From Mesorhizobium sp. AR07 (GTDB lineage Bacteria > Pseudomonadota > Alphaproteobacteria > Rhizobiales > Rhizobiaceae), in the NCBI RefSeq assembly GCF_024746815.1, contig NZ_CP080525.1, positions 868,001 through 932,000 on the forward strand: a stretch of DNA of 64,000 nucleotides, in the 5' to 3' direction. The position numbers and the translations under genes are program-made. The notes under the pieces are model-generated. The model did no database searches. It saw only the letters and a program-made list of their open reading frames with translations, and was not told where the DNA came from. Within the stretch, counting starts at the first letter, position 1. Every line of letters begins with the position of its first letter. Positions 1 through 64,000 of this stretch are shown piece after piece.

Positions 1-180
1 GGCGCCGCGGCCGCCGCCGGCGGTTTCTTCCTGATCTGGCCAAGTTCGGCGGAGGACATGGATCCTGAGCGCTGGGCCGACATCGGCATCATCGCCGCTG
101 CCGGCCTTGTCGCCGGATTGGTCTATTGGCTGATCGCCGGGCGGGACGCCGGTTTTCGGCGGCCGCTGTCGGAGCATTAA
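1..180 (+). CDS. C-terminal end of a small membrane protein (partial)
   Basis: An open frame enters from the left edge and ends with TAA at 178-180, giving the last 59 residues of a protein. It shows an Ala/Gly-rich hydrophobic stretch, a short acidic loop (SSAEDMDPERW) and a second hydrophobic helix (IGIIAAAGLVAGLVYWLIAG), then a basic tail. This is the pattern of a two-helix membrane protein end. The family is not recognised because the N-terminus is outside the window. It converges on the L,D-transpeptidase gene 23 bp downstream. Confidence 0.6.
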   Translation, partial: GAAAAAGGFFLIWPSSAEDMDPERWADIGIIAAAGLVAGLVYWLIAGRDAGFRRPLSEH

Positions 181-203
181 AAGCAGCCAAGAAGGACTTC
201 TGC

Positions 204-2090
204 TCAACTCGACGGTGAGCGAACCGCCTCGGTGGCGTCCAACGCCTGCTTCAGCTTCGAGTCGCGATCGTAGACGTCGCCGAAATATTCGACCTTGCCG
301 GACATGTCAGGCCAGGCGGTGAAATAGGCGACATAGACCGGGATCTTGCGCGTCACGTCCTCGGTCGAATGCCCGTGCTTCAGCTTCTCAGCGATATCGT
401 CGACCGAGGTGCCGAGCACCGCCGCCGCCATGCCGCGCGGATCCTGCAGTCGCACGCAGCCATGGCTGAGCGCACGCATGTCCTGCTTGAAGAACGATTT
501 CTGCGGCGTGTCGTGCATGTAGATCGCGTGCTTGTTGGGGAACAGGATTTTCAGCTCGCCCAGCGCATTGGCTTCGCTTGGCTGCTGGCGCACATTGAAG
601 GGGATGTTGGCGCCATAGGCACCCCAGTTGACCGCCGACGAAGGGACACGCTTGCCGCGCGAATCGGTCACCTCGTAGCCGGCCCTGTCGAGATAGCCGG
701 GGTCGTTGCGCAGTCTGGGCAGCATCTCGTTGACGATGATCGACTGCGGCACACCCCAATACGGATGGAAGTCGACCTGCTTGATCTGGTCGTAGAAGAA
801 GGCGGTCTGGTTGGTGGTCCGGCCGATGACCGCACGCGTCTTCAGCTTTTCCTCGCCATTGTCGATGTAGCTCGCGGTGAAGGCCGGCTGGTTGATGAAG
901 ACACGCGGGCTGCCGAGATCGGAAGGCAGCCAGCGCAGTTCCTCCAGCGCCACCTCAACCTTCAGCAGCCTGTCGGCCTTGGACGTTCCGGCCAGCGACG
1001 CGACGGTGCGCGGCCCGATGACGCCATCACCCTTCATGCCTGCCTTCTGCTGCACAGCCTTGATGACCGGAACCAGTTCCGGGTCGTAGAATTGGCTGCT
1101 GGCCAGCCGGGACAGGATTTCGCCATAGGCGCCGCCCATTTCGTCGTCCAGATTGCGCGCGATCAAGGTCAGCAGCTTCGGCAATTCCGGGCTGGTTTCG
1201 CCGGGCTTCAGCAATAGCTTGGGGTCGACGACGATTTCGTTTTCGGCGCTTGCCTGCAAGGATTCCAGTTCGACGCGCAGCGCCTGGTATTCCGCATTCT
1301 GCGGATGCCGCGATTCAAGATAGGTGCGCACTTCCTGGGTATGCGCCAGCGTTTTCAACACGCCTTGCAAGTCGAGCGGCTTGGCCGGGAAATCATAGTA
1401 GCCGGTCATGCGGTTGGGTTCGACGCGGCCGTTCTGGGCATCATGGGCATAGCGCAGCACGCGCGCCGACAGCGCCATCTCGAAACGGACGAGTTCTTTC
1501 AGTTGCGCATTGGCATCAGTCGTCGATGTGCCGGCAGCGGGCACGTCGACCGTATAGTCGGCGGGCGTGAGGCCGTAGCTTGAAGCCTCGCCGAGCACCC
1601 GCACCGCATCCTGCGCGCGGCTGTTGAGGCTGGTTCCGGTCACCCAGATGAAATCCGGATTGGCCGAGTAATAGGCGATCAGCGCCTTGGCGATGTCAGG
1701 CTCGGCGTAGAGTTCATAGTCGCTCAAGCCGGCAACCGCATCGCGAAAAGCGGCGCCCGTGGCCGACGGGACGAAAGCGGCGTCCTGTGGCGTCGCCGGC
1801 AGCGGTGCCGCGGCCAGTGCCGAAAAGTCGATGCGAACCAGTCGATCGGCCTTGTAGGTGTAATAGGACGGGCCGCTGATTTTCACGCCGCCGCCACCGC
1901 CGCCGGCCGGTGCTTTGGGCTTGTGCTTCGGCGGTGGAGGCGGAAATTCACCTTGCGGAGCGTGCTTGATGCCACCCCCGAAAAGCATTTCAAAGAGCCC
2001 TTGCGCGCCTGCCTGAGGCACGCCGAAGGCCAGCGTTGCCGAGATCGCCACCAGTGGCATCACGGTTGCTTTCTTTCCGAGGAATTTCAT
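204..2090 (-). CDS. Periplasmic L,D-transpeptidase, YcbB/LdtD-like, 628 aa
   Basis: Predicted peptidoglycan cross-linking enzyme making 3-3 meso-DAP bridges. Residues 1-29 form a Sec signal peptide ending in AQA-like sequence, followed by a Pro/Lys-rich and poly-Gly linker (about 46-70). A scaffold region comes next, then a peptidoglycan-binding type 1 segment (about 335-370, GDGVIGPRT), then the YkuD catalytic domain. The catalytic motif SHGCVR lies at about 542-547 (Cys545), with a conserved His near 526. The length matches large YcbB-type enzymes rather than the short ErfK type. A second L,D-transpeptidase is at 46767-47897 and a broken one at 28800-29216. Many Rhizobiales carry several such genes because 3-3 cross-links are abundant in their walls (family knowledge). 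Confidence 0.93.
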   Translation of the reverse strand: MKFLGKKATVMPLVAISATLAFGVPQAGAQGLFEMLFGGGIKHAPQGEFPPPPPKHKPKAPAGGGGGGVKISGPSYYTYKADRLVRIDFSALAAAPLPATPQDAAFVPSATGAAFRDAVAGLSDYELYAEPDIAKALIAYYSANPDFIWVTGTSLNSRAQDAVRVLGEASSYGLTPADYTVDVPAAGTSTTDANAQLKELVRFEMALSARVLRYAHDAQNGRVEPNRMTGYYDFPAKPLDLQGVLKTLAHTQEVRTYLESRHPQNAEYQALRVELESLQASAENEIVVDPKLLLKPGETSPELPKLLTLIARNLDDEMGGAYGEILSRLASSQFYDPELVPVIKAVQQKAGMKGDGVIGPRTVASLAGTSKADRLLKVEVALEELRWLPSDLGSPRVFINQPAFTASYIDNGEEKLKTRAVIGRTTNQTAFFYDQIKQVDFHPYWGVPQSIIVNEMLPRLRNDPGYLDRAGYEVTDSRGKRVPSSAVNWGAYGANIPFNVRQQPSEANALGELKILFPNKHAIYMHDTPQKSFFKQDMRALSHGCVRLQDPRGMAAAVLGTSVDDIAEKLKHGHSTEDVTRKIPVYVAYFTAWPDMSGKVEYFGDVYDRDSKLKQALDATEAVRSPSS

Positions 2091-2300
2091 GGATCACCCG
2101 CTCCGGTTGTAACCGGTTCCCGTTCCGCATCGCTAGACGATCTCGCTCACCGCATGGCGGATGTAAGGCGCGACTATACCGATTCATACTGATTTCGTTA
2201 AGCTTCCATAAATTTTGGAGCGCCTGTTGCAGAACGGTTTCACAACATCGTGACGGCCGGCGCGGGTGTTTCCGCTCCGGCCGGGCAATCCCATCGCGGA

Positions 2301-3062
2301 TCAGGCGTTGGCGCCACCGTCGATGGTCAGCGCGGCGCCGGTGACGAAGCGGCCTTCCGGGCCGGCGAGCCAGGCGACCATGCCGGCGACCTCGTCGGCC
2401 TTGCCGAAACGCGGCGTTGCCATCTTCTGCCTCTGGTGCTCGGCATGCGGGCCATCTTGCGGGTTCATGTCGGTGTCGGTCGAGCCTGGATGAACGACGT
2501 TGGCCGTGATGCCGCGCGGGCCAAGGTCGCGCGCCAGCGCCTTGGTCAGGCCGACCAGCGCTGCCTTGCTCGCCGAATAGGCGGTGAGGCCGGTGTCGGT
2601 GGCGCGCTCGGCGAGATTGCTGCCGATCGAGATGATCCGGCCGCCCTCGCCCATATGGGCCGCCGCCGCCTTGGAGGCGATGAACGAGGCTCTCAGATTG
2701 ACCTCCATGGTCTCATCGAAATCGGCCAGCGACAATGTCTCGATGGAAGCCGCGCGCCAGATACCGGCACTGTTGACCAGGATGTCGAGCCGACCAAAGG
2801 CGGTCGCGACGTCCTCAACCGCCTTATCTATGGCGGCGGCATCCCGGTTGTCGGCCTTGATCGCGATGGCTCGCCCGCCAGCTGCCTCGATTTCCCCAAC
2901 GATCGCGAGGGCCTGCTCCTCGCCACTGACATAGGTGATCGCAACGCTGGCACCATTGGCCGCGAGCCTTCGCGCGATCGCCGCACCGATGCCACGGCTG
3001 CCGCCGGTGATGAGCGCGGCCTTGCCGCCCAGTTGGTTGCCAGCCAGTTGGTTAAATGACAT
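2301..3062 (-). CDS. SDR family NAD(P)-dependent oxidoreductase, 253 aa
   Basis: Classical short-chain dehydrogenase/reductase. The cofactor motif TGGSRGIG is at about residues 19-26, an NSAG variant of the NNAG motif is in the middle, and the catalytic YSASK lies near residue 155. The C-terminus GAALTIDGGANA is typical of the 3-oxoacyl-ACP-reductase-like subgroup. The ATG at 3062 was chosen because AAAAAGGAG precedes it; a longer frame to 3125 has no ribosome site. Substrate is unknown. It is divergent from a TetR regulator across 99 bp containing inverted repeats, the usual layout of a repressor controlling a neighbouring oxidoreductase. Confidence 0.92.
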   Translation of the reverse strand: MSFNQLAGNQLGGKAALITGGSRGIGAAIARRLAANGASVAITYVSGEEQALAIVGEIEAAGGRAIAIKADNRDAAAIDKAVEDVATAFGRLDILVNSAGIWRAASIETLSLADFDETMEVNLRASFIASKAAAAHMGEGGRIISIGSNLAERATDTGLTAYSASKAALVGLTKALARDLGPRGITANVVHPGSTDTDMNPQDGPHAEHQRQKMATPRFGKADEVAGMVAWLAGPEGRFVTGAALTIDGGANA

Positions 3063-3081
3063 CGATTTCTCCTTTTTGTAG

Positions 3082-3144
3082 TGATCGATATATAAATACC
3101 TGTCAGCCTTGCCCGTCGCCGTCAACTGAATTATGTATCGATCA
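3082..3144. promoter_or_regulatory. Inverted repeat pair between SDR and TetR genes (candidate TetR operators)
   Basis: TGATCGATATAT at 3082-3093 and ATGTATCGATCA at 3133-3144 are inverted copies matching at 11 of 12 positions, 39 bp apart. Each contains the palindromic core ATCGAT. They flank the divergent promoter region, with one next to each gene, as expected for TetR operators. Binding is inferred from position only. Confidence 0.45.
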
Positions 3145-3161
3145 ACACAGAAAAGAGCATC

Positions 3162-3776
3162 ATGTCGGAACGAGGCCGCCCCCGCACCTTCGATCGAACC
3201 GCGGCCCTGCGCTGCGCGATGGAGGTTTTTTGGGCCAAAGGCTATGAAGGCGCGTCGATGAGCGACCTGGCCTCAGCCATGGGCATCAATTCGCCCAGCC
3301 TTTATGCCGCCTACGGCAGCAAGGAGGCACTGTTCCTTGAGGCGACAGACCTCTATTCACGCACCGAGGGTGCCGACATCTGGCTGGCGCTTGAGAAAGC
3401 ACCGACCGCGCGGCTGGCGATCGAACAATTTTTGCGCCTGACGGCGAAAGCCTATGCGCAGACCGATCGCCCGCAGGGTTGCCTGATCGCGCTCGGTGCG
3501 TTGCATCAGGACTCAAGCCGCGGCGCCATCTGTGACGATCTGCGCCGTCGCCGCGCCGAAAACCATACCGCCCTGCGGAAGCGCCTCGAGCGTGGCGTCG
3601 CCGAAGGCGAACTGCCGGCGGGTTTCGACTGCAGCGCTGCCGCCACCTTCTACGCCACGGTCCAGCATGGCATGTCGATCCAGGCCCGCGACGGCGCCTC
3701 GCATTCGGCCCTGCTGGCAACCGTGGCCGGCGCGATGGCGGCGTGGCAGGTGATGGCCGGCGCGGACAGAGCGTGA
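3162..3776 (+). CDS. TetR/AcrR family transcriptional regulator, 204 aa
   Basis: The N-terminal helix-turn-helix covers about residues 10-58 (GYEGASMSDLASAMGINSPS, then LYAAYGSKEALF), a canonical TetR DNA-binding domain. The C-terminal part (about 80-200) is a helical ligand domain of the AefR/YcdC-like type with a CLIALGAL segment. The gene is divergent from the SDR at 2301-3062, and inverted TGATCGATA repeats sit between them. It probably represses the SDR and itself; the inducer is unknown. Confidence 0.92.
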   Translation: MSERGRPRTFDRTAALRCAMEVFWAKGYEGASMSDLASAMGINSPSLYAAYGSKEALFLEATDLYSRTEGADIWLALEKAPTARLAIEQFLRLTAKAYAQTDRPQGCLIALGALHQDSSRGAICDDLRRRRAENHTALRKRLERGVAEGELPAGFDCSAAATFYATVQHGMSIQARDGASHSALLATVAGAMAAWQVMAGADRA

Positions 3777-3903
3777 CAAACGCCAGCTATTGTGCTGCAA
3801 ATCCAAGCAGGTTCCGCAAAAGTGTCCCAAGGTTTTGCGATCAGAACCTGCGAAAGACAAGGGAATCTAAGCCAGCCAAATGCGCGGTCGGAGGACAAGT
3901 CTC

Positions 3904-4299
3904 ATGAAAAAGGGGTATCGCGAACTGCTGGATGAGGCGAATGCCGAGATCGAGGTTGTGTCGCCGGAGGAAGCCGCCGGGCTGCTCGACGATGAGGAGA
4001 CCATCTTCGTCGACCTGCGCGATCCACGCGAGGTCGAACGGGACGGCAGGATTCCCGGCGCCAAACATGTCACCCGTGGCATGCTGGAATTCTGGATCGA
4101 CCCCGAAAGCCCCTACCACAAGCCGTTCTTCGCTTCGGGAAAGAGTTTTGTCTTTTTCTGCGCGGGTGGCTGGCGTTCGGCGCTGGCGACCAAGACGGCG
4201 CAGGACATGGGGCTGTCGCCGGTCAAGCACATCCTTGGCGGCTACACCGCCTGGAAGGCGGCCGGACTGCCGGTCGAACCCGGCGAGAAGAAGAAATAG
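3904..4299 (+). CDS. Rhodanese-like domain protein, 131 aa
   Basis: Single rhodanese (sulfurtransferase-fold) domain. The segment VDLRDPREVERDGRIPGA is the conserved N-terminal rhodanese motif. The active-site loop CAGGWRS at about residues 80-86 carries the catalytic Cys, and LGGYTAWKAAGLPVE closes the fold. The start at 3904 is preceded by GGAGG at 3890-3894. A longer frame from 3880 is less likely because that ATG has no ribosome site. Cytosolic, with no signal peptide. It probably transfers sulfane sulfur, but acceptor and pathway are unknown. Confidence 0.9.
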   Translation: MKKGYRELLDEANAEIEVVSPEEAAGLLDDEETIFVDLRDPREVERDGRIPGAKHVTRGMLEFWIDPESPYHKPFFASGKSFVFFCAGGWRSALATKTAQDMGLSPVKHILGGYTAWKAAGLPVEPGEKKK

Positions 4300-4312
4300 C
4301 TTCTATCGCCGC

Positions 4313-5224
4313 TCAATGCAGCCGCGACGGCTCGCGATGCTCCGCGACGAAGCCGACAGCGCGTTCGACCACGCCTCTGTCGGCGAGGATGCGACGGTGG
4401 CCGAGCCCGTCCGCCCAATAGAGCCGCACATGGCCGCCGGCGCCGGCATAGCGTGTCGCGTGATCGGCCGGAACTTCACGATCGTCCGGTGCGTGGATGA
4501 CCAGGGTCGGCACCGGTGCATGCGCGAGCTGGCGGTCGCCGGTGAATTCGTGCAGCGGCCGGCCGGAAAGGCGTTCGACACGGTCCGCCATGGCGACCTG
4601 CGAGCGCGGGCCGACATTGAGCATGCGGCTGAAGTCGGCGAAGATCGCCGGCAGGGAGCTGGGCGCCGCAATCAGCACCAGACGTCCAGCCACCAGCGGC
4701 GGGATGTTCTTGACCGAACCGGCGATGGCATTGGCGGCGACGGCGCCGCCGAAGGAATGGCCGATCACCGCCACGAACGGGCCGAACCATTCGCCGGCAA
4801 CCCGCATCGCATCCACGGCATTGACCATGTTCAGCCGTCGGCCCTGCGACTGGCCATGGCCTGGCAGGTCAAGCGAAACGACCCTGTAGCCGGCGGCGCG
4901 ATAGCCTTCGATCAGCGCCCGCATGTATTCGGTACGCGAACGCCAGCCATGGACGACAAGCACCGTGCCGGCCGCCGCCCTGCCCGGCTCCGGACGGAAT
5001 TCGTGCACCATGACGCAGCCGGTTGCGGTCTTCAGCCGATGATGGCGCGCCTCGGTCATGAACTCGGCCGCACGGTCGACGGCGCGGCGTTCGCCATCGC
5101 TAAGCGCCTTCACGTTCGGCGTACGGCAGAACAGCTCGAATGCCGCGCGCCCGGTCAGGCGCGGCGCAATGCGCTCGGCCGCACCAAACACCCCCCGGAT
5201 GACCTTCAGCCCGAATGATGCCAT
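4313..5224 (-). CDS. Alpha/beta hydrolase, 303 aa
   Basis: Alpha/beta-hydrolase fold. An oxyanion strand (VLVVHGWRSR) lies near residue 80, and the nucleophile elbow GHSFGG is at about 152-157 with Ser as nucleophile. The segment HAPDDREVP carries the likely catalytic Asp, and LGHRRIL the catalytic His. No signal peptide; substrate unknown. It is transcribed away from the MarR gene. Two identical-arm palindromes between the start codons suggest that MarR controls this gene. The reverse-strand stop lies 13 bp from the rhodanese stop. Confidence 0.88.
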   Translation of the reverse strand: MASFGLKVIRGVFGAAERIAPRLTGRAAFELFCRTPNVKALSDGERRAVDRAAEFMTEARHHRLKTATGCVMVHEFRPEPGRAAAGTVLVVHGWRSRTEYMRALIEGYRAAGYRVVSLDLPGHGQSQGRRLNMVNAVDAMRVAGEWFGPFVAVIGHSFGGAVAANAIAGSVKNIPPLVAGRLVLIAAPSSLPAIFADFSRMLNVGPRSQVAMADRVERLSGRPLHEFTGDRQLAHAPVPTLVIHAPDDREVPADHATRYAGAGGHVRLYWADGLGHRRILADRGVVERAVGFVAEHREPSRLH

Positions 5225-5243
5225 AGTGAGAATCCATCCATAC

Positions 5244-5277
5244 GTTCAAGCATGAACATAATAGTTCAAAGATGAAC
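5244..5277. promoter_or_regulatory. Tandem GTTCA-N4-TGAAC palindromes (candidate MarR operators)
   Basis: GTTCAAGCATGAAC at 5244-5257 and GTTCAAAGATGAAC at 5264-5277 are two perfect five-base inverted repeats with four-base spacers. They start exactly 20 bp apart, about two helical turns. The second contains the marR ATG at 5272. They fill the 47-bp gap between the divergent hydrolase and marR genes. Function as MarR operators is inferred. Confidence 0.65.
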
Positions 5278-5724
5278 AATAAACAAGAGCTACCTTGGGA
5301 CAACCCGCGTTTTCGCAACTGGGTCGCGGTGGCGCGCGCCTGCCATGTGCTTGAGCGCACGCTGGCGATAAAGCTCGCGCCGCTCGATTTGAAGCCGGCG
5401 CAGCTCGACGTGCTGATGAACCTCTACCGCCACCCCGGCATGTCGCAGCACGACCTCGCCCGCAAGCTGCTTGTCGGCCGGTCCAACATCACCATGCTTT
5501 TGCCGCAGCTGGAGGCGCGTGGCCTGCTGCGTCGCGAAGGCGACGAGAAGGACAAGCGCATCCTGCGGCTTGCCCTGACCGAAGCCGGCGAGGCACTGCT
5601 GATGCAGGCGCTGAAAGTGCATATGGCGCTGATCGAGAAGGCGATGAGCCAGTCGACACCGGAACAATGCGACATGATCGGCGAGCAGATGCGCAAGATC
5701 TATGAGGTGCTGAAGGAGGCGTAA
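5272..5724 (+). CDS. MarR family transcriptional regulator, 150 aa
   Basis: Winged-helix MarR regulator. An N-terminal dimerisation helix (VARACHVLERTLAIKL) is followed by the HTH MSQHDLARKLLVGRSNITML at about 62-81. The wing is RREGDEKDKRILRLALTEAGE, with the D-R-R-type basic pattern common in MarR. The ATG at 5272 lies inside the second of two palindromes and has no clear Shine-Dalgarno, so bound repressor could block its own translation start region. The divergent alpha/beta hydrolase is the likely target. The ligand cannot be told from sequence. Confidence 0.92.
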   Translation: MNNKQELPWDNPRFRNWVAVARACHVLERTLAIKLAPLDLKPAQLDVLMNLYRHPGMSQHDLARKLLVGRSNITMLLPQLEARGLLRREGDEKDKRILRLALTEAGEALLMQALKVHMALIEKAMSQSTPEQCDMIGEQMRKIYEVLKEA

Positions 5725-5742
5725 CGGCCCCTTTCAGTCTGC

Positions 5743-6354
5743 CTACCACATCGATTTCTTCGCCCGTTCCGGCCATTCCTTGTCGTAGGCCTCGCCGTCT
5801 ATATTCTTGCGGCTGGTGATTTCCAGAATCTGTCCGGGCGTCGGCAGCGACTTCGGATCGACATGCCTCGCCGGATTCCAGAGTTCGGAGCGCACGATGG
5901 CACGGGCGCATTGGAAATAGACCGAATCGACGTCGATGACAGTGACCGAGCGTGCCGCCTTGCCGTCGACCGTGAATGACGCGCACAGCGCTGTATCCGT
6001 GGTGATATGAGCGCGGCCGTTGATGCGCAGCGTCGTGCCGGAGCCGGGCACCAGAAACAGCAGGCCGACGCGCGGATCGCGAATGATGTTTCGGAGCGAA
6101 TCGGCACGGTTGTTGCCGCGCCGGTCCGGCATCATCAGCGTTTTCGGATCGACGATGCGCACGAAGCCGGCGAGATCCCCGCGCGGCGAGCAGTCCAGCC
6201 CCTCCGGGCCGCTGGTCGCCAGGGCGACAAAGGGCGAAGCCTCGATGAAGGCGGCATATTCGGCAATGACGTGATCGAGTTCCTTGACCAGCGAGGCCTC
6301 GCCTGGAACGCCATAGAGTGCCTCGAGCTGCTCGACCGTGGTGATGACGGACAT
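5743..6354 (-). CDS. Pyridoxamine 5'-phosphate oxidase family (PPOX) flavoprotein, 203 aa
   Basis: Split-barrel FMN-binding fold. The region FVALATSGPEGLDCSPRGD (about 43-61), DRRGNNRADSLRNIIRDPRVGLLFLVPG and LRINGRAHIT are the three blocks typical of the MSMEG_1061-type PPOX subgroup. The C-terminal tail is long and basic (WPERAKKSMW). The start at 6354 was chosen because GGAGACG precedes it and MSVITTV begins the conserved part; the frame extends to 6393. Its reaction is unknown; relatives are often annotated only as general flavin or F420 oxidoreductases. Confidence 0.85.
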   Translation of the reverse strand: MSVITTVEQLEALYGVPGEASLVKELDHVIAEYAAFIEASPFVALATSGPEGLDCSPRGDLAGFVRIVDPKTLMMPDRRGNNRADSLRNIIRDPRVGLLFLVPGSGTTLRINGRAHITTDTALCASFTVDGKAARSVTVIDVDSVYFQCARAIVRSELWNPARHVDPKSLPTPGQILEITSRKNIDGEAYDKEWPERAKKSMW

Positions 6355-6426
6355 CTTTTTCGTCTCCGAACCTTTGCCGGCGCTACTCCTCATCGATGAC
6401 GTTTTGACGACAATGACGGGATCAGT

Positions 6427-6780
6427 CTAGCGGTCGCGGCTCAGGCCTTTTTCCGCAAGCTCGGCGAGATAGGCATTCCAGCGCTCATCCTTCTCGTGGC
6501 CGAGCGTATGCAGGTAATTCCAGGTGAAGATGCCGGTGTCGTGAAAATCATCGAAGGTGATGCGCACCGCGTAGTTGCCGACCGGCTCGATCTTGAGGAT
6601 CGCCACATTGCGTTTGCCGGGAACCGTCACCCGCTGTTCGGGCGAATGGCCCTGCACTTCGGCCGATGGCGAGGCGACACGCAACAGCTCCGCCGGCAGT
6701 TCGAACGGCTGATGGCCGGGAAAGATCACCGAGAGCAGTTTGCGGTCTTTCGAGACCCTGAGTTCCTTCGGTGCGGTCAT
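6427..6780 (-). CDS. DUF971 (GBBH-like N-terminal domain) protein, 117 aa
   Basis: Small cytosolic protein made of one DUF971 domain. It shows ELRVSKDRKLLSVIFPGHQPFELPAELLRV near the N-terminus, the middle ILKIEPVGNYAVRITFDD, and the hallmark TGIFTWNYLHTLG near residue 90. Stand-alone DUF971 proteins are widespread and sometimes encoded near Fe-S or Moco genes; here moaA starts 200 bp away in the divergent direction. The start at 6780 gives the standard family length; the upstream extension to 6897 lacks conservation features. Confidence 0.88.
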   Translation of the reverse strand: MTAPKELRVSKDRKLLSVIFPGHQPFELPAELLRVASPSAEVQGHSPEQRVTVPGKRNVAILKIEPVGNYAVRITFDDFHDTGIFTWNYLHTLGHEKDERWNAYLAELAEKGLSRDR

Positions 6781-6922
6781 GCTGTTCGATCCCGTATCAA
6801 TCCACCCTTCCCTACGCCGCTTCGCCAAAGCGGAAAAGGCCTGATGAGGCCGACCGACATGCAATGTCGGCCCAGGGATGTTACCAAAGATCAACACCGT
6901 CTATCTTGAATGGCCGGCCGCT

Positions 6923-6948
6923 TCGTATCACATAGCAGTATATAACGA
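6923..6948. promoter_or_regulatory. Possible ModE-like half-site upstream of moaA
   Basis: TATATAACGA at 6939-6948 equals the right half of the ModE operator (ATATAACG core). The left side, TCGTATCACATA at 6923-6934, is a poor match to the inverted half. It lies 33 bp before the moaA start, where molybdate control would make sense. Only one half is convincing. Confidence 0.25.
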
Positions 6949-6980
6949 CGCCGTTCGCGGCCACGGGAAACGTTTGAAGC

Positions 6981-7976
6981 ATGGACATGATCGACCCTTT
7001 CGGTCGCACGATCAGCTATCTCAGAGTGTCGGTTACCGACCGCTGCGATTTCCGCTGCACCTATTGCATGGCCGAGGACATGGCCTTCCTGCCGAAGAAA
7101 GACCTGCTGTCGCTGGAAGAGCTCGACCGGCTGTGCACGGTCTTCATCGAAAAAGGCGTCAGGAGATTGCGCCTCACCGGCGGTGAGCCGCTGGTGCGCA
7201 AGAACATCATGCACCTGGTGCGTCAGCTGTCGCGGCATCTCGACAGCGGCGCGCTGGAAGAACTGACGCTGACCACCAACGGCTCGCAGCTTTCGCGCTT
7301 CGCCGCCGAGCTCGCCGATTGCGGCGTCAAGCGCATCAACGTTTCGCTCGACACGCTCGACGCCGACAAGTTCCATCAGATCACCCGCTGGGGCCATCTC
7401 GGCAAGGTCATGCAAGGCATCGATGCAGCACTTGCGGCCGGGCTGAAGGTGAAGCTGAACGCGGTGGCGCTGAAGGATTTCAACGACGCCGAACTGCCCG
7501 AGATGATGCGCTGGGCGCATGGCCGCGGCATGGACCTGACGGTTATCGAAACAATGCCGATGGGCGAGATCGAGGGCGACCGCACGGACCAGTACCTGCC
7601 GCTGTCGCTGCTGCGCGCTTCGCTGGAGCGCCAGTTCACGCTGACCGACATTCCCTTCAAGACTGGCGGCCCGGCCCGCTACGCCCATGTCGCCGAGACC
7701 GGCGGACGGCTCGGCTTCATCACGCCGATGACGCATAATTTCTGCGAAAGCTGCAACCGGGTTCGGTTGACCTGCACCGGCACGCTCTATATGTGCCTCG
7801 GCCAGGAGGATGCGGCCGACCTGCGCGCGCCCTTGCGGGCGTCCGAAGGCAACGAACTGGTCGCCGCGGCAATAGACGAAGCCATCGGCCGCAAGCCGAA
7901 AGGCCATGATTTCATCATCGATCGCCGCACCAGCCGCCCCTCCGTTTCGCGGCACATGAGCGTCACCGGCGGGTGA
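6981..7976 (+). CDS. moaA: GTP 3',8-cyclase MoaA (molybdenum cofactor biosynthesis)
   Basis: Radical SAM enzyme that converts GTP to 3',8-cyclo-GTP, the first step of molybdopterin synthesis, together with MoaC (53385-53867 in this window). The N-terminal cluster motif is C22-x3-C26-x2-C29 within [24 protein letters not shown] is the SAM-binding GGE block. The C-terminal second 4Fe-4S site is [13 protein letters not shown]. The protein ends in Gly-Gly, the functionally required MoaA C-terminus. At 331 residues it is full length. It is monocistronic here, with other Moco genes at 10.2 kb and 53.4 kb. Confidence 0.97.
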
Positions 7977-8026
7977 TCTTTTCGCCGATCTGGTGCAGGA
8001 TTGCTTCCAGCGACACGGAGGCATGA

Positions 8027-8500
8027 ATGAAGCGCCATCAGGCAATCGTGGTGATTTTTGCGACAATCGCGGCAGTCCCTTCAATCGCCGCCCCGTTTAC
8101 CTATGTGAACGAGCGATTCGGCACCGTCTGCACCTTTCCCGACGAGATCTTCGCCGACCGCCAGCCTGAGCCGGACAATGGCGATGGCCAGGAATGGCTG
8201 AGTGCCGATGGCGCCAGCCTGATCTGCTCGGGCATCCTCAATATCGATGATGACACGCCGAAGGGCTTCGTCGCGGCCGCGAAAGCCAGCGACGAAGCTG
8301 GCTACAAGGTCACCTACAGCAAGGCAGGCAAGGACTGGGCGGTGCTGTCCGGGTTGAAGGATGGCAAGGTCTTCTACGAGCGGCGCCTGTTCGGCCGGGA
8401 TGGTGTCATCCGCACGGTCTGGGTCGATTACCCGCCAGCCCTGAAGTCGAAATACGATCCGCTGGTCGGCGCTATCGCCGGCAGCCTCAAGGGGCCGTGA
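8027..8500 (+). CDS. Secreted hypothetical protein, 157 aa
   Basis: Starts with a Sec signal peptide (MKRHQAIVVIFATIAAVPSIAA, cleavage near residue 22). The mature part begins FTYVNERFGTVCTFPDEIF, has two Cys residues (VCTFP and LICSG) that could form one disulfide, and ends SLKGP. GGAGGC precedes the ATG. The domain is not recognised. It stands alone between moaA and another small secreted protein. Periplasmic location is inferred from the signal peptide only. Confidence 0.75.
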   Translation: MKRHQAIVVIFATIAAVPSIAAPFTYVNERFGTVCTFPDEIFADRQPEPDNGDGQEWLSADGASLICSGILNIDDDTPKGFVAAAKASDEAGYKVTYSKAGKDWAVLSGLKDGKVFYERRLFGRDGVIRTVWVDYPPALKSKYDPLVGAIAGSLKGP

Positions 8501-8618
8501 GCATTTTCGGTCACACCCCAGAAAAAGTCTGGCCCGCAAGCGGTTAGCGGATTTACCGTCAGCGCGTTCGGGCCTAGCTTCCTGCCGGCAGCGGTTCTTC
8601 GCTTAGTGGGGATTACAT

Positions 8619-8978
8619 ATGCGCAAACTTCTTCTTTCTATCGCACTGCTTGGCCTCGCCGCCCTGCCGGCGGCGGCCCAGTCGATCGGCGGCACCTACA
8701 CCGTCGCCGGCACCAATTTCGACGGATCGTCCTATGATGGCCAAGCCACCATTGCGCTGACCAGCGGGACGACCTGCACGATCCACTGGGAGACGGGCGG
8801 CACGTCTTCCGATGGCATCTGCATGCGCAACGATGATGCCTTCTCCGCCGGCTATGTCTTGGACAAGGACATCGGCCTCGTCGTCTACAAAGTGATGGAA
8901 GATGGCTCGCTGCACGGCCTGTGGACGATCGCCGGCAAGGAAGGCAACGGCACCGAGGTGCTGACGCCGAAGAAGTAA
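8619..8978 (+). CDS. Secreted hypothetical protein, 119 aa
   Basis: Clear signal peptide (LLLSIALLGLAALPAAAQ, cleavage after about residue 20). The mature domain of about 98 residues reads GGTYTVAGTNFDGSSYDGQATI and later CTIHWETGGTSSDGICM, with two Cys. It is rich in Gly, Thr and Ser and predicted mainly beta. The gene is followed by a strong intrinsic terminator at 8997-9034, so it is probably a single transcription unit. Function unknown; similar small periplasmic beta proteins are common in Rhizobiales. Confidence 0.75.
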   Translation: MRKLLLSIALLGLAALPAAAQSIGGTYTVAGTNFDGSSYDGQATIALTSGTTCTIHWETGGTSSDGICMRNDDAFSAGYVLDKDIGLVVYKVMEDGSLHGLWTIAGKEGNGTEVLTPKK

Positions 8979-8996
8979 GCCTGCCGCTGTTGCAGC

Positions 8997-9034
8997 AAGG
9001 GCTGGGCCACAGGCAAGGCTGTGGCCCAGCCCTT
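8997..9034 (+). terminator. Intrinsic terminator after the 119-aa secreted protein
   Basis: AAGGGCTGGGCCAC (8997-9010) and GTGGCCCAGCCCTT (9021-9034) form a perfect 14-bp stem with a 10-nt loop, followed by a T-rich run (TTGCTGTTGCTGTT). Confidence 0.8.
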
Positions 9035-9096
9035 TGCTGTTGCTGTTCCATGCCCGACTGCTACAGGCTTGATGCAAAGCAGAGCCGGTGGTCATC

Positions 9097-10018
9097 TTGC
9101 CCCTTTCTCCAAATCTTCGCGGCGCGTTGTTCATGGTGGTGGCGATGGCCGGCTTCACCCTCAACGACGCCATATCCAAATATTCGTCGCAAATCGATGA
9201 ACATGGCGCAAGTCATGCTGATCCGAGGCGCGTTTGCTAGCCTTTTCGTCGGCTTGCTTGCCTGGCGGAGCGGCGCTCTTGTCCGGCTACGCTCGATGCT
9301 GGACCCCATGGTTGCGCTGCGCGTGCTCGGCGAGGCCGGCGGCACGGTAACGTTCCTGATCGCGCTCGCCCATTTGCCGATCGCCAGCGTCTCGGCTGTC
9401 CTGCAAGCGCTGCCGCTGGCGGTGACGATGGGCGCGGCACTGGTCTTCAATGAGCGCGTCGGCTGGCGACGCTGGCTGGCGATCGCCATCGGATTTGCTG
9501 GCGTGCTGATCATCGTGCGGCCCGGCTTCGCAGGGTTCAGCGCCTACTCGCTGGTCGCGTTGGCCTGCGTCGCGTGTTGTGCGGTGCGCGATCTTGCCAC
9601 CAAGCGGATTCCCAAGGCCATCCCGACCCTTATGGTTTCGACCGCGACAGCACTTGCCATAACCATTGTCGGCGCGGTCCTGTTGTCGCCAATGGGTGGC
9701 TGGACACCGATGACGGGAAACAGCACCGCCTTGTTGGCACTTGCCGCGGTGCTTGTGCTCATCGGCTACCAGTTCATCATCATGGCGATGCGGGCGGGCG
9801 ACATCTCCTTCATCGCGCCGTTCCGCTACACGGCCCTGATCTGGTCGATCCTGCTTGGCCTATTCATCTTCGCCGACATTCCCGATTTGCCGATGATCGT
9901 CGGCGCCACGATCATCATCGGTTCTGGCCTTTATGCGCTCTACCGCGAGCGGATTGTCGGGCGGCGCAAGATCGTCGCCGAAAGCACCGGACCGACCATG
10001 GTGCCGGACGGAATCTAG
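9097..10018 (+). pseudogene. EamA/DMT family transporter, frameshifted near its N-terminus
   Basis: The main frame (9197-10018) encodes about nine hydrophobic helices of a drug/metabolite transporter with two EamA repeats (e.g. FNERVGWRRWLAIAIGFAGV). It starts inside the protein, without the first helix. The missing part is in another frame: from TTG 9097 it reads LSPNLRGALFMVVAMAGFTLNDAISKYSS, a standard EamA start, then stops at 9238-9240. Skipping C9190 joins the two as YSSKSMNMAQVMLIRG. So there is one extra base relative to an intact gene, from mutation or sequencing error. If translation starts at ATG 9197 the product lacks TM1. No convincing slippery site was seen. Confidence 0.75.
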
Positions 10019-10020
10019 CC

Positions 10021-10096
10021 CGAACATGATCCCGAAAAGTGGAACCCGGTTCTCGGACAAACGGAAACCGTTTGTCCAGGGATCATGCTCAAACAA
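10021..10096. repeat. Rhizobiales/Mesorhizobium-type palindromic intergenic repeat
   Basis: Outer arms CATGATCCC (10025-10033) and GGGATCATG (10079-10087) enclose an inner perfect hairpin GGACAAACGG / CCGTTTGTCC (10055-10064, 10068-10077). The sequence around GATCCCGAAAAGTGGAACC is the signature of a repeat found many times in Mesorhizobium-like genomes (recalled knowledge, not searched). Confidence 0.7.
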
Positions 10097-10194
10097 GGAG
10101 AGGGAGCCCCATCCCGGCTCCATAGGGATGGAACAGGCTCCAGTCCATCGAAGGTTCTTGTGATTTCCGGCGGCTGGCGTACAGGCTCGATGGC

Positions 10195-10827
10195 ATGAAG
10201 CGAGATGTTGCGGGGATCATTCTGGCTGGCGGCCAGTCCAGACGAATGGGCGGTGGCGACAAGGCCCTGTTGCCGCTTGGCAGCGGTCGCGTGCTTGACC
10301 AGGTCCTATCGCGCTTTAGCCCACAGATAGAATCCCAAGCGCTCAGTGCCAATGGCGATCCGGCGCGGTTCTCGCGCTTCGGACTGCCAGTGCTTGCCGA
10401 CACGGTCACGGGTTTTGCCGGGCCGCTCGCCGGAATCCTGACCGGCCTCGAATGGGCGGCCGCCAACACGGCCTGTAAGGCGGTCGTCACTGCTGCCGGC
10501 GACACGCCGTTCCTGCCGCTCGATCTTGTCGAACGGCTGGCCGCCGCCGCCGATCAGTCTCCCGGTTCGATCGCCATCGCTGGTTCGGCCGGCAAGCGGC
10601 ACCCGACCTTCGCGCTGTGGCCGACGGACTGTCGCGCCGCCTTACGGCGCTTTCTGGTCGATGAGGACGACAGACGGGTTTCGGCTTTCATCGACCGGCA
10701 TGGTTTTGTCGAGGTCGAATTCCCGGTTCCGCAATCCGAAGGCCAATCGATCGACCCGTTCTTCAACATCAACATGCCTGACGATCTTGTTCAGGCCGAG
10801 CGTCTGTTGCAAAGCATGAAGCCATGA
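10195..10827 (+). CDS. mobA: Molybdenum cofactor guanylyltransferase MobA
   Basis: Transfers GMP from GTP to molybdopterin to form the bis-MGD precursor. The nucleotide-binding signature is LAGGQSRRMGGGDKALLPLG (about residues 10-29), a textbook MobA motif. GPLAGILTGLEWA and AAGDTPFLPLDLVERL (metal-binding Asp) follow, and FFNINMPDDL closes the protein. At 210 aa it is full length. It overlaps mobB by 4 bp (ATGA), implying translational coupling. Cytosolic. Confidence 0.96.
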   Translation: MKRDVAGIILAGGQSRRMGGGDKALLPLGSGRVLDQVLSRFSPQIESQALSANGDPARFSRFGLPVLADTVTGFAGPLAGILTGLEWAAANTACKAVVTAAGDTPFLPLDLVERLAAAADQSPGSIAIAGSAGKRHPTFALWPTDCRAALRRFLVDEDDRRVSAFIDRHGFVEVEFPVPQSEGQSIDPFFNINMPDDLVQAERLLQSMKP

Positions 10828-11327
10828 ACATCTTCGGCATCACCGGCTGGAAGAACTCCGGCAAGACGACACTGACCGAGAAGCTGGTCACCGAACTTGT
10901 CCGGCGCGGCTGGAAAGTGTCGACGGTGAAACACGCCCATCATGATTTCGACATCGACAAGCCGGGCGCCGACAGCTTTCGACACCGGCAGGCCGGCGCC
11001 ACCGAAGTCGCGATCGTGTCCGGCAATCGCTGGGCGTTGATGCACGAACTGCGCGGCGAGCAAGAGCCGACGCTGGAAGCGATTCTGTCACGGCTGGCAC
11101 CTTGCGATCTGGTGCTGGTCGAAGGCTACAAGCGCGAATCGCATCGCAAGATCGAAACCCGGCGGCTGGAGGCGAAGGACCGCACGCCGCTTTCGGCGGG
11201 TGATCCGAACATCGTCGCCGTCGCCGCCGATTTTGCGGCCGAAGGCGAGCACCTGCCGGTGTTCGATCTCAACGATGCAAAGTCGATAGCCGACTTCATC
11301 GAGCGCGCCACCGGGCTCGTTGCTTGA
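10824..11327 (+). CDS. mobB: Molybdopterin-guanine dinucleotide biosynthesis protein MobB
   Basis: P-loop GTP-binding adaptor for MobA. The Walker A motif GWKNSGKTTL lies at about residues 7-16. STVKHAHHDFDIDKPGADSFRHRQAGA is the conserved MobB middle, and LVLVEGYKRESHRKIE is the Walker B-like region. It overlaps the end of mobA (10824-10827). The overlap is typical of alphaproteobacterial mobAB and indicates one transcript. MobB is not essential for Moco in E. coli, but the pairing is conserved. Confidence 0.95.
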   Translation: MNIFGITGWKNSGKTTLTEKLVTELVRRGWKVSTVKHAHHDFDIDKPGADSFRHRQAGATEVAIVSGNRWALMHELRGEQEPTLEAILSRLAPCDLVLVEGYKRESHRKIETRRLEAKDRTPLSAGDPNIVAVAADFAAEGEHLPVFDLNDAKSIADFIERATGLVA

Positions 11328-11484
11328 GAGCTGACCCAGCGGCAGAATAGCCTTGCCCATTTTTGTGGTTTTGCAGTTGCTTTTTTCTTGGAAAGAGTGG
11401 GAGTATCGCTCCAGCGGGCGGTCAAAAGCACCGCCCCACAGAGCCGTTTGGAACGACGGCCGGGACCATAAAGAGAGGACTATC

Positions 11485-12270
11485 ATGCGTATTGCACTGC
11501 GTATCGCGCTTGCCGCATCGGCTGCGCTGCTGACGCTCGGCGTAGCCCAGGCCCAGGAAAAGACCCTGAGGATTGGCACCGAGGGCGCCTACCCGCCCTT
11601 CAACAACCTCACCGCCGATGGCCAGCTCGTCGGCTTCGACATCGACATCGCCAAGGCGCTTTGTGATCAGATGAAGGTCAAGTGCACCTTCGTCGCCCAG
11701 GATTGGGACGGCATCATTCCAGCCCTCCAGGCCGGCAAGTTCGACGCCATCGTCGCTTCGATGTCGATCACGCCAGAGCGGATGCAAAAGGTCGACTTCT
11801 CGCACAAATACTACAACACACCGTCGGCCCTAGCCGCGCCGAAGGACACCACGCTGAAGGGCGTGACCAAGGAAGATCTCGCCGGCAAGACTGTCGGCGT
11901 CGCCACCACGACGACGCATTTCAATTATGCCTCGAAGACCTTCACCGACAGCACGGTCAAGGGTTATCCGAGCAGCCCGGAGGAACAAGCCGATCTCGCC
12001 AACGGCCGGCTTGACGCCATCGAGGATGACATTGTCGTGCTGAGCCAATGGCTGGCCACACCGGACGGTGCCTGCTGCAAGATTCTCGGCACCCCCTCGC
12101 CGCAGCCGGTCGAAATCTTCGGACCGGGCGCCGGCATTGCGGTGCGCAAGGGCGAGACGGATCTGGTCAATCAGCTCAACGCGGCCATCGACGCCATCCG
12201 CGCCAACGGAAAATACAAGGAAATCAACGACAAGTACTTCAAGTTCGACGTCTTCGGCAGCGGCACCTGA
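11485..12270 (+). CDS. Polar amino-acid ABC transporter, periplasmic substrate-binding protein, 261 aa
   Basis: Family 3 solute-binding protein of the HisJ/ArgT (Lys-Arg-Orn/octopine) type. The signal peptide covers residues 1-22 (ends AQAQ). The mature protein begins KTLRIGTEGAYPPFN, followed by LVGFDIDIAKALC and later DWDGIIPALQAGKFDAIVASMSIT, the family signatures. GAGAGG precedes the ATG at 11485. A stem-loop directly after the gene separates it from the two permease genes, which would give more binding protein than permease. No ATPase gene is in this locus. Basic amino-acid specificity is inferred from the subfamily. Confidence 0.93.
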   Translation: MRIALRIALAASAALLTLGVAQAQEKTLRIGTEGAYPPFNNLTADGQLVGFDIDIAKALCDQMKVKCTFVAQDWDGIIPALQAGKFDAIVASMSITPERMQKVDFSHKYYNTPSALAAPKDTTLKGVTKEDLAGKTVGVATTTTHFNYASKTFTDSTVKGYPSSPEEQADLANGRLDAIEDDIVVLSQWLATPDGACCKILGTPSPQPVEIFGPGAGIAVRKGETDLVNQLNAAIDAIRANGKYKEINDKYFKFDVFGSGT

Positions 12271-12282
12271 TAGGCAGAGGTT

Positions 12283-12311
12283 AAGGCGGCAGGGGCATTC
12301 CCTGCCGCCTT
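12283..12311 (+). terminator. Stem-loop between binding-protein and permease genes
   Basis: AAGGCGGCAGGG (12283-12294) and CCCTGCCGCCTT (12300-12311) form a perfect 12-bp stem with loop GCATT. Only a short T run follows (TTTGCATTCG). It probably acts as a partial terminator or mRNA-stabilising hairpin for the upstream SBP transcript. Confidence 0.7.
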
Positions 12312-12352
12312 TGCATTCGTTTTCAGGAATGTCGAGGAGATAAGTCTAGTCA

Positions 12353-13072
12353 ATGCAAGGCCCGACCATATGGACGCTTCTCAGCTGGGGACCTGATGGC
12401 TGGTCGGACGACATCGCCTATGGGGCGATGGTCACCATCGCACTCGCGCTGGCAACGCTTCCCATCGGTCTGACGATTGGTTTTTTTATAGCGCTGGCCA
12501 AACAGTCCGAAGAACCATCGCTGCGTCTTGCCGCCAACATCTACACCACGGTCTTCCGCGGCCTGCCGGAACTGGTGACCCTCTTCCTATTCTTCTTCGG
12601 CATGCCAATTCTGCTGCAGCATCTGATCCGATATTTCCGGCCCGATGCGACCATCGACGTCAACAGCTTCGTCGCCGGCATGATCGTGCTGGCACTGATC
12701 TTCTCGTCCTATGCCAGCGAGGTTTTCCTGTCGGCCTTCCGCGCCATACCAAAGGGCCAGTATGAGGGTGGCTATTCCATTGGGCTTTCGAACTGGCAGA
12801 CCATGCGCAAGGTAATCTTGCCGCAGCTGCTTCGTATCGCATTTCCCGGCCTGGAAAACTGCTGGCTCAGCCTGCTCAAAGACACGTCGCTCGTGTCGGT
12901 CGTCGGTCTCGCCGAGACGTTGCGCAATGCCGGTGTGGCCGCTCGCGTCACCAAGCATTCGTTCCTGTTTTACAGTTTGGCGGCCCTGGTCTTTCTCGGC
13001 CTGGCAATCGTGTCGTCCTTCGCCACCAGTGCGATCCTGCGCTCGCTCGGCAAGCGGGAGGCGCAACGATGA
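12353..13072 (+). CDS. Amino-acid ABC transporter permease, HisQ-like, 239 aa
   Basis: Inner-membrane permease of the His/Glu/Gln/Arg/opine family. An N-terminal GAMVTIALALATLPIGLTIG helix starts the conserved domain. The FRGLPELVTLFLFFFG block is diagnostic, and the EAA loop is YSIGLSNWQTMRKVILPQ (about 138-155), which contacts the ATPase. It overlaps the next permease by 4 bp (ATGA). With the SBP at 11485 and the permease at 13069 it forms the membrane part of one importer; the ATP-binding subunit must be encoded elsewhere or shared. Confidence 0.93.
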   Translation: MQGPTIWTLLSWGPDGWSDDIAYGAMVTIALALATLPIGLTIGFFIALAKQSEEPSLRLAANIYTTVFRGLPELVTLFLFFFGMPILLQHLIRYFRPDATIDVNSFVAGMIVLALIFSSYASEVFLSAFRAIPKGQYEGGYSIGLSNWQTMRKVILPQLLRIAFPGLENCWLSLLKDTSLVSVVGLAETLRNAGVAARVTKHSFLFYSLAALVFLGLAIVSSFATSAILRSLGKREAQR

Positions 13073-13938
13073 GCGCCTCAGCCACCATGGTCGAACGGCC
13101 ACCGCCCCGGGCGCGGGGCTGGCCGCGTCCCCGCATTGCCGGCTATGCGCTCGTCTGCCTGTGGATAGCCTTCGGGCTGGGCATCGTTGCCTATCTGGTT
13201 CTTGCCTGGAATGCCGCCTTCTTTGCCAAATATGCGCCGGCCTATCTGAAAGGCCTCGGGGTCACCCTGTCGCTGGTCACTATTGCGATGGTGCTTGGTG
13301 CGATACTGTCGGTCCCCGTCGCTTACGGCCGCATGTCCAGGAACCGGATCCTGTCCGGCCTCGCCTATTGCTATGTCTACTTTTTCCGCGGCACGCCGCT
13401 GCTGGTCCAGACTTTTCTTGTCTATTACGGCGTTGGCTCTTTCCGGCCTGAACTCAGCGAGTTCGGTATTTACCTTCCGGTCATCAGCGATGGGCTGACC
13501 TTCGCCCGGTTCACGCTTTGGGATTTTTTCAAGGACGCGTTCAACTGCGGCGTTTTTGCCTTTGCGCTCAACACCGCCGCCTACCAGGCCGAAATCCTGC
13601 GTGGCGCCATCGAGAGTGTGCCCAGGGGCCAATGGGAAGGTGCTGCTTCCCTTGGCCTGCACAAAATGCAGACGCTGCGCAAGATCATCCTGCCGCAAGC
13701 CTTGATTGTCGCCTTGCGGCCCTATGGCAACGAACTCATCCTGATGATCAAGGCTTCGGCCATTGTCGCCATCATCACCGTCTACGACCTGATGGGCAAT
13801 GCAAAGCTCGCCTTCGCCAACTCCTTCGACATTCAGGCCTATATCTGGGTCGCCGTCGTCTACCTTGTCATGGTCGAGATATTGCGCCATGGCATCGAAT
13901 GGATCGAGCGCCGGATCACCATCCACCTGAAACGCTGA
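13069..13938 (+). CDS. Amino-acid ABC transporter permease, HisM-like, 289 aa
   Basis: Second permease of the heterodimer. A hydrophobic helix at about 22-48 leads the protein. It then has GVTLSLVTIAMVLGAILSVP, YFFRGTPLLVQTFLVYYG (the FRGTPLLVQ signature) and the EAA loop ASLGLHKMQTLRKIILPQAL. The coding start overlaps the end of the upstream permease (ATGA). At 289 aa it is longer than HisM because of an extra N-terminal helix and an inserted segment (about 125-155). After it there is a 116-bp gap and an unrelated dehydrogenase, so no hisP-like gene follows. Confidence 0.93.
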   Translation: MSASATMVERPPPRARGWPRPRIAGYALVCLWIAFGLGIVAYLVLAWNAAFFAKYAPAYLKGLGVTLSLVTIAMVLGAILSVPVAYGRMSRNRILSGLAYCYVYFFRGTPLLVQTFLVYYGVGSFRPELSEFGIYLPVISDGLTFARFTLWDFFKDAFNCGVFAFALNTAAYQAEILRGAIESVPRGQWEGAASLGLHKMQTLRKIILPQALIVALRPYGNELILMIKASAIVAIITVYDLMGNAKLAFANSFDIQAYIWVAVVYLVMVEILRHGIEWIERRITIHLKR

Positions 13939-14054
13939 CAAACTCTGGAATCGAATACAGGCCCAACTGGCTGGCGGCGCGAGCATCTTGACGAATCCGC
14001 CGCAGGGCCTAGACCCTCGGCAGCAAATTTCGTTTCGGTCTGAAGGGCAAGCTC

Positions 14055-14924
14055 ATGGCATCTGTGGCATTTCTCGGTCTTGGCGTGATGGGCTATCCGA
14101 TGGCCGGCCACCTCAGGAACAAGGGTGGCCACGACGTCACCGTCTACAACCGCACCAAGGCCAAGGCCGAACACTGGGTTGGCCAGCATGGCGGCGGCCT
14201 CGCGGTGACGCCGGCGCAAGCCGCCAAGGACAAGGATTTCGTCTTCTCTTGCGTTGGCAATGATGACGATTTGCGTTCGGTGACGACAGGTCCGGAAGGC
14301 GCCTTCAAATCGATGAAGAAAGGTTCGGTCTTCATCGACAACACCACGGCCTCGGCCGAGGTCGCGCGCGAACTGGCCGCGGAAGCGGAAGCGGGCGGGT
14401 TTTCGTTCCTCGATGCGCCGGTCTCCGGCGGCCAGGCCGGCGCCGAGAATGGCCTACTCACCGTAATGGTCGGCGGCGAGCAGGAAGCCTTCGACAAGGC
14501 GAGGCCTGTCATCGACGCCTATGCCCGCATGGTCGGCCTGATGGGTCCGGCCGGTGCTGGCCAGCTCACCAAGATGATCAACCAGATCACCATCGCCGGC
14601 CTCGTCCAGGGTCTGGCCGAAGGCATCCATTTCGGCAAGAAGGCCGGGCTCGACATCGAGAAGGTCATCGAGGTCATCTCCAAGGGCGCTGCCGGCTCCT
14701 GGCAGATGGAGAACCGGCACAAGACCATGAATGCCGGCAAATATGATTTCGGCTTCGCCGTCGATTGGATGCGCAAGGACCTTGGCATTTGCCTGGCCGA
14801 AGCCGACCGCAACGGCGCCAGGCTGCCGGTTACCGCACTTGTCGACCAGTTCTACAAGGATGTGCAGGCGATGGGCGGCAAGCGCTGGGACACGTCCTCA
14901 CTGCTGGCGCGCCTCGAAAAATAG
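14055..14924 (+). CDS. NAD(P)-dependent oxidoreductase, 3-hydroxyisobutyrate dehydrogenase family, 289 aa
   Basis: Beta-hydroxyacid dehydrogenase. The N-terminal Rossmann motif GLGVMGYPMAGHL is at about residues 7-19. The substrate-binding block FLDAPVSGGQAGAENG lies near 120-135. The catalytic Lys is in GAGQLTKMINQ (about 165-175). The overall layout and 289-aa length match the tartronate semialdehyde reductase / 3-hydroxyisobutyrate dehydrogenase / GLYR family; the exact substrate cannot be assigned. A DNA-alkylation-repair gene follows 9 bp later on the same strand and may be co-transcribed. Confidence 0.9.
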   Translation: MASVAFLGLGVMGYPMAGHLRNKGGHDVTVYNRTKAKAEHWVGQHGGGLAVTPAQAAKDKDFVFSCVGNDDDLRSVTTGPEGAFKSMKKGSVFIDNTTASAEVARELAAEAEAGGFSFLDAPVSGGQAGAENGLLTVMVGGEQEAFDKARPVIDAYARMVGLMGPAGAGQLTKMINQITIAGLVQGLAEGIHFGKKAGLDIEKVIEVISKGAAGSWQMENRHKTMNAGKYDFGFAVDWMRKDLGICLAEADRNGARLPVTALVDQFYKDVQAMGGKRWDTSSLLARLEK

Positions 14925-14933
14925 GGGTTCGCG

Positions 14934-15638
14934 ATGGCCGAGCTTTCGCCCCAATCCAGTGCCGGCGAAATCGTCGCGCATCTGCGATCGGTCGGCTCGG
15001 AGGAAAATCGCCTTGGCATGCTGCGCTACGGCATCAAGATCGACCGTGCGCTTGGCATCCCGCATGGCGTGCAGCGGCAGATTGCCAAAAAGATCAAGCG
15101 CAACCACGAGCGCGCCTTTGAGCTGTGGGCGACTGACATCATGGAGGCGCAGTTCATCGCTTCCGTCACGGCCGACCCGAAGCGGTTTTCTGCCGCGGAT
15201 GCAAGGCAATGGGCGTCGAGCTTCGACTCCTGGGATATCGTCGATGGCGTTTCTGATCTTTTCGTCGACACGGACGCCTGGAAAGAACTGATTGACGAGT
15301 TCGCGGCCGATGAAAGGGAATTCGTTCGACGCACGGCTTTTGCCATGATGGCCTGGTCTGTCGTCCACCGGAAGAATGAGCCGGAGGCAACCTTTCTCGC
15401 CTTCCTGCCGATCATCGAAGCGCATGCCACCGACGGCCGCAACTTCGTGAAGAAGGGCGTGAACTGGGCTCTTCGTTCGATCGGCAAACGATCGATGGAT
15501 ATGCACGGTGCTGTCCTTGCTGTCGCCGAAAGGCTCGCGCAATCGACGGACAAGACCGCGCGCTGGATCGGCAAGGATGCGGTGAAGGAACTATCGGATG
15601 CCAAGACGATCGAGCGCCTCGCCGCCAGGAAAGGCTGA
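14934..15638 (+). CDS. DNA alkylation repair protein, AlkD-like HEAT-repeat protein, 234 aa
   Basis: All-helical HEAT-like protein. Its order of segments (N-terminal LGMLRYGIKIDRALGIPHGVQRQIAK, then HERAFELWATDIMEAQFIAS, then SWDIVDGVSDLF) matches AlkD/AlkC-type proteins. Family members excise N3/N7-alkylated purines or are catalytically diverged. RRTAFAMMAWSVVHRK and FVKKGVNWALRSIGKRS are later conserved HEAT helices, the latter with the Trp and Arg used for DNA contact. Activity is inferred from family only. The next gene starts inside its 3' end. Confidence 0.85.
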   Translation: MAELSPQSSAGEIVAHLRSVGSEENRLGMLRYGIKIDRALGIPHGVQRQIAKKIKRNHERAFELWATDIMEAQFIASVTADPKRFSAADARQWASSFDSWDIVDGVSDLFVDTDAWKELIDEFAADEREFVRRTAFAMMAWSVVHRKNEPEATFLAFLPIIEAHATDGRNFVKKGVNWALRSIGKRSMDMHGAVLAVAERLAQSTDKTARWIGKDAVKELSDAKTIERLAARKG

Positions 15639-16179
15639 CGGAAGCAAAGTCCGCTTCACGGAAGTGACGCGCTCGACACGCGTCGATTTCGAAAACCTGT
15701 TCGAACAGCCGGGCGCACCGAAATATTGCTGGTGCATGGCCTGGCGTCCTCTGCCCAGCCGCGAGCATGTCCAGAACGTCGAGAAAAAGCAGGCCATGAT
15801 GGCACTTGTCGACTCCGGCACACCGGTCGGGATCCTCGCCCATATTGACGGCAAGACCGTCGGTTGGTGCTCGGTCGCGCCACGCCAGACCTATCGCCGG
15901 CTTTCAAGCCAACAGGACGACAGCGAGACCGATATCTGGTCGATTGTTTGTTTTTATGTGCCAAGGGCTCTGCGTGGCGGCGGGCTGGCGTCCGCGCTGC
16001 TCGACGCGGCCATTGATCACGCCTTCGCCAAGGGGGCCAAGGCTATCGAGGCTTACCCGGTCGACCAGGCGTCGCCGAGCTACCGTTTCATGGGCTTTCG
16101 CGACATGTTTGCGGCATGTGGGTTCCATGAGACCGGCATGGCCGGTTCTCGCCGACATCTGATGCGGCTCGATCGTTGA
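15598..16179 (+). CDS. GNAT family N-acetyltransferase, 193 aa
   Basis: Acetyl-CoA-dependent transferase fold. The acetyl-CoA loop is LRGGGLASALLDAAIDHA (about 128-145) following CFYVPRALR. GWCSVAPR and the C-terminal YRFMGFRDMFAACGFHE are typical of GNATs sharing the FGxxxxYxxxGF-like end. The ATG at 15598 lies 41 bp inside the AlkD-like gene in another frame. A GTG at 15664 is an alternative start that would remove the overlap. Substrate unknown; coupling with the repair gene is suggestive only. Confidence 0.82.
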   Translation: MPRRSSASPPGKADGSKVRFTEVTRSTRVDFENLFEQPGAPKYCWCMAWRPLPSREHVQNVEKKQAMMALVDSGTPVGILAHIDGKTVGWCSVAPRQTYRRLSSQQDDSETDIWSIVCFYVPRALRGGGLASALLDAAIDHAFAKGAKAIEAYPVDQASPSYRFMGFRDMFAACGFHETGMAGSRRHLMRLDR

Positions 16180-16309
16180 CGCTGGAGTGAGACGCGCTCG
16201 AATTGAAAGCGCATCCGCCCCATTCGTCTATCTCCGCGGCCACAAGTGACCGGTGGCTGGGGAATACTTCAGGCCTGTGCATTATAGGGCCGCTACCGTA
16301 GCATGGTTG

Positions 16310-17665
16310 TTATTGGCGTAAGTCGCGAAGGCCGAGTTCTTTCCACATCCATTCGAAGCTATAGGTGGCCATGGGATGGGTAGGATCTGGCTGTTTAGCC
16401 GTCTGGTTTTCGAGATATTTTAGCCAATCGGCGGCCTTTTGGCGGCCGGCCGGAGTCTTGGCGGCTTGACGCGGTGTTTTATTCCCCAACATTGCGACCG
16501 GTTGGTCGAGAGTATCCAGATAATGGCGATCCAAGAACTCGTGAATGGTCTCTTCGGCGATTTCCGGCGGAATGCTCGATGATGGCGTTTGTGTATGTTT
16601 TCCCGGCCGCTCGGCCATCATCTGTTCGACCGTGCGGATTTCGGTAAGGGGCGTCCGCACAAGATCGCCGAGGGCCTGGCGGATCAGGTCCGTCCCATTT
16701 TTCGCGCGCGCTGCGGAATTGGCGGACAGGTGCAGCAAGCGGTCCTTCAGTTCGGCATTGCCTATCACGCGCCAACCGCTGTCCATCAGCGTGTCGAGTG
16801 TGGTTGCCTCCGCCGTTTTTGGCTTGTCGCTGCCTTGCGGGACCTCCTCCATCCAGTTCCAGAATTTCGCGTTTTCCTGAACCATGCCTGGAATGCTGTT
16901 CAACCGGGCAGCGATATCTCGCTGCGCCACACCGGATGCCAAGGGAAAGCGGACATCGTGGAAAACGATATCGTCGCCATCGCTGTTTTGCAGCAATGGC
17001 CTTCCCATCGCCCTATCGAGGGTGTCAAACAACCATGACAGAGTGAACATGGATGCCACCGCCTGTAACTCTTCATCCTTCAAGGCAGGTAGCTTCCTTG
17101 CATTCCTTTTGCCGAACGTGCCCCGCAGCCCATCGAACAATGTCTCTGTAGCCTGCGGGGTGAACGGCAAAAGGCCGCCCGCAAGGACGTTCTTCCCCAT
17201 GACAGGTACGATCCGTGCAGCGATCCTGTCCCACTGCTTCAACGTCTTCGTGGCAGTGCCCTCGCTAACCGTGATCGGCTCACCTCCGCGAATAAGATCG
17301 CGCGCCATGAGGGATTGTCCTGGCGCTACGTTGCTTACCTCATACAAGCTCATGATGGAGGTGCGCAGCGCCATCATATAGGCTTTGGATTGCGCGGTTT
17401 CCTTCCAACCCCGGCGCTTGACATAGTCATCGACGATGTTGCTGGCTTGGCCCTCGAAGTCCTGGGTCAGGAAATCCTCGAAGGCGCAGCCCCAGAGGGT
17501 CATTGCCCAATCGTGGCCGAGGGTTTCGGAAAGGTCGTCGAACTCCATGCCGCAGGCATCGAGAGCCGGGCCGAAATGATCGTCGAACACTTCCTCGAAA
17601 CATCCTCGCCATTCGTCACGGCCAAGGAATTTCATCAGCCCTGTGAGATCATGGCCGGTTGGCAT
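16310..17665 (-). CDS. Unrecognised 451-aa protein with C-terminal antitoxin-like motif
   Basis: I cannot name this protein. The N-terminal 300 residues are soluble, mixed helical and rich in acidic and aromatic residues (FEEVFDDHFGPALDACG, DWAMTLWGCAFEDFL). A low-complexity hinge (HTQTPSSSIPPE) precedes a C-terminal segment. That segment, HYLDTLDQPVAMLGNKTPRQ then AAKTPAGRQKAADWLKYLEN (about 385-430), resembles the DxPxxxLGxxTPREAAxTxxGR element of MbcA/ParS (DUF2384-type) toxin-binding domains. GGAGAAGCACC precedes the ATG at 17665, so the longer frame to 17920 is unlikely. It is a lone gene between spacers, with slightly lower GC than its neighbours by eye. Confidence 0.7.
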   Translation of the reverse strand: MPTGHDLTGLMKFLGRDEWRGCFEEVFDDHFGPALDACGMEFDDLSETLGHDWAMTLWGCAFEDFLTQDFEGQASNIVDDYVKRRGWKETAQSKAYMMALRTSIMSLYEVSNVAPGQSLMARDLIRGGEPITVSEGTATKTLKQWDRIAARIVPVMGKNVLAGGLLPFTPQATETLFDGLRGTFGKRNARKLPALKDEELQAVASMFTLSWLFDTLDRAMGRPLLQNSDGDDIVFHDVRFPLASGVAQRDIAARLNSIPGMVQENAKFWNWMEEVPQGSDKPKTAEATTLDTLMDSGWRVIGNAELKDRLLHLSANSAARAKNGTDLIRQALGDLVRTPLTEIRTVEQMMAERPGKHTQTPSSSIPPEIAEETIHEFLDRHYLDTLDQPVAMLGNKTPRQAAKTPAGRQKAADWLKYLENQTAKQPDPTHPMATYSFEWMWKELGLRDLRQ

Positions 17666-17985
17666 GGTGCTTCTCCAAGTTCTGGCGATGGCGACGACGG
17701 ACGCGGTCGGTTCGCAGGCATCGTATTGCCGGTCTATTTTCTGCTCCGCTGTTGTGACCGGGCAAGACACTTTCGGCGATTTCCCAGCGTTTGTTCGTAT
17801 CAAGATTCCCACAAGGATCGCGCCCATTCGACCTGTCGGCGCGAAGCCTGGGTAGTGCACCACCCAATCCGCCGCTCGAATTGCGTGCAAGAGCGAAGAT
17901 GTGCATTCACGGCACGACATATTCTGACATCAAATGCTAGAATTACGACGAGTTTGACTCGATCCCGGCGACAGATTGGCCAAGA
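17666..17985. other. 320-bp intergenic spacer
   Basis: Divergent promoter region between the 451-aa protein gene and the DUF3299 gene. The minus frame stays open as far as 17920, but it lacks a ribosome site and reads as low-quality coding sequence. No repeat, RNA or operator could be recognised. Confidence 0.5.
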
Positions 17986-17994
17986 ATGGAGCCC

Positions 17995-18564
17995 ATGAGC
18001 AATAGCTTCAAATCAGGTGCGATCCTGGCTGCGGCATTTGGCATTTTCGTCGGCCATGCCTCTGCCGAGACCGCGCACATATTCTGGAAGGATCTGCGCC
18101 CGGCGACCCAGGCCGCCGCCGAAGGCGCCGGACTGCCGATGATCGCGGCAAAAATGCCCGACCACGGCGAGACGCTGTCCCTCAATCTGCAGGATAAAAC
18201 GATTCAGTTAGCCGGCTATGCACTTCCGGTCGACCGCGACGGCGACCTTGTCTATCAGTTCCTGTTGGTGCCGTGGACGGGCGCCTGCAGCCACATGCCG
18301 ACGCCGCCGCCCAACCAGATCGTGCTGGTCACGCCGACCCACCCTTACAAGCTTTCGGAAGCCTACCAGCCGGTCTTGGTTACCGGGGCGCTGAAGCCGG
18401 ACATGGAAAAGAGCCAGCTCTTCATTCTCGACGGCATCAGCGTCATCCAGTCCGGTTACATCGTACGCAAGGCCGAGGTGGTGAGCGTCGACAGCGTGCC
18501 GGACACGATCACGCTGCCGGTGAACTCACCCTGGAGTTTCCTCAACAAGAAGAAGAAGAACTGA
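17995..18564 (+). CDS. DUF3299 periplasmic protein, 189 aa
   Basis: Signal peptide (about 1-25, ending HASAET). The mature domain has LAGYALPVDRDGDLVYQFLLVPWTGACSHMPTPPPNQIVLV, here split across about residues 70-110. The segments FLLVPWTGAC and PPPNQI are diagnostic of DUF3299, a family found near FtsX-like and lipoprotein-release transporters. None of those is nearby here. The C-terminus is lysine-rich (LNKKKKN). ATG 17986 is an in-frame alternative start. Function unknown; periplasmic location inferred. Confidence 0.85.
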   Translation: MSNSFKSGAILAAAFGIFVGHASAETAHIFWKDLRPATQAAAEGAGLPMIAAKMPDHGETLSLNLQDKTIQLAGYALPVDRDGDLVYQFLLVPWTGACSHMPTPPPNQIVLVTPTHPYKLSEAYQPVLVTGALKPDMEKSQLFILDGISVIQSGYIVRKAEVVSVDSVPDTITLPVNSPWSFLNKKKKN

Positions 18565-18575
18565 GCGGCCCCGTT

Positions 18576-18680
18576 AGAGTGGTTCATCGTTTCACGGAAA
18601 CGCAGAACCGCTCTACCTCTTTGGTTTTGACGCAATTCCGGACGGAAAACCGCTACCCACTTTTCCTGGAATTGCTCTAG
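18576..18680. repeat. Palindromic intergenic repeat, two hairpins
   Basis: AGAGTGGTTC (18576-18585) pairs with GAACCGCTCT (18605-18614), and GCAATTCC (18632-18639) with GGAATTGC (18668-18675). The combination AATTCCGGACGGAAAACCGCT is characteristic of a dispersed Rhizobiales repeat (recalled, not searched). It sits between the convergent DUF3299 and Lrp genes and could also terminate both. Confidence 0.65.
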
Positions 18681-18681
18681 C

Positions 18682-19173
18682 TCAAGCGGCGTTGGCGCCC
18701 GATTCCTTGTCCAGCACCATGTAGTCGAGCGGAATCTCGGTCGTGTACTTGATCTGCTCCATGGCGAACGACGACGACACGTCACGAATCTCGATCTTGG
18801 CGATCAGCCGTTTGTAGAAGGCATCGTAGGCGGCGATGTCGGGCACGACGACGCGCAAGAGATAGTCGACATCGCCGCTCATGCGGTAGAATTCGACCAC
18901 TTCCGGAAACTCCTGGATGACCTCGGAAAACCGCCGCAGCCATTCATGGCTGTGCGAATTGGTGCGGATCGAGACGAAGACGGTGACCCGCACATTGACC
19001 TTCTCATGGTCGAGAATGGCGACACGCCGCTTGATGACGCCCTCTTCCTCGAGCTTCTGGATGCGCCGCCAGCAAGGTGTCGTCGACAGTCCGACTTTCT
19101 TGGCAACGTCGGCGACCGCGAGTGTCGCGTCCTCCTGCAAAAGGCGGAGAATTTTTCTATCAAGGCGGTCCAT
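18682..19173 (-). CDS. Lrp/AsnC family transcriptional regulator, 163 aa
   Basis: N-terminal HTH: LDRKILRLLQEDATLAVADV with KKVGLSTTPCWRRIQKLEEEG (about 3-45), the standard Lrp/AsnC domain with the TPCWRRI recognition helix. The C-terminal RAM domain has FVSIRTNSHSHEWLRRFSEVI and MSGDVDYLLRVVVPDIAAYD, the effector-binding ferredoxin-like fold. AGGAG precedes ATG 19173; upstream in-frame starts at 19191 and 19239 lack this. This subgroup usually acts as a local activator of an amino-acid gene, but no obvious target is divergent from it. Confidence 0.93.
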   Translation of the reverse strand: MDRLDRKILRLLQEDATLAVADVAKKVGLSTTPCWRRIQKLEEEGVIKRRVAILDHEKVNVRVTVFVSIRTNSHSHEWLRRFSEVIQEFPEVVEFYRMSGDVDYLLRVVVPDIAAYDAFYKRLIAKIEIRDVSSSFAMEQIKYTTEIPLDYMVLDKESGANAA

Positions 19174-19362
19174 TTTTTGCTCCTGATGCATGTCGCCGGG
19201 GTAACGACATGCGGAAAACAAGAATTCAAAGCGCGTCACGGCTTCCCTTCAGTCGCGGCGCGCTATGGGGAATAGATTGGCTATATTCCGCCTTATCAGG
19301 GCCTTTCACAAGAAAGAAATTCTGCCGATCGGGCGAAAAGCGAGTGTTTTCTTGCTGAAAGG

Positions 19363-19980
19363 TCAGTCGAGACGATAGCGAATTTCCGATCTCAGGAATG
19401 GCAGCAAATCCATTTCAAACCATGGATTCTTCTTCAGCCAGCCGGTGTTGCGCCACGACGGATGTGGCAGCGGCAGCACCTTTTGACTGCCGGGCGCGTC
19501 CCAGATGGCGCGCCAATCCATCACCGTTTCCGTCAGCGAGGGCCGGCGCGCCGTACCCATGTGCCAGGACTGCGCATAGATGCCGATCGTCAGCACCAGA
19601 TCGATCCGTGGCATCAGGGCCATCAAAGGCGCGCGCCAGGCCGGCGCGCATTCGCGCCGTGGCGGCAGGTCGCCGCCCTTGGCATCCTGGCCGGGAAAGC
19701 AAAAGCCCATCGGCACGATGGCGAATTTTTCGATGTCGTAGAATTCGTCGCTTGTCACCCCGAGCCAGCTGCGCAAGCGGTCGCCGGAGGCGTCGGTGAA
19801 CGGCATGCCTGACAGATGCACCTTGGTCCCCGGCGCCTGGCTGGCGATCAGGATGCGGGCGCTGGACGAGGGGCGCAGCACCGGCCGCGGTTCGTGCGGC
19901 AACGGCCGTCCGATCGGATTTTCGACGCAAATGCGGCAAGCCCGAACCGTCGCGGCAAAACTATCGAGTTCCGCGGTCAT
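19363..19980 (-). CDS. Uracil-DNA glycosylase superfamily protein, 205 aa
   Basis: Resembles the Fe-S (family 4/5-like) UDG branch. Motif A is a variant ASQAPGTKVHLSGMPFTDASGDRL (usual GExPG...GxPFxGxxG). Motif B appears as LPHPSWRN near residue 183. Cys15, Cys18, Cys94 and Cys111 are spaced like the four ligands of family-4 UDG iron-sulfur clusters (inference). It would remove uracil from deaminated DNA. Start ATG 19980 lies just after the GST stop (2-bp gap), so GST and this gene are likely co-transcribed. The motif A change from GE to SQ makes the exact activity uncertain. Confidence 0.82.
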   Translation of the reverse strand: MTAELDSFAATVRACRICVENPIGRPLPHEPRPVLRPSSSARILIASQAPGTKVHLSGMPFTDASGDRLRSWLGVTSDEFYDIEKFAIVPMGFCFPGQDAKGGDLPPRRECAPAWRAPLMALMPRIDLVLTIGIYAQSWHMGTARRPSLTETVMDWRAIWDAPGSQKVLPLPHPSWRNTGWLKKNPWFEMDLLPFLRSEIRYRLD

Positions 19981-19982
19981 TC

Positions 19983-20594
19983 TCAGGCCGCTGCACTCGG
20001 CCGGCTCGAAACCGTTTGATACCAACGCAGCACATTTTCGCACTCTTCCGGCACTTTGATGCGCGCCGGTTTCATGAAGTCGATGGCGATCATCCCGGTG
20101 ATGTCGGCGATCGAATAGGCGTCGCCGGCGGCGAAGTCCCGGTTCGCCAGCTCATCGTCGAGGAGTTTCAGGAATTCGACCGCCTTCGATTTGTTGGCTT
20201 CGCCCCATTCGGCGATCTGCGGGATTTCCCACTCCTTCATGGCCGGATGGATGTGACGAAAGGCCTGCGCGACGCAACTGAGCAGGTTGAATTCCATCCG
20301 TCTCTGCCACATCTCGACCTGCGCCTTGCCGAGCGCGCCACGCCCGAACAAGGACGGCTCGGGATGCAACTCCTCGAAATAGCGGCAGATGGCGACGGAT
20401 TCGGTGATGATCGTGCCATCGTCGAGTTCCAGCACCGGCAGGCGCTGCAGGGGGTTGCGCGAACTCACCGCCTGTTGTCTGTGCTCCAGCGCGCCCATGT
20501 CGACGGACACCAAGGGTATAGCGATGCCTTTCTCGGCAAGGAAAACCCGGACCCGCCGTGGATTGGGCGCCCGGCCACCGTCGAAGAGCTTCAT
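19983..20594 (-). CDS. Glutathione S-transferase family protein, 203 aa
   Basis: The N-terminal thioredoxin-like domain starts KLFDGGRAPNPRRVRVFLAEKGI. The cis-Pro LPVLELDDGTIITESVAICRY (glutathione-binding ES dyad) follows at about 53-73. The C-terminal helical domain is YSIADITGMIAIDF (N-capping box, about 150-163). The start at 20594 is preceded by GGGAGG. The catalytic Ser/Tyr is not obvious; the position is R-A-P-N in this subgroup. It lies 2 bp upstream of the UDG gene on the same strand, suggesting a shared transcript. Cytosolic; substrate unknown. Confidence 0.92.
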   Translation of the reverse strand: MKLFDGGRAPNPRRVRVFLAEKGIAIPLVSVDMGALEHRQQAVSSRNPLQRLPVLELDDGTIITESVAICRYFEELHPEPSLFGRGALGKAQVEMWQRRMEFNLLSCVAQAFRHIHPAMKEWEIPQIAEWGEANKSKAVEFLKLLDDELANRDFAAGDAYSIADITGMIAIDFMKPARIKVPEECENVLRWYQTVSSRPSAAA

Positions 20595-20638
20595 TCCATC
20601 CTCCCTTTTCGTTTCTCGACTCAGTTCCAAGATGCGCC

Positions 20639-21259
20639 TCACCAGAAGCGAAAGACCTCGCGCATGGCATCGCCGATCGATGCCAATGTGCCGTGCTTTC
20701 TCTCGACGACTTCGCCGTGATGGCTGTCGCGCCAGTCCTGCGGCTGGTCGAATGTACCCGCCCAGATGCCGGCCTTTCCCGCGCGGGCGATAGCTTCCTC
20801 GCTGTCGAAGTCGCCATAGGCAACCGCCCAGCCCGCTTCGACCTGGGCACGGTTGAGATCCTTGCCGCCGGCGGTGCAGTCACCAAGCAACCGGCCGTAG
20901 CGGTCTCGCTGCCAACCGGTGCAGGAAACCGGTTTACCGGCGATCAGCCGCACCAGCGACTGGCGTGCAAGTGTGCCACAGGGGTAGTCGGCGCCATTCC
21001 TGCGGCAGGTCTGCGAATATTCCGGAGCGTCGATGCCGCGCATGCGGATGCGCTCGGCGCCAAGCGTGATCGAATCGCCATCGTTGACGATCGCCGCACC
21101 TTCCGTCTTGCGCGTCTCCACCCGGTCGAGGCGGGCTGCGAGCAGGATCAGCAGTCCAAGAATGATGACGGCAAGCCCATAATCCGCCAGCCGGCGCCAC
21201 AGGCTTCGGGGCGGCGCGGCGTATCGCCGGCGCGGCCTTGGGCCCCATGAACGGCTCAT
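20639..21259 (-). CDS. Membrane-anchored thermonuclease-like (SNase) protein, 206 aa
   Basis: A basic N-terminus is followed by a single membrane anchor (YGLAVIILGLLILLAARLD, about 27-45). Then comes a staphylococcal-nuclease OB-fold: VNDGDSITLGAERIRMRGID, where DGDS and the RxxGIDAPE segment supply the Ca2+ ligand and catalytic Arg/Glu. TLARQSLVRLIAGKPVSC and DRYGRLLGDC follow, the latter carrying the second catalytic Arg. Family knowledge suggests a periplasm-facing nuclease. Divergent from the histidine kinase at 21335; no link is apparent. Confidence 0.9.
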   Translation of the reverse strand: MSRSWGPRPRRRYAAPPRSLWRRLADYGLAVIILGLLILLAARLDRVETRKTEGAAIVNDGDSITLGAERIRMRGIDAPEYSQTCRRNGADYPCGTLARQSLVRLIAGKPVSCTGWQRDRYGRLLGDCTAGGKDLNRAQVEAGWAVAYGDFDSEEAIARAGKAGIWAGTFDQPQDWRDSHHGEVVERKHGTLASIGDAMREVFRFW

Positions 21260-21334
21260 ATGGCAAACGGTTGGTTAATCATTCGAACGTAGCTTAACAC
21301 TTGGAAACCGCTGCTCGCATAAATTGAAGTTTTG

Positions 21335-22855
21335 ATGCCCTTGCAACGCTCGAACACAGCGGACAAGTTCATTGTGGACCGCAGGAAACGTCATCGCAAC
21401 AGTGATGTCGCGCGTGCGGTGCGCAAGACGCGCGACCGTCTTTCGCAGCAGGCCGGTAATCCCGATTTCGATCGCGAACTGCTAAAACTCCACGCCCGCG
21501 CGATGACCAGCGGCGCCATCGCCATCCCGCTGCTCGTCCTGGCGATCGCGGCAGCCGGCCGGCTTGCCGGCGTCGACAATGAGATCGGCCTCTGGGCACT
21601 GTTCACGCTCACCTGCTACACCATCGTCGCCTTCATGGCGCGGCGCATTGAGCGAACTGAAGCTTCCGCGCTCAACCCTTTGCAAACACGAAGAGAATTC
21701 CTGGTCGGCCATTTCCTGTGCGGTCTCGGCTGGGGCTGGTTCGTCTGGCTCGGTTGCGGCGCCTGTCAGGTCGACCAGTTCCAGACGGTCAAGGCTGCGG
21801 TGCTGCTGTTGGCCATGGCGGCGACCGCGGTGATGACCTCATCGTTGCGCGGCGCCTTGCTGGTTACCTTTGCCGTTCCGGTGGCGCTCTACGCCTATGC
21901 CGGGGCCAAGCTTTGGATGCCTGTCGAGGCGGTCATGGCCGGGCTGCTGGTCGTATCGCTGCCCTTCTTCGCCTATGTCGCCCGTCACCTCAACCGCGCG
22001 TCCCTGATGCTGTTGTCGTTCCGCTCGGAGAAGGATGCGCTGATCGCTGAGCTGGAGACGGCGAAATCGATGTCGGACGAGGCACGGCGGCGGGCCGAAG
22101 ACGCCAATCTGGCGAAGTCGCGGTTCCTCGCTTCGATGAGCCACGAATTGCGCACGCCGCTCAACGCCATTCTCGGCTTCTCCGAGGTGATGTCGAACGA
22201 GGTGCTAGGCCCGATGAGCAATCCCACCTATCGCGACTACGCCCATGACGTGCATGAATCCGGCCAGCATCTGCTCGACCTGATCAACGAGATCCTCGAC
22301 CTGTCGCGCATCGAGGCCGGCCGCTACCAGCTCAATGAAGAGCCGGTGATGCTGCTCGGCATCGTCGAGGATTGCTGCCACATGATGGAATTGAAGGCGC
22401 GCAACAAGGATATCCGCGTCGTCCAGGATTTCGAGCATGAGCTGCCGCGCCTGTTCGCCGACGAGCGGGCGGTGCGGCAGATCACGCTCAACCTTCTGTC
22501 GAATGCCATCAAATTCACCGCCACCGGCGGCGAAATCCGCGTCCGCGTCGGCTGGACGGCGGGCGGTGGCCAATACATTTCGATCAAGGACAATGGGCCG
22601 GGCATACCCGAAGACGAAATCCCGATTGTGCTCTCGGCCTTCGGCCAGGGCTCGATTGCCATCAAGAGTGCCGAGCAAGGCACCGGGCTTGGCCTGCCGA
22701 TCGTGCAAGGGCTGCTGGCCATGCATGGTGGCGAGTTCGAACTTCACTCCAAACTGCGCGAAGGCACCGAGGCGATCGCCATCTTCCCGCTGAGCCGGGT
22801 GATGGAGGAATTGCCCGCGCTGCCGACCGCGGCGGTGGCGGCGCGACGGCGATAG
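21335..22855 (+). CDS. Membrane-bound sensor histidine kinase (HisKA), 506 aa
   Basis: About six hydrophobic segments lie between residues 50 and 210 and form a membrane sensor. A coiled linker (EKDALIAELETAKSMSDEARRRAEDANLAKS) leads to the H-box FLASMSHELRTPLNAILGFSEVM. The N-box LNLLSNAIKFT, G1 DNGPGIPEDE and G2 GTGLGLPIVQGL complete the kinase. H-box and linker resemble the PleC/PdhS group of alphaproteobacterial kinases (inference). ATG 21335 chosen; TTG 21332 directly before it is in frame. No response regulator is adjacent, so the partner is unknown. Confidence 0.93.
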   Translation: MPLQRSNTADKFIVDRRKRHRNSDVARAVRKTRDRLSQQAGNPDFDRELLKLHARAMTSGAIAIPLLVLAIAAAGRLAGVDNEIGLWALFTLTCYTIVAFMARRIERTEASALNPLQTRREFLVGHFLCGLGWGWFVWLGCGACQVDQFQTVKAAVLLLAMAATAVMTSSLRGALLVTFAVPVALYAYAGAKLWMPVEAVMAGLLVVSLPFFAYVARHLNRASLMLLSFRSEKDALIAELETAKSMSDEARRRAEDANLAKSRFLASMSHELRTPLNAILGFSEVMSNEVLGPMSNPTYRDYAHDVHESGQHLLDLINEILDLSRIEAGRYQLNEEPVMLLGIVEDCCHMMELKARNKDIRVVQDFEHELPRLFADERAVRQITLNLLSNAIKFTATGGEIRVRVGWTAGGGQYISIKDNGPGIPEDEIPIVLSAFGQGSIAIKSAEQGTGLGLPIVQGLLAMHGGEFELHSKLREGTEAIAIFPLSRVMEELPALPTAAVAARRR

Positions 22856-23015
22856 ATCCTCATCCTTGCTTCCTGATGTCTTACGCCGACACGCAAGACC
22901 CGACTGACGCTCGCCCGGCTTCCCCGTTTGACGGCTTCTTCGGTTTGCTCGGTAGTCCGGTCCAGAACTGCCAAGATAAAAGTGCACTATCCCGTAATCC
23001 AACTGCGTGGCCGGC

Positions 23016-23225
23016 TTAAAGTTTGATCCCGCAAATCACGCAGTAACATGTCGAGTACAGCGGCCAGGTGAGACTGTCGCGACGCGGAGGATGACGGTCC
23101 GAACCCGACACGCTCATATACATACGACACGGGAATTGGCCTGCATCCGACACTCCACCGCTGAACAGTAAAAGCGACAGGAGCAGTGCAGAGAACGCAG
23201 CGACGAGTACGAGAGGATCCTTCAT
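23016..23225 (-). CDS. Possible small secreted Cys-containing peptide, 69 aa
   Basis: An isolated frame in the 506-bp gap 22856-23361. Its N-terminus looks like a signal peptide (VLVAAFSALLLSLLLFSGGV, cleavage near SDA). The mature part is about 45 residues with several Cys (FPCRMY, YCVICG). There is no strong ribosome site before ATG 23225 or 23231. Apart from this frame I see nothing in the gap. It may be spurious. Confidence 0.3.
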   Translation of the reverse strand: MKDPLVLVAAFSALLLSLLLFSGGVSDAGQFPCRMYMSVSGSDRHPPRRDSLTWPLYSTCYCVICGIKL

Positions 23226-23361
23226 CGGCATCTATTTACTTCGTTGCCGTGTTGCATTCAACGCAATGCCGCAGAATTGATTAACAGAGCTGACTCAAAA
23301 ACAGCACCAACGGCCGTAGCGAGCAAGATTACGATGACGCTATTTCTTCGCGTTTGCTGGA

Positions 23362-24360
23362 CTAGCCACGCACCGCCGCCGCCATGCCTGAACTGGTCAG
23401 CGCCGCCGCCTTGACCAGACCCGCGGCAAGAGCGGCCCCTGCCCCTTCGCCGTGGCCGATGCCGAAATCAAGCAGTGGGCGAAGACCGAGGCGCTCAGTG
23501 GCCCGGGCGTGCGCGGGCTCCGGCGACAGGCTGGCAAGAAGACAATGGTCGAGTGCCGTGGGGTTGGCGGCATGCAGCACCGCTGCGGCAGCCGTTGCGG
23601 CAAATCCGTCGAGCAGCACCGGTATCTTCTGCATCCGTGCGGCGAGGATGGCGCCGGCAATCGCCGCGAACTCACGGCCGCCGACCCGGCGCAATGCCTC
23701 TAGCGGGTCGCCGAGATGGCCGCCATGAAAGGCCAGCGCCGCATCGACCACGTCAGCCTTGCGGGCCTGCATCGCCCCATCGGCGCCGGATCCAGGCCCG
23801 ACCCAGTCGGCACCCCTGCCCCCGAACAGTGCCGCAAACAGAGCGGCTGCGACGGTGGAGTTGCCGACACCGAGATCGCCGAGGCAAAGCAGATCGGTGC
23901 CGCCGGCGATCGCTTCCATGCCGAAGGCCATGGTGGCTGCGCAGCCGCGCTCGTCGAGCGCTGCATCCTCTGATATGTCGGCGGTCGGGATGTGCAGGGC
24001 AAGATCGAAAACCTTCAGCCCAAGATCGTTGGCGATGCAGATCTGGTTGATCGCGGCCCCGCCGGCGGCGCAAAGCTCGACCGCATTGGCGGTCGCCGCC
24101 ACCGGCCGTGGCGAAATCCCCTGCCTGATGACACCGTGATTGCCGGCAAAGACCGCCATCAACGGCCTTGTCACGGCTGGTGGAGCCCGCCCGCTCCAGG
24201 CGGCCAGCCAGGCAGCGATGTCTTCGATGCGGCCAAGTGAATTGCCGGGCTTGTCGGCCTTGGCGAACAGCGTACGCACGCGCGTCTCGGCTGTCGTGTC
24301 GGCCGCCGGCAAATTGGCCAGGAGGTTGCGAAAATCATCGAAAGGCAGTGCGCTGGTCAT
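23362..24360 (-). CDS. cobT: Nicotinate-nucleotide--dimethylbenzimidazole phosphoribosyltransferase CobT
   Basis: Activates the lower ligand base of cobalamin by forming alpha-ribazole phosphate. Motifs seen: KPGNSLGRIEDIAAWLA, VFAGNHGVIRQGISP, LCLGDLGVGNSTVAAAL and the catalytic region DFGIGHGEGAGAALA near the C-terminus (the Glu is the catalytic base). Start ATG 24360 gives 332 aa, close to the family's usual 340-350; an in-frame ATG at 24375 is also possible. No other cob gene is nearby. I looked for a cobalamin riboswitch upstream and found none. Confidence 0.95.
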   Translation of the reverse strand: MTSALPFDDFRNLLANLPAADTTAETRVRTLFAKADKPGNSLGRIEDIAAWLAAWSGRAPPAVTRPLMAVFAGNHGVIRQGISPRPVAATANAVELCAAGGAAINQICIANDLGLKVFDLALHIPTADISEDAALDERGCAATMAFGMEAIAGGTDLLCLGDLGVGNSTVAAALFAALFGGRGADWVGPGSGADGAMQARKADVVDAALAFHGGHLGDPLEALRRVGGREFAAIAGAILAARMQKIPVLLDGFAATAAAAVLHAANPTALDHCLLASLSPEPAHARATERLGLRPLLDFGIGHGEGAGAALAAGLVKAAALTSSGMAAAVRG

Positions 24361-24546
24361 GTCGTCGGCGATCATTCCCTGGAGTTGGGGAGCGGCATAG
24401 CCGCCTTGCAAGGTCGGCACAACCTCCCGGGTCGTCCTCCACCATTACCGCGAAGGCGGCAACGGAGGGCGCAATTGCGAGGGCTTGCATTGGCTTTGCG
24501 GTTGCACCATGTGGAGATGAAATAGGGAAACCCTCAAGAGAAAGTC

Positions 24547-24780
24547 GTGACGGCCATCGAATCCCCCTGCATCCTGGTTTGTTCGATCGACATGAAAACC
24601 GGCTTCTGCTTCGGTTGCGGTCGCACGCGCGAGGAAATCGGCGCCTGGATGGGAATGACGCCGGAAACGCGCCGCTCCATCATGGCTGAATTGCCTGCCC
24701 GGTTGGACACTGTCGAACGCCGGCCGCGCCGGGAAACGCGCCGCACCCGCATGGCGCGCGAACGCGACGTGCTGTCGTGA
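24547..24780 (+). CDS. DUF1289 Cys-rich protein, 77 aa
   Basis: Starts with GTG at 24547. The core SPCILVCSIDMKTGFCFGCG, then RTREEIGAWMGMT, is the DUF1289 signature. Its four Cys (C9, C13, C22, C25 by reading) probably bind a metal. The C-terminal tail is Arg-rich (RRPRRETRRTRMARERD). Function unknown; members are often annotated as Fe-S or zinc proteins. It is followed after 7 bp by the aspartic protease gene, so the two are probably one operon. Confidence 0.92.
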   Translation: MTAIESPCILVCSIDMKTGFCFGCGRTREEIGAWMGMTPETRRSIMAELPARLDTVERRPRRETRRTRMARERDVLS

Positions 24781-24787
24781 GGTGCGG

Positions 24788-25492
24788 ATGAGCCGGCTGT
24801 TCTGGGTACTGATTGGCGTGATCGGGGTGGGAGTGGTCCTGCTCATGCTCAACGATTCCGCCGGCAGCACGCTCGGCGTCGAGAATTACGATTTCAGCCG
24901 GCTGATCTGGCTTGGCGCCTTCGGCGCCCTGATCGGCGCCGGCCTGCTTCGCTCGGGCCGGCCGCTGGGTGCCATGGCCCGCAACCTCGGCGCCTGGGCG
25001 GCCATCGTGCTGGTGCTGATCGCCGGCTACCAGTATCGTTACGAATTGCAGGATATCGCCAGCCGGGTGACCGCGGGCCTTGTTCCTGGCAGCCCGCTGG
25101 CGCTGGGCGTCGAGGACGGTCACGCCACGGTGACGCTCGACAAGGCGGACAATGGCCATTTCGAAGCCCGCATCCTGGTCAACGGCAACCCGGTGCGGGC
25201 CGTGGTCGACACCGGCGCGACCAGCACCGTGCTGACGTCCGAGGACGCGCAAGCCGCCGGCTTCAATCCAGCCGCGCTCAACTACACCATACCGGTTTCA
25301 ACCGCCAACGGCATGGCGCGCGCCGCGGCCGTGAGGACCGATCAACTGGCGATCGGCGGCATCGTGCGCAAGGACATGTCGGTGATGGTCGCAGCACCCG
25401 GCATGCTCAGCCAGAGCCTGCTCGGCATGAATTTCATCGGCTCGCTGTCGGGCTTCGACGTGCGCGGCGACCGCATGATCCTCAGGGACTGA
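24788..25492 (+). CDS. TIGR02281-type clan AA aspartic protease, membrane-anchored, 234 aa
   Basis: Three hydrophobic segments lie at about 4-22, 36-54 and 66-80. The C-terminal half carries a retroviral-type aspartic protease domain with the active-site motif VVDTGATSTVLT at about 140-151. Gly-rich flap-like strands (VRKDMSVMVAA, LLGMNFIGSL) follow. One motif per chain implies a dimeric enzyme. ATG 24788 was preferred over GTG 24782 because GAGG sits just upstream. The substrate is unknown; orthologues are common in Rhizobiales next to DUF1289 genes. Confidence 0.88.
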   Translation: MSRLFWVLIGVIGVGVVLLMLNDSAGSTLGVENYDFSRLIWLGAFGALIGAGLLRSGRPLGAMARNLGAWAAIVLVLIAGYQYRYELQDIASRVTAGLVPGSPLALGVEDGHATVTLDKADNGHFEARILVNGNPVRAVVDTGATSTVLTSEDAQAAGFNPAALNYTIPVSTANGMARAAAVRTDQLAIGGIVRKDMSVMVAAPGMLSQSLLGMNFIGSLSGFDVRGDRMILRD

Positions 25493-25499
25493 AGCTAGA

Positions 25500-26498
25500 T
25501 CAGGCCGCTTCGGCGGCTGTTCCACCAAATTCGACGGCCGCGAAAGCCGTCTTCAGCACGTCCGGTCCGGCGCCAGGCCGGGTCGCCTCGGTGGACAGGA
25601 TCTGGCGGTAGCGGCGCGCGCCAGGCAAGCCATGGAACAGCCCGACCATATGGCGGGTGACATGACCAAGCCTCCCGCCCTGCTCGATATGGCGTGCCGC
25701 GTACCCGGCCATGGCGTCGATCAGCGCGGTGAAATCGAACGCTTCCGACCTGGCGCCATGGAAGGCGGCGTCAACGCCGGCCAGAATGCCTGGTGTGTGG
25801 TAGGCGGCGCGGCCAAGCATGGCGCCGTCGACGTGATCGAGATGCGCGCGCGCCTCTTCGATCGATTGAATACCGCCATTGATACCGATGAATTCGTTCT
25901 GTTTTCTGGCCTTCAGCCGATAGACGCGGCCATAGTCGAGTGGCGGGATGTCGCGGTTTTCCTTGGGGCTCAGCCCTTCCAGCCATGCCTTGCGCGCATG
26001 CACCCACAGCGCGTCGGCACCGGCATCGAAAACACCGTCCGCCACCGCATCGAGCGCCGGCTCTGGATCCTGCTCGTCGACGCCGATGCGGCATTTGACG
26101 GTGACGGGAATTTTCACCGCCGCTTTCATCGCCGCGACGCAGCCGGCGACGAGATCAGGCACTTTCATCAGGCAGGCGCCAAAGGTGCCCGACTGGACGC
26201 GGTCGGACGGACAGCCGACATTGAGGTTGATCTCGTCATAGCCAAAGGCCTCGCCGATCCGCGCCGCCTCGGCCAACTTGCGAGGATCGGAGCCACCAAG
26301 CTGCAGGGCGACCGGATGCTCGGCCTGATCGAAGCCGAGCAGCCTTTCGCGTGCGCCATGAATGACCGCGTCGGCCACCACCATCTCGGTGTAGAGCAGC
26401 GCACGGCTCGTCAGCTGGCGATGGAAGAACAGGCAATGCCGGTCCGTCCAGTCCATCATGGGCGCCACGGCCACTCTATGATCTTGATTTTTCAGCAT
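25500..26498 (-). CDS. dusA: tRNA-dihydrouridine(20/20a) synthase DusA
   Basis: FMN-dependent reduction of U20/U20a in tRNA. The N-terminus VAPMMDWTDRHCLFF is diagnostic of DusA. The catalytic Cys is in NVGCPSDRVQSGTFGACLM (about 92-110; also the phosphate-binding loop). INGGIQS and MLGRAAYHTPGIL are FMN-binding blocks. Full length (332 aa). The 5' end of dusA is a documented attachment site for a family of tyrosine recombinases, and a decayed recombinase starts about 100 bp beyond the dusA start here. Confidence 0.96.
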   Translation of the reverse strand: MLKNQDHRVAVAPMMDWTDRHCLFFHRQLTSRALLYTEMVVADAVIHGARERLLGFDQAEHPVALQLGGSDPRKLAEAARIGEAFGYDEINLNVGCPSDRVQSGTFGACLMKVPDLVAGCVAAMKAAVKIPVTVKCRIGVDEQDPEPALDAVADGVFDAGADALWVHARKAWLEGLSPKENRDIPPLDYGRVYRLKARKQNEFIGINGGIQSIEEARAHLDHVDGAMLGRAAYHTPGILAGVDAAFHGARSEAFDFTALIDAMAGYAARHIEQGGRLGHVTRHMVGLFHGLPGARRYRQILSTEATRPGAGPDVLKTAFAAVEFGGTAAEAA

Positions 26499-26594
26499 TT
26501 TTTCTTTAACATCAAATCGTTAGAACCTGCCGAGTGCACACGAATTTACGCCAGAATACGACCCTTTTCGCCACATTTCGATCTCTCAGTGCAC

Positions 26595-27059
26595 ATGGAG
26601 CGCACACGAAAAATGGCCACCTACACAAAGCTCTCCAGGTCCGTCGCAGAGGTCGCTATGTCAGCGTTCCTGCGCCGAGACGACGCACGGCACAGGGCGA
26701 CCGAAACCGAGCGCCAAGTCGATCGGGGTGAGACGCCAACTAAGTCCCGTATAGCGCGCCTAAAAACTTTCGGCGAACTCATCGACCTTCATATCGACGA
26801 CATGTGCGATGTAGGCAAGTCCCCTCGCCGCTCCAAGGCCGCAGCCCTCGATATGCTCCAAAGACATCTGGGGAAGTGCAGCATCGCGGCTCTCGATCGC
26901 GAACGGCTCATTCGTTTTGGTCGCGACCGGGCCGCCCAAGGTGCCGGACCGATGACTCTCGGCATCGACATCGGCTTTGTAAAACTTATCCTGTCTCATG
27001 CTGCCGCCGTTCACGGTCTACCTGTCAAGGTCGATTTGGCAGAGGTGTATTCGCGCTGA
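26595..27059 (+). pseudogene. Truncated, frameshifted tyrosine recombinase (dusA-site integrase remnant)
   Basis: The frame encodes a recombinase N-terminal half: an arm-type start (MATYTKL at 26613), then FLRRDDARHRATETERQVDRG and a core-binding domain (KTFGELIDLHIDDM, LDRERLIRFGRDRAAQGAGP). It stops at 27057-27059. The catalytic domain with the R...HxxR...Y residues is absent. Part of the arm domain (LQVRRRGRYVS, about 26627-26660) is in another frame, so at least one frameshift is present. Its place just outside the 5' end of dusA fits a dusA-type integrase left from an old island. Not functional as it stands. Confidence 0.75.
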
Positions 27060-27118
27060 GGAAGACCTAACACTTGATCGAATGGCGGAGCCAAATCGGG
27101 ATCATTGGTCCAGTGGCA

Positions 27119-28075
27119 TCAATAGGTTACGGTGACGATAATGGTGTCGCTGTACACGCCAGGCGAGGGCGTAGTCTGGGGCGGCACGCGACCATAGACG
27201 GTAACGTTCTGTGCCGCTCCGCTGCCTGTGCCTGATACCGTGCTGCCCGGCGTCGAGGGATCGCCCCAAGGTTGGGTTCGGTTGGTGTCCTTGTATAATC
27301 CGTAGGTAACTGACTCGCCGCCCAGCGTCATGAGCCGGCCCGTTGGGCCTGTACCTGTGAGCCCATTGCTCAAAGCCACGGTATAGGCATTCCCCGGTGT
27401 GCATGTGATCGAAACCGTGCCGGTCGCGTCAACATTGGCGCTCAGGACGCCTTGGGGGCCAAAGTCGATATTCTGGGTCGCAACCAAACAATTCGCCGGA
27501 ACAGTGGCCGTGACGTTGAAGCTCGGCCGCGCGATGGTGCCCACGCCGGTGTTGCAAGTACTTCCGCTGGAGTACTGATAGCGGAACTCGACATCGCTAC
27601 CAGAAAATGCCGACAGGTAGCTGCCTGGCGGCGCTGTGGCCTGACTGCCGAGGACGGCACCATAGACTGTTGCACTTCCAGAGCCGGAACCTAGCACGCC
27701 CAGTGTCAGAGCAATTGCAGGAGCCCGAGCCGGGAATGCCCACGCATAGGAACCCCAGACGACGGATCGCGCCGCGTCCGAAAAAAGCTGGTAGTTGAGA
27801 CTATTTGCACCGCTCAGCATCTGTCGGGCAGCGGCCGTCGCGCCGCCAGTCCCATTGCCGATATTGGGGCAGATCAGGATGCGCTGAAGCAATATGCCGG
27901 TGCAATTGTAGCTTACCGTCGCAGTTGAGTTCGCCTGGGCTCCGGACAGCGTGTCGACGTTCCCGAAACTCAACGCGGAAACTCCGAAGCTACAACTTTG
28001 GCCCCAGCCCAGCGTCGGCCAGAGCGACATCAACACCAGCGGGAGAAGTCGAAGCGTCTTCCAGGAAGGCATCAT
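27119..28075 (-). CDS. Spore coat U (SCPU) domain protein, Csu pilus tip (CsuE)-like, 318 aa
   Basis: Signal peptide at the start (LRLLPLVLMSLWPTLGWGQ). Two tandem SCPU/CsuAB-like beta domains follow: the first starts SCSFGVSALSFGNVD, the second CLVATQNIDFGPQG, and each ends with the family's Y/V-rich strand (YGAVLGSQ; YGRVPPQTTPSPG...IVTVTY). A two-domain SCPU protein after an usher is the layout of CsuE, the tip subunit of Csu archaic chaperone-usher pili. It overlaps the usher fragment by ATGA, confirming the operon order. The other csu genes are missing, so it is probably an orphan. Confidence 0.8.
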   Translation of the reverse strand: MMPSWKTLRLLPLVLMSLWPTLGWGQSCSFGVSALSFGNVDTLSGAQANSTATVSYNCTGILLQRILICPNIGNGTGGATAAARQMLSGANSLNYQLFSDAARSVVWGSYAWAFPARAPAIALTLGVLGSGSGSATVYGAVLGSQATAPPGSYLSAFSGSDVEFRYQYSSGSTCNTGVGTIARPSFNVTATVPANCLVATQNIDFGPQGVLSANVDATGTVSITCTPGNAYTVALSNGLTGTGPTGRLMTLGGESVTYGLYKDTNRTQPWGDPSTPGSTVSGTGSGAAQNVTVYGRVPPQTTPSPGVYSDTIIVTVTY

Positions 28076-28824
28076 TGGCACACCACGTTTCCGATCTGAA
28101 CCTGTTGGCCGGGAGCTGGATCATAGGCAAACTGGGCCGCGCACGTGCTCCCGTCGGCGCGTTCGATCACAATGGCATTTTGCCGTTCAAGGCCATGAAT
28201 ATAGGCCTCGCCGTCATAGCCAACGACAAAGGTCTCAAGACTGTTCTCCAGCCTGCCACTCACCCCAGCTTCAAGCGGGGCACCCCCTTTATCGATGAAC
28301 GAAACCAGTGCTGCCTTGGGCTTGTTCGACACTCCGAACCGAATCACGACGCCGCTGCGGTCGGCTGGGACCACAATGTCTTTGGTAGACGGTACATCGG
28401 CATCGACGGGCAGGTTGCTCGGATCGATCGAGACGGTGTTCGGTTCGTAGGACTTTAGCCCTGGTATGAGGATGAGGCCTCGGCTGTTGGTCCTACCGAT
28501 TGGCCGGTTCTGGTACTGCACCGCTACCCCGGGGACGCCAGCGTCAACGACCGCAAAGGCGTCATCGATGCGATTGGTGGCAAACACGCTGCCTCCGGCC
28601 AGAGCGATCGCGCCGTCCACCTCCGCCGTTGCTCGAAAGTCATTACCGTACTGCTGGACGCCGGCTTCGACGCGGGCGACCGGCGCACGGTAGCTGACGT
28701 CGGCCGAACGGTTCGGCGTGTTCCCCTCGGATGTTGATAGCCGCCAGCCGACGCTGCCGTCTTCCGGACGTTCTGACTTGCTTACATCGGCGACGACATT
28801 GGTGGCGGGGTCCACTTTGGCCAC
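28072..28824 (-). pseudogene. C-terminal fragment of a Csu-type fimbrial usher (CsuD-like)
   Basis: About 250 residues of an outer-membrane usher C-terminus. It contains AEVDGAIALAGGSVFATNRI, NRPIGRTNSRGLILIPGLKS, YEPNTVSIDPSNLPVDADVP, VPADRSGVVIRF and FVVGYDGEAYIHGL, all blocks of the last beta strands and C-terminal domains of FimD/CsuD ushers. The N-terminal plug, most of the barrel and the signal peptide are missing. Upstream of about 28800-28824 the reading frame runs into DNA that encodes an L,D-transpeptidase in a different frame. This is a deletion junction. Cannot make a functional usher. Confidence 0.8.
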
Positions 28825-29216
28825 TTGCGCTTGTACTGGATTTTCGCGCGCCCACCCCAGGCGAAGCCATCGCGTCCGATACCGACTCCATACCGGATGG
28901 CGCGACCGTTTTCTTGGACGAGGTAAAGAAAGCGCTTTGGGGTATCGACGACGATCGTCCCCGGCTTCTCGCCGGTTGGATCTTTCACAGCCTGCCGATA
29001 ATACTTGGGATCGATCAAATCGATCCGTGCCGCTGGCACGGGAAACTTTTCGCCGGGGATGGCGGCGTACATCATTGCAGGGTCCGGCATCGCTGGTCGT
29101 GTGTCGGCGACAAACGCGGCCGGCGGTGTCGTCGTGCATCCTGCCACAGCGGCAGCTGCCAGCCCGGTGGCGCCAAACAGAAACTGCCTGCGCCCCATCA
29201 AGAGTTGGGTTTTCAT
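28800..29216 (-). pseudogene. N-terminal half of an L,D-transpeptidase (Tat/lipoprotein type), truncated
   Basis: The N-terminus has a twin-arginine-like signal with a lipobox-like end (GRRQFLFGATGLAAAAVAGC). The YkuD domain then begins: PGTIVVDTPKRFLYLVQENG, AIRYGVGIGRDGFAWGG and YKRKWPKWTPPP, closely matching ErfK/YbiS-family N-terminal halves. After WTPPP the similarity stops, and the catalytic SxGC region is lost to the junction with the usher fragment. The open frame continues only a few residues. An intact paralogue is at 46767-47897. Confidence 0.8.
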
Positions 29217-29310
29217 AGTTCAACCTTTCGAACAGCCTCGAGGGCGCTCGCAATGTTCATTGAAAGAGGGTTTGGCGCGGTACCAATATTCGTAGGGGCG
29301 CCTTTGAAAG

Positions 29311-29661
29311 TCAGATCGCGGGAAGAAGTCTCGGCGGCCTAAGCTGTGCTTCGGCAGGAATGGCCTTCATCGGGGCCGGCCTGAAGTAAGGCCGCGACGA
29401 TGCGATCGCGACAGGCAATCCGATCTGTGGCGCGCCGGACAAGCTGAGTTGCGGAAAACATGGCACCGAGGCTGTTTTGACCGTGTTGAAACACGGCCTG
29501 AAAGACGACCGCTCAACCGTGTTGGAAGGGCTCCCGACTGTCACCTCAACACGTCCCAGCGGGGCGTCAAGGGAGGATGCCAAAGCCATGGCAGGCCAAA
29601 TCCCAGCCGCCGTGGAAACGACGCAAAAAATCATCGCCAGAAATGTGGTCCGAACACGCAT
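29311..29661 (-). CDS. Possible secreted hypothetical protein, 116 aa
   Basis: Frame with a signal-peptide-like start (TTFLAMIFCVVSTAAGIWPAMALA) followed by a Pro-, Ser- and Arg-rich tail without recognisable domain. There is no good ribosome site. It lies in the otherwise featureless stretch 29217-29873 of the decayed region. It could be a remnant or chance frame. Confidence 0.3.
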   Translation of the reverse strand: MRVRTTFLAMIFCVVSTAAGIWPAMALASSLDAPLGRVEVTVGSPSNTVERSSFRPCFNTVKTASVPCFPQLSLSGAPQIGLPVAIASSRPYFRPAPMKAIPAEAQLRPPRLLPAI

Positions 29662-29873
29662 CGCGGACGTTATATACGATCAACCATATGATGAACCATG
29701 GGATTATCGCGCTGACGCAATCGTGATTGCTGACGCAATCGCGATCTCTGCTCACTGGCCCGTTCACCCGATCGAGCAGCAGCAGCAGGAAGATATCACT
29801 GCCAGCCCATCACTCTTTAGCTCGCGCCAATGCTCCTGGAAGCCTCGAAGAATGACTTACCGTCCGACACGGT

Positions 29874-29975
29874 TCAGCCAAGGACGAAGCCGGCCAAAAG
29901 GACCGCAAGAACAAGCGAGAGGGGTACCGCAAGAAGCCAGCGAGCCTCCAGAATGCTGTTGTGCTGATTATCCAC
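29874..29975 (-). CDS. Very short single-TM protein, 33 aa
   Basis: GTG start at 29975, TGA at 29874-29876. The N-terminal part is polar (MDNQHNSILEAR), followed by one clean hydrophobic helix (WLLAVPLSLVLAVLLAGFVL) and a terminal Gly. It begins 9 bp after the stop of the 28-aa gene on the same strand and probably shares its transcript, giving two tiny membrane proteins in tandem. Start assignment is tentative because no clear ribosome site was seen; translation could be coupled. Function unknown. Confidence 0.5.
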   Translation of the reverse strand: MDNQHNSILEARWLLAVPLSLVLAVLLAGFVLG

Positions 29976-29984
29976 GACGGGACC

Positions 29985-30071
29985 CTAGTACCAGCGTCCA
30001 CGACCGTAAAAACCGCCACCGCCCAGCACAATAACAATAAGAACTATGACCAGAATTGTGGTGATATCCAT
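29985..30071 (-). CDS. Very short membrane protein, 28 aa, with stress-type promoter
   Basis: ATG at 30071 is preceded by an excellent ribosome site (AGGAGG, 6 bp away). The product is a single hydrophobic helix (MDITTILVIVLIVIVLGGGG) with a short basic-aromatic tail (FYGRGRWY). I recall similar tiny proteins in other Rhizobiales, loosely like DUF3309, but could not check. A GGAAC-N17-CGTT promoter at 30161-30186 points to sigma-EcfG control. The membrane role is unknown. Confidence 0.7.
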   Translation of the reverse strand: MDITTILVIVLIVIVLGGGGFYGRGRWY

Positions 30072-30160
30072 ATGCACCTCCTGAGCGCGCCGGCCGGGTT
30101 CGCCGTTCGCCGCTCTTGCCCCTGTGGGGCATCGATTGTTCCTGTCACTTGACATCCACC

Positions 30161-30186
30161 AACGTTCCGCACGGCATCCTTGTTCC
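30161..30186 (-). promoter_or_regulatory. Sigma-EcfG-type promoter for the tandem micro-genes
   Basis: On the minus strand GGAAC (30186-30182) is followed after 17 bases by CGTT (30164-30161), an exact match to the general stress sigma factor consensus GGAAC-N16/17-CGTT. It lies 90 bp before the 28-aa gene start. Confidence 0.7.
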
Positions 30187-30522
30187 AATGGACCTATCAG
30201 GCATGACCAGCCCAACGGAACCGCTGGCCTCGCACCCCTGCTGGAAAGGTTTCAGAAACCATGTCCGGGTTCACCAGGGAACCAACTGGCCTGACGATTT
30301 CTTTAGCTGCATGAAAAAACCTGACACGCTCGGTACGGAAGATCACGACCACACCGGTTCGGTCCGTACGCCGCCCGAATTGCCATCCCAACATCAAGAT
30401 GCTGAAGGAGATTTCGGCGGTCGATTTGGCTATGGGCATCCCGCTCACAAGCCGGATCCTTTTGCCACATATACGTTTTCGGCCGGGGCTGTTCGTCCTC
30501 TGCCGGTCGACAACAAGAAAAG
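30187..30522. other. 336-bp spacer with no supported gene
   Basis: Lies between the EcfG-type promoter of the micro-genes and the first DUF3606-like gene. A plus-strand frame (30116-30532) spans it, but it has no ribosome site and no domain character. GGAAC occurs at 30218 and 30278 on the plus strand, but without a -10 CGTT at the right distance. Nothing else recognised. Confidence 0.4.
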
Positions 30523-30738
30523 ATGGCGCTAACCGCTGTGCAAAAGCCCTATGAAACAGCCTATTTTGCCAGAAAGCACGGGATCACACAGGCCCAGGCA
30601 CGGCGGATCACCAAGGACTTCGGCCCTTTACGTGTCAGGTGCGACATTGCCGCCCAGAATCTGAACTTGGCCCTGACAGGCTCATCGCCCTTGCATGAGC
30701 GTCGGCCAGCATCTGTGTCTTCGACACCGAAGAAATAA
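30523..30738 (+). CDS. Small DUF3606-like protein, 71 aa
   Basis: The core KPYETAYFARKHGITQAQARRI with TKDFGPLRVRCDIAAQNL resembles the DUF3606 pattern (YE...FGV/T...A...GPS...A). The last 20 residues (SSPLHERRPASVSSTPKK) are unlike the family and may be frame run-on. A purine-rich AAGAAAAG precedes the ATG. It is convergent to a related gene at 30788-30982; the two share YxxxYFxxKxGxTxxxAxxIxxxxGPxRxxCDxAA. Function unknown; DUF3606 genes are frequent in Rhizobiales. Confidence 0.5.
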   Translation: MALTAVQKPYETAYFARKHGITQAQARRITKDFGPLRVRCDIAAQNLNLALTGSSPLHERRPASVSSTPKK

Positions 30739-30787
30739 CTGATTTCTGGACGCACACGGCCAAAGCCGATGCATTGGTCTGGCACAA

Positions 30788-30982
30788 TCAACGAATCCAC
30801 TTCCTGAACCTCGCGGCTTTATTCCGCACGAATGCAGCAGCTGCCGCATCACACGTCCTTCGCGATGGTCCATTCGCGGCGATGATGAACTTGGCGTCTC
30901 TCAGCGTGAGACCGTACTTCTTTGAAAAGTAGATTGCTCCATAAGGCTCGTCTTGGGGTATGTCCCCGTTCGTGTGGGCCAT
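30788..30982 (-). CDS. Small DUF3606-like protein, 64 aa, paralogue of 30523-30738
   Basis: Reads DEPYGAIYFSKKYGLTLRDA then KFIIAANGPSRRTCDAAAAAF, matching the DUF3606-like pattern and its convergent neighbour. ATG 30982 is preceded by GAGG. The longer frame to 31276 overlaps the hydrolase gene on the other strand and is not used. An EcfG-type promoter (GGAAC-N17-GGTT) lies 68 bp upstream. Probably a small stress-induced soluble protein (inference). Confidence 0.6.
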   Translation of the reverse strand: MAHTNGDIPQDEPYGAIYFSKKYGLTLRDAKFIIAANGPSRRTCDAAAAAFVRNKAARFRKWIR

Positions 30983-31049
30983 TTGTGCCTCGCATGACGA
31001 ATAGTCCGGTTCGACTTCGGCCTCTTCCGCGCGCCCGGTCTGGTACATC

Positions 31050-31075
31050 AACCTTCGACGACAGGTGTAGGTTCC
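31050..31075 (-). promoter_or_regulatory. Sigma-EcfG-type promoter for the DUF3606-like gene
   Basis: Minus strand GGAAC (31075-31071), 17-base spacer, GGTT (31053-31050). One mismatch from the CGTT consensus. It is back-to-back with a plus-strand GGAAC at 31086. Confidence 0.5.
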
Positions 31076-31085
31076 GATCAGAGGT

Positions 31086-31110
31086 GGAACCTCCGACCGC
31101 AGCCAAGGTT
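31086..31110 (+). promoter_or_regulatory. Possible sigma-EcfG-type promoter facing the hydrolase gene
   Basis: GGAAC at 31086-31090, 16-base spacer, GGTT at 31107-31110. The start point would fall about 31117, almost on the hydrolase start codon, implying a leaderless or near-leaderless mRNA, which lowers confidence. Confidence 0.35.
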
Positions 31111-31120
31111 TAGCACCTTG

Positions 31121-31981
31121 ATGTTCGAAGGCTTTCGACTTGAGACAATCCAGCTGCCCGAGGCGACGCTTCGGGTCAGGCATGGCGGTACAGGACCACC
31201 GGTCCTGCTTCTGCACGGCCATCCTCGCACGCATGCCACCTGGCACCGTGTTGCGCCGCTTCTCGCCAAAAACCATACGGTGGTTTGTCCTGATCTCCGC
31301 GGTTTCGGGCAGTCATCGATCCCCGAGGACAGTCACGATCATGCGGGTTCATCCAAGCGCGCGAAAGCAAGGGACTGTATCGCGCTGATGCGCCATCTGG
31401 GCTTTGACCGCTTTGCCGTCGCCGGTCACGATCGCGGAAGCTATACCGCTTTCCGGATGGCAATGGATCATCCGACCGCAGCAACGCATCTCATCATTCT
31501 GGACGGCGTTCCCATCCTGGAAGCACTCGAGCGATGCGACGCCCGCTTCGCTACGGAGTGGTGGCACTGGTTCTTCTTTGCCCAGCCCAACAAGCCGGAA
31601 CAGGCGATCACGGTCAACCCCGAAGCGTGGTATGGCGGCTCAGCCGATCAGATGGGCGCGGAGGCGTTTGCGGACTACAAAGCGGCAATTCTCGACGCTC
31701 GTGTCATCCATGGCATGATCGAGGACTATCGGGCCGGCCTCTCACTTGACCATCTGCACGACGCAGATGACCGGAGGGCCGGCCGACGGGTCCAATGTCC
31801 CACCATGGTTCTATGGTCGATGCAAGATGATCTGGAACGGCTTTATGGCGATGTTCTCGGCGTATGGGGTCCGTGGACAACAAGCTTGCAGGGGAAAGGC
31901 ATCGCCTGTGGGCACCATATGGCTGAAGAGGCGCCAGAGGCGCTCGCGACGGAAATCCTGGCTTTCTTGCGTCCGATCTAG
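31121..31981 (+). CDS. Alpha/beta hydrolase, haloacetate dehalogenase-like, 286 aa
   Basis: HGHPRTHATWHRVAPLLAKN is the oxyanion region. DLRGFGQSS and the nucleophile elbow AGHDRGSYTAFRMAMDHP place Asp rather than Ser at the nucleophile position (GHDRG), as in fluoroacetate/haloacetate dehalogenases and epoxide hydrolases. TEWWHWFFFAQPNKPE matches the dehalogenase cap. A C-terminal GHHMAEEAPEAL supplies the catalytic His. Start ATG 31121 is preceded by an in-frame TTG at 31118. It lies close to stress-regulated genes. Dehalogenase activity is inferred; epoxide or ester hydrolysis is possible. Confidence 0.85.
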   Translation: MFEGFRLETIQLPEATLRVRHGGTGPPVLLLHGHPRTHATWHRVAPLLAKNHTVVCPDLRGFGQSSIPEDSHDHAGSSKRAKARDCIALMRHLGFDRFAVAGHDRGSYTAFRMAMDHPTAATHLIILDGVPILEALERCDARFATEWWHWFFFAQPNKPEQAITVNPEAWYGGSADQMGAEAFADYKAAILDARVIHGMIEDYRAGLSLDHLHDADDRRAGRRVQCPTMVLWSMQDDLERLYGDVLGVWGPWTTSLQGKGIACGHHMAEEAPEALATEILAFLRPI

Positions 31982-32051
31982 AGCCGACATTCGGGGCCGC
32001 CCGCCAGGTGCGATGATCAGCCGGCTAGACAAGAGAGTCTTATTCTCTCGA

Positions 32052-32417
32052 TCAGGTAGAAAACAGGCCTTCGAGTTTGCTGGTCAGTTCATCAAAGCTG
32101 AACGGTTTGCGAAGGACGGCACGGTTGCTGAAGCCTTCGCGCATATCGCGGTCGGTGTTGCCAGTCGAATAGATGAACGGCACGCCGCGCTCGGCAAGCG
32201 CGTCGGCCACGGTGTTGCTGTCGTAGCCATCCAGATTCATGTCCAGCATGACGGCATCGAACGTCTGCGCTTCGATCAGGGCAATCGCCTTTTCGATCGT
32301 GGCGGCTGAGGTCACTGATTGGCATCCAAGATCGCTCAGCATGTCCTCGATCATCATCAGGACCAGAATTTCATCCTCGACAACGAGCACGCGCCGACCA
32401 GAAAGCAGTTTATCCAT
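32052..32417 (-). CDS. Single-domain response regulator, 121 aa
   Basis: Stand-alone receiver domain: acidic pocket VVEDEI (Glu14/Asp15), phosphoacceptor Asp59 in VMLDMNLDG, the switch residue in FIYSTG, and Lys in LRKPFSFDEL. There is no output domain, so it probably acts as a phosphate sink or protein-binding switch. Its ATG overlaps the 3' end of the HWE kinase by 8 bp (32410-32417), so the kinase is the cognate partner. Similar kinase-receiver pairs in alphaproteobacteria (e.g. LovK-LovR) modulate the general stress response. Confidence 0.92.
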   Translation of the reverse strand: MDKLLSGRRVLVVEDEILVLMMIEDMLSDLGCQSVTSAATIEKAIALIEAQTFDAVMLDMNLDGYDSNTVADALAERGVPFIYSTGNTDRDMREGFSNRAVLRKPFSFDELTSKLEGLFST

Positions 32418-33462
32418 CGCGAATTCCTGGTACCGGAATGTTCATCGTGCAGATCAACCCGTCCGGGCGATAGTCAAGTTGCACGGTGCCTTCGAGCTCG
32501 TGGGTCAGGCCGCGCTCGATCACGCGCGAGCCGAACCCCTTTCGCAATGGCGGCGTAACCGGCGGTCCGCCCTTCTCTTGCCAGGTCAGGATCAGTCGGA
32601 GGCCCTCCGCCGTCGGCTCGATTGTCCAGTCGATCCGGATCGAGCCCTTGTCGTTGGAAAACGCACCGTATTTCACCGCATTGGTCGCGAGTTCGTTGAA
32701 GGCGATGCCAAGCGCCAGGGCCGCTCTTGTGGAAAGGCGGATGTTCTCGCCTGATATCAACAGGCGCTCTGCCCGCCCGTCGGTGACGCCGAACGGTTCG
32801 AGGGCATCGTGGAGCACATCGAGCAGCCCGGCGCTGTGCCAATTTTCACGGGTCAGCAAATTGTGCGACCGGGAGAGCGCAAACAGCCGAGACTCGACGG
32901 CTTCGCGGATCGCCCGTGGATCGGAATTCGCTCGCGATGCCTGCCAGACGATCGACTGTACCGTTGCCAGTGTGTTCTTCACGCGGTGGTTCAGTTCGTC
33001 GATGAGCATTTTGGATTGTGCCTGCTCCTCCTTGTGTTTGGTCAGATCGACCAAGGAGGCAAAATACTGGACGATGGCACCGCTCTTGTCCTGGACAGGA
33101 TTGGCGAAAAGGCCTGCCCAAAATTCGCTGCCATCCTTGCGCCTGTAAAGGATTTCCGTACCCGCCTCTACATTGGCTTCGAACTCGATCTTGATGCGTT
33201 TCAGCGCCCTGGTGTCGGCGCCGTCGGCCATCAGGAAATTGAAGGGCTGACCGAGGACTTCTTCCCTGGCGTATCCGGTCAGGGCGAGGAGGGCGTCATT
33301 GGCAAAAATGATGGGGTTGCCGAGTTCTTTTGCATCGGTGAAAACCATGGCCATTCGGGTTGTCTCGGCGGCAACAACAAACGGGCCAAGGTCGTCATGA
33401 AAGCCCTCGACTTCGGCTTCGGCGTCCTGCTGCGCTTCGGACTTGGCGACTACGCTGGACAT
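32410..33462 (-). CDS. HWE-family sensor kinase with LOV-derived PAS domain, 350 aa
   Basis: Cytosolic. An N-terminal PAS/LOV-like domain spans about 28-140 (IIFANDALLALTGYAREEVL, then YRRKDGSEFWAGLFANPVQD). The LOV signature GRNCRFLQ is replaced by GQPFNFLM (71-78), so the photoactive Cys is Phe74. Usual flavin-contacting Asn and Gln positions are also changed (Tyr106, Ala116, Leu137). The kinase is of the HWE type: H-box ELNHRVKNTLATVQSI with His159, and later FNELATNAVKYGAF and GFGSRVIERGL. It probably senses something other than blue light. The response regulator overlaps its end. Confidence 0.9.
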   Translation of the reverse strand: MSSVVAKSEAQQDAEAEVEGFHDDLGPFVVAAETTRMAMVFTDAKELGNPIIFANDALLALTGYAREEVLGQPFNFLMADGADTRALKRIKIEFEANVEAGTEILYRRKDGSEFWAGLFANPVQDKSGAIVQYFASLVDLTKHKEEQAQSKMLIDELNHRVKNTLATVQSIVWQASRANSDPRAIREAVESRLFALSRSHNLLTRENWHSAGLLDVLHDALEPFGVTDGRAERLLISGENIRLSTRAALALGIAFNELATNAVKYGAFSNDKGSIRIDWTIEPTAEGLRLILTWQEKGGPPVTPPLRKGFGSRVIERGLTHELEGTVQLDYRPDGLICTMNIPVPGIRDG

Positions 33463-33761
33463 GTCGTTAACCGGTCGGTGTCCGCTATGCCGTTGACCGC
33501 CATTGCGCTTCTCCCGTGGTTAAGGGGCGAAAGCGGATCGACTCCTTCAATCGCCAGCGCCCACTGGCGACCCTTGCTTTGTACGCTTCCGACACTCTAT
33601 TGGCGAGTCGTTCCACGCGCCCGTTGAATTGGCCGCCGCCACACAAATCCTCTGGGGCGATCGTCGCGCTCACGGCGCTGAACCAGAAAATTCCTTGAGC
33701 TGTCACGCGTACGAGAGAATATTCTACGATAGGTTTTCTTCCGGAAGATTGGGAGGCCAGC
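33463..33761. other. 299-bp divergent spacer
   Basis: Between the HWE kinase and the NTF2-like gene. No GGAAC promoter, repeat or RNA recognised; a minus-strand frame at 33485-33763 has no coding character. The ribosome site GGGAGG for the NTF2-like gene ends the spacer. Confidence 0.4.
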
Positions 33762-34121
33762 ATGAACGATCCAGCCGGGAGAAAACCTGTCTACGATCCC
33801 CAGCAACTGGAACCCCTGCTGGTATCGCGGCAGCATGTCGGCGATGTCGATGGCATGACGGCTTTGTTCGAACCCGATGCGGTGATCGACTGTGGTGGCG
33901 GACGTTTGCTGCGCGGCAGGGAGGCTATTCGCGGTTACTATCTCGAAATCGCGGCGTCAGGGCGAAAATTTGCTGTGGGCGACCAGCGGCCAGCTCTCAT
34001 TTGCGGCGACCTTGCTCTCACATCGACCCGACTTCCCGACGGCGACGTGACCAGCGAGGTTGCCCGGCGGCAAGGCGATGGCACCTGGCTGTGGGTGATC
34101 GACCGTTATTCCGTCACTTGA
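33762..34121 (+). CDS. NTF2-like / SnoaL-like protein, 119 aa
   Basis: Small single-domain cone-fold protein. LEPLLVSRQHVGDVDGMTAL with FEPDAVIDCGGG, GREAIRGYYLEIAASG and the C-terminal WLWVIDRYSV follow the SnoaL/nuclear transport factor 2 pattern (helix, FxPDAV, GxExIRxxY, GxWxxxxD). GGGAGG precedes the ATG. Such proteins are isomerases or ligand-binding accessory proteins; no partner enzyme is adjacent. Followed by a bidirectional hairpin at 34176-34200. Confidence 0.85.
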   Translation: MNDPAGRKPVYDPQQLEPLLVSRQHVGDVDGMTALFEPDAVIDCGGGRLLRGREAIRGYYLEIAASGRKFAVGDQRPALICGDLALTSTRLPDGDVTSEVARRQGDGTWLWVIDRYSVT

Positions 34122-34175
34122 GGGCTGACCCTGACGAATTTCGACGCGCGTCATTTCACAGCGCATCGCAAACAC

Positions 34176-34200
34176 AACCCGCGCCGCCGCGGCGCGGGTT
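34176..34200. terminator. GC-rich hairpin between convergent genes
   Basis: AACCCGCGCC (34176-34185), loop GCCGC, GGCGCGGGTT (34191-34200): a perfect 10-bp stem between the NTF2-like and DUF982 stop codons. The T-rich side is better on the minus strand (TTGTGTTTG), but it may serve both. Confidence 0.65.
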
Positions 34201-34228
34201 CTTGCAAGGTCGTCAAGACAACAGCCGC

Positions 34229-34531
34229 CTACCGCCGTAGCGCGTAAACGCTTGCCATGCTTTCGCCGGCCACCGGCAACGCCATGTCGTCGTCGAGCAG
34301 GCGCGTGATGCGGGCAAAGCCTGTAAACGCTTTCCTTGCTTCCTCGGCCGACATCTGGCCCGACAGAGCGGCCGAGCAGCAATTCAGCGCGCACTGATAA
34401 ACCGGACCGCGCCGTCCCGTCGGCCATTTCCGCAAGAACACCATGGCCTCGGCAACGCTATCGACTTCTTCAACAGGATGTCCCTGCCCGCGCGAAATTC
34501 GCACGGGCGAAAAGAAATGCAGATAATCCAT
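34229..34531 (-). CDS. DUF982 protein, 100 aa
   Basis: Carries the DUF982 pattern: FFSPVRISRGQGHPVEEVDS at the start, then AEAMVFLRKWPTGRRGPVYQCALNCCSAAL (read in two parts around residues 27-56), then EEARKAFTGFARITRLL. DUF982 proteins are short, soluble and almost confined to Rhizobiales; function unknown. A perfect-consensus EcfG promoter (GGAAC-N16-CGTT) lies 46 bp upstream, so it belongs to the general stress regulon by sequence. Confidence 0.85.
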   Translation of the reverse strand: MDYLHFFSPVRISRGQGHPVEEVDSVAEAMVFLRKWPTGRRGPVYQCALNCCSAALSGQMSAEEARKAFTGFARITRLLDDDMALPVAGESMASVYALRR

Positions 34532-34576
34532 CGTTTCCTCCCGGTCGACCGCGATGCGCCCGATCGAACCATATGA

Positions 34577-34601
34577 AACGCACCCTCACCCAGTTGGTTC
34601 C
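34577..34601 (-). promoter_or_regulatory. Sigma-EcfG-type promoter for the DUF982 gene
   Basis: Minus strand GGAAC (34601-34597), 16-base spacer, CGTT (34580-34577): exact consensus for the alphaproteobacterial general stress sigma factor. Confidence 0.7.
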
Positions 34602-34673
34602 ACGCAAAAAAAGAATCTTTAAGCAATTCGCAAGGTCGAATTCGGTCATCCATGCGTTGACGAACATGGTCGG

Positions 34674-35672
34674 CTATACCGCCGGGAAGTGGCAGGCCAC
34701 TTTGCGACCGGGTCGATATTCCCTGACCTCTGGCCGCTCCGAACGGCATCGTTCCACTGCAATCGGACATCGAGGGTGGAAACGGCACCCGGATGGAGGT
34801 TTGAGCGGGCTCGGCACGTCCCCGGTCAGGATGATGCGCTTGCGTGTCCCGCTAGGTGTTGTCTCCACGACAGGAACCGCCGAGATCAGCGCCTGGCTAT
34901 AGGGATGGGCTGGTGTTGCAAACACCTCTTCCGCCGGACCTTCTTCGACGATCGAGCCGAGATACATGACCGCGATACGGGTCGAGACCTGGCGCACCAC
35001 CGACAGGTCGTGGGCGATGAAAATATAGGTGAGTTTCAGCTTCTCCTGGAGATCGGCGAGCAGGTTGACGATCTGCGCCTGCACCGACACGTCGAGCGCC
35101 GAGACGGGTTCATCCAACACGACGAGATCGGGGTTGAGGGCGATAGCCCGCGCGATGCCAACACGCTGGCGCTGTCCGCCGGAGAACTCGTGCGGATACC
35201 GCATCACATGGTCCGGCTGCAGCCCCACGAGCTCAAATAGTTCCGCGACGCGCCTGGTGATCTCTCTGGACGAAAGCCTGGTATGGATGCGCAACGGTTC
35301 TGCCACCAGGTCGCCGACGCGCCGGCGCGGATTGAGCGAGGCTGATGGGTCCTGGAAGACCATTTGCAGGCGGCGCCGGAGCGGCCTGAGTTCGGACAGC
35401 GACTTCGAGGTGATGTCGTCACCTTCGAAAAGGAGCTGACCGTCTGATATGTCGTAGAGTCTCACAAGGCAGCGCGCCAGCGTGGACTTGCCGCATCCGG
35501 ATTCCCCGACCAGCCCGACAGTCTCGCCGCGCCGAACTGTCAGGGAAACATTGTCGACCGCGTGGACTGTTCGCTTGCCTTCGGCGGAAAAGCGGGTGCC
35601 AATCGAGAAACGCTTACCGAGCGAACGCGTTTCGAGGATTGGCCGGTCCGTATCGTTCATCTGTCCGCTCAT
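34674..35672 (-). CDS. Peptide ABC transporter ATP-binding protein (DppF/OppF-like), 332 aa
   Basis: Nucleotide-binding subunit. Walker A GESGCGKSTL (about 57-66), Q-loop region QMVFQDPSASLNPR, signature FSGGQRQRVGIARA, Walker B DLVVLDEPVSALD. The C-terminal oligopeptide/dipeptide extension is FHPRCPIAVERCRSERPE, diagnostic of Opp/Dpp ATPases. ATG 35672 overlaps the stop of the preceding ATPase by 4 bp; an in-frame ATG at 35660 is an alternative. It is the last gene of a seven-gene operon that begins with the aminopeptidase at 42783. Confidence 0.95.
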   Translation of the reverse strand: MSGQMNDTDRPILETRSLGKRFSIGTRFSAEGKRTVHAVDNVSLTVRRGETVGLVGESGCGKSTLARCLVRLYDISDGQLLFEGDDITSKSLSELRPLRRRLQMVFQDPSASLNPRRRVGDLVAEPLRIHTRLSSREITRRVAELFELVGLQPDHVMRYPHEFSGGQRQRVGIARAIALNPDLVVLDEPVSALDVSVQAQIVNLLADLQEKLKLTYIFIAHDLSVVRQVSTRIAVMYLGSIVEEGPAEEVFATPAHPYSQALISAVPVVETTPSGTRKRIILTGDVPSPLKPPSGCRFHPRCPIAVERCRSERPEVREYRPGRKVACHFPAV

Positions 35673-36628
35673 GCCTGCGCCACCCGGAAGCATGCCGCGG
35701 CGTGAGTGCCGACGCCAAGATCAGGCTTGTCGGTCACGCAGGGCTCGTAATGAACCGGGCACCGCGGACCGAAGGCGCAGCCTTGCGGCAATCGCAGCAG
35801 CGACGGCGGTGCGCCGGGAATGGCCGGCAGGCGGCGCGGTTTTTCACCGGTCAGCGGCGGAATCGAACCCAGCAGCGCGCGCGTATAGGGGTGTCGCGGG
35901 TCGGAAAACAGCTCCATGCGGCTGCCGCGTTCCACAACGCGGCCTGCATACATGACCATGACCCGGTCTGCGAGTTCGGAGACCACCCCCATGTCATGCG
36001 TTATGAAGACCACCGCCGAATTGTATGTCGCGCGCAGCTTGCGTACGAGATCGAGAATGCCGGCCTGCACCGTGACGTCGAGCGCCGTGGTCGGCTCGTC
36101 GGCCACCAGCAGTGTCGGATTGCAGGACAAAGCCATTGCAATCACCGCCCGCTGGCGCATGCCGCCGGAAAGCTGGTGCGGGTAGCGCGACATCGCCTCG
36201 TGCGGATTGGGAAAATTCACTTCGGCCAGCAGTTCCTCCACGCGCTCCATTGCCTTGGACTTGCTGATGGTGCGATGCGCACGGATCTGTTCGGCGATCT
36301 GCCAGCCGATCGTGTAGACCGGCGTCAGCGCCGTCATTGGATCCTGGAAGATCATCGCGATCTCGTTGCCGCGCAGGCGCCTGAGCTCGCGCGCGGGCAG
36401 TCCCACCAGTTCGCGACCCTTGTAGCGGATCGAGCCTTCGATGGCTGCGTTGGGATCGGTGATCAGGCCCATGACCGCCAGCAGCGACACGGTCTTTCCA
36501 GAGCCGGATTCGCCGACGACGCCGAGGATCTCACCTTCTTCGAGATCGAAGGAAACGCCATCGATGGCCCGCACCAGGCCGTCATTGGTACGGAAGGATA
36601 CCCTGAGGTCACGCACCGACAGTATCAT
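35669..36628 (-). CDS. Peptide ABC transporter ATP-binding protein (DppD/OppD-like), 319 aa
   Basis: Walker A GESGSGKTVSLL (about 36-47), MIFQDPMTALTPVY, signature LSGGMRQRAVIAMAL, Walker B TLLVADEPTTALD. The C-terminal Cys-containing oligopeptide motif is FGPRCPVHYEPC, where DppD-type proteins may bind an Fe-S cluster. It overlaps the permease upstream by 4 bp (36625-36628) and the next ATPase by 4 bp, so the whole block is translationally coupled. Confidence 0.95.
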   Translation of the reverse strand: MILSVRDLRVSFRTNDGLVRAIDGVSFDLEEGEILGVVGESGSGKTVSLLAVMGLITDPNAAIEGSIRYKGRELVGLPARELRRLRGNEIAMIFQDPMTALTPVYTIGWQIAEQIRAHRTISKSKAMERVEELLAEVNFPNPHEAMSRYPHQLSGGMRQRAVIAMALSCNPTLLVADEPTTALDVTVQAGILDLVRKLRATYNSAVVFITHDMGVVSELADRVMVMYAGRVVERGSRMELFSDPRHPYTRALLGSIPPLTGEKPRRLPAIPGAPPSLLRLPQGCAFGPRCPVHYEPCVTDKPDLGVGTHAAACFRVAQA

Positions 36629-37596
36629 GATGTCCTCAGGCGCGGATCGAGCAGGATGTAGACGAAGTCGACCACCGCGTTGGCGATGACCACGAACATG
36701 GAAGCGTACATGACTGTCGCCATGATCATCGGCAGATCAAGGTTCTGCAGCGCGTCATAGGTGAGCTTGCCAATGCCATGCAGCCCGAACACCACCTCCG
36801 TCAACAGGGCGGAGCCTCCCACCAGGGCGCCGAAATCCAGGCCGAACAAGGTGATGAAGGCGATGAGCGACGTGCGCAGGGCATGGCGCAGCAGGATGCG
36901 GGTCTCCGACAGCCCCTTGGCGCGCGCCGTGCGGATATAGTCTTCCTGCAGGGATTCGATGATTGCCGCTCGCAAGACGCGCCCGTAGATGCCGATGTAG
37001 AGAATGGCCAGCGTGATCCACGGAATGACCAAGGTCAGGAACCAGCCCTTTGGATCGTCGGAAAAATTCTTGTAGCCGAGCGGCGGCACCCAGGAGAACA
37101 GCCAGCTGTCGTGATAGCGGCTCTGGGTGATCAGGTTCATCACCTCGCCCAGCCAGTAGACCGGCATGGAAATGCCGAGCAACCCCAGCGCCATGAGAAT
37201 CTTGTCCAGCCAGCTGTCGCGGGTCGCGGCGGCGACGATGCCGATGATGATGGACACAACCACCCACAGGATCGCCGCCCCGAACACCAGCGACAGCGTG
37301 ACCGGGATCGAATCCAGCACCGCCGGCACCACCTTCCAGCCGCGATTGACGAAGGAGGTCAGATCGCCGGTGACGAAGATCTTCTCCATCATCTTTGCAT
37401 ACTGCACGTAAAGTGGCCGGTCGAAGCCGAAGTTGTGGCGCACCGCTTCCAGCACTTCGGGCGATGCGTTGCGGCCGGCGATGCGCGCCGCGGGATCGGC
37501 GCCCGGCGTCGCGAAAAAGATCAGGAAGACGATGACAGAGATGCCGAACATTACGAACAGCATCTGACCGAACCGGCGCAGGATTGCGTAGATCAT
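36625..37596 (-). CDS. Peptide ABC transporter permease (DppB-like), 323 aa
   Basis: First helix AILRRFGQMLFVMFGISVIVFLIFF, followed by the periplasmic loop with ATPGADPAARIAGRNASPE, typical of DppB/OppB. Six helices in total. The EAA loop DYIRTARAKGLSETRILLRH contacts the ATPases. In this operon the DppB-like gene follows the DppC-like gene, the reverse of the usual dppABCDF order. Its first base overlaps the last base of the upstream permease gene. Confidence 0.94.
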   Translation of the reverse strand: MIYAILRRFGQMLFVMFGISVIVFLIFFATPGADPAARIAGRNASPEVLEAVRHNFGFDRPLYVQYAKMMEKIFVTGDLTSFVNRGWKVVPAVLDSIPVTLSLVFGAAILWVVVSIIIGIVAAATRDSWLDKILMALGLLGISMPVYWLGEVMNLITQSRYHDSWLFSWVPPLGYKNFSDDPKGWFLTLVIPWITLAILYIGIYGRVLRAAIIESLQEDYIRTARAKGLSETRILLRHALRTSLIAFITLFGLDFGALVGGSALLTEVVFGLHGIGKLTYDALQNLDLPMIMATVMYASMFVVIANAVVDFVYILLDPRLRTS

Positions 37597-38612
37597 CAGT
37601 CGCGCCCCAGCCGAACCTTGGAGCGCGGGTCAAGCGCGTCGCGCAGGCCGTCACCAAAGACATTGAGCGCCATGACGGAAATGGCGATCGCCAGGCCCGG
37701 CGCCAGCGCCACCAGCGGCCGTGTGTAGAGCAATGCCTGTCCGTCCTGGATGATGGTGCCCCAGCTCGCCGCGGGCGGTTGCACGCCGATCGACAGGAAG
37801 GAGAGTGCCGATTCCGTGAGCATGTTCAGCGCCATCATCAGCGGCACGAAGACGATCAGCGTCGTGGTGATGTTGGGCAGGATGTCGCGCCACAGGATGC
37901 GCCATCCCGGTACGCCCAGATTGATCGCGGCGAGCACGAATTCGCTGTGGCGCAGCGACAGAACCTGCCCGCGTATGGGACGCGCCACATAAGGCACGTA
38001 GACGATGCCGATGATGATGACCGGCAGCCACAGGCTGCCGGATTCGATCTCGATCGGCCCGATCGAGATGCCTTGCGCGATGGTGACGATGGAAAGCGAA
38101 ATCGCCAGCAGATAGATCGGAAACGCCCACAGGACATCCAGCAAGCGCGACAGCACCGTGTCGGTGACGCCGCCGAAATAGCCGGCGACCAGTCCGGCCG
38201 CCGTACCCAGGATCAGCGTGAAGATCGTGGCTGCCCCGGAGATCAACAGCGAGCTGAGACCGCCATAGAGCATCCTGGCCATGACGTCGCGCCCCTGGCT
38301 GTCGGCGCCAAGGAAATAATTGCCGAGCCGCCAGGTCGGACCGAGCGGCGTGTAGCCAAGCCCAAGCCCCTCCGTGGACTGCTCCATCACGGGAACGTCG
38401 GCGCCGTCGATCTGTATGACGGCGTCGAGCGTCGAGGCGAATGGGTCCACACCAGCCCATTTCGCATAGAGAGGCGCACTCAGACAGGCGAGAACGATGA
38501 GGAGGAACACGGCCAGGGATGCCATGGCAGCCCTGTCCCTTGCCAGCTTCGCAAACGCGACGGCCCAGGGCCCTCGCGTCTTGCGCGGCATGGCGGTAGC
38601 TTGGTTCGACAC
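37596..38612 (-). CDS. Peptide ABC transporter permease (DppC-like), 338 aa
   Basis: N-terminal OppC_N region (FAKLARDRAAMASLAVFLLI, then LACLSAPLYA). LGADSQGRDVMARMLYGGLSSL is the DppC/OppC signature. EAA-type loop INLGVPGWRILWRDILPN. The inserted stretch at about 60-95 (PFASTLDAVIQIDGADVPVM) is longer than in E. coli DppC. It follows the substrate-binding gene by 22 bp and precedes the DppB-like permease. Confidence 0.94.
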   Translation of the reverse strand: MSNQATAMPRKTRGPWAVAFAKLARDRAAMASLAVFLLIVLACLSAPLYAKWAGVDPFASTLDAVIQIDGADVPVMEQSTEGLGLGYTPLGPTWRLGNYFLGADSQGRDVMARMLYGGLSSLLISGAATIFTLILGTAAGLVAGYFGGVTDTVLSRLLDVLWAFPIYLLAISLSIVTIAQGISIGPIEIESGSLWLPVIIIGIVYVPYVARPIRGQVLSLRHSEFVLAAINLGVPGWRILWRDILPNITTTLIVFVPLMMALNMLTESALSFLSIGVQPPAASWGTIIQDGQALLYTRPLVALAPGLAIAISVMALNVFGDGLRDALDPRSKVRLGRD

Positions 38613-38634
38613 GGGCGTGCCCCTCCGCAGTTCG

Positions 38635-40296
38635 TTACTGCACCCAGGACTGGGTGATCATCCAGTTGAACTGCCGGTTGAACCTGAAATTGCCGACGCG
38701 TTTGCTGACGAAGTCGAGCCGCTTCGGCGTGAAGAGGCCGACGGCCGGTGCCTTGTCCGTGACTTGCTTGTCGACTTCGGCCCACAATTTGTCGGCGGCT
38801 TTCTGATCGGTCACGCCGAGATCCAACGCCTTTTGCATCTTGGCGTCGATATCCTTGTCGCAGAAGCCGGCTATGTTGATCGAAGCGTCCGAACCTTCGC
38901 GGAAGGATGCGCAGCTGAACAGGATGTTCAGGAAGTCCGAAGCCGCGGGATAGTCCTTGTACCACTGGGTGACCGACATCTGCACTTTGTTGTTGGTGTT
39001 CTGGATGTAGGTGAACTGAATGTTGGACGAGATCGGCTTGACGTCGGCGACATAGCCGATGCTGGTCAGCACGCTCTGCAGATAGACGCCAATGGACCGT
39101 GAAACGGCGGTATCCTCGACGATGATGGTCACCTTCTGGCCCTTGGTGCCGGATTCCTCGACGAGCTGTTTTGCTTTGTCGAGATCGGGCGCCGACCATT
39201 TGGCTCCGGGGTTCTTGGTGAAGGGGCAATAGTCTTCATGGCCGGGGAAGTCCGGAGGCAAGACCTGGCAGACCGGCGAGGCCAGCACCTTGCCGCCGAA
39301 CAGCTTGACCAGTGTGTTGCGGTCGATCGCGTAGGCAACAGCCTGGCGGGCCTTTTCGTTGTCGAACGGAGCGAGACGGTTGTTCAGCGGCGCATACCAC
39401 CATGCCGAAAGCGGCGAAATGTGCAACTGGTCCATGGACTTGCTGCCAAGTTCGCCCAGGCGGTCGCTCGGCAGAGCGTCGAACATCCAGTCCGCTTCGC
39501 CGTTCTGGATCGCGGTGACGGCCGCTTCCTCGGACAGGCCGAAATCATATTGGACGACATCTGGATAGCCGTCCGGCTGCGCTTCCTCGCTCCACTGCTT
39601 GAAATTGGGATTGCGCGAAACCGTCATGCCCTTGTTGGGATCGAAGGTGGAGATCATGTACGGGCCGGTGCTGGGAATGGGCTTGGAACCCATGTCTTCC
39701 ACGGGCGTGTCCGCCGGCAGGACCACGGCATGGGGCAAGGCAAGCTTGTACAGCAGCTCGGCATCCGGCTTGGTGATGTTGATGGTGATGGTGCCGGCCG
39801 CATCGTCGCCGACAATGCCGCCTTCCAGCGTGCAGCTCTTGGTGTCGGCCAGGCATTTGTCGGCGCCGACGATGCCGGCATAGAAGGTACCGGAAGTCGG
39901 CCCGGAAACCTTGAAGATGCGCTGGAAGGAGGCGACAACGTCCTTTACGCCAAGATCCTGGCCGCTGGAGAACTTGATGCCCTTGCGCAGCTTGAAGGTG
40001 AAGGTCTTGCCGTCATTGCTGACCTGCGGCAGCGCCTCGGCCAGATCGGGAACGATGGTGAAGCCGTCCATGCCTTCGGCTTTGCGGAACGCGACCAGGC
40101 CGTCATAGATCGGCTGGTAGAACTGCCAGCCCTGGTCGGTATAATTGATGTGCGGATCGAGTGTTCCCGCCGCTGAGCGGGCCAGCAAGCGAATGGTGCC
40201 GCCGCGGTGTCCCTTGAGATATTCGGCCTGCGCCGGAGCCAGCCACGTGCCCGCCAGCAATGCCGCGGCTGACGCCGCCAGAAGCAGTTTCTTCAT
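38635..40296 (-). CDS. Peptide ABC transporter substrate-binding protein (family 5), 553 aa
   Basis: Signal peptide of about 24 residues (LLLAASAAALLAGTWLAPAQA). The mature part begins YLKGHRGGTIRLLARSAAGT and has the SBP family 5 core: LAEALPQVSNDGKTFTFKLR, KGIKFSSGQ, and ARQAVAYAIDRNTLVKLFG, where ARQAVAYAIDR is the family hallmark. At 553 aa it is typical for DppA/OppA-type periplasmic proteins. Its neighbours, two peptidases upstream and four transporter subunits downstream, suggest that short peptides are the ligand. Confidence 0.94.
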   Translation of the reverse strand: MKKLLLAASAAALLAGTWLAPAQAEYLKGHRGGTIRLLARSAAGTLDPHINYTDQGWQFYQPIYDGLVAFRKAEGMDGFTIVPDLAEALPQVSNDGKTFTFKLRKGIKFSSGQDLGVKDVVASFQRIFKVSGPTSGTFYAGIVGADKCLADTKSCTLEGGIVGDDAAGTITINITKPDAELLYKLALPHAVVLPADTPVEDMGSKPIPSTGPYMISTFDPNKGMTVSRNPNFKQWSEEAQPDGYPDVVQYDFGLSEEAAVTAIQNGEADWMFDALPSDRLGELGSKSMDQLHISPLSAWWYAPLNNRLAPFDNEKARQAVAYAIDRNTLVKLFGGKVLASPVCQVLPPDFPGHEDYCPFTKNPGAKWSAPDLDKAKQLVEESGTKGQKVTIIVEDTAVSRSIGVYLQSVLTSIGYVADVKPISSNIQFTYIQNTNNKVQMSVTQWYKDYPAASDFLNILFSCASFREGSDASINIAGFCDKDIDAKMQKALDLGVTDQKAADKLWAEVDKQVTDKAPAVGLFTPKRLDFVSKRVGNFRFNRQFNWMITQSWVQ

Positions 40297-40314
40297 GTCT
40301 TGATTCCCCTTTTC

Positions 40315-41247
40315 TCAGTTGTCGTTGTGGTCCAGGAAGTCTCCCACCACCCGCATGCACTCATCCTGCTCTTCGACATGCGGCATGTGGCTGGAATGCT
40401 CGAATATCTCCCAGCGCGATCCCTTGATGCCGTCCTTGTAGGGCTGCACGGTCGCGGGCGTGGCTTCGTCGTAACGTCCGGAAATGATCAGCGTGGGAAC
40501 ATCCACCGCCGGCAGACGGTCGACGATGCTCCAGGTCTTCAGCGTTCCGATGACATGGAACTCGTTCGGCCCATTCATCACATTGTAGACGGTTGGATTG
40601 CGTGCGACCTGGGCGAAACTCTCCGACACTTCGGGCGGGAAAGGCACGACGCGGCAGACATGGCGTTCGTAGAACGCCATCGTTGCCTGTTGATAGGCCG
40701 CATCGTCCGTCGTCCCGGCCTGTTCGTGCCGGGTCAGTGTCTCCCGCACGTCCCTGGGCAGGTCGCCGCGCAACCGGTTTGCCTCTTCCACCCACAGCTT
40801 CATGGAAGCCGGCGAGTTGGCGATGACCAGCGACTTCAAACCCCTCGGCCGCGTCACGGCATATTCGGCGCCCAGCATGCCACCCCAGCTCTGGCCGAGG
40901 ATATGGAAGCCCGCGCGAATGCCGAGATGGTCGACCAGGTTTTCGAGCTCGTCGATGAAAAGCCGGGGCGTCCAGAAGTCGGCGCCTTTCTCGGGCAGCA
41001 ATGTGGACTTGCCGCACCCCAACTGGTCGTAGTGGATGACGGCGCGATCTCTTCGGGCAAGAAGCTTGTAGGCATCGACATAGTTGTGCGCGACGCCCGG
41101 ACCGCCATGCAGGATCACCACCGGGGCCTTGTCGGCATCGAGTTCGCCGCTGATGCGATACCAGGTTTCGTAGCTGCCGAATGCGGCCCGACCTTCCTTG
41201 CCGATGATCTCCGACGACATTCCAGTTCCCTGTGCGTTTGAAGGCAT
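40315..41247 (-). CDS. Proline iminopeptidase-family alpha/beta hydrolase (peptidase S33), 310 aa
   Basis: Oxyanion motif VVILHGGPGVAHNY (about 43-56), YDQLGCGKS, nucleophile elbow LGQSWGGMLGAEYA (Ser near 120), acid SGRYDEATP and base HSSHMPHVEEQ. HGGPG plus GQSWGG is the S33 proline iminopeptidase/prolyl aminopeptidase pattern. No signal peptide, so cytosolic. It lies between a leucyl-aminopeptidase gene and the peptide-binding gene of one operon, fitting a role in hydrolysing imported peptides. ATG 41220 is an alternative start. Amide hydrolase activity on non-peptides is possible. Confidence 0.9.
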   Translation of the reverse strand: MPSNAQGTGMSSEIIGKEGRAAFGSYETWYRISGELDADKAPVVILHGGPGVAHNYVDAYKLLARRDRAVIHYDQLGCGKSTLLPEKGADFWTPRLFIDELENLVDHLGIRAGFHILGQSWGGMLGAEYAVTRPRGLKSLVIANSPASMKLWVEEANRLRGDLPRDVRETLTRHEQAGTTDDAAYQQATMAFYERHVCRVVPFPPEVSESFAQVARNPTVYNVMNGPNEFHVIGTLKTWSIVDRLPAVDVPTLIISGRYDEATPATVQPYKDGIKGSRWEIFEHSSHMPHVEEQDECMRVVGDFLDHNDN

Positions 41248-41268
41248 CTCGTTGTTGTCCGTAGGCGC

Positions 41269-42783
41269 CTAGTTCACCCCGCAGCTGGCCTGCACCCACT
41301 CTTCCAGCATCTGCACGCCAAATGCCGTGGCACCTTGCCTGCCCAGGGGCCGATCGGTGTCGGTGAGTTCCTTGCTCGCGATATCGAGATGCACCCAGGG
41401 CCGGTCTTGCGTGAAATGGCGCAGGAAGGCCGCTGCATAGGGAGCGTCGCCATCTTCCATGTCCTTGGCGTGGTGCCGGAGGTCGGCAAACGGTGATTGC
41501 AGCCCTTCATCGTAGGCCCGATCGAGCGGCAACCGCCAGAACCGCTCGCCGACCGATTCTCCGGCTGCGATCATCTGTGACGCGATGGCATCGTCGGTGC
41601 TGAACAGGCCGGCGAATATCGATCCCAGGCCGCGCGTCACCGAATAGGTCAGCGTAGCCAGATCGACGATCACCGACGGGTTGAAGCGCGTGGCCGCATA
41701 GTGGAGGCAGTCCGCCAGGAGCAGGCGTCCTTCCGCATCCGTATCGAACACTTCCACGGTCTGTCCCGAGGCTGTCGTGATGATGTCGCGCGGCTTGAGC
41801 GCGGTGCCGGACGGCATGTTCTCGGCGATGCCAAGCACGCCGACGGCGTGTACCGGGCTGCCTTGCCGGGCAAGCGCTATCAGCAGACCGACCACCGCCG
41901 CCGCCCCACCCATGTCGGCCTTCATGTCGAACATCTGCGCCCCGCCCTTGATGCAGAGGCCGCCGGAATCAAAACAGACGCCCTTGCCGACGAAAGCGAG
42001 CGGTTGCGCGGGGGCACCTTTGCCGCGATAGCGCAGGACAGCGACTCGTGGCGGCCGCGCCGAGCCCGACCCGACGGCCAGAAGCGCGTTCATGCCGAGC
42101 TCTTTCAGTTGCGCGGCATCGAGCATTTCAATGTCGATGCCGGCTTCACGCAACGGCTCCAGATGATCGTGGAAATTGTCGGGGTGGAGATGGTTCGGCG
42201 GCAGATTGACCAGGGTCCTCGCGTATTCGACGCCATCGGCAATGGCATTGGTCCGTGCCAGCGCCGAGGTCACGTCCGCGCGGTTTGCCCCAACCAGTTG
42301 CACGCGCAAGGTTCGATCCGCTCCCGCACCTTGCCGTTGGTTGCGCATGTCGAAACGATAGCGCCGCAGCCGCATGCCAAGCGCGACGCGCGCCAGGATG
42401 TCCGCAGCCGGCAGATCGACGCCGGCGATGGGGTCGAGGACAAGCGTGGCCGCGCATTCGCACTTGCTTTCCAGATGCGCGGCAAGCAAACCGCCGGCCC
42501 GCGCCAATGAGCGCGCGGTTACAGCTTCCGCTTTGCCCAATGCCAGCACGATCACGCGCCGGACCGATACCGCCTGGGGCGCGATGACATCGATGCAAGT
42601 GCCGGATTCGGCCAAGGCGGCCGGGTCGGAGCACGCACGGGACAGAATACCGCTCATTTCAGCGTCCAGTGCCGCTGCCCGAGGGCCAAATCCTTTTTGA
42701 GCAGTTTGCAAAATCACGACGACAGAGGTTTCCGCGGAAACCTCGTCCGCCGTTTCGAAGACCGGCACTGGCGATTGAGGCAT
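41269..42783 (-). CDS. Leucyl aminopeptidase family protein (M17), 504 aa
   Basis: C-terminal catalytic domain: VGKGVCFDSGGLCIKGGAQM with FDMKADMGGAAA (metal ligands Lys/Asp), and the M17 signature as DTDAEGRLLLAD (usual NTDAEGRLVLAD, with Asp and Glu as metal ligands). The N-terminal macro-like domain covers about 20-170. Hexameric dizinc exopeptidase by family. It is the first gene of the peptide operon, with the promoter in the 315-bp region shared with the divergent LysR gene. The fairly diverged N-terminal domain suggests a specialised rather than the housekeeping PepA. Confidence 0.93.
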   Translation of the reverse strand: MPQSPVPVFETADEVSAETSVVVILQTAQKGFGPRAAALDAEMSGILSRACSDPAALAESGTCIDVIAPQAVSVRRVIVLALGKAEAVTARSLARAGGLLAAHLESKCECAATLVLDPIAGVDLPAADILARVALGMRLRRYRFDMRNQRQGAGADRTLRVQLVGANRADVTSALARTNAIADGVEYARTLVNLPPNHLHPDNFHDHLEPLREAGIDIEMLDAAQLKELGMNALLAVGSGSARPPRVAVLRYRGKGAPAQPLAFVGKGVCFDSGGLCIKGGAQMFDMKADMGGAAAVVGLLIALARQGSPVHAVGVLGIAENMPSGTALKPRDIITTASGQTVEVFDTDAEGRLLLADCLHYAATRFNPSVIVDLATLTYSVTRGLGSIFAGLFSTDDAIASQMIAAGESVGERFWRLPLDRAYDEGLQSPFADLRHHAKDMEDGDAPYAAAFLRHFTQDRPWVHLDIASKELTDTDRPLGRQGATAFGVQMLEEWVQASCGVN

Positions 42784-43098
42784 AAGCTGGCGTTCTCTCC
42801 AATTGCGGCGATACCGGCCTGGGGGCGGCTAGCGGCATGCCCTTGCTTCGCAACGCGGCTCTTGCCGCGCGATCCGAAGTTCCGATGTCACGCGCCCAAA
42901 AGCCGCCCGTCATCGGTGGAAACGGGTCAAGCCGGTCTCAGCCGCTGGTGGAATGGTGCCGGAGTCCCCAAATAATCGTTTTCTTTTGACGACTTAGTTG
43001 CTCTTGCCTTTCGGTATCCCTGAACGGGGCGGGCGATCAACCGTCAATTTCGTCCATGTGGATTGACAAAAACTCAACTGACAATTCATGATCGGACA
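42784..43098. promoter_or_regulatory. Divergent promoter region, peptide operon / LysR
   Basis: 315-bp region between the aminopeptidase start and the LysR start. Direct repeats TTGACAAAA and CTGACAATT near 43064-43086 might be part of a LysR site. No T-N11-A palindrome could be fixed with confidence. Expected to hold both promoters. Confidence 0.4.
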
Positions 43099-44001
43099 AT
43101 GGCCTTACCTTCACTCAATGGCATGCGCGCTTTCGAGGCCGCCGCACGTCTCGGCAGTGTCAAGGATGCAGCGGAAGAGCTGCATCTGACGCCCTCGGCC
43201 GTCAGCCGCCACATTCGCGCGCTCGAAAGGAATCTCGGCCAGGATCTGTTCGAGCGCGGCTTTCGCCAGATAACGCCAACCACGAGAGGCTCTTACTATG
43301 CGCGCAGCCTCTCCGAAGCGTTCGAGGCCATCTGGCGCGCCACCGACGATGTCAACCTCTCCGACGGCCCGCGCCGCAGCAGCACCCAGCGTGTCAGGGT
43401 CCTGTGCGTGCCGACCGTTCTGAACCTCTGGCTAGCGGACCGGTTGCCGAATTTTCGGCGACTGCATCCGTCCGTGGATCTGGAGATCTCGACTTTGGGC
43501 AAGCGGGCCAACTTCGATTTGGCCATCGTGGACGAGTTCGTCTACAAAGCCGGCCCGGCTTTGACGATGATGATCCCGCTCCTGCTGACACCGGTCTGTG
43601 CTCCTTCGCTTCTGGAAGGTCCGGTGGCGTTGCGATCGCCGGCGGATCTGGTCAATCACCACCTGCTCCACGAATGCGAGACCATGAGATGGAAGCGTTG
43701 GCTGGAGCAAGAAGGCGTTTTGGGTACGACTCCGAAGTCGGGCACAATCCTCGATGATTGCACGCTGATCATGCGCGAGGCGATCAATGGCGCCGGCATC
43801 GCGCTTGCCGACACGATGATGGCACAAGATCTTCTGGAGCAAGGAAAACTTGTCGCCCCGTTTCAGGCCCGCCACACCTATCCGGCCGGCATCTATCTGC
43901 ATCAGCGTCGCAGCATCGGCAACAAGCCAGGCACCGGCCTGTTTCAGGATTGGCTGCTCTCCGAAGTTGCTGACCACAAGCGGGTAATGGCCATCGCCTA
44001 G
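43099..44001 (+). CDS. LysR family transcriptional regulator (GcvA-like), 300 aa
   Basis: N-terminal winged HTH: ALPSLNGMRAFEAAARLGSV with KDAAEELHLTPSAVSRHIRALE (about 2-45), the GcvA/AmpR-like pattern. The effector domain begins near residue 95 (VRVLCVPTVLNLWLADRL). ATG 43099 is used; the frame continues to TTG 43063. It is divergent from the peptide operon and is the likely regulator. Its stop is followed within 2 bp by the truncated NCS1 permease, showing a recombination edge at this end. Confidence 0.93.
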   Translation: MALPSLNGMRAFEAAARLGSVKDAAEELHLTPSAVSRHIRALERNLGQDLFERGFRQITPTTRGSYYARSLSEAFEAIWRATDDVNLSDGPRRSSTQRVRVLCVPTVLNLWLADRLPNFRRLHPSVDLEISTLGKRANFDLAIVDEFVYKAGPALTMMIPLLLTPVCAPSLLEGPVALRSPADLVNHHLLHECETMRWKRWLEQEGVLGTTPKSGTILDDCTLIMREAINGAGIALADTMMAQDLLEQGKLVAPFQARHTYPAGIYLHQRRSIGNKPGTGLFQDWLLSEVADHKRVMAIA

Positions 44002-44003
44002 AC

Positions 44004-44270
44004 GGAACACCGTCCAAAGGTGAGGTCGACGTCGAGGCGCTCTACCGCGAGGACGGCGAGTTCCGCTTCCAGGGTGGCTGGCACGTCAATGCCTTCATCG
44101 CCGCCGGCATCGGCGCCATCTTCTCGTCGATCCTGCCCAACTTCACCAACTGGCTGCCGTCCTGGTGGGGCGTCCACGGTTGGTTCTTCGGCGTGGCGAT
44201 TGCCGGCATCATCTACTACGTGCTGCGCACCGCGGCACTCGGCGCCGGCGCCAAGACGGCCAAGGCCTGA
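44004..44270 (+). pseudogene. C-terminal fragment of an NCS1 family permease
   Basis: An open frame of 88 codons without a start. It reads GTPSKGEVDVEALYREDGEF, then GGWHVNAFIAAGIGAIFSSI and NWLPSWWGVHGWFFGVAIAG with YYVLRTAALG. This is the last two helices and tail of nucleobase/hydantoin/allantoin NCS1 transporters. The rest of the gene (about 400 residues) is absent and the fragment starts directly after the LysR stop. The peptide/LysR block therefore probably replaced or deleted the upstream part. The fragment has no obvious way to be translated alone. Confidence 0.75.
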
Positions 44271-44280
44271 CGCCCTTTTC

Positions 44281-44426
44281 CCTTCCCCCCTTGTGGGAGA
44301 AGGTGGATTGGCGCGTAGCGCCAAGACGGTTGAGGGGTGCTGGACGGAACTCTGTCAGCGTCAAGCTGGAACACCCCTCATCCGACCGAGCTTCGCTCGG
44401 CCACCTTCTCCCACAGGGGGAGAAGG
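44281..44426. repeat. 146-bp imperfect palindromic repeat (Rhizobiales type)
   Basis: The outer arms (44281-44306 and 44401-44426) are inverted copies matching at about 24 of 26 positions, cored by TTGTGGGAGAAGGTGG. Inner GAGGGGTG / CACCCCTC arms and two small hairpins (GGCGCGTAGCGCC, CGAGCTTCGCTCG) fold the middle. It is a commonly dispersed, MITE-like intergenic element of Mesorhizobium/Rhizobiales (recalled). It sits between the NCS1 fragment and DUF1697. Confidence 0.75.
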
Positions 44427-44433
44427 CAAGACG

Positions 44434-44967
44434 CTAACCGCCAACCATCTCTGCCAGTTTGCGTACAGTGTTCCAGTTGCGCGACGTGCCGATGCCAAGC
44501 CGTTTGTGGCTCGTTGCCGACAGAAGCCGTGAACTGGCGCGCGAGAAGTAAATCCAGATGTCGCCGCCGACAGCCTGCATCCTTTCATCAGCGCCGACAT
44601 AAGAGTTGAGCGCCGAGACAGCTTCGTCGGGCACCGGCTGGCGCATCACGCGCACTGCGACCTGATCCGCCGTGGCAATCGATTCGTCCGGAAACGGATT
44701 GCCGGCCGCAAGCGTCAGCCAATTGCTTGCCGTGCGCACGATGATGTCGACATGCTTGCCGAAGGCCTTTTCGAACGCCGCTTCCAGTCGCTTCTCAAGC
44801 GCGGAGATGGAGGTCTCTTCCGTCTCAAAGACCAGATTACCGGTCGCCACCAAGGTGCGAACGTTCTTCAGCCCGAGGTCTTGCGCCATCGCCTTGAGGT
44901 CGGCCATGACGACCCGCCGCCCCTCACCCAGGATGACGCTGTAGAGAAGCGCGACATAGGTCCGCAT
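44434..44967 (-). CDS. DUF1697 domain protein, 177 aa
   Basis: MRTYVALLYSVILGEGRRVV matches the usual DUF1697 start (MxxYxALLRGINVGGxxxxxM), followed by MADLKAMAQDLGLKNVRTLV and ATGNLVFE (usually SGNVVF). The C-terminus TSHKRLGIGTSRNWNTVRKL is the conserved TxRNWNTVxKL block. Cytosolic, function unknown. ATG 44967 is the natural start; the frame extends much further upstream but overlaps pyrG. It lies 20 bp after the pyrG stop and may be co-transcribed. Confidence 0.92.
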   Translation of the reverse strand: MRTYVALLYSVILGEGRRVVMADLKAMAQDLGLKNVRTLVATGNLVFETEETSISALEKRLEAAFEKAFGKHVDIIVRTASNWLTLAAGNPFPDESIATADQVAVRVMRQPVPDEAVSALNSYVGADERMQAVGGDIWIYFSRASSRLLSATSHKRLGIGTSRNWNTVRKLAEMVGG

Positions 44968-44987
44968 TGCCCGGCCGCCAGAGGTCG

Positions 44988-46628
<1,641 letters not shown>

Positions 46629-46722
46629 TTAACGCGGCCGGATTGATTCCGCCAGAGAAAAAACCGCCGCGAAGGCTTTTTCCCATGAAGGCGCGATACC
46701 CCCCTGGGGGCAAGTCAAAACA

Positions 46723-46747
46723 AAAGGGCCGGCAAGGCCGGCCCTTT
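46723..46747 (-). terminator. Intrinsic terminator after the L,D-transpeptidase gene
   Basis: Read on the minus strand, AAAGGGCCGGC and GCCGGCCCTTT (46747-46737 and 46733-46723) form a perfect 11-bp stem with a 3-nt loop, followed by a T-rich run (TTTTGTTTTG). It separates the transpeptidase gene from pyrG. Confidence 0.8.
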
Positions 46748-46766
46748 CGGCAGAATGATGGAAACG

Positions 46767-47897
46767 TCAGATGATGACGACCTTGGTGCCGACCCTGACG
46801 CGGCTGTAGAGGTCCATGACGTGCTCGTTGATCATGCGGAAGCAGCCATTGGAGGCGCTGGTTCCGATCGACTGCGGCGCGATGGTGCCGTGGATGCGCA
46901 GATGCGTGTCCTTCTTGCCGTCATAGAGATAGATGGCGCGGGCGCCGAGTGGGTTCTGGCCACCGCCGGGCATGCCATCCTTGTACTGGCCGTAATGCTT
47001 CGGCTCGCGCTTCTGCATGTCCAGCGTCGGGATCCAGCGCGGCCATTCCTGCTTGTCGCCGACCGCAACCGTGCCCTTGAACTGCAGGCCTTCGCGGCCG
47101 ACCGCAATGGCATAGCGGCGAGCGGTGGAAGACGATTCGACGAGGTAAAGGCGGCGGGCACTGGTGTCGATGACGATCGTACCCGCTTCATAGCCGGTGA
47201 ATTCCACGTCCTGCGGGACGAATTCCGGCTTCACCTTGAACTGTTTCTTGGCATCCTTCTTGGCGAGAGCCTGGTCCAGCGCACGGGTCTCGGGGAGATA
47301 TGAGATCGACGAAGAAGAGGTGCCGCCGAAGAGGCCTGCGAACAGACCGCCGCTCGACTGTTTCTGGCCACCAATGACTTCACTGCGCAGCTCGCCGTTG
47401 TTGCCGGTCAAAGCGACATTCATCGCTTCGGCCGGGAGCGTCTCGGCCGACTGGATCGGTGCGATCGGTGCGATCGGTTCGATTGGCTCGACGATCTTGG
47501 CGGCCTTCTTTGCCGGCTTGGCTTCGGCCACTTCGGTTGCCTGTGCTTTCGAGCCCCTCTTGGCGAGGAACGCCTGCCGTTCCGCGTCGGCCTTGGCCTT
47601 CGCCGCTTCGCGCATCGCCAGCTTCCTGGCTTCGAGCGCCTTGGCCTTGGCATCCTCCTTGTCGGCAACGATCCTGGCCTCGATCTTCTTGATCTGGGCG
47701 AGGTCGTCCGGTGTCGGGTTTTTCTTCTTCTTGAGAAGCTTCAATTGCGTCGCATCACTCTTGACGGCGACGTTGATGGCTCCGGTTGTCTCAACCGAAG
47801 GATGTGCGGCCATATTGGCCGGCACGCCGGCGAAAGCCGGGGAACCCAGGCCGAGTGCGGCGCAAAGTCCCAGGAAGATGAAGCTGCGAAGCTGCAT
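46767..47897 (-). CDS. L,D-transpeptidase (ErfK/YbiS-like), 376 aa
   Basis: Signal peptide (SFIFLGLCAALGLGSPAFAG, about 5-24). Then a long Lys/Ala-rich region with coiled-coil character (about 50-125, e.g. KIEARIVADKEDAKAKALEA) and a Pro-Ile repeat (EPIEPIAPIAPIQ). The C-terminal YkuD domain is about 225-376: FTGYEAGTIVIDTSARRLYL and the active-site block IHGTIAPQSIGTSASNGCFR, with catalytic Cys in SNGCFRM. Predicted periplasmic; the charged linker may reach through or along the peptidoglycan. Monocistronic by the terminator after it. Confidence 0.94.
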   Translation of the reverse strand: MQLRSFIFLGLCAALGLGSPAFAGVPANMAAHPSVETTGAINVAVKSDATQLKLLKKKKNPTPDDLAQIKKIEARIVADKEDAKAKALEARKLAMREAAKAKADAERQAFLAKRGSKAQATEVAEAKPAKKAAKIVEPIEPIAPIAPIQSAETLPAEAMNVALTGNNGELRSEVIGGQKQSSGGLFAGLFGGTSSSSISYLPETRALDQALAKKDAKKQFKVKPEFVPQDVEFTGYEAGTIVIDTSARRLYLVESSSTARRYAIAVGREGLQFKGTVAVGDKQEWPRWIPTLDMQKREPKHYGQYKDGMPGGGQNPLGARAIYLYDGKKDTHLRIHGTIAPQSIGTSASNGCFRMINEHVMDLYSRVRVGTKVVII

Positions 47898-48107
47898 GGC
47901 GAAGATCCGATCGTTCTATGCTTGTTGCCCACGGCGTCGCCCAGCGCCCCCCAAGGGCGCCGGAAATGCCGCGCGCAATCTATAGTCGAATAAGCGCGGG
48001 CGCCTCAAGCGCGTGGCTGCGCCGCGCGCAGTCGAATCTTCGTGATTGTGCTGCATTTGCCGCGACTGTGTTCAAACGACAACAGATCGCGGCTCAGGCA
48101 GCGGACA

Positions 48108-48584
48108 CTACTGGTTCGGGACTTGTGGGGCAGCCGGTGCGGTGGGGGTTGTGCCGTTGGTCGCCGGCGGCGTCGAACCGGCTGCAGGCGCCGTGGCCGG
48201 AGCAGTTGCCGGGGGCTTTGCCGCGGCGTCGTTGCCGGACGGCGGCGTCGGCGTGGTGCTGCCTGCCGGCGCCGGAGTGGTCGTACCGGGCAATTGGTTG
48301 AGCACTCCCTTGCCGGCGCCGCTCGATGTCGCGGGCACGCGGTCAAGGATGTCGATCGGCTTCTCGCCGTAGCGGGCGACGATCGACAGTGTCAGCGACG
48401 TGGCGAAGAAGGCGGCCGCCAGGATTGCCGTCGCACGCGTCAGCGCATTGGCCGCACCCCGCGCGGTCATGAAGCCGGATCCGCCGCCGATGCCAAGGCC
48501 GCCGCCTTCGGAGCGCTGCAGCAGCACCACGCCGACAAGGGCGAGCACGACCATGAGATGGATGACGATCAGTACGGTTTCCAT
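48108..48584 (-). CDS. secG: Preprotein translocase subunit SecG, 158 aa
   Basis: First helix METVLIVIHLMVVLALVGVV, the conserved cytosolic loop LLQRSEGGGLGIGGGSG with FMTARGAANALTR, then the second helix ATAILAAAFFATSLTLSIVA. This is the two-helix SecG fold that assists SecYEG. The C-terminal extension of about 80 residues is Pro/Ala/Thr-rich and longer than in E. coli (110 aa), a common alphaproteobacterial feature. It lies between tpiA and the L,D-transpeptidase. Confidence 0.95.
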   Translation of the reverse strand: METVLIVIHLMVVLALVGVVLLQRSEGGGLGIGGGSGFMTARGAANALTRATAILAAAFFATSLTLSIVARYGEKPIDILDRVPATSSGAGKGVLNQLPGTTTPAPAGSTTPTPPSGNDAAAKPPATAPATAPAAGSTPPATNGTTPTAPAAPQVPNQ

Positions 48585-48754
48585 AGTTTATCCTGGCAAG
48601 GCCTTGCCCGGTCGCGGACACGACCGGTGAATTGGAGGCGGCTCAATACAATGCTTTGATGGCATTTCCAAGCCCGTGGCTGGAATATGGGAAGCAACGC
48701 TTCCTTTGCAACGATTTCCGGCGCCATCTACCCCTAAGAGATGCCGACTACCGC

Positions 48755-49522
48755 CTAAGAGATATTGCGATAGGCCTCGGCGATGGCAAGGAAGTCCGCC
48801 GCTTTCAGGCTGGCGCCGCCGACCAGCGCGCCGTCGACATTTTTGACGCCGAGCAGTTCGACCGCATTGGAGGGTTTGACCGAGCCGCCATAGAGAATAC
48901 GCACCTTGGCCGCAACGCCGCCGAGCTTTTCCGACAGCCTTTCGCGGATATGTGCATGAGCATCCGCCACGTCGGCGGCGGTCGGCGTCAGGCCGGTGCC
49001 GATCGCCCATACCGGCTCATAGGCGATGACGGTGTTGGACGGGGTGGCGCTTGGCGGCACCGAGCCGGCGACCTGCCGCGACAGCACTTCCAGCGTTGCG
49101 CCCGCTTCACGCTGCAGCTGCGTCTCGCCAATGCAGATGATGGCCACCAGGCCGGCGCGCCAGGCGGCAGAGGCCTTGGCCTGGACCGTCGCGTCATCGT
49201 CACCGCGTTGCTCGCGACACTCGGAATGGCCGACGATGACATGGCTCGCGCCGGCATCCTTCAGCATTTCAGCCGAGATGCAGCCGGTGTAGGCGCCGCT
49301 TTCCTTGGTGTGGCAATCCTCGCCGCCGGCGTGGACCGGCGTGCGCGACAGGATCTCGGCGGCGTGGGCAAGTAGTGTTGCCGGAACGCAGACCAGCGCT
49401 TCCGTCTCCGCATCGAGCCCACTCATGAAACCGTTGCCGATCATCCTGAGCTCGTTGAGCGACGCGCTGGTGCCGTTCATTTTCCAGTTGCCGGCGACGA
49501 GTGGGCGAATTCCTGGCGTCAT
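48755..49522 (-). CDS. tpiA: Triosephosphate isomerase TpiA, 255 aa
   Basis: Interconverts dihydroxyacetone phosphate and glyceraldehyde 3-phosphate. Catalytic residues seen: Lys in AGNWKMNGT (about 13), His in [11 protein letters not shown] (about 97), Glu in [14 protein letters not shown] (about 169, with the mobile loop 6). The phosphate loop [10 protein letters not shown] and VGGASLK are near the C-terminus. Full length. Divergent from the ppiD-like gene by 144 bp. Confidence 0.98.
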
Positions 49523-49666
49523 GGGTCTGCTTCTCCGGGCGATATCAGGCTCTGGCCCTCACTACCAAAATCAGGCCACAAAGCAATCGACAGTGAACCG
49601 GAAGGGCGCTATTGCGCTTGTTTCAGACTCGGCGCATGCGAAAATGCGCATAAATCGGAAGTAACG

Positions 49667-51559
49667 ATGCTTAGTATATTGAGAAACGCGGCGGGTACCT
49701 GGGTCGCGAAGGGTCTACTGGTGCTGCTGGTGCTCAGCTTTTTGGTCTGGGGCATCTCCGGGCGGCTGATGGGCGGCTTCGCCGGTCATGACTCCGTCAT
49801 CACGGCCGGCGGCACCAAGGTGTCGATCAACGAGTATCGCCTGGCTTATGATCGCCAACTCGCCGTCATGTCGCAGCAGTTCGGCCAGCGTCTCAGCCAC
49901 GAGCAGGCAAAGGCGCTCGGCATCGACAACCAGGTGCTGGCGCAGCTCGTCTCGGGAGCCGTTCTCGACGAACAGGCCCGCAAGCTGGGCCTCGGCCTCT
50001 CCAAGGACCGGCTGGCCGAGTTGACGCGCGAAGATCCGGCCTTCAAGGGCCCCGGCGGCCAGTTCGACCGCAGAACCTTCGAATATATGTTGCGGCAGGT
50101 CGGCATGCGGCCTGAGGACTATCTCAAGAACCGCGCTCAGGTGGCGGTACGCCAGCAGATCGTCGAGGCGGTCTCGGACGGCCTCAAGGCGCCGGACACT
50201 TTCTTCAAGGCGGTGGCGCTTTATCGCGGCGAAGACCGCACCATCGACTATTTGACGTTGCCCAAGGCGCTTGTCGAGCCGATCCAGGCGCCATCCGACA
50301 GCGTGCTCTCGGCCTATTTCGACGCAAACAAGAAGACGTACGCGGCACCCGAATACCGCAAATTCTCCTATGTCCGCCTCGAACCGGTCGACATCATGGA
50401 TACGACCGCGGTCACCGACCAACAGGTCAGCGACGACTACAACAAGAACAAGGCGCGCTATACGACGCCTGAACTGCGCACCATCGAGCAGCTGGTGTTC
50501 AAGACGCCTGACGCTGCCAAGGCCGCGCTCGATTCGCTGAAGGCCGGCGCCACCTTCGACAAGCTGGTCACGGCGGAAGGCAGGACCCAGGCCGACACTT
50601 TGCTCGGCACGCTGGCCAAGGACAAGATTGCCGACAAGGCGGTCGCCGACGCGGCCTTCAAACTCAATGCCAATGAAGTCAGCCAGGTTGTGCAGGGCGC
50701 CTTCGGTCCGGTGCTGTTGCGCGTCACCGAGATCAAGCCCGAGGTGGTGAAGCCGCTGGCCGAAGTGTCCGACCAGATTCGCAAGGACCTGGCGCTGGGC
50801 GAGGCAAGCCGCATCCTTCTCGACGTGCGTGACAGTTACGAAGACACCCGTGCCGCCGGCGGTTCGCTGGCCGACGCCGCCACCAAGCTGAAGCTGAAGG
50901 TCGTCACCATCGACGCCATCGATCGCAGCGGCCAGAGGCCCGACGCAACCATCGTCAAGGACCTGCCGCAATCGCCGGAACTGATCAAGGCTGTCTTCGA
51001 CGCTGAACCCAAGACGGAAAACGATGCCTTGACCACGGCGGACAACGGTTTCGTTTTCTATGAAGTGGCTTCCATCACACCGGCTCGCGACCGGACGCTG
51101 GACGAGGTTCGCCAGAAAGTCGTTGCCGACTGGACGGCGGCGGAGACGACCAAGCGGCTCGCCGCCAAGGCTGACGAGCTCGAAAAGCGGCTCAAGGCCG
51201 GCGCCACGCTCGACGTCATCGCCAGCGACCTGAAGCTGGAAAAACAGACCAAGCGCGGCGTCAAGCGCGATGCCGACGATGTCGATTTCGGCAAGCAGGG
51301 TGCGGCAGCGATGTTCGGCGTCGGCGAAGGCGGCACCGGCCTGATCCCCTCGCCCACCAGCGACGGGCAGATCCTGTACAAGGTCGCCGAAGTGTTCGAG
51401 CCTGCGGGGGCCGATGCCCGCTCGGTGCCGGACGACGCACAGAAATCCTTCACCTCCGGCATGTCGGACGATCTGCTCGACCAGCTGGTGGCGCAGCTGC
51501 AGACGCAATACGACGTTCGCATCGACCAGGCCGCCGTCGCCCAAGCCTCGACAAGATGA
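49667..51559 (+). CDS. Membrane-anchored peptidyl-prolyl isomerase, PpiD/SurA-N type, 630 aa
   Basis: An N-terminal membrane anchor ([20 protein letters not shown], about 13-32) faces a periplasmic chaperone. SurA-N-like helices follow ([20 protein letters not shown]). The middle parvulin-like domain is about 265-365 ([20 protein letters not shown] and [12 protein letters not shown]). A long C-terminal region ends [13 protein letters not shown]. Length and order match alphaproteobacterial PpiD-like foldases at the Sec exit site. Its stop overlaps trpD by 4 bp, coupling it to the trp/Moco operon, an arrangement conserved in Rhizobiales (recalled). Confidence 0.93.
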
Positions 51560-52566
51560 GCGCGCTGAAAACCCATATCGCCAAGGTCGCGACCGGCACC
51601 GCGCTTTCCTTCGAGGAAGCGCGCGAGGCCTTCGACATCATCATGTCGGGCGACGCAACGCCCGGCCAGATCGGCGGCTTCCTGATGGCGCTGCGCGTGC
51701 GCGGCGAGACGGTGAGCGAGATTTCCGGCGCCGTCGCCACCATGCGCGCCAAGATGCTGCGCGTCGATGCGCCCGCCGGCGCCATCGATATCGTCGGCAC
51801 CGGCGGTGACAATTCCCACAGCGTCAACATTTCGACGGCATCGGCATTCGTCATTGCCGGCAGCGGTGTGCCGGTCGCCAAGCACGGCAATCGCGGCCTG
51901 TCGTCTCTGACGGGAGCCGCCGACGTGCTGGTCGCGCTCGGCGTCAAGATCGACATCTCGCCCGAGTTCATCGGCCGTTGCATTCACGAGACGGGCGTCG
52001 GCTTCATGTTCGCGCCCGCGCACCATCCGGCGATGAAGCATGTCGGCCCGACCCGCGTCGAACTCGGCACCCGCACGATCTTCAATCTGCTTGGCCCCCT
52101 TTCCAATCCGGCTGGTGTCAAGCGGCAGATGGTGGGTGTGTTCCTGCCGGAATGGATCCTGCCGGTGGCCGAGACGCTGAAAGCACTGGGCGCCGAGCAT
52201 GCCTGGGTCGCCCATGGCGACGGCTATGACGAAATCACCACCACCGGCGAGACGCAGGTCGCCGAACTGATCGGCGGCGAGATCCGCAGCTTCACGCTGA
52301 CCCCGGAAGCGGTCGGACTGGCACGCCATACCAAGGATGAATTGCGTGGCGGCGACGCGGCTTACAATGCCAAGGCATTACGCGATATGCTGGGCGGCGC
52401 CGCCGGCGCTTACCGCGACACCGTGCTGATGAATGCCGGCGCCGGACTGGTCGTGGCGGGCAAGGCGACGACGCTTGGCGACGGCATCGCGCTCGCCGCG
52501 CAAGCCATCGACAGCGGCCGGGCGTTGCAAGTGCTTGACCGGTTGATCGAGATTTCGAACGGATAG
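51556..52566 (+). CDS. trpD: Anthranilate phosphoribosyltransferase TrpD, 336 aa
   Basis: Second step of tryptophan synthesis: anthranilate + PRPP -> phosphoribosyl-anthranilate. Glycine-rich PRPP loop [20 protein letters not shown] (about 77-96), [20 protein letters not shown] and [11 protein letters not shown] are diagnostic. GTG/ATG overlap with the upstream ppiD-like gene; trpC follows after 3 bp. Anthranilate is also the product expected from the kynurenine genes 4-8 kb downstream, so TrpD could reuse it. Confidence 0.98.
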
Positions 52567-52569
52567 AGC

Positions 52570-53382
52570 GTGTCTGACATTCTTCGCAAGATCGAGGCCT
52601 ACAAGCGCGACGAGATCGCTGCGGCTAAGGCACGTGTGCCGCTGACCGAGATCAAGGCGCGAGCGAAGGACGCGGATGCGCCGCGCGGCTTTCTTGCGGC
52701 GCTCGAGGCGAAGCGCAAATCCGGTGCCTTCGCGCTGATCGCCGAGATCAAGAAGGCAAGCCCCTCCAAGGGCCTGATCCGCGCCGATTTCGACCCACCG
52801 GCATTGGCGCGAGCCTATGCGAAAGGCGGTGCCGCCTGTCTTTCAGTGCTGACCGACGCGCCGTCCTTCCAGGGCGCGCCCGAATTTCTGACCAGGGCGA
52901 GAGCTGCCGTCGCCCTGCCCGCTTTGCGCAAGGATTTTCTATTCGATCCCTACCAGGTGTTCGAGGCCCGCGCCTGGGGCGCGGACGCCATCCTGATCAT
53001 CATGGCGAGCGTCGACGACGCGCTGGCCAGCGACCTCGAATCGACGGCGTTCGAACTCGGCATGGATGCGCTGGTCGAAGTGCATGACGAGGCCGAAACG
53101 CAGCGCGCACTAAAGCTGTCGTCGCGGCTGATCGGCATCAACAATCGCAATCTGAGAACATTCGAGACCAGCCTCGCTACCTCGGAGCGGCTGGCGTCGA
53201 TGGTGCCGGCCGACCGCCTGCTGGTCAGCGAGAGCGGTATTTTCACGCATGACGATTGCCTCAGGCTGCAAAAGAACGACATCGGCACCTTCCTTGTCGG
53301 CGAGAGCCTGATGCGGCAGCAGGACGTCACCATGGCGACCAGCCTGCTGCTGACGGGCAAGGCGCCGGCCGAGGCCATCTGA
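52570..53382 (+). CDS. trpC: Indole-3-glycerol phosphate synthase TrpC, 270 aa
   Basis: Converts CdRP to indole-3-glycerol phosphate. Starts with GTG 52570. [20 protein letters not shown] (catalytic Lys), [37 protein letters not shown] (catalytic Lys) and [16 protein letters not shown] (Asn) are the family blocks, and [13 protein letters not shown] closes the barrel. Full length for the stand-alone enzyme. Followed after 2 bp by moaC. Confidence 0.98.
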
Positions 53383-53384
53383 CG

Positions 53385-53867
53385 ATGACGGCCGCCCTCA
53401 CCCATCTCGGCGCGGAGGGCGAGGCCAACATGGTCGACGTCGGCGACAAGGCGGAGACGACGCGCACGGCGATCGCCGAGGGTTTTGTCGCGATGCAGCC
53501 CGACACGCTGACGATGATCCTCGAAGGCAACGCCAAGAAGGGCGACGTGCTCGGCACCGCGCGCATCGCCGGCATCATGGCGGCAAAGAAAGCGCATGAA
53601 TTGATCCCGCTCTGCCATCCGCTGCTTCTGACCAAGGTTTCCGTCGACATCGAGCCGGACCATGCCTTGCCAGGCCTGAAGGTCACAGCACTTGCGCGCG
53701 TCACCGGCAAGACGGGCGTCGAGATGGAGGCGCTGACCGCCGCTTCGGTGGCCTGCCTGACCATCTACGACATGGCCAAGGCGGTTGACCGCGCGATGGT
53801 CATCTCCGGCATCCGGCTGGTCGAAAAGACCGGCGGCAAGTCGGGCGACTACAAGGTAGACGCCTGA
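53385..53867 (+). CDS. moaC: Cyclic pyranopterin monophosphate synthase MoaC, 160 aa
   Basis: Works after MoaA (6981-7976) to form c[23 protein letters not shown] and [20 protein letters not shown] with MAKAVDRAM are the conserved active-site segments, including the Lys and Asp residues. Start ATG 53385 is 2 bp after the trpC stop. Its stop overlaps moeA by one base (TGATGG). Coupling of Moco genes to trpDC is an operon habit of Rhizobiales. Confidence 0.98.
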
Positions 53868-55072
53868 TGGCGCTGGTTCCCGTCGCCGAGGCGCTCGAAC
53901 GCCTGCTGGAAGGCGCGGTATCACTGGCAGGCGAAAGCGTTCCGCTCTTTGAGGCAATGGATCGCGTGCTGGCCGATCCCGTCATTGCGCTGCGCACGCA
54001 ACCACCTTTCAATGCCTCGGCCATGGACGGCTATGCGGCGCGCGCCGTCGATGTGGCGTCGGCGCCGTCAAGACTTTCGGTGATCGGCATGGCGCCGGCC
54101 GGGCGTGGCTTTGGCGGCACGGTCGGCAAGGCGCAGGCCGTGCGCATCTTTACCGGCGCGCCGCTGCCCGAAGGCGCCGACACCATCGTCATCCAGGAGA
54201 ATGTCCGCGACCTCGGTGGCGGCGACATCGAAGTGACCGAGCCGACGGCGGAGTGGCGCAACATTCGCCGTGTCGGGCTGGACTTCTCGAAAGGCGATGT
54301 CCTGCTGGAAAAGGGCCGCGTGCTCGACCCGGCGGCGCTGTCGCTGGCGGCATCGGCCAACCACCCCACGGTCAACGTGGTGAAACGGCCGCTGGTCGCC
54401 ATCATCGCCACCGGCGACGAATTGTTGCCGCCGGGCAGCGAACTCGGGCCGGACCAGATCATCTCGTCCAATGCCTATGGTGTCGCGGCGGCGGCGCAGT
54501 CGGTCGGCGCCCGCGCGCTCGATCTCGGCATTGCCGCCGACCGCAAGGAGGCCATCGCCGCCTTGGTTCAAAAGGCGGTCGCGGCTGGTGCGGATGTCAT
54601 CGTGACGCTGGGTGGCGCCTCGGTCGGCGACCACGATCTGATCCATGACGTGCTGACAGGCGAAGGCATGACGCTTGGCTTCTGGAAGATCGCCATGCGC
54701 CCCGGCAAGCCGCTGATGTTCGGACGCCTCGGCGATATCAGATGCATCGGTCTGCCCGGCAATCCGGTGGCAAGCCTGGTCTGCTCGCAGTTGTTCCTGA
54801 AACCGCTGCTGGCGCGGCTTGGTGGGCGCAACCATCGTCAGGATATTCGTCCGGCGCGATTGGGCGCCGCAATGCCGGCCAATGATCTGCGCCAGGATTA
54901 TGTGCGGGCGGTGGTCAGGGAAGATGACGGCGCGCTGGTGGCGACGCCGTTCGGCATCCAGGATTCCTCGATGCTCAGAATGCTGGCCGACGCCAACGGG
55001 CTGATTGTGCGCGCACCGTTTGCCCCCGCGGCGGCCGCCGGTGAAGCTTGCAGCGTGCTGATGTTGCGTTGA
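53867..55072 (+). CDS. moeA: Molybdopterin molybdenumtransferase MoeA, 401 aa
   Basis: Inserts molybdate into MPT-AMP. The N-terminal PPFNASAMDGYAARAVDVA is the conserved MoeA start region. The MoCF_biosynth domain has IATGDELLPPGSELGPDQII (about 186-205), VTLGGASVGDHDL and MRPGKPLMFGRLG, followed by GLPGNPVASLVC. The C-terminal beta domain is about 320-401. In related genomes lexA usually follows moeA; here five kilobases of tryptophan-catabolic genes lie between them. Confidence 0.97.
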   Translation: MALVPVAEALERLLEGAVSLAGESVPLFEAMDRVLADPVIALRTQPPFNASAMDGYAARAVDVASAPSRLSVIGMAPAGRGFGGTVGKAQAVRIFTGAPLPEGADTIVIQENVRDLGGGDIEVTEPTAEWRNIRRVGLDFSKGDVLLEKGRVLDPAALSLAASANHPTVNVVKRPLVAIIATGDELLPPGSELGPDQIISSNAYGVAAAAQSVGARALDLGIAADRKEAIAALVQKAVAAGADVIVTLGGASVGDHDLIHDVLTGEGMTLGFWKIAMRPGKPLMFGRLGDIRCIGLPGNPVASLVCSQLFLKPLLARLGGRNHRQDIRPARLGAAMPANDLRQDYVRAVVREDDGALVATPFGIQDSSMLRMLADANGLIVRAPFAPAAAAGEACSVLMLR

Positions 55073-55120
55073 CGTTTCGCCAAACAAGCTATTGATAATA
55101 GGGCGGAAATAATCTCCGCC

Positions 55121-55951
55121 CTATTCTGAGATCAAGGCCCGTGTCAGCGGATGCGCTGGATCGGTGAGGCCGTCGACAATGCTGAAATGATGCCGGTCGG
55201 GCTCGACCACGGTGCTGGTCGCAGCACCTAGGCCGGTCCAGATGTTGGCAAGCAGCGCGTTCTGGCGCAGGAACTCGGCACGCTCACTGCCACCGGCCCA
55301 GCAGGTGATGCGGGCACCATCCATGGGACGCAGCAGCGCCGGGCTCTCGGCCTGCGCCTCCTGCTCGTCGATCGCCAGTGTCGCGTTCATCTCGGTGTGC
55401 ATGATCGGTCGCAGATCGTGGAGGCCGGAAATCGACACGACGTGGCGTATGCGCCGCGCCACATCGGCCGCCAGAGGCGTGGTTGCCGTGACCATCCGGC
55501 TGGCGAGGTGTCCGCCGGCCGAATGTCCGGTCAGCATCAACGGCCCGTCGACCATCCCTGCCGCCTTGCCGATCGCTGCCCCTATTTCCCCAACGATGCC
55601 GGCGATGCGGGCTTCGGGACAGAGCGTGTAGGACGGTATCGCCACGGCAAAGCCGCTGCTGACCGCGCCATTGGCGAGGTGCGACCAGAAACTCTTGTCG
55701 AACGCCTTCCAATAGCCGCCATGGATGAACACCACGAGCCCCTTGGGCGTGACGCTGGGAAGGAAGAGATCGAGCCGATTGCGCCGTCCGTCGCCATAGG
55801 CAATGTCGAGCCGTGCCCGGCCCTCAGCCGAAAGCGCTTCGCGAAAGGCTTGTGCTGGCTCCACCCACGCGGCCGGCCATCGGTCGCTGCCGGCGATGTT
55901 CGCACCGTTGGCATAGGCGCTGTCCCAATTGGCAATCTGACGTTCGAACAT
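55121..55951 (-). CDS. Alpha/beta hydrolase, probable kynurenine formamidase (AFMID-like), 276 aa
   Basis: Expected to hydrolyse N-formylkynurenine to kynurenine. HGGYW (in VVFIHGGYWKAFDKSFW, about 84-100) is the oxyanion motif of the eukaryote-type formamidase/esterase group. The nucleophile elbow is LTGHSAGGHLASRM with Ser near 148. The C-terminal segment EPDRHHFSIVDGL supplies His. GGGGAGGG precedes ATG 55951; upstream in-frame ATGs exist at 55975 and 55999. Its divergent neighbours are the CoA ligase, kynA and kynU. The assignment rests on motif plus context; it is not the cyclase-fold KynB. Confidence 0.8.
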   Translation of the reverse strand: MFERQIANWDSAYANGANIAGSDRWPAAWVEPAQAFREALSAEGRARLDIAYGDGRRNRLDLFLPSVTPKGLVVFIHGGYWKAFDKSFWSHLANGAVSSGFAVAIPSYTLCPEARIAGIVGEIGAAIGKAAGMVDGPLMLTGHSAGGHLASRMVTATTPLAADVARRIRHVVSISGLHDLRPIMHTEMNATLAIDEQEAQAESPALLRPMDGARITCWAGGSERAEFLRQNALLANIWTGLGAATSTVVEPDRHHFSIVDGLTDPAHPLTRALISE

Positions 55952-56265
55952 CGGCGCCCTCCCCAAAACCGGCATCGTTTCCGCGCTAGCAATGGCCATC
56001 GCCACGCCATGCGTCAATGCTCCAGGGCAAAAACATTTTAGGCTTGAAACAAATTTCGACTGGTGCGATCCTGCCTGACGAACAGCCGACAATGGGAGGT
56101 CTGCTGTGCTGCCCGAAACCTGCAAATGTCCGCCCTTTGGGGTGGCGTCGACGAGCACGGTGCGACCGGCGGCACGAAGCCTCCTCGAGAAGCAGGACCT
56201 TCAGATCCACCCATCCGGCCAGAAGCCTCGCGCGCTGGCCAGGCAGCAGACAGGATAGCGGCGAC
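55952..56265. promoter_or_regulatory. Divergent promoter region of the tryptophan-catabolic cluster
   Basis: 314 bp between the formamidase and ligase starts. It contains an AT-rich stretch (AAACATTTTAGGCTTGAAAC at 56031-56050) in otherwise GC-rich DNA, a plausible core promoter or regulator site. A long in-frame 5' extension of the ligase runs through it but reads as non-coding. No regulator gene is adjacent. Confidence 0.4.
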
Positions 56266-57891
56266 ATGCTTGGGCCTTCAGCGCATATCGACACGTTCAC
56301 GCGCGATCACCTGCCGCCGCCGGAGCAATGGCCAGACTTCCTGCTCGACGGCTTCGACTATCCCGAACACCTCAACGCCGGCGTCGAACTGACCGACAGG
56401 CTGGTCGAGAAGGGCTTGGGTGACCACACCGCGCTGATCGGCAATGGCCGCCGCCGCACCTACAAGGAACTATCCGACTGGACGAACCGGCTGGCCCATG
56501 CGCTGGTCGAGAACTATGGCGTCAAGCCCGGCAACCGGGTGCTGATCCGCTCCGCCAACAATCCCGCCATGGTGGCCTGCTGGCTGGCCGCCACCAAGGT
56601 CGGCGCCGTGGTCGTCAACACCATGCCGATGCTGCGCGCCGGCGAGCTCAGCAAGATCGTCGACAAGGCGGAAATCACAACCGCGCTTTGTGACACAAGG
56701 CTGATGGATGAGATGACCGCCTGCGCCAAGGATAGCCCGTTCCTCAAGCAGGTCATCGGCTTCGACGGCACCGCCAACCATGATGCCGAACTCGATCGCG
56801 CCGCCCTCGACAAGTCGGTTGTTTTCACCGCCGTCAACACCGGCCGCGACGACGTCGCGCTGCTCGGCTTCACCTCGGGAACGACAGGCGTGCCGAAGGC
56901 GACGATGCATTTCCACCGCGACCTCTTGATCATCGCCGATGCCTATGCCCGTGAAATTCTCCAGGTAACGCCGGACGACATTTTCGTCGGCTCGCCGCCG
57001 CTCGCCTTTACCTTCGGCCTTGGCGGGCTCGCCATCTTCCCGCTGCGCTTCGGTGCGGCGGCGACGCTGCTGGAACAGGCGACGCCGCCCAACATGATCC
57101 ACATCATCGAGACCTACAAAGCGACGATCTCGTTCACCGCGCCGACCGCCTACCGCGCGATGCTCAAGGCCATGGATGAAGGTGCGGACCTGTCATCGCT
57201 GCGCGTCGCCGTTTCGGCCGGCGAGACCTTGCCCGCTCCGGTCTTCGAAGAGTGGACGCGAAAGACCGGCAAGCCGATCCTCGACGGCATCGGCGCCACC
57301 GAAATGCTGCACATCTTCATCTCCAACCGCTTCGACGACATGAAGCCGGCGTCGACCGGCAAGCCGGTGGGCGGCTATGAGGCGCGCATCGTCGACGACG
57401 AGATGCGCGAGGTGCCGCGAGGCGCGACCGGCAGGCTGGCGGTGCGCGGGCCGACCGGCTGCCGCTACATGGCCGACGACAGGCAGAAGGACTACGTTCG
57501 CGACGGCTGGAACCTCACCGGCGACACCTTCACGCAGGACAAGGACGGCTTCTTTCATTTCGCCGCCCGCTCCGACGACATGATCGTCAGCGCCGGCTAC
57601 AACATTGCCGGGCGGGAAGTCGAGGCAGCGCTGCTGGCGCATCCTGATGTCGCCGAATGCGCGGTCATCGGCGCGGAGGATGCCGAACGCGGCCAGATCG
57701 TCGAGGCGCATGTCGTGCTGGTGCAAGGCGTCGCGGCAGACGCATTGACCACCAAGCGCCTGCAGGACCACGTCAAGGCAACCATCGCGCCCTACAAATA
57801 CCCGCGATCGGTAAAATTCATCGCTGCTCTGCCCAAGACCCAGACCGGCAAGATCCAGCGTTTCCGGCTGCGTACGGAGAAAATCAATTGA
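56266..57891 (+). CDS. AMP-dependent CoA ligase, probable 2-aminobenzoate (anthranilate)-CoA ligase, 541 aa
   Basis: Adenylate-forming enzyme. A-motif [20 protein letters not shown] (about 203-222), [17 protein letters not shown] (substrate pocket/aromatic motif), [20 protein letters not shown] and the C-terminal catalytic Lys in [12 protein letters not shown]. The N-terminal region ([12 protein letters not shown]) is like benzoate/2-aminobenzoate-CoA ligases. Because kynureninase produces anthranilate and kynA follows with a stop/start overlap (TTGA), the best substrate is anthranilate; benzoate is possible. Its product would feed the aerobic 2-aminobenzoyl-CoA pathway, whose monooxygenase is not in the window. 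Confidence 0.85.
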
Positions 57892-58724
57892 GCGAGCCAT
57901 ACGATCCGGCGTCCGAAGGCGCACAGATGTCGTTCAACGAACGCATGTCCTACAGCGACTATCTGCATCTGGAGAAGGTGCTGGAGGCGCAGACGCCGCT
58001 GTCGACGGCGCATGACGAGATGCTGTTCATCATCCAGCATCAGACCTCCGAGCTTTGGATGAAGCTTGCCCTGCACGAGATTGGTGCTGCGATCCGCTCG
58101 ATCCGCGCCGACCGCCTCGAGCCGAGTTTCAAGATGCTGTCGCGGGTTGCCCGCATTTTCGAGCAGTTGAACAATGCGTGGGACGTGCTGCGGACCATGA
58201 CGCCCAGCGAATACACTGAGTTCCGCGATGCGCTCGGCCAATCCTCGGGTTTCCAGTCCTGGCAGTATCGCGCCATCGAGTTCATGGCCGGCAATCGCAA
58301 CCTCGCCATGCTCGGCCCGCACAAGCACCGGCCGGAGCTCAGCCAGAAGCTTGAGGCGATCCTGGCCGAGCCGTCGCTCTACGACGAAGCCCTGCTGCTG
58401 CTCGCCCGCAACGGATTCGACATCGGCGCCGACGCCAGGCGCACCGACTGGCGGGAAACCCGCACTGAGAACGAAGAGGTCCTGGTCGCCTGGCAGACCG
58501 TCTACCGCGATCCGCAGCGCTACTGGATGTTCTACGAACTGGCCGAGAAGCTGGTCGACTTCGAGGACTATTTCCGCCGCTGGCGCTTCAACCACGTCAC
58601 CACGGTCGAACGCATCATAGGCATGAAGCGCGGCACCGGTGGCACGTCAGGTGCCTCCTATCTGAAGAAGATGCTCGAGGTCGTCCTGTTTCCAGAACTT
58701 TGGACCGTTCGCACCCGGCTCTGA
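57888..58724 (+). CDS. kynA: Tryptophan 2,3-dioxygenase KynA, 278 aa
   Basis: Heme enzyme that opens the indole ring of tryptophan to N-formylkynurenine. [20 protein letters not shown] and [18 protein letters not shown] form the substrate-binding N-terminus, [19 protein letters not shown] carries the conserved loop, and [20 protein letters not shown] holds the heme-binding His and the GTGGTSG C-terminal substrate loop. Start TTG 57888 overlaps the ligase stop (TTGA), so translation is coupled; ATG 57927 is an alternative. Length matches bacterial TDO. Confidence 0.96.
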
Positions 58725-58806
58725 CATCATTGAAATGAAACCAGGCACGCCGACAGCATGCGCTTGTGGCGGAAACCTTTCGCAAACAACCGAGGACCGA
58801 CTGATC

Positions 58807-60054
58807 ATGAGTGGAATTCCTGATCTCGCTGCGATCGAAGCGATGGATGCGACGGATCCGCTGCGTGCCATGCGCGATCGCTTCATCCTGCCGGAGGGGG
58901 TGATCTATCTCGATGGCAATTCACTGGGGGCGGCATCGCACGCCGTCTTCGGCGAGCTGCAGCAGGCGGCGACCAAGGAATGGGCCCAGGATCTCATTCG
59001 AGCCTGGAATACGGCTGGATGGTTTGAGATGCCGATCGAGCTCGGCGACCAGCTCGGACGCCTGATCGGAGCCGCGGCCGGCCAGACCGTTGTCTGCGAC
59101 ACGACGTCGATCAACATCTACAAGGTGCTGCATGCGGCGCTGGATATGCGGCCCGGCCGGTCGACAATCGTCGCCGAGGGTGACAGTTTTCCCACCGATC
59201 TGTACATCGCCGAAGGCGTGGCCTCGACCCGTGATGGCGCCTTGCTGCGCCTCGCTGGCGTCGACGCACCAACCATCGAAGAGCTGATCGACGAAAGCGT
59301 CGCGGTGGTGCTGGTCAATCACGTCAACTACAAGTCGGGCGAATTGCGCGACATGGCGGCGCTGACACGCAGGGCCCATGCAGCCGGAGCGCTCATCATC
59401 TGGGATTTATGCCACACCGCGGGCGCCCTGCCGGTCGAACTCGACCATGCAAATGCCGATTTCGCCATCGGCTGCACCTACAAATACCTCAACGGCGGTC
59501 CGGGTGCGCCGGCCTTCATCTATGCCGCGCAGCGCCACCATGGCGATATCAGCCAACCGCTCAGCGGCTGGTGGGGGCATGCGCGACCCTTCGCCTTCGA
59601 GCGGGGTTATGTTGCCGGCACTGGCATCCGCCGCTTTCTGTGCGGCACGCAGCCGGTCCTCTCCATGCGGGCGCTCAAAGGCGCGCTTGCCATCTGGGAC
59701 GACGTCGACATGGCCGTATTGCGCAAAAAGAGCATCGGGCTCACCGAACTCTTCATCCAGCTCGTCGAAGCGAAGTGCGGCGCCTACGGTCTCACGCTGG
59801 AGAGCACCCGCGACGCGACCAAGCGCGGCAGCCAGGTCTCGTTCCTTCACGGTCACGGCTATCAGGTCATGCGGGCGCTGATCGAGCGCGGGGTGATCGG
59901 TGATTTCCGCGCACCGTCGACCATCCGCTTCGGCTTCACGCCGCTCTATGTCGGCTACAAGGACGTGTGGCTGGCGGTTGAGGTGCTGGAAGACATTCTG
60001 CGCACCGGGGCATGGAAGGACCAGCGTTTCGCCGTCAAGGAGGCCGTTACCTGA
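58807..60054 (+). CDS. kynU: Kynureninase KynU, 415 aa
   Basis: PLP enzyme cleaving kynurenine to anthranilate and alanine. YLDGNSLGAASHAVFGELQQ at the N-terminus, LVNHVNYKSGELRDMAALTR, IIWDLCHTAGALPVEL (Asp that binds the pyridine ring) and the PLP Lys in IGCTYKYLNGGPGAPAF are family hallmarks. ATG 58807 starts at the conserved region; the frame runs 72 bp further upstream. Same strand as kynA, 82 bp after it. A 446-bp gap with the LexA box follows. Confidence 0.96.
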   Translation: MSGIPDLAAIEAMDATDPLRAMRDRFILPEGVIYLDGNSLGAASHAVFGELQQAATKEWAQDLIRAWNTAGWFEMPIELGDQLGRLIGAAAGQTVVCDTTSINIYKVLHAALDMRPGRSTIVAEGDSFPTDLYIAEGVASTRDGALLRLAGVDAPTIEELIDESVAVVLVNHVNYKSGELRDMAALTRRAHAAGALIIWDLCHTAGALPVELDHANADFAIGCTYKYLNGGPGAPAFIYAAQRHHGDISQPLSGWWGHARPFAFERGYVAGTGIRRFLCGTQPVLSMRALKGALAIWDDVDMAVLRKKSIGLTELFIQLVEAKCGAYGLTLESTRDATKRGSQVSFLHGHGYQVMRALIERGVIGDFRAPSTIRFGFTPLYVGYKDVWLAVEVLEDILRTGAWKDQRFAVKEAVT

Positions 60055-60425
60055 CGCTGTCATCTCGACGCTCTGTTGTCGCCGGCCTCACGCCTTCGTT
60101 GGATGATGAGGAACGATTTTCCAATCCACGAATGAGTCCCTCCGGGCGACCGCGCTGCTGGCCACCGGATTAACCAGAAGTTGGCATTTTGGCTTCGTTT
60201 CGTTCACGGCAAGCCAACAGCCAGTATAGTGAAAATCCCCGTTATCGAGATCCATCGGCGGCTGATGCCAGGCCTTGCCGCAGGGTGGGCCACAGGCCAT
60301 TAACCAAAACAATTTCAATGCAGGTTGGTGCGTCGCGGAGGCAGGCGGTCGTCGATCGCGGCGGGCTGCCGGCGCCAAATAATTTCAGCCGCCTTAACAA
60401 ATTCATTAAACTTTAAACGGTTGCG
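60055..60425. other. Spacer between kynU and the lexA control region
   Basis: About 370 bp without a credible gene; small frames here show no domain character. An AT-richer stretch (AATTTCAGCCGCCTTAACAA near 60382-60401) precedes the LexA operators. No terminator hairpin was identified with certainty after kynU. Confidence 0.4.
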
Positions 60426-60440
60426 GAACACAACTGGAAC
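60426..60440 (+). promoter_or_regulatory. LexA box upstream of lexA (GAAC-N7-GAAC)
   Basis: GAAC at 60426-60429 and GAAC at 60437-60440 with seven bases between: exactly the alphaproteobacterial LexA direct repeat GTTC-N7-GTTC on the other strand. A second, imperfect copy GTTC-N7-GTTT lies at 60452-60466. Both are within 75 bp of the lexA ATG, indicating autoregulation. Confidence 0.8.
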
Positions 60441-60500
60441 AGATAGTGTTTGTTCTGGGTTTGTTTTCTGATTCTGGTTTCAGGTACCCTGGGGGCTGAC

Positions 60501-61228
60501 ATGCTGACGCGCAAGCAACATGAACTGCTGATGTTCATTCATGAACGGCTCAAGGAAAGCGGCATCCCGCCTTCCTTCGACGAAATGAAGGAAGCCCTCG
60601 ACCTCGCCTCCAAATCCGGCATTCATCGGTTGATCACGGCGCTGGAGGAGCGCGGCTTCATTCGCCGGCTACCCAACCGGGCACGTGCGCTGGAAGTGCT
60701 GCGTCTGCCGGACTCGATCGCGCCTGGCCTCAACGCGGCAAGAAAATTCTCGCCAAGCGTCATCCAGGGCAGTCTGGGTCAGGGCGGCCTTGGCCGGCAG
60801 GTCAAACCGGCATCTCGGCAGCCTTCGGCCGGCAATGACGACGACGTGGTTTCCGCTGTCTCGATCCCGGTCATGGGCCGGATCGCCGCCGGTGTGCCGA
60901 TCGACGCCATCCAGCATCAGACGCATTCGATCTCGGTGCCGCCGGACATGATCATGGGCGGCGAGCACTATGCCCTGGAGGTCAAGGGCGACTCGATGAT
61001 CGAGGCCGGCATCTTCGACGGCGACACCGTCATCATCCGCAACGCCGACACCGCCAGCCCGGGCGAGATCATCGTGGCGCTGGTGGATGACGAGGAAGCG
61101 ACGCTGAAGCGGTTCCGACGCAAGGGCGCCTCGATTGCGCTCGAAGCCGCCAATCCGGCCTACGAAACGCGCATTTTCGGGCCGGACAGGGTCAAGGTGC
61201 AAGGCAAGCTCGTCGGGCTGATCAGGCG

Positions 61229-61235
<7 letters not shown>
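60501..61235 (+). CDS. lexA: SOS repressor LexA, 244 aa
   Basis: The N-terminal HTH has [20 protein letters not shown] then [20 protein letters not shown]. The linker is long and Gly/Gln-rich (about 85-110). The self-cleavage site is Ala130-Gly131 (RIAAGVP). The catalytic dyad is Ser165 (VKGDSMIE) and Lys203 (EATLKRF). Represses SOS genes until RecA triggers cleavage. ATG 60501 is the conserved start. Its stop overlaps the convergent comEC-like gene by 7 bp. Confidence 0.98.

Positions 61236-64000
<2,765 letters not shown>

Follow-up and report, generated by a model that had tools for sequence, protein, structure and literature searches.

The locus lies in a 64,000-nucleotide stretch of a Mesorhizobium sp. 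AR07 contig (NZ_CP080525.1, positions 868,001 to 932,000; hereafter the window); this contig is 6.66 Mb long and the whole genome 8.73 Mb. All of its features are on the minus strand. A sigma-EcfG-type promoter (30161-30186), with a -35 element GGAAC at 30182-30186, a 17-base spacer and a -10 element CGTT at 30161-30164, precedes an AGGAGG at 30077-30082 that forms the ribosome-binding site of ORF1, 5 bases ahead of its ATG; both were read directly. ORF1 (29985-30071, 28 aa) starts with the ATG at 30071, ends with a TAG at 29985-29987, and encodes a short relative of DUF3309, in which GGGGFYGRGRWY comes after a hydrophobic stretch. A spacer of 9 bases (29976-29984) separates it from ORF2 (29874-29975, 33 aa), which starts with a GTG at 29975, ends with a TGA at 29874-29876, encodes one predicted helix, and is in phase with ORF1. 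ORF2 has no ribosome-binding site of its own here. A first-pass annotation, made from the sequence alone, had described this arrangement of a 28-codon frame with AGGAGG, 9 bp and a 33-codon frame behind GGAAC-N17-CGTT, and it proved exact on direct reading, as did its assignment of a ribosome site to ORF1 only.

The same annotation assigned one hydrophobic helix to each frame. Indeed, the best 19-residue Kyte-Doolittle mean was 2.66 for ORF1 and 2.77 for ORF2, and AlphaFold2, run on the single sequence, modeled ORF2 as one helix spanning residues 3-32 (mean pLDDT 88.2). Both products are thus predicted to have the size (at most 50 aa) and the one transmembrane helix of stress-induced small membrane proteins, as judged by hydropathy for both and by AlphaFold2 for ORF2 alone.

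ORF1 was compared with known systems. It aligns to profile positions 1-26 of 50 of DUF3309 (PF11752) with an E of 0.0014, and six of ten ORF1 relatives match at E<=1, the best at 1.9e-4. Full membership of DUF3309 was rejected, as ORF1 scores 19.2 bits against a cut-off of 22.3 and its 27-28 aa leave the second half of the profile absent. Weak TatA-like matches in NCBIfam (best E 0.0057; those shown for the ORF1 of the window lie far under the cut-offs) were taken as hydrophobic-helix noise. The two products also resemble YohP and other stress-induced small membrane proteins in their length (27-33 aa), their one hydrophobic stretch and their stress-linked control, which is predicted from the promoter motif for ORF1 and ORF2 and shown by experiment for YohP; the likeness lies in these features and is no claim of sequence relation. 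According to the available part of PMC12719787, YohP (27 aa) lowers the membrane potential of E. coli and goes with down-regulated metabolic enzymes. Unlike that of E. coli YohP, the putative sigma-EcfG control of ORF1 and ORF2 is alphaproteobacterial, and YohP may serve as a model for ORF1 by analogy only. In S. meliloti, SEP6 is described as a protein of <30 aa with one predicted transmembrane helix, conserved in Hyphomicrobiales and recovered chiefly in the P100 pellet of membranes and ribosomes (PMC10117765). On this description SEP6 may be an ORF1 relative, which is a lead and not a result.

The surroundings of the pair were also inspected. Two related small frames without a Pfam match, which we take to be DUF3606-like, flank ORF1/ORF2 (30523-30738, plus strand; 30791-31018, minus strand). 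They recur beside the copies in L009, L011, L014, L017 and L020, as if frames and ORF copies had been duplicated together as a cassette. The stretch 28072-29216 (minus strand) holds the start of an L,D-transpeptidase (YkuD; profile positions 3-65 of 146 only) that runs into another frame, where the C-terminal portion of an outer membrane usher is encoded; these are apparently broken gene remnants.

Conservation and spread of the two families

Among 146 genomes of the genus, 116 contain relatives of ORF2 at E<=1, where matches at E 0.05-1 may include chance ones, and 79 do so at E<1e-3 by a hand count of the match table. From a longer match list, 91 ORF2 loci (L009-L039 and L044-L103) were read: 31 were taken from the search output or by place, and the other 60 were selected by rank, with weaker matches sampled as well. 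They were picked on protein similarity, with the promoter playing no part; all 91 held an ORF2 match and none was dropped. The frame has 32-35 codons in 86 of these loci and exactly 33 in 77, and the five outside this range (L009, L046, L048, L082, L097) all adjoin ORF1. Computed on the 75 distinct 33-codon frames only, 37 independent pairs gave a pN/pS of 0.245, which at the level of codon change shows ORF2 to be under purifying selection across the genus. Among 39 aligned members E10, L14, A16, V17, P18 and S20 are invariant. The start codon is ATG at 71 of the 72 loci where ORF2 stands without ORF1 (solo loci); that of the window is GTG.

Scans of the 39 members returned no credible Pfam model (best E 0.06, a COX2 transmembrane model), no NCBIfam family and no match in a PDB sequence search, and a literature search of main texts brought up no paper recognised as describing the family. 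As far as these searches show, the ORF2 family is undescribed; stress-induced small membrane proteins as a kind are already known. The first-pass remark that ORF2 would be missed by most annotation fits the lack of a Pfam or NCBIfam model.

The family appears to be centred on Mesorhizobium. A search with the core EARWLLAVP returned 48 loci, 45 of them in Mesorhizobium-titled records and the other three in records titled Alphaproteobacteria, Rhizobiales and Hyphomicrobiales bacterium. In a family-wide search of 297 genomes, eight had a match at E<=0.01, four of them of the genus itself. One ORF2 outside the genus was accepted (G209), a match of 36 residues in a 36-aa frame with the promoter motif 162 bases upstream and T in place of the otherwise invariant S20 (L107); the three others (E 0.004-0.009), which sit inside frames of 291-716 codons, were not. 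An order-wide search of 297 genomes gave 23 with a match at E<=0.05, five of them of the genus, and no further ORF2 was accepted there: 16 of the 18 matches outside the genus lie inside frames of 308-637 codons, and the short frames in G582 and G492 showed no ORF2-like gene or motif when read.

Divergent forms were seen as well. At L104 and L105 the promoter motif likewise precedes two tiny genes in tandem, a 30-aa QARWLLAP frame and then a divergent ORF2 relative reading MFRDKETR..LEAALFMAVPLS. In the genome of the window, L112 (G000:C1:3585301-3585396, plus strand) is a fourth, divergent ORF2-like copy that ends overlapping a further 42-aa frame. This assembly (G000, 8.73 Mb) is listed with 10.97% contamination, and extra ORF copies in it therefore need careful reading.

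At E<=0.1, 33 of the 146 genomes contain ORF1, one of them (G031) only weakly, and 32 of the 49 listed ORF1 matches were read as loci. Changes over 11 of its loci amount to 21 synonymous and 5 nonsynonymous. The absence of either frame from relatives, or an excess of nonsynonymous over synonymous change, had been named beforehand as grounds for abandoning the first-pass reading; both frames are conserved, and change in both leans the other way. At the DNA level, the ORF1 region used as query hit 78 plasmid records, in Sinorhizobium, Rhizobium, Ensifer, Phyllobacterium, Pararhizobium and Methylocapsa. Among the 20 plasmid matches listed, all cover the ORF1 part of the query; the annotation beneath them is none in 15 and hypothetical protein in 3, the remaining 2 records carry no annotation, and the gene table used is incomplete by its own description. 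Six plasmid matches, in Phyllobacterium, Sinorhizobium, Rhizobium and Ensifer, were examined at sequence level; each holds the 27-28-residue ORF1 core, and five have GGAAC-N16-CGTT upstream; in the plasmid relative L216, ORF1 runs on in frame and the motif is absent. A tblastn search of ORF1 against plasmids found no match although the DNA search did, so tblastn negatives say little for queries as short as ORF1 and ORF2, and the lack of a plasmid match in tblastn with ORF2 is a weak negative for so short a query.

The promoter motif, gene spacing and fused loci

We then examined the promoter motif across both families. GGAAC-N16/17-CGTT occurs on the coding strand within 300 bases upstream of ORF2 in 69 of 91 loci, on the opposite strand in none of the 91, and in 28 of 860 control tiles taken from these loci. 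At loci without ORF1 the motif was found upstream in 50 of 72, and 359 letter-rearranged motifs averaged 0.30 of 72; CGGAA with CGTT came out highest among them, at 22 of 72, and most likely represents the same sites read one base off. Removal of similar upstream regions left the motif at 29 of 46 ORF2 loci without ORF1. ORF1 has it within 200 bases upstream in 24 of 32 loci. The exact motif is missing within 300 bases at 22 of the 72 solo ORF2 loci, three PF04120-linked ones included. Eight of these 22 have a version with one mismatch, but rearranged motifs can reach this number as well (mean 1.7, maximum 8 of 22 over 59 such controls); five (L024, L026, L032, L033, L049) carry the motif in exact form farther out, at 369-451 bases upstream.

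The genome of the window also encodes NepR, the anti-sigma factor of the sigma-EcfG system (PF18557, 59.9 bits at one place, cut-off 25.7); a second match scores 25.4 bits, or 26.3 with neighbouring residues, against the same cut-off. With a conserved promoter motif and with NepR present, the genes are predicted to belong to the sigma-EcfG (RpoE2) regulon. The identification of the motif as the sigma-EcfG consensus, made in the first-pass annotation, agrees with the GGAAC-N16-CGTT consensus reported for R. etli EcfG1 (PMC3892343) and with the spacing of 16-17 reported for M. extorquens (PMC4814048), each in the part of the source available. Elsewhere in the window, the only other exact GGAAC-N16/17-CGTT (N16; 34577-34601, minus strand) lies 45 bases before a DUF982 gene (34229-34531, minus strand, 60.8 bits).

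Co-conservation of the pair together with its promoter had been set as a check. The counts support, at the level of sequence, co-conservation of the sigma-EcfG motif with each of the two families; a conserved pairing is not supported. ORF1 is upstream in 19 of the 91 ORF2 loci and absent from 72, and ORF2 or a remnant of it lies within 400 bases downstream in 14 of the 32 ORF1 loci, with none in 18. By this count the pair is not the conserved unit; as a rule ORF2 is unpaired and has a promoter and a ribosome site to itself.

In an alignment of 18 loci, the spacing of paired genes falls into two classes. Unfused pairs have 84-90 bases between the genes, which hold the promoter of ORF2, intact or decayed, and its ribosome site. 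The gap is 84-86 bases with an intact second promoter (GGAACC...CGTT) and ribosome site in L016, L020 and L044-L047; the promoter of ORF2 has decayed in L009, the second copy in the genome of the window, and in L030, L073 and L075. The window and seven relatives have a spacer of 7-10 bases and no second promoter. About 75 bases with the ORF2 promoter and ribosome site are absent in this clade. A GGAG, GAGG or AGGA site stands ahead of ORF2 at 59 of 72 solo loci and in 10 of 10 unfused pairs, but at 0 of 8 fused loci. The most plausible account of the 9-base spacing is a deletion that took the promoter and ribosome site of ORF2, and we infer that the change ran in this direction. Since ORF2 lacks both, it would be readable at the window locus only from the ORF1 transcript. 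Taken together, we consider it probable that two independent general-stress microprotein genes were here joined by deletion into one transcription unit.

A further question is whether ORF2 is still used after such a fusion. With ORF1-anchored loci included there are 11 fused loci (a pattern read had missed L187, L198 and L210). ORF1 is intact in all 11; ORF2 is intact in six and damaged in five (L048, L209, L185, L192 and L210, the last counted as damaged for want of any ORF2 match). Changes among the six intact loci are 8 synonymous to 8 nonsynonymous for ORF2 and 7 to 1 for ORF1. This shows that ORF1 is clearly kept at the window locus and ORF2 less strictly. ORF2 may thus be a dead remnant here, only ORF1 being made and the second frame surviving because the fusion is recent; the lost promoter and ribosome site, the damage at related loci and the GTG start all suit this reading, which we regard as a serious possibility. 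However, all 33 codons are kept in six fused loci, and spacers of 7-10 bases suit reinitiation. The 8:8 ratio is still below neutral (P=0.037, from a simple binomial on sites and not a tree), and the ORF2 of the window has a pN/pS of 0.14-0.35 against four intact fused relatives; ORF2 may therefore matter more at this locus than the damage elsewhere would indicate.

The first-pass reading of the locus, a conserved and co-selected stress operon whose two helices act jointly, draws on the 19 ORF2 loci with ORF1 upstream and on three unfused pairs (L016, L020, L047) in which both genes keep sigma-EcfG promoters. Most loci of either family nevertheless lack the other gene, ORF1 occurs on plasmids of several genera while a single ORF2 from beyond the genus was accepted in the family and order samples, and nearly half of the fused loci carry a damaged ORF2. 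We therefore judge joint selection of the two unlikely, and the first-pass interpretation as a whole is partly supported.

Downstream neighbours and a possible role of ORF2

The genes that follow ORF2 were scored by codon position, as mechanical clustering had picked shadow frames. A PF04120 ('Iron_permease', 'iron permease') gene directly follows ORF2 in 21 of 91 loci, starting 5-8 bases past the ORF2 stop or overlapping it by ATGA (L049, L056, L066). The adjoining genes encode relatives of a single small protein whose PF04120 score is 28.2 bits (cut-off 25), and the 21 loci may descend from one ancestral arrangement. The promoter motif is present in 18 of them. The three loci with the ATGA overlap have no exact motif within 300 bases, L049 having one at 395, and are perhaps under different control. 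Five other loci have a DUF1236-like frame after ORF2 (Pfam scan on a relative, L130), L030 has a Transgly_assoc (PF04226) gene and L083 a gene for a PAS-domain protein.

The PF04120 protein is a neighbour of ORF2 and not a relative, and its iron transport is annotation only. Such tight coupling of ORF2 to a membrane-protein gene hints at a partner bound helix to helix, in the manner of AcrZ, MgtS and MgrB, which are named in PMC12719787. The adjacency is the best lead to the function of ORF2. The genome of the window has three PF04120 matches, none of them beside ORF2, and the idea of a partner is therefore not directly applicable at the window locus.

These neighbours also bear on whether one or both products could be membrane-depolarising peptides of the TisB/Ldr type, that is, type I toxins. 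A general-stress promoter is present at most loci and another membrane-protein gene often follows ORF2 closely, which is not usual for type I toxins, and an Rfam search matched no antisense RNA. We think this identity quite unlikely, even though the products are small and hydrophobic, and several copies occur in one genome. The precedent of YohP, a 27-aa E. coli helix that lowers membrane potential (PMC12719787, available part), speaks for it.

A non-coding stress RNA with accidental frames is highly improbable: several rpoE2-dependent transcripts of S. meliloti are called sRNAs (PMC3616915, available part), but an Rfam search of the locus gave no match, both frames are conserved codon by codon, and the length of ORF2 is constant. 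We give hardly any credence to a single 65-residue protein made by TAG readthrough, or to an in-frame fusion broken by a stop, as the frames are in phase in the window across 9 bases, but six of the seven other fused loci are out of phase (spacers of 7, 8 or 10, with 9 in one) and unfused relatives have two separate genes.

For two stress genes joined by deletion, the following course of events can be proposed. Under stress, the PhyR-NepR switch would release sigma-EcfG, which would transcribe leftwards from about 30152. Ribosomes loading at the AGGAGG would translate ORF1 well, and the arginine-containing C-terminus (RGR) of the 28-aa helix would stay inside, giving an N-out, C-in topology like that of E. 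coli YohP. ORF2, if made, would be produced at a low level by ribosomes that finish ORF1 and restart 9 bases on (reinitiation). Elsewhere, ORF2 would be a separate stress gene, and at roughly one in four of the loci examined it immediately precedes a PF04120 gene; given this adjacency, its likely role would be to bind and tune a membrane partner through the conserved E10, P18 and S20. We tentatively suggest that ORF2 represents a new Mesorhizobium-centred family of ~33-aa single-helix proteins that could act as small subunits or regulators of the PF04120 protein in the sigma-EcfG response, with orphan copies, that of the window included, re-wired by promoter loss onto another microprotein gene.

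If this is true, a family without a Pfam or NCBIfam model, present in one to several copies per genome, would be tied to the general stress response of nitrogen-fixing symbionts, in 79 of the 146 genomes of the genus at E<1e-3. The adjacency to PF04120 would provide a direct experimental handle on how a stress microprotein acts, and the fused loci would show how microprotein genes are re-wired through small deletions.
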